From IMG/VR virus record IMGVR_UViG_3300020179_001316, positions 1 to 22,777 of that record: 22,777 nt of DNA. One strand, given 5' to 3'. Origin of the DNA: a virus. The notes under the pieces were generated by a model. The model was given only the letters and a program-made list of their open reading frames with translations, searched no databases and was not told the DNA's origin. The position numbers were made by a program, and so were the translations under genes. This document shows positions 1 through 22,777 of this stretch, in pieces. Each line of letters begins with the position of its first letter. The stretch's first letter is position 1.

Positions 1-1026
1 TAGAGTACATTCAACATCAACGGTTGAAACTTCCATGTCAGACATCCCAAGAATTGAATTTGAGTGGCCTTTAGCTGTCAAAGTATTAGAGATATTAAAT
101 GTAAAACCTTCAGCATCTAAAGCAATTCTTGAAAGCTCCTCGCCGGTTGTACCAGCCACATTGGTTCTTGAATAGGTGACAGGATCAGAAACAACTGCAT
201 AAGCATTTCTAAAATGTTGAGTGGCACCACTTAAAACAACTGGCTCAATTGGACCGGTTGCGTTGCCATGATCATCTTGAATTAAAGCAGCTTGAAAAGT
301 GAATTCGCCCATGACTCTGCCGGCATTAACAGAAATATTTAAGCTGGCTAGTTTGCATCCATAGGCATAAGTACGGAAGCCAACTCCGTCAACTCTAAAG
401 CATAAAGATGAAACCACTTGACCGCTTGAAGTACCATAAGGCACAAACCAAGTTTGCATTGGATTGATGGCGGTTGGATTTGCGCTAAATGCAGGAGATA
501 CGCCAATCTTGCCAGCGCCGCCTCTGTTGTTAGCAGTCACTGATGAATATTCGCAACGGCCATTGATGAGAGAAGAGACAACGCCACCAATCTTATAATT
601 TGTGTTGGTAGTGGTTGGCGTAAACACATTCTCATCATCAGCAGTGACGGTATCGCTAGAAGTAAAGCCAGCAAGATTTGTGAGAAAGCCAGCATTTAAA
701 AGTTTTCCCAAACCGGTTGATGCATATGTATTGGCGCCACTCCCAACGGTTGTAAAATCCATTGTGATTTGCACTTGGCCTGTGCGTCTTTGTACTCGAT
801 TTGATCCACTCCAAACGGTATCAGGTTCAGGAGGCAAACCATGTGGCCCGTCTCTTGTTTCAAGTCTTTCATTTGCAACAACATCACCATAAATCACAAC
901 GGGATCTCTTTCACATGGTAAAGAAATGAAAGACAAGCCACTGAAGTCAGGGAGGCCGGTTGATGGTGATAAGCTTCCGAATGTTGATTCAGTAGCAACG
1001 GAAATCGATCTGTGTGTGACTGTCAT
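1..1026 (-). CDS. Probable major tail tube protein (3' end beyond window)
   Basis: The frame stays open from the ATG at 1026 to the left edge (342 codons, no stop), so the C-terminus is missing. The start has a strong GGAGGA site 5 bases upstream and sits 1 base after the previous stop. The product is rich in Ser, Thr, Gly and Asn with alternating beta-strand-like segments and no membrane span, as in tail tube and other virion proteins. It follows a tail-terminator-like gene directly, where siphophages place the major tail protein. The function is inferred mainly from position and composition; no catalytic motif is expected. Another virion protein of beta fold is possible. The absence of a sheath-like gene before it argues against a contractile tail. 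Confidence 0.6.
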   Translation of the reverse strand, partial: MTVTHRSISVATESTFGSLSPSTGLPDFSGLSFISLPCERDPVVIYGDVVANERLETRDGPHGLPPEPDTVWSGSNRVQRRTGQVQITMDFTTVGSGANTYASTGLGKLLNAGFLTNLAGFTSSDTVTADDENVFTPTTTNTNYKIGGVVSSLINGRCEYSSVTANNRGGAGKIGVSPAFSANPTAINPMQTWFVPYGTSSGQVVSSLCFRVDGVGFRTYAYGCKLASLNISVNAGRVMGEFTFQAALIQDDHGNATGPIEPVVLSGATQHFRNAYAVVSDPVTYSRTNVAGTTGEELSRIALDAEGFTFNISNTLTAKGHSNSILGMSDMEVSTVDVECTL

Positions 1027-1027
1027 G

Positions 1028-1483
1028 TCAATCCTCCAAATAAAGAAGAGTAAAAGGTAAAATTAAAAGGTAGCCTACTTGAGAAGGATCATTCTGAATT
1101 TCTTGACTAGTGGCTTGACCAGGTATTAAAGAAACGACACCTGTTGATGGAAAATCATAATCAGGTTGTTTCAGTGTATCAATGAGCTTGCTTGAATCTT
1201 CAGCTATCATTCGTTCAAGTAAGCCACGATCTCCACCAATATCATAACGGACACGCACAGATAAATCAATTCTCTTGCGTCCACTTATGCCAGCTTGTCC
1301 ATCATCTTGAGCAAGTGCATTGAAAGCAATATCAAACAGGCGATTCTGATTTGATCTGCTTTCAAGTGATAGAGTATTGCCTTGAGCGTCTTTAATGCAA
1401 ACGAAATGATGATAAATATCAGTCTTTGGAGTGATAGATTCAATCCGATCAATGAGATGGTCTAGTGCTTCGTAAATTCCCAT
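1028..1483 (-). CDS. Tail terminator-like protein
   Basis: A 151-residue protein starting at an ATG with GGAG 7 bases upstream, 2 bases after the preceding stop. The fold pattern fits tail terminator (gpU/HK97 gp10-neighbour type) proteins: an N-terminal helix, a strand around residues 70-80 with an RVRYD motif, a helix with IAEDSSKLIDTL, and a final hydrophobic strand ending in LLYLED. Such proteins form the ring that stops tube polymerisation and joins tail to head. It lies between a neck-like gene and the tube gene, the usual place. The assignment rests on pattern and gene order and not on a unique motif. Confidence 0.55.
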   Translation of the reverse strand: MGIYEALDHLIDRIESITPKTDIYHHFVCIKDAQGNTLSLESRSNQNRLFDIAFNALAQDDGQAGISGRKRIDLSVRVRYDIGGDRGLLERMIAEDSSKLIDTLKQPDYDFPSTGVVSLIPGQATSQEIQNDPSQVGYLLILPFTLLYLED

Positions 1484-1485
1484 TG

Positions 1486-1995
1486 TTATTCTCCAAGTAA
1501 ATTTGCTTTGACGATTTCAATTAGCTGATCAACTTCTTTTTTTGCAAGACCGATAAAGCCACGATCCCGATTGACTTTAAAGCCGTAATCTTGCACCGGT
1601 GGCAGAAGGCCGATTGTAAATTTAGTATTGGTTGAATCAAGCACGACGAAGTTTTGCAACATCATTCCCGATAGAGTTAAATCAACCGCCGCCGTTTGGC
1701 CTTCAACTGCATTTGATCTTTTTCTGGATTTCTCTTTATATTCAGCATATCCGCCAGGGAACAGCATCCCCTTATCCGTTTTGATGCCGCCCTTAGGCTT
1801 AAGCCTTTTATAGGTTGTTGATTTATAGGAAATGCAAATAGGTTTATTTGAATACGCTCTAAACCGATTGAGATTATAGTCTAAGCCTTTGTAAATTCGT
1901 ATCTTGATGATTGCTAGAATGTCTTGAGCAATCGCAGTCATAACCGGCTTAGTTAAATTTAGCGCTGGCAAGTTTAGGCTTAGAGTTGCTTGCAT
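1486..1995 (-). CDS. Tail completion / virion morphogenesis-like protein
   Basis: A 169-residue basic protein. The N-terminal helix (about residues 16-35) is followed by a basic middle and the segment LTLSGMMLQNF near residue 108, then a stretch resembling strand-turn-strand (KFTIGLLPP). The LTLSG-Met-Leu pattern after a Lys-rich loop recalls Mu gpG-like and HK97 gp10-like virion morphogenesis proteins, which act at the head-tail joint or as tail completion factors. Its stop is followed almost at once by the tail terminator start, and its own ATG abuts the preceding stop codon, indicating one translationally coupled unit. Confidence 0.45.
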   Translation of the reverse strand: MQATLSLNLPALNLTKPVMTAIAQDILAIIKIRIYKGLDYNLNRFRAYSNKPICISYKSTTYKRLKPKGGIKTDKGMLFPGGYAEYKEKSRKRSNAVEGQTAAVDLTLSGMMLQNFVVLDSTNTKFTIGLLPPVQDYGFKVNRDRGFIGLAKKEVDQLIEIVKANLLGE

Positions 1996-2946
1996 TTACC
2001 ATCTCATATTTCTTGAAGGGATAAATTGAGCCTCGTATGCCCCAACAGACCGACCTGCAAAGTTGCCACGAATATCAGAGCTTGCACTTACTCGCTGATT
2101 GTTTTCAGTTGTCTGAATGATGCCATCAGTATTTAAATCAAGGCTGATTGTTTTCATAGATAGATCAGCCAATTCAATGCCTCTGGATCTCATCTTTTCA
2201 CTTAAATCGATATTGCCATTAAGCTCATGGATACGAGCAATCGCAAGATAGGAATGAGCCTGCAATAAATCATGTGAATTGTGTATATCATCTTCATCAA
2301 CATCTCTCGGGACAATTAAATCTCTTACATACAAAGCAAGCTCATCAAGTGATGATGATATTTGTTCTTCAAATCCGTTCGATCTTCTAGGTGCTAGATC
2401 GGCAATGTGTGGGAAAATTGAGCACAGCTTATTATGATCTAAGCCTGTATCAAAAGGACGAGGCACAATCTTTAAAGATCCCTTTTCAACTCTATTGATT
2501 GTTTGTGTGCCTTCACTTTGTACATATTCAATGGCATAAGCAACGGTCTGCTTAGAGGCGGTGATATTGGAAGATGAGCAAGTATAAAGCCAACTAGCAA
2601 ATTGAATTGTTGAATTAGATGTGAATGCGATATCTCTAGGCAATGGATCAGCTAAAATCAGTTGTGTGCCAGTGATGCGAACGATCTTAATTGAAAAGAA
2701 AGTATCTGCATCAGTGAGTAAAAAAGCATCTGATTGAAATTGCTTTAAGGCTGATGCTGATGCTGATAAAGTCATAACTCGTCTATCTCTATCTAAATCA
2801 GTTGCTACTAAATCAGATCGACCTTGAGACATAGCACTTGTGATTGTGCTCCCATCAAGATAAAAAGATATGCTAGGCGTTCCACTGATTGGATGTGGAG
2901 CTTGCCAAATGAAATTATAGTTTTTGCCTTGTTGTGCTTTTATCAT
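1996..2946 (-). CDS. Unknown virion protein, possible head-tail adaptor
   Basis: A 316-residue protein that I do not recognise as a named family. Residues 1-150 look beta-rich (Ser, Thr, Ile, short strands). Residues about 165-275 look helical, with repeated amphipathic segments as in gp6/gp15-type connector helical bundles. The C-terminus is short and basic (RNMRW). The ATG overlaps the stop of the upstream minor head gene by 4 bases (ATGA), so the two are coupled. Its place after the capsid genes and before the tail completion gene is that of a head-tail adaptor. That role is inferred from position; a decoration or neck-stabilising protein is also possible. Confidence 0.4.
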   Translation of the reverse strand: MIKAQQGKNYNFIWQAPHPISGTPSISFYLDGSTITSAMSQGRSDLVATDLDRDRRVMTLSASASALKQFQSDAFLLTDADTFFSIKIVRITGTQLILADPLPRDIAFTSNSTIQFASWLYTCSSSNITASKQTVAYAIEYVQSEGTQTINRVEKGSLKIVPRPFDTGLDHNKLCSIFPHIADLAPRRSNGFEEQISSSLDELALYVRDLIVPRDVDEDDIHNSHDLLQAHSYLAIARIHELNGNIDLSEKMRSRGIELADLSMKTISLDLNTDGIIQTTENNQRVSASSDIRGNFAGRSVGAYEAQFIPSRNMRW

Positions 2947-3863
2947 GTTGTTATATCCTTTATCTCACTATCTGAAACCACCGTTAAGTTATTGACCTTT
3001 AGAAATCCCTTGCTCACTGGCGCCCAAGAGTGCCGGCAATTATAACCGCCTCCGGATGTTAGTGGCGGACCGCTTGAAGGCTGTCCATTGTCGAGCTTGA
3101 TGATTTGTTTTTTAGATAGCACTTTTCCAACAAGTTTACGACAAAATGGACGAGTTATCCCATCTTTAGGTCCAACATAAATGAAGTTTTCTAAACCAGC
3201 TTCATCAGCATTTAAAGCATTGATAGATCTACCAAATTCAGCGATCTTTGTTCTTGCTTGAGTAGTACCAACGCCAACTGATTTCTCAAATGCAACTCTC
3301 ATCTGATCAAGCACTGGCTTTGAGCTTCCCACAATGATTGCAGTTGTGGCCATGTTGCGAATTGCACTACTAAGAGACGGCAAGATTTGTGCATCAAAAA
3401 CTTGTGATGAAGTTTGTTGCGCTATTGCTTGAATGATAGCCGGCGGAGCTGATCTAAATTCCGGATCAATTTCAATCGTTGCCTTATTGATCATCTCCAC
3501 TATATCCACTTGAGACCGCTCAAAATATGTCAAAGCGTCTCCCATGCCACTGGTGATTAAAAATGATTTAAGCTCATCCGGTGACATGCTAACCAGCATT
3601 TGGCCTTGACCTTGCTGGATCATTTCAGCGATTGCACGATATAACCGATTTGTCGCCTTCTTCATTTCTTCTTCAAAAGTCTTAGCTGCATCCACTTCTT
3701 TGATCAGTGTATCCAGTCTCATCTTTAAGAGAAGTTTCATTTGTGGATTGCGTTCATCAATCCATTGTTTTCTAAGATCCTCTATTGCTTGTTTATCTGC
3801 ATCTCCCGCCTCTGCTAGGTGCACCACACTATTAAAAATACCAAGACAATGAGGACAATACAT
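2943..3863 (-). CDS. Minor head protein, Mu F / SPP1 gp7-like
   Basis: A 306-residue protein. The C-terminal part (about 225-290) holds the hallmark of the Mu F/SPP1 gp7 head-morphogenesis family: a Gly-Pro-Lys-Asp-Gly-Ile-Thr-Arg-x-Phe-Cys segment, then Leu-x-x-Gly-Lys-Val-Leu, a Gly-rich loop and NCRHSW. Helices dominate residues 15-110. These proteins bind the portal and are packaged in small numbers. It begins MYCPHC, an unusual Cys pair at the very N-terminus. No Shine-Dalgarno site precedes the ATG, and an in-frame stop 9 bases upstream excludes a longer form, so translation may depend on coupling to the capsid gene 16 bases before it. In many Mu-like phages this gene lies next to the portal; here it follows the capsid gene. 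Confidence 0.7.
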   Translation of the reverse strand: MYCPHCLGIFNSVVHLAEAGDADKQAIEDLRKQWIDERNPQMKLLLKMRLDTLIKEVDAAKTFEEEMKKATNRLYRAIAEMIQQGQGQMLVSMSPDELKSFLITSGMGDALTYFERSQVDIVEMINKATIEIDPEFRSAPPAIIQAIAQQTSSQVFDAQILPSLSSAIRNMATTAIIVGSSKPVLDQMRVAFEKSVGVGTTQARTKIAEFGRSINALNADEAGLENFIYVGPKDGITRPFCRKLVGKVLSKKQIIKLDNGQPSSGPPLTSGGGYNCRHSWAPVSKGFLKVNNLTVVSDSEIKDITT

Positions 3864-3879
3864 AGGATTTTAAACAAAC

Positions 3880-4911
3880 TTACGCTAAGCAATCAGTCAA
3901 ACAGAAGCCATAATTTTGAGCAATGACTTTGTCTTGATGTGCGTGTTCCATCCAGACAGTGCGCTTTGTTGATTCAAGATCATCAAATGCAGATGTTGAA
4001 AAGCCTTCATAAACAAAATTCAAGGCAGCCACTGGCATGACCTTGACGCCGTTCTTGTTGGCAATTGCATCACTCCCCTTCATGATACCCATGAAAACAG
4101 TGTCGTCTGTCCAAACTTGAGCTTCAGAAGAAGATAAGCCAGCGTTTGCTGTTTCTTTTCTAGCACTACCAACATGCACATTGGGGATGCCTAAGACTTC
4201 TTTGAGAACGGAAATGACCATGTCATCTTTCATCAAACGATTGCCAGCAGCAGTACCGGAAGGAGTGGCGCCAGCGGTGAAAAATCCTCTTACTTCAGCA
4301 TTGCGAGATAATGCTCTTAAAGCACCATAACCAAGCACCAAAGTATCTGGCAAGATACCATGAGAATTTGCACGAATAACATCAATCAAGGCATGGAGAT
4401 CGGTTAAAGGTTCAGCACCGGCTTGATTCCACTTTGTCCCATTTGAGCCTTGAGCCAAAGTTGCAAGAGTTGAGGTATAAGCGCCCCAATTGCTTGCACC
4501 AAACAAGAGATTGGCTAAACGGCTTTCACGATTTAGGAGCATTGATCTTTGTACTTTTTTAAAAGATCTTTGTTCTTCACTGCCTGGATATTGAGAGTAC
4601 TTGATATCTTCAAGTGCAATTTCATCAGCCAAAGAATATACTTTAGCGGAGAATGTGGTGCTTGATCGGTCAAAATTGCCAATTCTTTGACGGCTTGCGC
4701 CAGGTGCACGCTGAGCATCAACATCAGGAGAGCCCATAAAGTTGCGTGTTTCTTCAATAAGAAGAGTGCCGGTTGGTCCGATTGCTTTGATGTCAACTGC
4801 TTCAATCACTTGATCAGCAATCAGCTGGCTATCGCTGGGAATTGCTTCAATGGCAAGACTGCGAAGGATTTCGTTGACTGGATGAATATTGCTATAAGAT
4901 GGATTTGCCAT
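3880..4911 (-). CDS. Major capsid protein
   Basis: A 343-residue soluble protein whose length and pattern fit an HK97-fold major capsid protein of the Mu gpT/lambda gpE-like groups. An N-terminal arm precedes a long helix (about residues 115-140). The P-domain region includes ILPDTLVLGYGALRALS, a common pattern in these proteins. Near the end come TVWMEHAHQDKVIAQNYG residues typical of the strand-rich A-domain and C-terminus. GGAG stands 8 bases before the ATG, and the start follows the decoration gene stop by 3 bases. The order scaffold-protease, decoration, capsid is the usual head order. Confidence 0.8.
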   Translation of the reverse strand: MANPSYSNIHPVNEILRSLAIEAIPSDSQLIADQVIEAVDIKAIGPTGTLLIEETRNFMGSPDVDAQRAPGASRQRIGNFDRSSTTFSAKVYSLADEIALEDIKYSQYPGSEEQRSFKKVQRSMLLNRESRLANLLFGASNWGAYTSTLATLAQGSNGTKWNQAGAEPLTDLHALIDVIRANSHGILPDTLVLGYGALRALSRNAEVRGFFTAGATPSGTAAGNRLMKDDMVISVLKEVLGIPNVHVGSARKETANAGLSSSEAQVWTDDTVFMGIMKGSDAIANKNGVKVMPVAALNFVYEGFSTSAFDDLESTKRTVWMEHAHQDKVIAQNYGFCLTDCLA

Positions 4912-4914
4912 TTA

Positions 4915-5307
4915 TTAGACTCCTAGAGATACATTGACGAGGATTTCGATTTCTTCATTTGCACTTGCTGCGGTGTTTGCAACATTTGGCAAGAAGCGAC
5001 CGGCGATAATTTGAGTGCTACCGGCTGAGCCGTCATAAGCATAAACTTTGCCAGCAAGACCAGGCATAACAAAAAAGTCAGTGCCTGCGGTGATTGTGCC
5101 ACCGGCAACAACGCGAGAAATACCACTGAGACACACATTGATTGCATCACCACTTGCGCCGGAAAGTTGAGCAACGCCAACAGGGATATCAGTGGAGGCG
5201 GTGCAAGGTGTAACTTTACCAGCATTATCGAGTTTGACAAGAGTCAAGGCAGTGACGGATGCAGACGCAATGAAGGTCTTATAAATTGAGTGATTATTTA
5301 AACTCAT
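4915..5307 (-). CDS. Head decoration / capsid-stabilising protein (DUF2190-like)
   Basis: A 130-residue protein rich in Ala, Gly, Thr and Val with regularly spaced short strands. The sequence pattern (a start domain with LVKLDNAGKV, IPVGVAQLSGASGD, then SRVVAGGTITAGTDFF) matches DUF2190-type capsid decoration proteins. These sit on the outer capsid surface and stabilise the expanded head. AAAGGAT lies 8 bases before the ATG. Position directly before the capsid gene in the same operon supports the call. The second half has an acidic stretch (SANEEIEI) followed by a hydrophobic final strand. Confidence 0.7.
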   Translation of the reverse strand: MSLNNHSIYKTFIASASVTALTLVKLDNAGKVTPCTASTDIPVGVAQLSGASGDAINVCLSGISRVVAGGTITAGTDFFVMPGLAGKVYAYDGSAGSTQIIAGRFLPNVANTAASANEEIEILVNVSLGV

Positions 5308-5312
5308 GATTT

Positions 5313-7454
5313 TTATCCTTTGAAATGTTTGATGTAAGCATCAGGTTGTTCGGTTCTCATCACATTTAAAGCCTCTGAAAATGTGATCCCTTTGGCCTTC
5401 TTGATTTCATTTACTTGATCAATAAAGCTGATTTCTTGTGCAGTGCTGGCATGTCCTTTTTCAGAAAGATTGATGGCTTGATTTGCCTTTCTTTCACTGA
5501 AGGATTGCCAGATAGCTGGGAATTTGTCTTTGATATCGTAGGCTGATTCAACTGCTGAAATCTCACTAGGTGTGATCTTGCCAGTGTTGAGAAGGCCATC
5601 AACAACAAGCTTTCTTTCAGCTTGATGTTTTTGAGCGGTCAAAGCCTTCACTTGCTCAGACAAAGATGTGACTTGTGCATTTAGCTCATTCATCAGTTGA
5701 GCTTGTGCCTTTTCAGATAAAGCGGTGGCTTCAGACATTTTCTTGTCATCATCTTCCATCATCTTTTTATCTTCTTCTGCCATCATCTTTTTATCTTCTT
5801 CTGCCATCATCTTCTTCTCCTCTTTCTTGGCATATTCACCATCAAGATTTGCTTTAGATTCGCCTTCTGATTCGTCTTTGGTAAGCTCATCATTCTCAGA
5901 CTTTAAGCCTTCCAACTGAGCTTCTAGTTGCTTGACAAGTTGATCTTTTTCTAGTACCAAAGCCACTAGTTGATCAGCTGTCATAGCCTTTAGTTCTTCT
6001 GGATTCATGTTTGATTTCTCCATGAGTAAAACACGACTTATTTTATTTTTAGATTGAGCTGGTCTAGCCGTCAAGGTAACGGCTTGAAGTTGAGCGAAAC
6101 CGATTGGTTTTGGATCATCTTCCCTTGCATAAATATCACCTACTAAAAATTCTGGTGATGGATATAAAACGCCTTCGCTAGCTTTCACTAGATCGAGACC
6201 TGCTTGAGTATATAGAGGTTTTACATAAAGTGCATCATCTTTTACATATACATCAGATATTTCACCATATGCCATAGATTGAGCTGGATCAGTTGGCCCG
6301 TTATCCATAAAGGGAGATGATTGATGATTCCAATCGATGATGACTGGATCTTCATTGAGCCTTGCTTTGAATACTCTTACCATCTCAGAGAGGATTTGAG
6401 GAGTGACATCTTGAATCGTCTTGCCATTGATCCTTGAGTTGACCTTACCCACAGAAAGCACCTTAATGTCTGATCCTGGATATAAAGCAATTTCTCCCAA
6501 CCTGATTCTTTCTCTAAATACCTTAATGTCAGTACGATTGGAGGACGGCAAGGAAGATTCCGACAATGCTTTTTCATTTTCATTTAATTGCTCTGACATC
6601 TCTTTGTATTTATCCCATAGATCTTTATCAGCTGTTGATCTTGTCTTTCCACCAGTGACAAAAGAATATACTCTTGCCCTTGACCACGCCGCCTGAGTTG
6701 CTCCAACTCGATGCCCACTAGTTGCCCATGCTTCAGCGCCTCTTCTGTGCACTTCTGCTAAGATGCTTCTAGGTATATCGCTGATTTTTGCCGCTGCTCT
6801 AAGAAATTCATCAGCACTATTTCCATTCATCTCTTCTCTGACTTTATCAGCGAATTCTGTCTTGGAGTATTTGCTTTTCCTCTTAGTGCCTTTTTCATCA
6901 CCTGGCAATGGAGAGTAATCAGTCTTTTTATTATCTTTGCGATCTTTGATCTCTTTTTCTCGATCGCCTTTAGTTCCATAAGGTGATCCAGTCAAATACT
7001 TCTTTGGCACATCAGCCAATTCAGTTGACTCAGTGAGAGTCTTTTCTTTCTCATCAGCCCTCTCCATTTGTGCTAAAATTTTCTTTGCCCAAGTGAAGCC
7101 TGCATCACCTCCCCAACCATCCCAAGCCTGCCGGCCTTTTCCATATTCTTCCCAAGTTGAGCCCTGCTTGTCGACTTCGTGTCTTGTGAAATAAGCAACC
7201 ATTCTTTTAATGGTCTCTGGTGATAGGCTGACTCCATTTGATAAATCTCTTGCTCGAGCAATACCCACCGCCGTCATACCACGCTTTGAAGGTGGTTGCT
7301 CAGCTCGTTTCTTTAGTGCTCTGATCGCTGCGTCTCTTACCCCTTGAGGTGGAGTAAAATCAATTCCATCATATTTTTTAGGAGCATTGAGATAAGCGCC
7401 CACGCGTCTATTCATCAATCTTTGTTTTGCCAAAGAGATTTGTTTTTCATTCAT
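5313..7454 (-). CDS. Prohead protease (Mu I-like) fused to scaffold, with long N-terminal extension
   Basis: A 713-residue protein with at least three parts. Residues 1-110 form a basic domain ending in a Trp-rich EEYGKGRQAWDGWGGDAG stretch. Residues about 190-295 carry a second helical domain (SKTEFADKVREEM to RVYSFVTGGKTRSTAD) of a kind seen in phage structural polyproteins. Residues about 305-480 resemble the Mu I head-maturation protease: a Val-Ile-Ile-Asp-Trp-Asn-His motif followed by a Leu-Tyr-Pro-Ser-Pro-Glu segment. From 480 onward lies a highly charged coiled-coil scaffold with Glu/Lys/Met repeats. A Mu I protein alone is about half this length. The start overlaps the portal stop by 4 bases. 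The whole should act inside the prohead and be cleaved and lost on maturation. Confidence 0.75.
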   Translation of the reverse strand: MNEKQISLAKQRLMNRRVGAYLNAPKKYDGIDFTPPQGVRDAAIRALKKRAEQPPSKRGMTAVGIARARDLSNGVSLSPETIKRMVAYFTRHEVDKQGSTWEEYGKGRQAWDGWGGDAGFTWAKKILAQMERADEKEKTLTESTELADVPKKYLTGSPYGTKGDREKEIKDRKDNKKTDYSPLPGDEKGTKRKSKYSKTEFADKVREEMNGNSADEFLRAAAKISDIPRSILAEVHRRGAEAWATSGHRVGATQAAWSRARVYSFVTGGKTRSTADKDLWDKYKEMSEQLNENEKALSESSLPSSNRTDIKVFRERIRLGEIALYPGSDIKVLSVGKVNSRINGKTIQDVTPQILSEMVRVFKARLNEDPVIIDWNHQSSPFMDNGPTDPAQSMAYGEISDVYVKDDALYVKPLYTQAGLDLVKASEGVLYPSPEFLVGDIYAREDDPKPIGFAQLQAVTLTARPAQSKNKISRVLLMEKSNMNPEELKAMTADQLVALVLEKDQLVKQLEAQLEGLKSENDELTKDESEGESKANLDGEYAKKEEKKMMAEEDKKMMAEEDKKMMEDDDKKMSEATALSEKAQAQLMNELNAQVTSLSEQVKALTAQKHQAERKLVVDGLLNTGKITPSEISAVESAYDIKDKFPAIWQSFSERKANQAINLSEKGHASTAQEISFIDQVNEIKKAKGITFSEALNVMRTEQPDAYIKHFKG
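5733..5820 (-). repeat. 24-bp tandem repeat coding for Lys/Met/Glu-rich scaffold octapeptides
   Basis: Two exact 24-bp units (5757-5780, 5781-5804) are flanked by partial copies. They code for an eight-residue AEEDKKMM repeat in the scaffold part of the protease-scaffold protein. The period is 8 residues and not the 7 of a canonical heptad. Copy number may vary by slippage. Confidence 0.8.
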
Positions 7455-8860
7455 CTTATAGCTCGCAATCTTTCAGCCATCGCCAAAGCTGGATTTTGTG
7501 CAACTGCTCGATCTTGTGCCGTTCTAGTGGCTTCCATTGGCAACTGACCGGCGCCGATCTTTTGTCTGATAGCACGCTCAAGATCATCATCTGGTGTGAG
7601 TAGTTGAGCTTGTACCAAGGAAGGCAATGAGATCAAAGCGTCTGCAAGTGCATCAGCATCTAGGCCGGTATGCACCAAGCGGGGGAGTTTTGTTGTCTCA
7701 ATGTTTCCATAATTCCAACGAATGAGACGGCCAATAGTACCGCCTCCCCGTCTATCTTGTCCACTGATTGCACTGGCCACCAGGTCAAGAAAATTGATAC
7801 ATGCTCTTCTAAAAACGGATAGATGCACTTCACCGACTGATCTGGATCCAGTGTCGGATATTCCCAAATTCATAAATTGAGCCATGAATGCTTGAGAGAT
7901 TTGATTGTCGCACTCTTGAATGACTTGTAAAGCACCACCAGCATCAAAGCCGGTTGATCCTCCATAGGTGTCAAAAGAAACGATATTGTTTTCAACTAGA
8001 TAGCTTTGCTCCTGCACAACATAAGCCTGCGCTTGTTGCTGAGCTTCATTGATCATTGCCTCAACATCACCACTTGAAATGCCCATCTGATCAATTGCTT
8101 GACGATTGACTTTAACAATTGGAGTAGGCACAGCCCACTTTTCAAGACCAATAGCCATGAGAGTGGCAGATCTTTGTTTTTCTTTCCACCACCACCAGCA
8201 TGGCCTTAACAAGCCAATACCTTCAAAGTTTGATCCAGTACGATTGAGAGTCAAAAGTAAAAGTTTTGATGCTGGAATAGGTTCGGGATTTACCCCGCCG
8301 ACCATGATTTGAATAACGCCATCTAGGTTCTGTTTGTCAGCTGATAACCATTGCTGATGAGATGAAGGCTCTCGGTCAGCATATCTTTTGAGAAAAACTT
8401 TCTCTTTTCCTAGTGAGTCTTTAGCGACACAATAAATTTCTTCTGCATATCTCCAGCCATGAGGAATGAATTCTAGGAGATAATTTAGTTGGTCTTCAAA
8501 AGACAAATCCATCATTCCAGGATATCCCTTAAATCCGAATGCTTCATTGGCAAATCTGGCAAGCTCCTCACTGGTTTGATCGCCGTCTTTACCAGCTTTA
8601 AATTCCCACTTTGCAGATAACAAAGTTTGCTTAACCAAATTCCAAGATCGTCTGATAATTGGATCAGTTGCCAGCATATCCTCCGCTTCTCTGGTCCATG
8701 ATCTGCCAGATAGCGCCGGATTTTGCTCCTTGCCAGTTATGTAACCGCCTTGAATAGATGTCCCACTTATACCATATGATTGAAAATGTGGCTTATCTTG
8801 AGATAAATACGGCATCTCTTGAGTTGATCTTGTCATGGTCATATATGGGAATGAAGTCAT
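7451..8860 (-). CDS. Portal protein (DUF935 / Mu gp29-like)
   Basis: A 469-residue protein of typical portal length. Recognisable parts are an N-terminal ATDPIIRRSWNLVKQTLLSAKWEF segment near residues 64-90, a GIGLLRPCWWWWKEKQR stretch near 215 (in this family the conserved turn before the portal stem helix), and a long helix with QECDNQISQAFMAQFMNLG. This is the DUF935/Mu gp29 pattern. The dodecameric portal is the DNA entry channel in the head vertex and docks the terminase. AAGGTGA precedes the ATG by 5 bases. It is the first gene of the structural block, separated from the terminase by a gene pair and an opposing gene, which is unusual because portal generally follows terminase directly. 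Confidence 0.75.
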   Translation of the reverse strand: MTSFPYMTMTRSTQEMPYLSQDKPHFQSYGISGTSIQGGYITGKEQNPALSGRSWTREAEDMLATDPIIRRSWNLVKQTLLSAKWEFKAGKDGDQTSEELARFANEAFGFKGYPGMMDLSFEDQLNYLLEFIPHGWRYAEEIYCVAKDSLGKEKVFLKRYADREPSSHQQWLSADKQNLDGVIQIMVGGVNPEPIPASKLLLLTLNRTGSNFEGIGLLRPCWWWWKEKQRSATLMAIGLEKWAVPTPIVKVNRQAIDQMGISSGDVEAMINEAQQQAQAYVVQEQSYLVENNIVSFDTYGGSTGFDAGGALQVIQECDNQISQAFMAQFMNLGISDTGSRSVGEVHLSVFRRACINFLDLVASAISGQDRRGGGTIGRLIRWNYGNIETTKLPRLVHTGLDADALADALISLPSLVQAQLLTPDDDLERAIRQKIGAGQLPMEATRTAQDRAVAQNPALAMAERLRAIR

Positions 8861-8886
8861 TTGTTCACCTTAATCAATTAACTTAT

Positions 8887-8916
8887 ATCTTATTGCACAA
8901 AATATGATTATATCAA
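8887..8916 (-). promoter_or_regulatory. Possible promoter for the structural operon
   Basis: On the minus strand TTGATA (8911-8916) is followed after 18 bases by TAAGAT (8887-8892), about 27 bases before the portal start. It lies just after the hairpin at 8929-8962, so a fresh promoter is expected here. The match to the sigma70 consensus is only moderate, and AT-rich DNA produces such matches by chance. Confidence 0.3.
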
Positions 8917-8928
8917 ATAAAATTTAAA

Positions 8929-8962
8929 ACTAGGTGCAGAAAGCAAAGAAAACTGCACCTAG
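8929..8962 (-). terminator. Hairpin terminator (minus strand)
   Basis: Perfect 10-bp inverted repeat: CTAGGTGCAG at 8930-8939 and CTGCACCTAG at 8953-8962, with a 13-base loop. On the minus strand the stem is followed by TTTTAAATTTTATTT, fitting intrinsic termination of transcripts from the terminase-methyltransferase block. On the plus strand no T tract follows, so plus-strand transcription could pass, and the inverted repeat could also act as an operator ahead of the gene at 9007. Confidence 0.55.
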
Positions 8963-9006
8963 AAACATAAAGCAACCGAATTGATAAACACGCTCAAGGT
9001 GAAAAT

Positions 9007-9600
9007 ATGTGCAAGATAGATGATGAATTTTTTATCACCACTTCCGGCAAGATCTTTTTCAAAGGTCAAGTATATGAGCTCGATGATTGTGAATTTTTAG
9101 CTGGCTCAAAAGTGGTCATCCACTACTCAGAAAAAAGAATTGAAAAGCTACTTAAAAAAGACGGTAAAATAAAGCTGATCCCAGACCAATTCATTTATCA
9201 GAAAGAAGAAGATATGTTTTTATATCCGATAGAAGATCAAATGCTTATCGCCCAAGCTGGTGCGCCTTCACCAGCTCAAACTCATTCACTTGTTGAGCTA
9301 CCTCCGGAGATTGACCAATTTCAGGAGCTCATGAAAATCACCAAAGACAACACGCCACTTGCTTTAATCATCCTTGTTGTTTTGATGTTTCAGAAGATGC
9401 AAAAAAAAGAAAGGGAAGATAAGGACCATGCTTTGGTATGTGACTTTGAGAGACAAGAGATTGAGAAGAAGATCAATGTTTTAGAAAGCAAGATCGATGC
9501 ACAGGCTAGGGATCAAATCAAAATCCTGCTTGATGATCAAGATTTGGCTGATCGATTGGATAGAGTGGAAGAGAAGATCAAGAAGATCAATCAATCTTAA
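9007..9600 (+). CDS. Unknown membrane-anchored coiled-coil protein (moron-like)
   Basis: A 197-residue protein that I do not recognise. Residues 1-85 look like a small soluble domain with strands and charged helices. Residues 86-112 form a Pro-rich linker. Residues 117-128 (PLALIILVVLMF) are a single hydrophobic span, and 130-197 is a highly charged predicted coiled coil. AAGGTG precedes the ATG. It is the only plus-strand gene among about 14 kb of minus-strand genes, ends 1 base from the opposing HTH gene, and begins just after a terminator-like hairpin. This autonomous layout is typical of a moron expressed separately from virion genes. Possible roles include superinfection exclusion or a lysis accessory protein; neither is shown by the sequence. 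Confidence 0.7.
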   Translation: MCKIDDEFFITTSGKIFFKGQVYELDDCEFLAGSKVVIHYSEKRIEKLLKKDGKIKLIPDQFIYQKEEDMFLYPIEDQMLIAQAGAPSPAQTHSLVELPPEIDQFQELMKITKDNTPLALIILVVLMFQKMQKKEREDKDHALVCDFERQEIEKKINVLESKIDAQARDQIKILLDDQDLADRLDRVEEKIKKINQS

Positions 9601-9601
9601 T

Positions 9602-10009
9602 TCATGGTCTCAGCTTTAATTTTCTTGCCCTCGCTAGAAGTGAGCTCGGTGTGATATTTAACTTTTCTGCAATAGTGGTAAGCGTACCCCCCGGATGATC
9701 TTTGAATGCTTGAATGATCTGCTCATCAGTGGCCTTTACCCAAACGGATGGCCGTCTATAATCTAAATATTCATGACTTAGCTTGAGACAAAAAGACTTA
9801 CTGATCCCCAGCCTTTCGGCTATCACTCGCCAAGACAATTCGGGGGAATAAGCAATCATAAATTTCTCTTTGGTGCATGTGGTCCGTCTTCTGTTTTGCT
9901 TGCCGCAAGAGATTCGTATGTCATTCTTATATCCATCATAAACTTCCCCCCGCTCGATCATCTCCTCGATCATCAAAACTCTCTCATCATCGGTCATTTC
10001 TTTGTGCAT
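9602..10009 (-). CDS. Two-HTH DNA-binding protein
   Basis: A 135-residue basic protein with two probable helix-turn-helix units: SWRVIAERLGISKSFCLKL (middle) and TLTTIAEKLNITPSSLLARA (C-terminus). Both have the A-x-x-L-x-I spacing of an HTH. I chose the ATG at 10009 because GGAGAAAG then stands 7 bases from it; the ATG at 10012 leaves only 4 bases. It is the last gene of the terminase-methyltransferase unit. A role in late transcription control or DNA packaging is plausible but not shown. The Cys pair around residues 36 and 46 is of unknown meaning. Confidence 0.6.
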   Translation of the reverse strand: MHKEMTDDERVLMIEEMIERGEVYDGYKNDIRISCGKQNRRRTTCTKEKFMIAYSPELSWRVIAERLGISKSFCLKLSHEYLDYRRPSVWVKATDEQIIQAFKDHPGGTLTTIAEKLNITPSSLLARARKLKLRP

Positions 10010-10038
10010 CATCTTTCTCCTTTCTGCACCTTTTCAAG

Positions 10039-10794
10039 TCATTTATATGCAGAAAGCATATGCAACAGTGGTTCATGATTTGCCAGTCTCTCAAGACTCT
10101 TCTTGTGATAAGTTTCATCTCTTTCAATGCAGATAAACCGGCGATTGGTATTCATGCAGGCAACGGCGGTGGTGCCACTGCCTGAGCAATTATCTAGGAT
10201 CAATTCACCTTGGTTGGTGTAGGTTTTGATTAGGTACTCAAACAACGCAACTGGTTTTTGTGTTGGATGGATTGAATGATTATTGCTACTAGAAAAATTT
10301 AATATATCGCTAGGATAATATGTCCCCTCATTTATAGAAGGCTTTGGCTTACACAAGTAATCCCCTGTGACACTTTTCCCGAAATATGTACCTTTATCTT
10401 TTCGGCGTCTGCCTTCTTTCATTTGTGGATTGTAACAAGGCAAATTTTTATAAAATATTAAAACATCTTCATGCTGTCTCAACGGTTGCTTTTTGGCGTT
10501 TAGTATGTTTGTTTTATTAGATTTCATCCATACCCATTTATAGCGATAAATCTTAGGATTGCTATTATACAAAACAAATGTGAATACTGAGTTAGCCGTC
10601 AAAACAATAGCCCCATTATCCTTAATCACTCTCTCATATTCCCGCCAAAGCCTTCCCATATCAATAATAGAATCCCATTCACAAGCCGTAGTACCATAAG
10701 GCAAATCGCACAAGATCATATCAACTGACTTGCTGGGAATGGATGGCATGAGGTCAAGGCAATCGCCAAGGTGGATTTTGTTTTCTTCTAGCAT
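10039..10794 (-). CDS. DNA adenine-N6 / cytosine-N4 methyltransferase (beta-type motif order)
   Basis: A 251-residue amino-methyltransferase. Catalytic motif IV is DLPYG at residues 30-34. The HPTQKP motif near 177-182 precedes the AdoMet-binding LDNCSGSGTT motif I near 205. Catalysis before AdoMet binding is the beta-class order, as in CcrM, HinfI and other phage enzymes. It transfers methyl groups to an exocyclic amino group in DNA and probably protects phage DNA or marks it. The start overlaps the large terminase stop (TAATG). No restriction partner is nearby, so it is probably solitary. Specificity cannot be read from sequence; the many GATC sites in the window make GATC worth testing. 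Confidence 0.85.
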   Translation of the reverse strand: MLEENKIHLGDCLDLMPSIPSKSVDMILCDLPYGTTACEWDSIIDMGRLWREYERVIKDNGAIVLTANSVFTFVLYNSNPKIYRYKWVWMKSNKTNILNAKKQPLRQHEDVLIFYKNLPCYNPQMKEGRRRKDKGTYFGKSVTGDYLCKPKPSINEGTYYPSDILNFSSSNNHSIHPTQKPVALFEYLIKTYTNQGELILDNCSGSGTTAVACMNTNRRFICIERDETYHKKSLERLANHEPLLHMLSAYK

Positions 10795-12191
10795 TAGTGG
10801 CTCCTCATTGCCTTGATGTGTGATTGCACAAGATCGATCTTCTTTTTGACCGTCAAAGAAGTGGATGGGATTGGCTTATCTGGCAATATCTCACTATCAC
10901 GCCAAAGCCAATTGATGACATCATAGCGTAAGGCGTCTAGTGGATCTTCCTTCCCGTCTTTCTTTGGCATCTCTTTGCCATCCCAAGCATAGGATAAGAT
11001 CGCTTTTCTGAATGAGTTGCCTTGAGCTGATCCACCTTTATCCCAAACTTCTTTAGTGCATAGAATTCGCCTTTGGTGGATAAGCCGTTTGACTCTTTGA
11101 ACGCCGTTTAAGATGTCGGTTCGTATTGGATCAGTTGACCACCTAAAAGGCATACCAATCCCCCCTTGAGCCGGTGGCTTAGCCAGCTCATGGAAGGCAG
11201 ATAGAGCAGTGCGATCTGATCTAGCTGAGCCGGCTTTATCACCTGATGCACCATCAAGCAAGATACGGCTGGGGTAGTGTTTAGCCAGCTCCCTAGGTGC
11301 GGCAATCTTTAAGATCTCTTTGGCAAGATCTGACAAAGTGATTTCTTGAGGATTGATTTCAGCACAGATGACTTCAGCATTTAGAGACGGATCATGTGCC
11401 AAGATCAAGACTGAAGGCTTTCTAAAGCCAAAGTCAACCACAATTCTTGCACTCATAGAAGGCTGATACTGCCAATCGTCTATGATGTGACTTAGTGTCC
11501 ACTCACTAAAGACAACACCTTGAGGAGGCTTTGGCTGATTTTCTACCATTGCAAGGCGTTCGGCTTCTGGCAGGTTCTTGACTGCCTCAAACCATGCTTC
11601 AGATAGGTTTGCCTTATTCACATGACTTGCATAGAAGATCGGTGAGCATCCGGCTTTCTCTGCAAAGTCTACCCACCAAGCTCCCCAAACTGGCAGGCCA
11701 ACCATAACCAGCTTTGGAAGTGGACCAGATCGAAGACGGCCTAAAGTCTTCTGAGCAACCTCTTCGGATAGAGTTTGACATTCATCAATCAACGCAAGGC
11801 CTGAAGTTATGTTAAGGCCTTCAAGTGGATTGTGCGTTGCGTCTCTTGTGCCTGGTCTGAAATATGATCTGCACCAAACGATATGACCATTTGGAGCCGT
11901 CCATTTGCCTTCTTGCTGGTGGTATATCCAACCATAAGGCACAAGCCATTTCTCAATTTCTGGACCTAAAACCGATCGATATCGTGGCGCTGTGTCGGTG
12001 ATCAAAAGAGATGATTTATTTGGATGAATGCTTGACCAGGTCCACAATGCAAACACAAGCGCCGAAGTCTTGCCACTCCCCCATCCAGCTCTAACTGCAA
12101 TAAATGCATCCTGAGAATAGATCAATTTATCAATCAGATCTATCTGCAAAGAATTGAGTTTGAGCTCGATATCAATCTTCTTCATCTTCAA
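10794..12191 (-). CDS. terL: Terminase large subunit
   Basis: A 465-residue packaging motor. Walker A is AGWGSGKTS at 35-43, Walker B is LALIDE with D136 and E137. The RNase H-like nuclease domain starts with IVVDFGF (D253), continues with a second acidic strand LLDGASGD near 308 and ends with the acidic DPLDALRYDVINW near 425. These are the expected ATPase and nuclease motifs of TerL. It drives ATP-dependent packaging through the portal and cuts the concatemer. It overlaps the small subunit by 20 bases and the methyltransferase by 1 base. An alternative ATG lies two codons inside (12185). Confidence 0.93.
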   Translation of the reverse strand: MKMKKIDIELKLNSLQIDLIDKLIYSQDAFIAVRAGWGSGKTSALVFALWTWSSIHPNKSSLLITDTAPRYRSVLGPEIEKWLVPYGWIYHQQEGKWTAPNGHIVWCRSYFRPGTRDATHNPLEGLNITSGLALIDECQTLSEEVAQKTLGRLRSGPLPKLVMVGLPVWGAWWVDFAEKAGCSPIFYASHVNKANLSEAWFEAVKNLPEAERLAMVENQPKPPQGVVFSEWTLSHIIDDWQYQPSMSARIVVDFGFRKPSVLILAHDPSLNAEVICAEINPQEITLSDLAKEILKIAAPRELAKHYPSRILLDGASGDKAGSARSDRTALSAFHELAKPPAQGGIGMPFRWSTDPIRTDILNGVQRVKRLIHQRRILCTKEVWDKGGSAQGNSFRKAILSYAWDGKEMPKKDGKEDPLDALRYDVINWLWRDSEILPDKPIPSTSLTVKKKIDLVQSHIKAMRSH

Positions 12192-12687
12192 ATTCTTCTG
12201 GCAAATCGTGTGTCACCTGCACCACTTGAGGATGCTTCTCTTTTTGCACTTGCTGAATAACATTGATAATAACTTTGCTATCATCTGATTTTGTATTCAT
12301 ATCAATTGTTGCCTTCTCTCCAAATTCAGCCGGAAACTTGCGAGCGAGTAGCCATTGACTTGCACGCACATCATTCTCTGAATGTCTTTGGATGTTTTGC
12401 AAGTGCCTTACCTTCAAAGAGATCTCAGCTCGCTTGATGTCAGTCACCAGTTCTGGATGGTTTTTCATCCAAGTATTCCAACTACTATATGACACGCCAA
12501 CAAAAGATAAAGCGTCTGTTTGGGATAGGCCTTGAGAGATAAATTCAAGTACCTTCTCCATGACAGCCAATCTTTTTTGCTTTGCGATGTTGGCCTTTTC
12601 TTCAGATGATACTTTAGCAATCTCTTTATTTTTAGATGGTTTAGAATCAACTATATCTTTTTTTACAGTTGTTTTACTCTTTGTCAT
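12172..12687 (-). CDS. terS: Terminase small subunit
   Basis: A 171-residue protein starting at the ATG at 12687, chosen because GGAG lies 8 bases upstream; a longer frame without such a site exists. A Lys-rich N-terminus is followed by an HTH-like region (residues about 45-85: GLSQTDALSFVGVSYSSWNTWMKNHPEL), a pattern of phage small terminases that recognise pac/cos DNA. A helix with RASQWLLARKFPAEFGEK is common in this family. The acidic tail (EEFEDEED) overlaps the large-subunit start. Position directly before terL confirms the call. Confidence 0.8.
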   Translation of the reverse strand: MTKSKTTVKKDIVDSKPSKNKEIAKVSSEEKANIAKQKRLAVMEKVLEFISQGLSQTDALSFVGVSYSSWNTWMKNHPELVTDIKRAEISLKVRHLQNIQRHSENDVRASQWLLARKFPAEFGEKATIDMNTKSDDSKVIINVIQQVQKEKHPQVVQVTHDLPEEFEDEED

Positions 12688-12910
12688 TGTCCAGCTCCCG
12701 AATGATTTTAGTAGTGATCTTCTCAATGGCATCATCATCATCGATTGCCAAGACTTGATCAAGATCAGATTTGTTGAGACCGTCAAGCATCAGTTTTTCA
12801 GCCAGCTTTGATACCTTGATAGAGTGCCTATCACTGAAAGCATCTAGCAAACCGATCAATTTTGTTGATACATAGAGATTGAGGATTGATTTTCTATCTT
12901 TGATCTTCAT
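12674..12910 (-). CDS. Small ribbon-helix-helix-like protein
   Basis: A 78-residue protein. A short strand (ILNLYVSTK) followed by two helices (LIGLLDAFSDRHSI, KVSKLAEKLMLDGL) fits a ribbon-helix-helix DNA-binding fold, with an acidic second half. The ATG overlaps the SSB stop (ATGA) and its own end overlaps terS by 14 bases. A role in packaging or transcription control is possible. The assignment is by pattern only. Confidence 0.5.
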   Translation of the reverse strand: MKIKDRKSILNLYVSTKLIGLLDAFSDRHSIKVSKLAEKLMLDGLNKSDLDQVLAIDDDDAIEKITTKIIRELDNDKE

Positions 12911-13191
12911 AGAAAAATGATCTCACTTGCAAGCAGTTTGACATAGGTTTTCCCCTCATGCTGGTTGATCTGGATCTTGCCGATAACGGTGATCTTGTCG
13001 CCCTTCTTGAGTTGAGTTGAGACCAGATTGGCAAGTTGTCCCCAGACTTCGCAATTGAACCAAGTGACTTGATCTTGATCTTTGTATCTCTCTGAATAGG
13101 CCACGGAGAAGGTGGCAAGATCTTTTTCACCGATCTTCTTCATTTGTGGATCACTGCCAGCGCGTCCGATAAGGTGCATTCTATTGAGCAT
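12907..13191 (-). CDS. ssb: Single-stranded DNA-binding protein, tail-less
   Basis: A 94-residue OB-fold SSB. The start MLNRMHLIGRAGSDPQMK, the central WFNCEVWGQLANLV and the KGDKITVIGKIQ strand are diagnostic of bacterial-type SSB. It binds single-stranded DNA at the replication fork. It ends right after the last OB strand (KLLASEIIFL), so it lacks the flexible linker and acidic DDxPF tail that recruits partners in bacterial SSB (usual length 150-180). It overlaps the gene before it by 11 bases and the one after it by 4, far from the other replication genes. Confidence 0.88.
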   Translation of the reverse strand: MLNRMHLIGRAGSDPQMKKIGEKDLATFSVAYSERYKDQDQVTWFNCEVWGQLANLVSTQLKKGDKITVIGKIQINQHEGKTYVKLLASEIIFL

Positions 13192-13627
13192 TTTTTAAGA
13201 CTCTCTTTGTGCGGTGCAGATTATCCACCGCTGAAATGTAAAGTGTTTTGTAAAATTTATTGGCCAGCTTGATCAATTCCTTTTCTGGATCTTGAGCAGC
13301 TAAGACTTGTTTGCAAAAGGCACGATTGCGAACGACCTTTAAAGAAATGGTGACCATCTTTTCAACAAGATATCTCATTGAAATAGTCTTGTTATCTAGC
13401 ATCAGATCAAAATACTCGTTTGTATATTCATAGTCATCAATGCATACATCAAGGATAATATTTGATGTTGTTGAGCCGATAGCAAAGCCAGTGTCAGTAC
13501 TTTTATAAGTGAAAGCGCCTGCGTTCTTGACTAGACAAATCGTCTTGAAAAAATTGTGAAGGCAAATGGAATCACCTTTGAAAGCGTCCATTGACACATG
13601 CAATTTATAAACTGAAAACTCTCTCAT
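13181..13627 (-). CDS. Hypothetical protein
   Basis: A 148-residue protein with no family that I recognise. The first 75 residues look strand-rich and contain DVCIDDYEYTNEYFD; the C-terminal half is helical and basic (LVEKMVTISLKVVRNRAFCK, ending RTKRVLKNAQ). No signal peptide or membrane span is seen. It overlaps SSB by 11 bases and starts 4 bases inside the end of the upstream gene, so it is co-translated with them. A nucleic-acid-related role would fit the neighbours but is not shown. Confidence 0.6.
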   Translation of the reverse strand: MREFSVYKLHVSMDAFKGDSICLHNFFKTICLVKNAGAFTYKSTDTGFAIGSTTSNIILDVCIDDYEYTNEYFDLMLDNKTISMRYLVEKMVTISLKVVRNRAFCKQVLAAQDPEKELIKLANKFYKTLYISAVDNLHRTKRVLKNAQ

Positions 13628-13899
13628 TTTCTGGCCTTTAGTTGGTCATAGATTGATTTGATTTGCTGAATGCTTTCATCTGATTTATCGATGGATAGGT
13701 CTTTGACTCGATCTTCCAACTCCTGCTCAAAGATGAATTGTTTCTCAAGATCCTCACCATGTTTTTTGATCATACCCCCAAAGATGTCACTGATGCAGAT
13801 TTTCAATGCAACTGCGATATCTGGAGCATCACTTTTAAACATAGCATCAATGACCGTTTCAAGGCTGATGAGACGGTTGATTAAAGTGGTGTTGAGCAT
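13624..13899 (-). CDS. Hypothetical protein
   Basis: A 91-residue protein, mostly helical, with an acidic coiled-coil-like C-terminal half (EQELEDRVKDLSIDKSDESIQQIKSI region). AAAGGC lies 8 bases before the ATG. It overlaps the genes on both sides (4 and 41 bases). No known motif is visible. Confidence 0.6.
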   Translation of the reverse strand: MLNTTLINRLISLETVIDAMFKSDAPDIAVALKICISDIFGGMIKKHGEDLEKQFIFEQELEDRVKDLSIDKSDESIQQIKSIYDQLKARK

Positions 13900-14158
13900 T
13901 TTCTTGCCTTTCTATGATTGCTATAGCGTATTCACTCCAGCAGCAGGCCAGCGCATTGATCATGATAGGAATATCAATCAAAGTTTTGCGATCAGTTTCA
14001 AAACCGTCTTGAAGGATTGACAAGATCAACTCATCAAGAAAGGCCTTTAGCTGGTCTCTGCTGGCTTCATCTGCTGGAGTGGATATAGGAGAAGGGAGCT
14101 GATCTAGAAATTCTTTTGCACTGGCTAAAATCTTTTTTGTTTGTTGATCTTTGCTCAT
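13859..14158 (-). CDS. Hypothetical protein, first gene of the terminase-side operon
   Basis: A 99-residue protein. I chose the ATG at 14158 because AGGAG lies 6 bases upstream; a GTG one codon earlier is less favoured. Helical, with a Pro-rich segment (LPSPISTPADEA) and a hydrophobic helix IPIMINALACCWSEYAIAII that could be amphipathic or a short membrane contact. It faces thyX across an 84-base divergent region. Function unknown. Confidence 0.55.
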   Translation of the reverse strand: MSKDQQTKKILASAKEFLDQLPSPISTPADEASRDQLKAFLDELILSILQDGFETDRKTLIDIPIMINALACCWSEYAIAIIERQENAQHHFNQPSHQP

Positions 14159-14175
14159 CACTTTCTCCTGTTGTG

Positions 14176-14192
14176 TGTGTTATATAAACACA
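14176..14192. promoter_or_regulatory. 17-bp palindrome in divergent promoter region (operator candidate)
   Basis: TGTGTT, five bases (ATATA), then AACACA form a perfect inverted repeat between the divergent genes starting at 14158 (minus) and 14243 (plus). It overlaps sequences resembling -10 boxes on both strands. A dimeric repressor site would look like this. Confidence 0.4.
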
Positions 14193-14201
14193 TGAAAGCA
14201 T

Positions 14202-14227
14202 AATATTATATAATAATATATAATATT
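14202..14227. repeat. AT-only 26-bp hyphenated palindrome upstream of thyX
   Basis: AATATTATAT, six bases, then ATATAATATT: two perfect 10-base arms, all A/T. It covers several TATAAT-like hexamers and ends just before the thyX ribosome site. It may be part of the promoter, easily melted DNA, or an accident of AT-richness. Confidence 0.4.
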
Positions 14228-14242
14228 TTTTTAAGGAGTATC

Positions 14243-14914
14243 ATGAAAATAGAAGTGCATGATGGATTTGTGGAATTCATTGACCACATGGGGGATGATC
14301 TGGCAATCGTGAACGCCGCCCGCGTCTCTTATGCTGGAGAAAGTAAAGAGTGGACCAGCAAAGATGAAAAACTTTTAAGATACCTTTGGGATCATAATCA
14401 CTCATCTCCCTTTAGACATGGCAATCTCAAATTCAGAATTAAAGCGCCGATATTCGTTCTTAGGCAGTGGATGAAACATCAAGTTGGCTGTGCGTGGAAT
14501 GAGCAAAGCGCTCGCTATACCGAGATCAAAGAGAGCTTTTTTTATCCTGAGCATTTTAGACTGCAAGACGCTAAAAACAAACAATCTTCATTCGGTCATT
14601 TAGATGATGATGCTGATATGGATGCACTGGCCTTACTGAGTGAGACCTATACAATCGCTTACTGCAATTATCAAAAACTGCTTGAGCTGGGAGTATGTAG
14701 GGAGCAGGCTAGGATCATTTTGCCAGTTGGCACCTATAGCGAATGTGTTTGGTCTGCTAGTATTCAGGCGGTGATGCACTTTCTAAAGTTGAGAATGGAT
14801 AGTCATTCGCAATTTGAAATGCAGGAATTTGCAAAAGCTGTATATACTATTGCGTCTACTATCTTCCCCAAGACTATGGAGCTTATTGATGCAGTGTCTA
14901 AGATGTCAGAATGA
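14243..14914 (+). CDS. thyX: Flavin-dependent thymidylate synthase
   Basis: A 223-residue ThyX. It makes dTMP from dUMP using methylene-tetrahydrofolate, FAD and NAD(P)H. Evidence: FVLRQWMKHQ at 71-80, WNEQSARY at 85-92, REQARIILPVGTY, and the C-terminal LKLRMDSHSQFEMQEFA, all aligned with the ThyX fold. The signature usually read as RHR followed by seven residues and Ser is here Lys78-His79-Gln80, eight residues, then Ser89: both arginines are replaced. AAGGAG stands 4 bases before the ATG. It is the first gene of a plus-strand unit that also encodes dCMP deaminase, which supplies its dUMP substrate. Confidence 0.93.
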   Translation: MKIEVHDGFVEFIDHMGDDLAIVNAARVSYAGESKEWTSKDEKLLRYLWDHNHSSPFRHGNLKFRIKAPIFVLRQWMKHQVGCAWNEQSARYTEIKESFFYPEHFRLQDAKNKQSSFGHLDDDADMDALALLSETYTIAYCNYQKLLELGVCREQARIILPVGTYSECVWSASIQAVMHFLKLRMDSHSQFEMQEFAKAVYTIASTIFPKTMELIDAVSKMSE

Positions 14915-15074
14915 AATTAAATCAAGCCTAGCCGGATCAAGTATAGAATACCACTACTGCAAAAACTGCCGCGCTATTCTCGATCAAAATGCAATTGTAT
15001 TGTCTTTTGATGATATAAATTATTCTTATGAGTGGGATGATATCACCAAGAGTGAGGATGATGAGGATGAATAA
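14889..15074 (+). CDS. Small zinc-ribbon protein
   Basis: A 61-residue protein starting at an ATG 26 bases inside the end of thyX, with GGAG 8 bases upstream. CLRC at residues 3-6 and CKNC at 24-27 form a four-cysteine zinc-ribbon site. The C-terminal third is very acidic (DDITKSEDDEDE). Function unknown; the fold often binds nucleic acid or protein. Its stop overlaps the next gene's start region, so the unit is translationally coupled. Confidence 0.65.
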   Translation: MQCLRCQNEIKSSLAGSSIEYHYCKNCRAILDQNAIVLSFDDINYSYEWDDITKSEDDEDE

Positions 15075-15543
15075 TTATTTTGAAATTTGCTGGTATGTCA
15101 TGGGATTGATCTTTAATCCTAGCCAGTCTCTTCAGAGCGCCAGATGGGAGAAGATGATATCTGCATCAATCCCCGCTAGGATGAAACAGTGTGAAATGGT
15201 GGCCAAAGCCGCCGACAAGTTTGAAATTGATCCTTATCTCATGATTGCTCTAGCCTATCATGAAAGCCGTTTTGAAACCGGTTTGACATCCTCAGCCGGT
15301 GCAAAAGGTGTGATGCAAGTCAAGCGCCAATTTGTTGATTGTGCTGGATGCAGTGAAATTGAATATGGTATCAAGGCTTATCAGATTTGGCTTGCTCAAA
15401 GCAAAGGGGATGTCTGTCTTGCTTTGGGAAGATATACGGTAGGCAATAAAGGCCAGTGCGGGAAGAGATCTAAAGCAATTGTCAAACTTGCTTCTGATTT
15501 GGCTTGTCTTGCATCAAAGGATGATGATTGTCATGACTGCTAA
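15067..15543 (+). CDS. Lytic transglycosylase-like muralytic enzyme (SLT fold)
   Basis: A 158-residue protein from the ATG at 15067, chosen for AGTGAGG 9 bases upstream. Residues 43-130 match the soluble lytic transglycosylase core: ALAYHESRF with catalytic Glu66, then SSAGAKGVMQV at 75-85 and a late GRYTVG. Such enzymes cleave the glycan strands of peptidoglycan. The N-terminus (residues 4-17) is hydrophobic, perhaps a signal-anchor. Nine cysteines, six of them after residue 90, suggest an exported, disulphide-bonded protein. It may be the endolysin or a DNA-entry enzyme. No holin or spanin was identified beside it, and it sits among nucleotide-metabolism genes and not with virion genes. Confidence 0.75.
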   Translation: MNNYFEICWYVMGLIFNPSQSLQSARWEKMISASIPARMKQCEMVAKAADKFEIDPYLMIALAYHESRFETGLTSSAGAKGVMQVKRQFVDCAGCSEIEYGIKAYQIWLAQSKGDVCLALGRYTVGNKGQCGKRSKAIVKLASDLACLASKDDDCHDC

Positions 15544-15973
15544 AGATAAAGCATTTTTAGATATGGCTGGGATCATGTCTAGTCTCTCTCCATGTAGCAG
15601 AGCCAAAGTTGGCGCCGTTATCGTGCGGGGGGATGTGCCAGTAGTGTCATCGTTCAATGGAATTGCTAGAAAACAAGCCGGTCTTTGTGGTGGTGAGTGC
15701 TGCCTTAGAGATGCAAATAAAATACCCAGTGGATCAGATACGCAAATTGGTTGTCATCATGCTGAATTTAATGCAATTGCGAATGCTGCCAGATGTGGAA
15801 TAGCCACTGAAGGATGCTCGATTTATGTTACTGCTCCACCTTGTTTGATGTGTGCAAAACTTATCCATCATGCTGGTATCAAGTCAGTGGTCTATGAAAA
15901 TAAAAGTGATAGATGGATCTCAACCGGCGAGGAATATTTATCAGCCAATGGAATTGAGATCATTAAGATTTAG
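15533..15973 (+). CDS. Deoxycytidylate (dCMP) deaminase
   Basis: A 146-residue zinc deaminase from the ATG at 15533, with AAGGA upstream; it overlaps the transglycosylase gene by 11 bases. Zinc and catalytic residues are visible: His76-Ala-Glu78 (CHHAEFNAI) and Pro103-Cys104-x-x-Cys107 (PPCLMC). An earlier RAKVGAVIV strand and the cysteines at 52-57 fit the dCMP deaminase family, where extra Cys/His bind a second zinc. It converts dCMP to dUMP, feeding ThyX encoded upstream in the same unit. This is the canonical phage route to dTMP. Confidence 0.9.
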   Translation: MTAKDKAFLDMAGIMSSLSPCSRAKVGAVIVRGDVPVVSSFNGIARKQAGLCGGECCLRDANKIPSGSDTQIGCHHAEFNAIANAARCGIATEGCSIYVTAPPCLMCAKLIHHAGIKSVVYENKSDRWISTGEEYLSANGIEIIKI

Positions 15974-16120
15974 AGCCGGCTCGGTTTTAGTTTAGCGTAT
16001 TTTGTGATTTCCATTTAACCAAATGAGCCGGCGATTTTAAGTTGCCAGCTCTAAAGGTACTACGCACTAGAAATAATTCCACATCTAAAAAGGTTCACTT
16101 AGGATGAGCTGGCGATGATT
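15973..16120. other. Non-coding region with two similar hairpins
   Basis: It lies between convergent genes (deaminase end 15973, endonuclease end 16146). Hairpin 1: GCCGGCTC (15975-15982) pairs with GAGCCGGC (16025-16032), extended by GGTT (15983-15986) with AACC (16017-16020) across a 4-base bulge on the 3' side. Hairpin 2: GCCAGCTC (16044-16051) pairs with GAGCTGGC (16106-16113), again with a short inner helix beyond a 4-base 3' bulge. One G-C pair of hairpin 1 is A-T in hairpin 2. It could be a structured RNA or a pair of terminators; no strong T tract follows either hairpin. Confidence 0.5.
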
Positions 16121-16145
16121 AAACACTGATGAAGATAAATTTATT

Positions 16146-16718
16146 TCAATCAATCAATTTTACTTTTTGCAATATAGGATTTGATTTTAAAAATCTTTCT
16201 AAGCTCTCTTTAGCCTCTTCATCTCTTTTTTGTTTTTTTGCTTTCATTTCAGCTGATCGTTTAGAGTAAATGAAAACATTCTTTTTAACTCCGCTCAATC
16301 CTCCAGTTTGCAAATTATACATACATTCTAAATCTTCTGAAAATCGAGATAAAACTTCATTCGTCAAAATGCTAGCTTCTGCATTCCATGCTTCCCATCT
16401 TGTTGAATAAAACTTTAAAATGTACCTTAAAAAGTTATCCTTACCCTCTTTTTTTATGGCGTCAAGAATTTTAACGCCTGATCCATAATAGCTTTTTAGA
16501 GGTGTTGTTGCATTACCATGACGAGCTGTTTTTTTGCCGATATAGAAAAAACCATTGTTTTTATTTACAGTCAAATAAATCCAGTGATAATCTCCATCAT
16601 GTCCTTTGGTTGGAGTGATGTTTTCATCAATGTTATTGATAATGCTTTCAACAAAGATTTGAGCTTCATCATGGATAAAATTGATATCGCCTGATGAGTA
16701 AGTGGGATTGAGTTTCAT
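16146..16718 (-). CDS. GIY-YIG endonuclease (SegE-like, homing type)
   Basis: A 190-residue protein from the ATG at 16718, with AAGG 6 bases upstream. The nuclease domain starts with WIYLTVNKNNGFFYIGKKT (about residues 45-63), a GIY-YIG core in degenerate form, followed by an SYYGSG loop, then KEGKDNFLRYILKFY and the AWNAEASIL helix with the probable metal-binding Glu. This pattern is that of T4 Seg-like endonucleases, which cut specific sites and spread their own genes. The C-terminus is a basic, Lys-rich helix. It follows the PAPS-reductase-like gene and is the last gene of the minus-strand unit. Confidence 0.7.
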   Translation of the reverse strand: MKLNPTYSSGDINFIHDEAQIFVESIINNIDENITPTKGHDGDYHWIYLTVNKNNGFFYIGKKTARHGNATTPLKSYYGSGVKILDAIKKEGKDNFLRYILKFYSTRWEAWNAEASILTNEVLSRFSEDLECMYNLQTGGLSGVKKNVFIYSKRSAEMKAKKQKRDEEAKESLERFLKSNPILQKVKLID

Positions 16719-16721
16719 GTG

Positions 16722-16739
16722 TTGCCTTTTTGAGTGAGT
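16722..16739. repeat. 18-bp direct repeat, left copy (flanks PAPS-reductase-like gene)
   Basis: TTGCCTTTTTGAGTGAGT is identical to 17639-17656. This copy is the leader and ribosome site region of the GIY-YIG gene. Confidence 0.85.
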
Positions 16740-16760
16740 GATCATTAACAATTGATCTGA

Positions 16761-17633
16761 TTACTTTAATTTCTCATAATCCATCTCAGAGATAACTTTT
16801 TTTGAGAGACCTGAATCACACAATCCCCAAGTAAGACAGCCGCTTAAATACTCCTCTTCAAATAGCTCCATTTGATCGTCATTTTTGAGAGACCAGTCAA
16901 GCACCTCATCAACTGGACCACGCTTGAAAAAAGAGTATTGAGCATCTTTTCTTCCCAGATCTTTGGCAATTTGCTTTACATCCTCTTCAAGATTTCTGAT
17001 CAGATCAAACCGCTCTGGTTGTTCATGATAGGCATGTTTGATTTCTGCCTTTCTTGAGAAGATGCATGGAAAACAGCCGACTCTTGAAAAGCCTCGTGTA
17101 TAGAGTGGATTGGGAGCAACATTGAAACGCTTATGAATGGCAACAACATCCGCCACCTTCCAATCAATCAGAGGCCTCCAGATTGTACTTTCATCTTTTT
17201 CCTCGAATTCGCCTAGTGTTGATCTTGCTTGACTCTCATCTCTTCTGATGCCTACTGCACTGACTGGCTTCTTTCGGTGCAGTGCTCTGACTTCATCCAT
17301 GTATTCAAGCTGGGGGGTAACTTTGAGCGTGAGCGTACAAGTGCGAATATTGCCAGTAGGAAAAAAGACTTTACTCTTAACCATCTCCTGAAAGCCACCT
17401 TGATCAGTCTTGAAAAATCTCTCATTCTTGAGTCTGCGAATTGGCTTCTTGAGCACTACTTTTTCAAGGTAGTCTAAATATTCGTAAGTTTCTTCATGTT
17501 CCCATCCGGTATCGCAAAACACTGGCTCAAAGTCTAAGCCTTGATCAATGAGAAATAAAGCCATAGCGGTTGAGTCTTTGCCACCGCTAACATTGGCAAC
17601 AAGTGGCCTGTCTTTTAAAAAGTCTAAATTCAT
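16761..17633 (-). CDS. PAPS-reductase/DndC-like ATP pyrophosphatase
   Basis: A 290-residue protein of the adenine-nucleotide alpha-hydrolase (PP-loop) superfamily. The PP-loop SGGKDST is at 16-22. Later come RTCTLTLK (Cys99), VGIRRDESQAR, IWRPLIDW and a GCFPC pair (Cys187, Cys190). The family activates a substrate with ATP; cysteines may hold a metal or Fe-S cluster. Relatives include PAPS reductase and DndC, but DndB/D/E and sulphate-assimilation partners are absent, so neither reaction can be assigned. The start lies 1 base after the loader stop, with AAGG upstream. The gene is flanked by 18-bp direct repeats, a sign of insertion. Confidence 0.75.
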   Translation of the reverse strand: MNLDFLKDRPLVANVSGGKDSTAMALFLIDQGLDFEPVFCDTGWEHEETYEYLDYLEKVVLKKPIRRLKNERFFKTDQGGFQEMVKSKVFFPTGNIRTCTLTLKVTPQLEYMDEVRALHRKKPVSAVGIRRDESQARSTLGEFEEKDESTIWRPLIDWKVADVVAIHKRFNVAPNPLYTRGFSRVGCFPCIFSRKAEIKHAYHEQPERFDLIRNLEEDVKQIAKDLGRKDAQYSFFKRGPVDEVLDWSLKNDDQMELFEEEYLSGCLTWGLCDSGLSKKVISEMDYEKLK

Positions 17634-17634
17634 T

Positions 17635-18930
17635 TCATTTGCCTTTTTGAGTGAGTAAAATTGTTGTATTTGAAAAACACGCTTTAAATCGATTTAAATC
17701 ACTCTTTGGCTGTGAAGGTATAGGCAAGTGATTTAAATCGTTTCTAGATGCTAAAATCAAGCATCCTTTGAAAGAGTTTGCTAGCTCAATAAACTGATCG
17801 ATTGTCAATTCAAATAATGGATTGAGTCTTGACGCCATAAAATCATCAATGCAAATGATATCAAACTTTGACAGCAGATCACCAACTGAGGGAATTGGCT
17901 TGTTTTCCGCTTTGGCCTTGTCATATTCAGATTTCCTCCATCGGTCCAGCTGGTCAAGAGTGCCATAAAAAAATCTTCCTACTTCATGAAGCCGGCCGGC
18001 AAATCGTCTTTCTTCTGCGATACGCTTTAAGAGACCAGTCATGAGGTGAGTCTTGCCTGTGCCACTTGCTCCAGTGATGAAAACTTTTAGGTTTTGATCT
18101 TTAGTCATGGAAGTCAAACCATTGATTTGATCTTGAGTCAGCCGGCTTGAATTGAAGTTGTCTAGGTGCATACTTCTATGCTGATCAGTGAAATGACTTG
18201 TTGCCAGCTGCTTAGATATAACATTGATCCTAGATGTCTCTTTGTCAATCTGCGTCACGTCTAGCAATGAGTAACATGTACCGTCATTGCGATTTGACCA
18301 ATCAGCAGGAGCATCTTGAAAATCAGCAATCAAACGGCCGTCTTTGATTTTCATTTTGTTTTCAATCATCGACCACGCTCCGGCCTTTTCTTTTACGTAG
18401 TTTTCTTTAGTTTCATAATTAGTTTCATAATTAGTTTCATATATATATGATTCTACCTTTTTGGGTATGTCGATTATACCCATTTGGGTAGTTTCGATTA
18501 TACCCATTTGGGTAGTTTCGATTATACCCATTTGGGTAGTTTCGATTATACCCATTTGGGTATAATCCGCATTTGTCGAACTTGCAATCATGTTTTTAAA
18601 GTCAATCGTTCTTCTCCAGTATCTTTCCACCACAATTGGCATGATCTTGAATTCTGTTTTGCTTATTCTTTTTCTCTTTTGGATCAATCCAGTTGCGCAA
18701 AGTTGATCGATTGACTTTGTGATCACACGCTCAGAGATACCCATGACAGAGGCCAGATCAGAGTAAGTGCATTCAAAGGTCATGTCTTGGCTGGATGTCT
18801 CAAACTCGTAAAACTCAATCAATCGATACATCAAAGCAAATCCATAACTGACTGATTGAAGGATGGGACATCTGAGAAAGTTGCCAATGATAAATTGAAA
18901 ATTGTCAAATCTTGCGTTTTTTAGTTTCAT
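17635..18930 (-). CDS. Replication initiator-helicase loader (winged helix + AAA+)
   Basis: A 431-residue two-domain protein. Residues about 50-105 form a winged helix (CTYSDLASVMGISERVITKSIDQL then a basic wing), as in phage O-like initiators. Residues 124-154 are four near-identical octapeptides (TQMGIIET) and 162-177 a Tyr/Glu/Asn repeat. Residues about 265-431 are a DnaC-like AAA+ domain with Walker A GASGTGKT (287-294), Walker B FDIICIDD (356-363) and a sensor-like LILASRN. It probably recognises origin DNA and loads the DnaB encoded divergently next door. AAGG lies 9 bases before the ATG. The repeats are also DNA elements (see origin). Confidence 0.8.
   Translation of the reverse strand: MKLKNARFDNFQFIIGNFLRCPILQSVSYGFALMYRLIEFYEFETSSQDMTFECTYSDLASVMGISERVITKSIDQLCATGLIQKRKRISKTEFKIMPIVVERYWRRTIDFKNMIASSTNADYTQMGIIETTQMGIIETTQMGIIETTQMGIIDIPKKVESYIYETNYETNYETKENYVKEKAGAWSMIENKMKIKDGRLIADFQDAPADWSNRNDGTCYSLLDVTQIDKETSRINVISKQLATSHFTDQHRSMHLDNFNSSRLTQDQINGLTSMTKDQNLKVFITGASGTGKTHLMTGLLKRIAEERRFAGRLHEVGRFFYGTLDQLDRWRKSEYDKAKAENKPIPSVGDLLSKFDIICIDDFMASRLNPLFELTIDQFIELANSFKGCLILASRNDLNHLPIPSQPKSDLNRFKACFSNTTILLTQKGK
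17639..17656. repeat. 18-bp direct repeat, right copy
   Basis: Identical to 16722-16739. Here it codes for the end of the helicase loader (LLTQKG region) and supplies AAGG for the PAPS-reductase-like gene. Confidence 0.85.
18405..18452. repeat. AT-rich 12-bp tandem repeats (candidate DNA unwinding element)
   Basis: AGTTTCATAATT occurs at 18409-18420 and 18421-18432, with a third variant copy at 18433-18444 leading into an ATATATAT run. Nearly all A/T, it encodes the Tyr-Glu-Thr-Asn repeat of the loader and directly adjoins the palindromic iterons, the position of the AT-rich melting region in lambda ori. Confidence 0.6.
18454..18567. other. Putative replication origin: palindromic iterons inside the loader gene
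   Basis: The perfect palindrome TACCCATTTGGGTA (arms TACCCA/TGGGTA) occurs at 18477-18490, 18501-18514, 18525-18538 and 18549-18562, exactly 24 bp apart. A degenerate fifth (TACCTTTTTGGGTA) lies at 18454-18467. The last full copy extends to arms of 11 bases (18544-18567). The 24-bp period keeps the reading frame and yields the octapeptide repeat. Iterons next to AT-rich repeats inside an initiator gene match the lambda ori plan. Confidence 0.65.
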
Positions 18931-18954
18931 GTTTTTAGCCTTGATAAATATTTG

Positions 18955-18983
18955 TTGACAAGTAACTAAATCTAATATACAAA
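18955..18983 (+). promoter_or_regulatory. Promoter for the regulator-dnaB unit
   Basis: TTGACA (18955-18960) with TACAAA 17 bases later (18978-18983), or TATACA after 15 bases (18976-18981). It is embedded in a 15-bp motif (18947-18961) repeated with one mismatch at the second promoter (20766-20780). Confidence 0.55.
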
Positions 18984-19001
18984 AGTAAAAAATAATTTCA
19001 A
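18974..19001 (-). promoter_or_regulatory. Promoter for the loader operon (overlaps the divergent promoter)
   Basis: On the minus strand TTGAAA (18996-19001), 16 bases, TATATT (18974-18979). Its -10 overlaps that of the plus-strand promoter, so RNA polymerase could not occupy both at once. Confidence 0.5.
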
Positions 19002-19028
19002 TAAGAAAAACAAATCAGGAGAAATATC

Positions 19029-19253
19029 ATGACAAAAAAAATGTCTGTATTACTTTTAAAGACCGGCAAGACCGCCACAAAGATTGCTGAAGAAACTGGC
19101 ATCACCAGAATGAGACTTTATCAAATCATGAAAGAAGACGCTCACGCACCGATGAAACTTGCGCTAAAGCTTGAGGCGACAACAAAAATCTCTCATCAAT
19201 TCTTTCTATATGCAGCGCCAACTTGCTATCAGTTTGTTGGAGATATCCTATGA
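19029..19253 (+). CDS. Small HTH regulator (Cro/YdaS-like)
   Basis: A 74-residue protein. The HTH spans about residues 14-35 (KTATKIAEETGITRMRLYQIM), followed by LALKLEATTKISHQFF, the usual end of Cro/YdaS-like domains. CAGGAG lies upstream of the ATG. It is encoded just after the divergent overlapping promoters, so control of that region and of its own synthesis is likely, as for Cro. Its stop overlaps the dnaB start (ATGA). Confidence 0.7.
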   Translation: MTKKMSVLLLKTGKTATKIAEETGITRMRLYQIMKEDAHAPMKLALKLEATTKISHQFFLYAAPTCYQFVGDIL

Positions 19254-20743
19254 CTGAATATCGCAGTTTTCAAAATCCAGAAGATGAATACAAAGAAGTC
19301 ACTTTTGATTACATCATGAGTCAATCATGGCAAGAGATGAATCGAGATCGCCAGCTTCTTCTTCAAAGCAGAATTAGATTTGTGCTCACTCAACTTCTTT
19401 GGCCTTCGTCTATTACATCTACTCAGCCAGATGGATCACTTGCGTTTTCTTTAGAGCAGCGCAGCGAGGCCGTAAAGATGATGATCTTCAAGATGATCCC
19501 AGATCCAAGAATTTTGATTGATCATACATGCATCTGCATTTTCAACATTTGCGTTGAGCTAAGGCAATCCCAAAGGCCAGTAAATTTTGAAAATGTCGTT
19601 GATGTATATCATCGCACTCATCAAGAGAGAAGAAAGACGCTCAAAGAAAGCATGCTAGCAGAATATATTTGCAGTTGGATTGCTGAGAATTTGGATGTCT
19701 GCCATGTCTATTATGGAGGACCGGCGATGATCCATGTTGTTGAAGATCATATCAATAAGATCTATGATGATTTCATCAGCCTGAGACTATCCCAGATCTA
19801 TAGATATAAAGAGATTGCACTGGCTCATGGCTATTCTCTCAAAGAGTGCGATGATATCTTTCTTGATAATGAAAGAAAAGTCAAAGACTTAAAGCCAAAG
19901 CCAAATATGGGATTATCTCAACAAGTACAATCGTTGCTTGAGTCTATGAAAGATTTTAAGCAAGGCTTATCCAGTGGATTGAGAAACCTAGATGATATCA
20001 CAAAGGGATGGAAAGACGGCTGTTTATATGTAGTAGCCGGCAGGCCTGCGATGGGAAAGACCGCCGTTTCTCTTACTTTTGCTTTGGCCTCAATGCAGGC
20101 TCAACCAACCAAGAAGACCTTGTTTTTTTCTCTAGAGATGCCAGATATCCAACTGATAAAGAGACTTGCGAGCAACTGGAGTGGCATCGCTCAATCAGTC
20201 TTTGATCAACCATTCGATCAATTGGCTGGCCACACACAAGAGAAGATTGCTGAGACTCTCTTTGAAATCAAATCAATGCCCTTAGAGATCATTGACCGAG
20301 CAGCCTTATCAATCGATGAGATGAGATCGATATGTGACATCAAAAAGAGAAGTGAAGATATTGGCCTTATTATTGTTGACTACCTCCAGCTGATGACATC
20401 TCCGGCCATGATTAGAGAGCAAGAGATTTCTCAGATCAGTAGAGGATTAAAGGCGCTGGCCAAAGAGATTGGCTGTCCAGTCATTGCACTAGCTCAGATC
20501 AATAGAGGCGTTGAGCAGCGAGCAAATAAAAGACCGCTATTGAGTGATCTTAGAGAGTCCGGAGCAATCGAGCAGGATGCTGATGTAGTGATGATGCTCT
20601 ATAGAGAATACGCTTATGATGAGCATGCATCTGAGACCGATATGGAAATCATTGTGACAAAAAACCGTCATGGAGAGTGCAAGACTGCACATGTTGAATT
20701 TTTGGGAAGTTGTCAAAGAATTTCAGATAGACAGCACTTTTAA
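19250..20743 (+). CDS. dnaB: Replicative DNA helicase DnaB
   Basis: A 497-residue helicase from the ATG at 19250, with GGAG 7 bases upstream and a 4-base overlap with the regulator. The C-terminal RecA-like domain shows GRPAMGKTA (about 264-272), FFSLEMP, LIIVDYLQLM, LAQINRGVEQR-x-x-KRP, SDLRESGAIEQDADVV and TKNRHGE, the full DnaB set. The N-terminal part (to about 220) keeps the DH-x-C-I-C-I-F-N-I and FISLRL features of the DnaB N-domain but begins with about 85 residues unlike the usual start. It unwinds the fork and presumably is loaded by the divergently encoded AAA+ protein. Confidence 0.93.
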   Translation: MTEYRSFQNPEDEYKEVTFDYIMSQSWQEMNRDRQLLLQSRIRFVLTQLLWPSSITSTQPDGSLAFSLEQRSEAVKMMIFKMIPDPRILIDHTCICIFNICVELRQSQRPVNFENVVDVYHRTHQERRKTLKESMLAEYICSWIAENLDVCHVYYGGPAMIHVVEDHINKIYDDFISLRLSQIYRYKEIALAHGYSLKECDDIFLDNERKVKDLKPKPNMGLSQQVQSLLESMKDFKQGLSSGLRNLDDITKGWKDGCLYVVAGRPAMGKTAVSLTFALASMQAQPTKKTLFFSLEMPDIQLIKRLASNWSGIAQSVFDQPFDQLAGHTQEKIAETLFEIKSMPLEIIDRAALSIDEMRSICDIKKRSEDIGLIIVDYLQLMTSPAMIREQEISQISRGLKALAKEIGCPVIALAQINRGVEQRANKRPLLSDLRESGAIEQDADVVMMLYREYAYDEHASETDMEIIVTKNRHGECKTAHVEFLGSCQRISDRQHF

Positions 20744-20764
20744 AAAATATTTTATCTTTTTTAA
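20740..20764 (+). terminator. Weak AT-only hairpin after dnaB
   Basis: TTAAAAAA and TTTTTTAA form an 8-bp inverted repeat with a 9-base loop, followed by T-rich DNA. Without G-C pairs, termination would be inefficient. Confidence 0.25.
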
Positions 20765-20765
20765 T

Positions 20766-20802
20766 AATTTTTGTTGACAATATAAAAATATTATTTTACA
20801 CT
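20766..20802 (+). promoter_or_regulatory. Promoter for the small-gene/recT unit
   Basis: TTGACA (20774-20779), 17 bases, TACACT (20797-20802). The -35 lies within the 15-bp motif 20766-20780, which differs by one base from 18947-18961. TTGTTGACAA in it is a near-palindrome. A shared regulator is likely. Confidence 0.6.
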
Positions 20803-20865
20803 ACAAACACAAACAAAGACAAGCAAGTCAAAAATGATCAATCAGATCAGAAAGCGAAATGCAAA

Positions 20866-21123
20866 ATGCAAAACTTAGACCTCTCCCCAGTCGATCAAAT
20901 CCTCAACGCAACCAGCAGCAAATTCGATGCCGAATTGGATGGCTGTGATGCTTTAGTTATCCCAACAAACGCAATGGCTTATGGCAAGGCATTCTTCAGA
21001 GTGACTGATGATGAAATCACCTTGCTCAATGCTGATGGTAGCGACTGGGATGAATACGATATGCCAGAAGATGGCGATGTTGTAGCGTACATTGAAAGTC
21101 TTCTCTCTAGCTTTGGCTTCTAA
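20866..21123 (+). CDS. Small acidic hypothetical protein
   Basis: An 85-residue, strongly acidic protein (runs such as DGSDWDEYDMPEDGD) with strand-like segments before and a helix at the end. No family recognised. It is the first gene after the second promoter and has only a weak ribosome site. Acidic early phage proteins sometimes mimic DNA or inhibit host enzymes; that is only a possibility here. Confidence 0.6.
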   Translation: MQNLDLSPVDQILNATSSKFDAELDGCDALVIPTNAMAYGKAFFRVTDDEITLLNADGSDWDEYDMPEDGDVVAYIESLLSSFGF

Positions 21124-21147
21124 ACCTAAAACACAAAGGATTTAAAA

Positions 21148-21312
21148 ATGCAAAACCGTTCTCCAGAATGTGGCTTATTTCCAATCGTAGCAAGACCAGT
21201 GGCAAAGAAAAGTGCTCTAAGAGACTTCATTGAAACTGTCCTCGCTTATCTCTTCTTTGCGTCAATTGGTGCATTTGGCATCATCTGCACAATGTACTGG
21301 CTAGCAGCTTAA
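21148..21312 (+). CDS. 54-residue single-span membrane protein
   Basis: Starts with AAAGGA 8 bases before the ATG. The N-terminal 30 residues are soluble and basic (VARPVAKKSALRD), then about residues 31-53 (VLAYLFFASIGAFGIICTMYW) form one membrane span. Spacing and RBS fit the neighbouring genes. Function unknown. Confidence 0.6.
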   Translation: MQNRSPECGLFPIVARPVAKKSALRDFIETVLAYLFFASIGAFGIICTMYWLAA

Positions 21313-21336
21313 ACACAAAAACCATAAGGCAACCAA

Positions 21337-21555
21337 ATGAAACTCAACCTTACTCAACTTGATCAAACTGCAAAACTCATGCACCAGTTTGATGACTTCT
21401 TTGAAGATTGGTGCATTGATTGTGATGATGTTACTTTCACAATTGGCACTCACACAATCACAGTCAAGATCGCTTCTCTTTCTCTAGATCAATCTGCATC
21501 ACCTGATCAGATCATCACTGCAATCAACAACCAACTAAACCAACTCGCACAATAG
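21337..21555 (+). CDS. Small hypothetical protein
   Basis: A 72-residue acidic protein with an N-terminal helix, CIDCDD near residue 28, a beta hairpin (VTFTIGTHTITVKIASL) and a C-terminal helix. AAGGC precedes the ATG. No known family. It lies 10 bases before recT. Confidence 0.6.
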   Translation: MKLNLTQLDQTAKLMHQFDDFFEDWCIDCDDVTFTIGTHTITVKIASLSLDQSASPDQIITAINNQLNQLAQ

Positions 21556-21565
21556 GATAAATCAA

Positions 21566-22450
21566 ATGGCTTCTCAAAAATTATTAGACTCTTTGTCAGA
21601 TATCAACGCAATCGCTGACAGCATGGATCAACTTGTAAAACTCGCCGGCTATCTCACTGGTGGCACCAACTGGAGTGCTCAACAACTTGTGACTGCCTAT
21701 CTTTCTTATGGCATGATGCATGGCTGGAATATCGCACAAACAATGGAAAAGATGAATGTCATTAAAGGCAAGATCACTTATCAAGCCGCCACCATGTTTG
21801 GCATTGTGATTGCTTCTTCTAAGTGCAAGTCATGGAAGGTGTTGACCAATTCCGATGTTGAATGCTCCCTTGAATTTGTTCGTGCTGATAATAATCAAAA
21901 GTACACAGTACAATTCACCATTGAAATGGCACAGCGTCAAGGCCTTACAAATAATCGCCAGTGGCAGACAATGCCAAAGCAAATGCTCATGGCCAGATGT
22001 AAATCAATGGCAGTCAGAGACGTCTTTGGTGATGTGATCAGTGGTTATGATGCAGTTGAAATCGCTGATAGCATGGACATGTCAGAAGAAGAAAGACTTG
22101 AAATCTTGAATAGTGAGCTTGATACTCAAATCACAACAAGACAAACTGCACCAGCTAAGCCAAAGGCTCCCGTCAAGACTCAGCCAATGCCAGTGCAACC
22201 GGTGCCAGTGCAACCATCTCAGCCAGTGCAACCGGTGCCAGTGCAACCAGTGCAACCTGCTCAGCCAGTGCAACCGGCACAAGTACCACCAGCACAAAGC
22301 AAATCGCCACAACCTGTGCCATTCCCAAGTGAGCAGAAAGCAGCTATCACTCAGCGCGCGTACAATGACACATCAAGAAAAGAGTGGATAGATGATGATA
22401 TGGATGAAGATGATGCTAGAGATTGGAAAGCGTCATGGGGAATTAAATAA
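21566..22450 (+). CDS. RecT-like single-strand annealing protein
   Basis: A 294-residue protein. Residues 25-175 carry the RecT pattern: a helix at GGTNWSAQQLVTAYLSYGMMHGWNI, MNVIKGKITYQAATMFGIV, a Cys-containing strand (SDVECSLEFVRAD), FTIEMAQRQGL, WQTMPKQMLMARCKSMAVRDVF, and a GYDAVEIAD end. RecT-type proteins anneal complementary single strands in phage recombination. Residues about 198-255 are a Pro/Val/Gln repeat linker, leading to an acidic, Trp-containing C-terminus that may bind SSB. No exonuclease partner is seen in the window. AGGAT precedes the ATG. Confidence 0.75.
   Translation: MASQKLLDSLSDINAIADSMDQLVKLAGYLTGGTNWSAQQLVTAYLSYGMMHGWNIAQTMEKMNVIKGKITYQAATMFGIVIASSKCKSWKVLTNSDVECSLEFVRADNNQKYTVQFTIEMAQRQGLTNNRQWQTMPKQMLMARCKSMAVRDVFGDVISGYDAVEIADSMDMSEEERLEILNSELDTQITTRQTAPAKPKAPVKTQPMPVQPVPVQPSQPVQPVPVQPVQPAQPVQPAQVPPAQSKSPQPVPFPSEQKAAITQRAYNDTSRKEWIDDDMDEDDARDWKASWGIK
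22184..22290 (+). repeat. Imperfect tandem repeats (PVQP linker) within the recT-like gene
   Basis: CCAGTGCAACCGGTG-like units recur at 12-18 bp spacing and code for Pro-Val-Gln-Pro repeats. Probably a slippage-prone flexible linker. Confidence 0.75.
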
Positions 22451-22777
22451 GGCAAACACCACCGGCACAAGCTGGTTCAACTGCCGGATTTTCTTTATAG
22501 CCACCGACATTGAGATTGACCTTTGACCAATCGGCCGCTAGCAATTTATTATATTTTTCAACCATTTCAATGTTGTCATCTTCAACTGTCTGATATGGCG
22601 CATTTTCATAAACATGGTCACCATAGTCAGATAAAAGTGATATGCCTTTTACGCTATCTCTAAGACGCCAAATTCTGGATGTGAGATCATCCCACTCATC
22701 AGCCTTTACGGTACATGTATTTGAAACATTGTGAGTCAATCCAAACTGGTCTTTTTCTCTCAATTGCGTTGTTGGCT
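22443..22777 (-). CDS. Hypothetical protein (5' end beyond window)
   Basis: The frame is open to the right edge with no in-window ATG near the start, so the N-terminus is missing. The visible part (about 111 residues) is acidic and helical with a Tyr-rich middle (SDYGDHVYENAPYQTVEDD) and a Cys-containing end (ACAGGVCLI). Its end overlaps the recT-like gene by 8 bases, tail to tail. No family recognised. Confidence 0.6.
   Translation of the reverse strand, partial: PTTQLREKDQFGLTHNVSNTCTVKADEWDDLTSRIWRLRDSVKGISLLSDYGDHVYENAPYQTVEDDNIEMVEKYNKLLAADWSKVNLNVGGYKENPAVEPACAGGVCLI

Follow-up and report, generated by a model that had tools for sequence, protein, structure and literature searches.

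The analysed window, a stretch of 22,777 nucleotides that constitutes positions 1 to 22,777 of the viral record IMGVR_UViG_3300020179_001316, carries on its minus strand a 431-aa open reading frame (17635-18930) that appears to fuse a replication initiator to a helicase loader. Residues 1-105 (18616-18930, minus strand) are modelled as a winged-helix domain and predicted to bind DNA (AlphaFold2 pLDDT 80, pTM 0.71); the best Foldseek matches of this domain were winged helices of ArsR, MarR, CodY and centromere-binding proteins (E ~2e-3), the ArsR/MarR/CodY-type folds being dimeric. Residues 216-431 (17638-18285, minus strand) correspond to an AAA+ domain of the DnaC/IstB/DnaA clade and contain the Walker A and Walker B motifs typical of the core of DnaC-like loaders. 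Walker A reads GASGTGKT (residues 287-294; 18049-18072, minus strand), with G287, G290, G292, K293 and T294 invariant among homologues, and Walker B reads ICIDD (residues 359-363; 17842-17856, minus strand) and is likewise invariant. The AAA+ domain matched the NCBIfam models for Hda (1.2e-7) and IstB (3.4e-7), both below the curated cut-offs, as well as the DnaC-like helicase loader family phrog_3277, and its low-confidence structural model resembled E. coli DnaC in the DnaBC complex (6qem_G, Foldseek prob 0.95); the VIA-align results for the full model were filled by winged helices and say little on the AAA+ part. At the level of the whole family, phrog_50 ('DnaC-like helicase loader') was matched by six of the six members tested (best 9.5e-10), some members additionally matched phrog_678 ('replication initiation O-like', 2.7e-5), and most matched phrog_270 ('replication initiation protein', 3.6e-5). 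The locus had been described in the original prediction as a helicase-loader gene; the loader-like part stands, although the product is not simply a loader, since an initiator-like winged helix is fused to the loader-like AAA+ domain, and the two regions are joined in every homologue that covers the whole gene.

Divergent from this gene lies the phage's own DnaB-type replicative helicase (19250-20743, plus strand; Pfam DnaB_C 3.4e-82), which is present in all five relatives tested at 80-93% identity, and a small helix-turn-helix protein is encoded between the two genes (19029-19253, plus strand). A promoter-like match on the minus strand upstream of the initiator gene (TTGAAA-16-TATATT, 18974-19001) might, together with the divergent helix-turn-helix gene, control transcription through the putative origin described below; promoter-like sites were no commoner than in shuffled sequences. 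The gene at 16146-16751 matches the homing endonuclease family PHROG 314 (5.8e-16) and adjoins a PAPS-reductase-like gene (16761-17633).

Scans of IMG/VR identified 16 contigs that carry the initiator-like gene, representing seven distinct sequences that are 68-97% identical (the window, L001, L003, L004, L009, L026 and L029). No relative of the whole protein was detected among INPHARED phages (tblastn, 1e-5), among plasmids, which gave one weak partial ATPase match, or in a protein search of GTDB genomes; the C-terminal domain alone found two weak Streptococcus phage loaders in INPHARED (tblastn, E 0.07). When the invariant part of the repeat unit described below was used as a DNA pattern, only homologues of the initiator gene were recovered from IMG/VR. 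A search of GTDB genomes for the iteron pattern gave one match, which lay inside a Bacteroides mutL gene without a tandem array and was rejected as chance, as was the best match of the array in a blastn search of phages, a Flavobacterium phage gene beside an amidase.

Anatomy of the repeat array and the AT-rich repeats

The linker between the two domains, which is predicted to be unstructured (full-length model of low confidence, pLDDT 46), contains an array at 18449-18562 that is made up of four identical units of 24 bp (TACCCAAATGGGTATAATCGAAAC on the minus strand, the last of the four ending in CGACAT) and a degenerate fifth. The repeats are real and far above chance, with the top tandem-repeat score in the window (193). 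The 14-bp cores of the four identical units lie at 18549-18562, 18525-18538, 18501-18514 and 18477-18490, spaced exactly 24 bp apart and in frame, so that each is read as part of the octapeptide TQMGIIET. Four copies at this spacing had been predicted correctly; they are not perfect palindromes but interrupted ones (TACCCA-AA-TGGGTA), in which 6-bp arms flank a non-palindromic AA/TT centre and 12 of the 14 bases are symmetric. At iteron 1 the symmetry reaches 18544-18567, with 11-bp arms. The degenerate fifth core (18454-18467; TACCCAAAAAGGTA) also exists as predicted, but at 23 bp from iteron 4, and it therefore falls out of the octapeptide frame that all units had been said to share. A pattern search of the whole window found the perfect TACCCANNTGGGTA core nowhere outside the array, and a second array was not seen in the window.

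Adjoining the array and inside the same gene are the three AT-rich 12-bp repeats that had been foreseen (TTAGTTTCATAA; 18407-18442, minus strand TATGAAACTAAT type), of which two are identical and the third has one difference. The 40 bp of lowest stability in the gene lie here, within the top 0.16% of the window, and the repeats are proposed as a melting element; their position, low stability and the absence of synonymous change reported below agree with the properties of an AT-rich unwinding element. The heptamer GAAACTA is common to the iteron spacers and the AT-rich repeats, in the same orientation. All seven of its copies in the window lie inside the initiator gene on one strand, and in three long relatives 6 of 6, 7 of 8 and 6 of 6 copies lie inside the gene. 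Exactly 57 bp lead from the last GAAACTA of the iteron spacers to the first of the AT-rich repeats in six of the seven distinct homologues, and this distance is constant despite differences in unit number and in unit spacing (24 or 33 bp). In L029, several units have GAAAATA or AAAAATA in place of the spacer heptamer.

Selection on DNA versus peptide within the linker

The comparison of the distinct homologues revealed that the number of synonymous differences falls sharply across a stretch of codons ~113-188 (18367-18594), where 0-0.25 of the codons for the same amino acid differ, compared with ~0.3-0.5 over most of the gene. The proposed origin is thus wider than the 18405-18567 given originally. 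The synonymous minimum coincides with the array and the AT-rich repeats, and the non-repeated flanks are constrained as well; in the AT-rich repeats (codons 161-176), synonymous change was found in none of 83 comparisons. Inside the iterons, pS was 0-0.20 as against 0.38-0.74 in the rest of the gene, whereas pN was 0.16-0.37 inside and 0.06-0.18 outside (window versus L003 to L029). Because repeat units can be homogenised within a genome, the array was also collapsed to one unit plus the downstream flank; the reduction persisted in six pairs (Fisher p 7e-5 to 0.02), the p-values being descriptive only because the pairs share ancestry and are not phylogenetically independent. A feature of the protein would have its third positions drifting and its amino acids held, and the opposite was found; these comparisons show, as far as relatives can, that selection on the array stretch acts on the DNA and not on the peptide. 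Retention of the octapeptide with synonymous loss of the palindrome, which had been named beforehand as the pattern that would speak against an origin, was not seen among the relatives: the octapeptides change and the DNA plan stays.

Another 24-bp repeat in the window served as a control. The coding repeat at 5741-5824 varies between phages both synonymously and in unit number (one relative is short by one unit) while its peptide is kept, which is the pattern expected of an ordinary coding repeat. Its unit encodes KKMMAEED, and it lies in a gene (5313-7454) upstream of the capsid genes. Within the initiator gene itself, a weaker second dip in synonymous divergence (0.13-0.23) was observed near the 3' end (17671-17802, codons ~377-420); the protein is also very conserved there, and the dip could reflect recombination between clades or another cis element.

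The fifth unit reflects the same constraint: in every homologue it repeats the DNA in another reading frame and follows the changes seen in its neighbours. One and the same 19-nt stretch (TACCAAAAACACTACAATC) yields TKNTTI in L004 and L009 where the unit is in frame, and PKTLQS where it forms the last unit. Compared with the units of its own clade, the last unit matched at 16, 16 and 19 of 19 positions (16 of 19 in the window), and this likeness exceeds the expectation from the peptide alone (P=0.0003 for the window, 0.004 and 0.001). A repeated peptide cannot explain a fifth unit that is shifted in frame, to judge from these alignments.

The symmetry of the units was followed across clades in the same way. 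The L003 unit is TACCA-AAAA-TGGTA, with 5-bp arms, and unit 2 of L009 is TACTG-AAAA-CAGTA, whereas most units of the L004 clade read TACTG-AAAA-CACTA (one mismatch) or TACCA-AAAA-CACTA (three mismatches); many units of this clade (L004, L009, L026 and L029) are imperfect dyads in which 2-4 of 5 pairs match (2-5 of 5 across the clade), a point that counts against the origin proposed below. Arm positions have changed pairwise, positions 4 and 11 being C-G or T-A and positions 5 and 10 being C-G, A-T or G-C. The perfect and near-perfect dyads exceed what random synonymous codons would give for the same peptide (P=0.003-0.025), whereas the dyad of the TKNTT unit is no better than chance. On this evidence dyad symmetry is maintained, if not strictly, and the phase of the units together with the invariant spacer is the stronger constraint.

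A putative replication origin inside the initiator gene

A replication origin of the lambda/SPP1 type, placed in the linker of the phage's own initiator gene, is the best, and a very probable, explanation of these observations. It is favoured because the DNA is under selection, the fifth unit is shifted in frame, the arms change in pairs, and AT-rich repeats lie at a distance of 57 bp in six of the seven distinct homologues; because a winged helix and a DnaC-like AAA+ domain are combined in one protein beside a phage DnaB; and because the order of elements is that of lambda ori, the plan resembles that of SPP1 oriL, and the control repeat behaves oppositely. The relatives thus lend strong support to the origin proposed in the original prediction through DNA-level selection, the frame-shifted unit and symmetric arm changes, to which the least stable DNA beside the array and the pairing of winged helix and DnaC-like domain in one protein can be added. 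As in lambda, the repeats are found inside the initiator-like gene, in seven of seven distinct homologues, with the encoded protein as their presumed binder. Taken together, the comparisons between relatives show that evolution has preserved the sequence, spacing, dyad symmetry and AT-rich repeats of the stretch over its peptide.

In the proposed mechanism, the N-terminal winged helix would bind the five interrupted palindromes, probably as dimers, and strain or bending imposed by the assembled nucleoprotein would melt the AT-rich repeats alongside; the phage DnaB helicase would then be placed on the exposed strand by the AAA+ domain at the C terminus of the same protein. A more speculative extension, which we consider rather doubtful, is that GAAACTA is read twice, once in the duplex as part of the iteron and once in the single strand as a guide that sets strand and direction for the fused loader, with one polypeptide doing the work of both lambda O and P on an origin in its own linker.

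Cumulative GC skew, which had been suggested as a check, gave no consistent pointer: it turns at the site in one 31-kb relative (maximum at 26,299; array at ~26.07-26.2 kb), and no turn at the site was seen in the window or in two other contigs. No DnaA box was found near the array, the only one in the window lying at 11614, and no IHF-like site was found at the array, the nearest match being at 18115. Phage origins need neither a DnaA box nor an IHF site.

DNA-level constraint alone does not name a function, and the array could instead be a cis-acting binding site for the encoded winged-helix protein that serves, for example, as an autoregulatory operator or as a partition or centromere-like site; among the structures that Foldseek matched to the winged helix are repressors and the centromere-binding protein AspA of pNOB8. 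We consider this improbable. The array lies ~370-480 bp into the gene, far from its start, and has no other copies in the window; moreover, the constraint runs unbroken into the AT-rich repeats, which show zero synonymous change, and the presumed binder carries a fused helicase-loader domain.

Much less probable is a function of the strand as an mRNA or single-strand hairpin (an attenuator, an RNA stability element or a single-strand initiation signal) in place of duplex sites. The strand does fold far better than its shuffles (z -7.8 as RNA and -8.0 as DNA), and the antisense strand scores as weak terminator-like hairpins, but any palindrome that is repeated will fold strongly. In the L004 clade, several units with no more than 2 of 5 positions paired nevertheless keep their sequence, phase and synonymous constraint, the AT-rich repeats are conserved without a stem, and the array matched no Rfam family. 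Terminator-like hairpins scored on the plus strand were rejected as a by-product of the palindromes.

It is scarcely credible that the array is no more than a coding tandem repeat of the ordinary kind, located in a disordered linker and homogenised by slippage and gene conversion: the linker is indeed predicted to be unstructured and the phage has other coding tandem repeats (5741-5824 and 22188-22292), but the unit varies from phage to phage in its amino acids and not at its synonymous sites, non-repeated flanks are constrained too, the control repeat at 5741-5824 behaves oppositely, and the frame-shifted unit together with pS below pN already contradicts it.

Comparison with known replication systems

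The proposed origin was compared with characterized systems, of which lambda is the closest in arrangement. Gene O of lambda contains four inverted-repeat iterons, to which dimers of O bind, opening an A+T-rich region of 40 bp (PMC5043065, PMC7466680). The original prediction had set the present units apart from lambda as complete palindromes; this contrast is mistaken because each lambda iteron is itself an inverted repeat, an interrupted palindrome that binds an O dimer (PMC5043065, PMC7466680). Each iteron here is likewise an inverted repeat, imperfect in some units, as are those of lambda. In both cases the array sits within the coding sequence of the initiator, where it separates the DNA-binding part from the C-terminal part, consists of interrupted palindromes with an A-rich centre, and is flanked on the 3' side by an AT-rich stretch. 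The lambda record gives iteron spacings of 20, 24 and 23 bp, with the iterons in different frames, compared with 24, 24, 24 and 23 bp here, where the frames likewise differ. The two systems differ in unit number (five here, four in lambda) and in iteron sequence (TACCCA-AA-TGGGTA here, the TCCCTC-AAAAC-GAGGGA type in lambda). They also differ in the loader, which here is an AAA+ domain of the DnaC type fused to the binder and in lambda is the separate P protein, and in that the present phage brings its own DnaB. No similarity to lambda O or P was found with hhalign, in which shallow alignments and profiles were used.

The oriL of SPP1 is a second parallel, with repeats and a DNA unwinding element inside gene 38, the gene of the origin-binding protein (PMC6316719). 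At the present locus the putative origin repeats and unwinding element are likewise placed inside the gene of the predicted binder, and both phages encode a DnaB-type helicase (PMC6316719). SPP1 has the origin binder gp38 and the loader gp39 as separate proteins and a second origin, oriR; here a single 431-aa ORF carries both parts, as far as the domain matches indicate. What chiefly sets the locus apart from the lambda and SPP1 models is that initiator and loader are fused. No description of an origin binder fused to an AAA+ loader around an origin-bearing linker was found in the open-access literature searched, and phrog_50 may hold similar fusions.

The C-terminal part, an AAA+ domain with Walker A and B motifs, resembles E. 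coli DnaC and the phage DnaC-like loaders of phrog_50 and phrog_3277. DnaC itself is not known to have an origin-specific winged helix or to carry an origin in its own gene. Iteron plasmid origins (RK2, P1 and pSC101) are similar in that an array that binds the initiator lies beside an AT-rich element. Plasmid iterons usually lie outside the rep gene. Most of them are direct repeats without palindromic symmetry, to which monomers bind (PMC5043065).

The present analysis supplies a likely origin, with its anatomy, for a phage lineage in which relatives of the gene were not detectable among the annotated phages searched. It is also a clear example of how selection on DNA can be told apart from selection on protein within a single gene by comparison alone: within the array, third positions are frozen, amino acids drift, and the reading frame of one unit is shifted. 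Should the fused protein work as proposed, initiation could be reconstituted from two phage proteins, the initiator-loader and DnaB, plus the DNA, a simpler set than that of lambda, which uses O, P and host chaperones, or of SPP1, which uses gp38, gp39 and gp40.

Two further observations concern the protein. In L029 (IMGVR_UViG_3300047557_003114), and in this contig only, codon 109, located after the winged-helix region and before the iterons, reads TAA in frame, which could be a sequencing error, the mark of a broken copy, or a sign that the two parts are expressed separately. At the start of the predicted recognition helix, residues 66-68 (18727-18735 in the window) are SER in the window, L001 and L003 and TDR in the L004 clade and L029, in parallel with the change of the half-site from TACC to TACT. 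This is one correlated change and only a lead, and the symmetric half-site change between clades together with the change from SER to TDR would offer a direct test of the coevolution of binding specificity.
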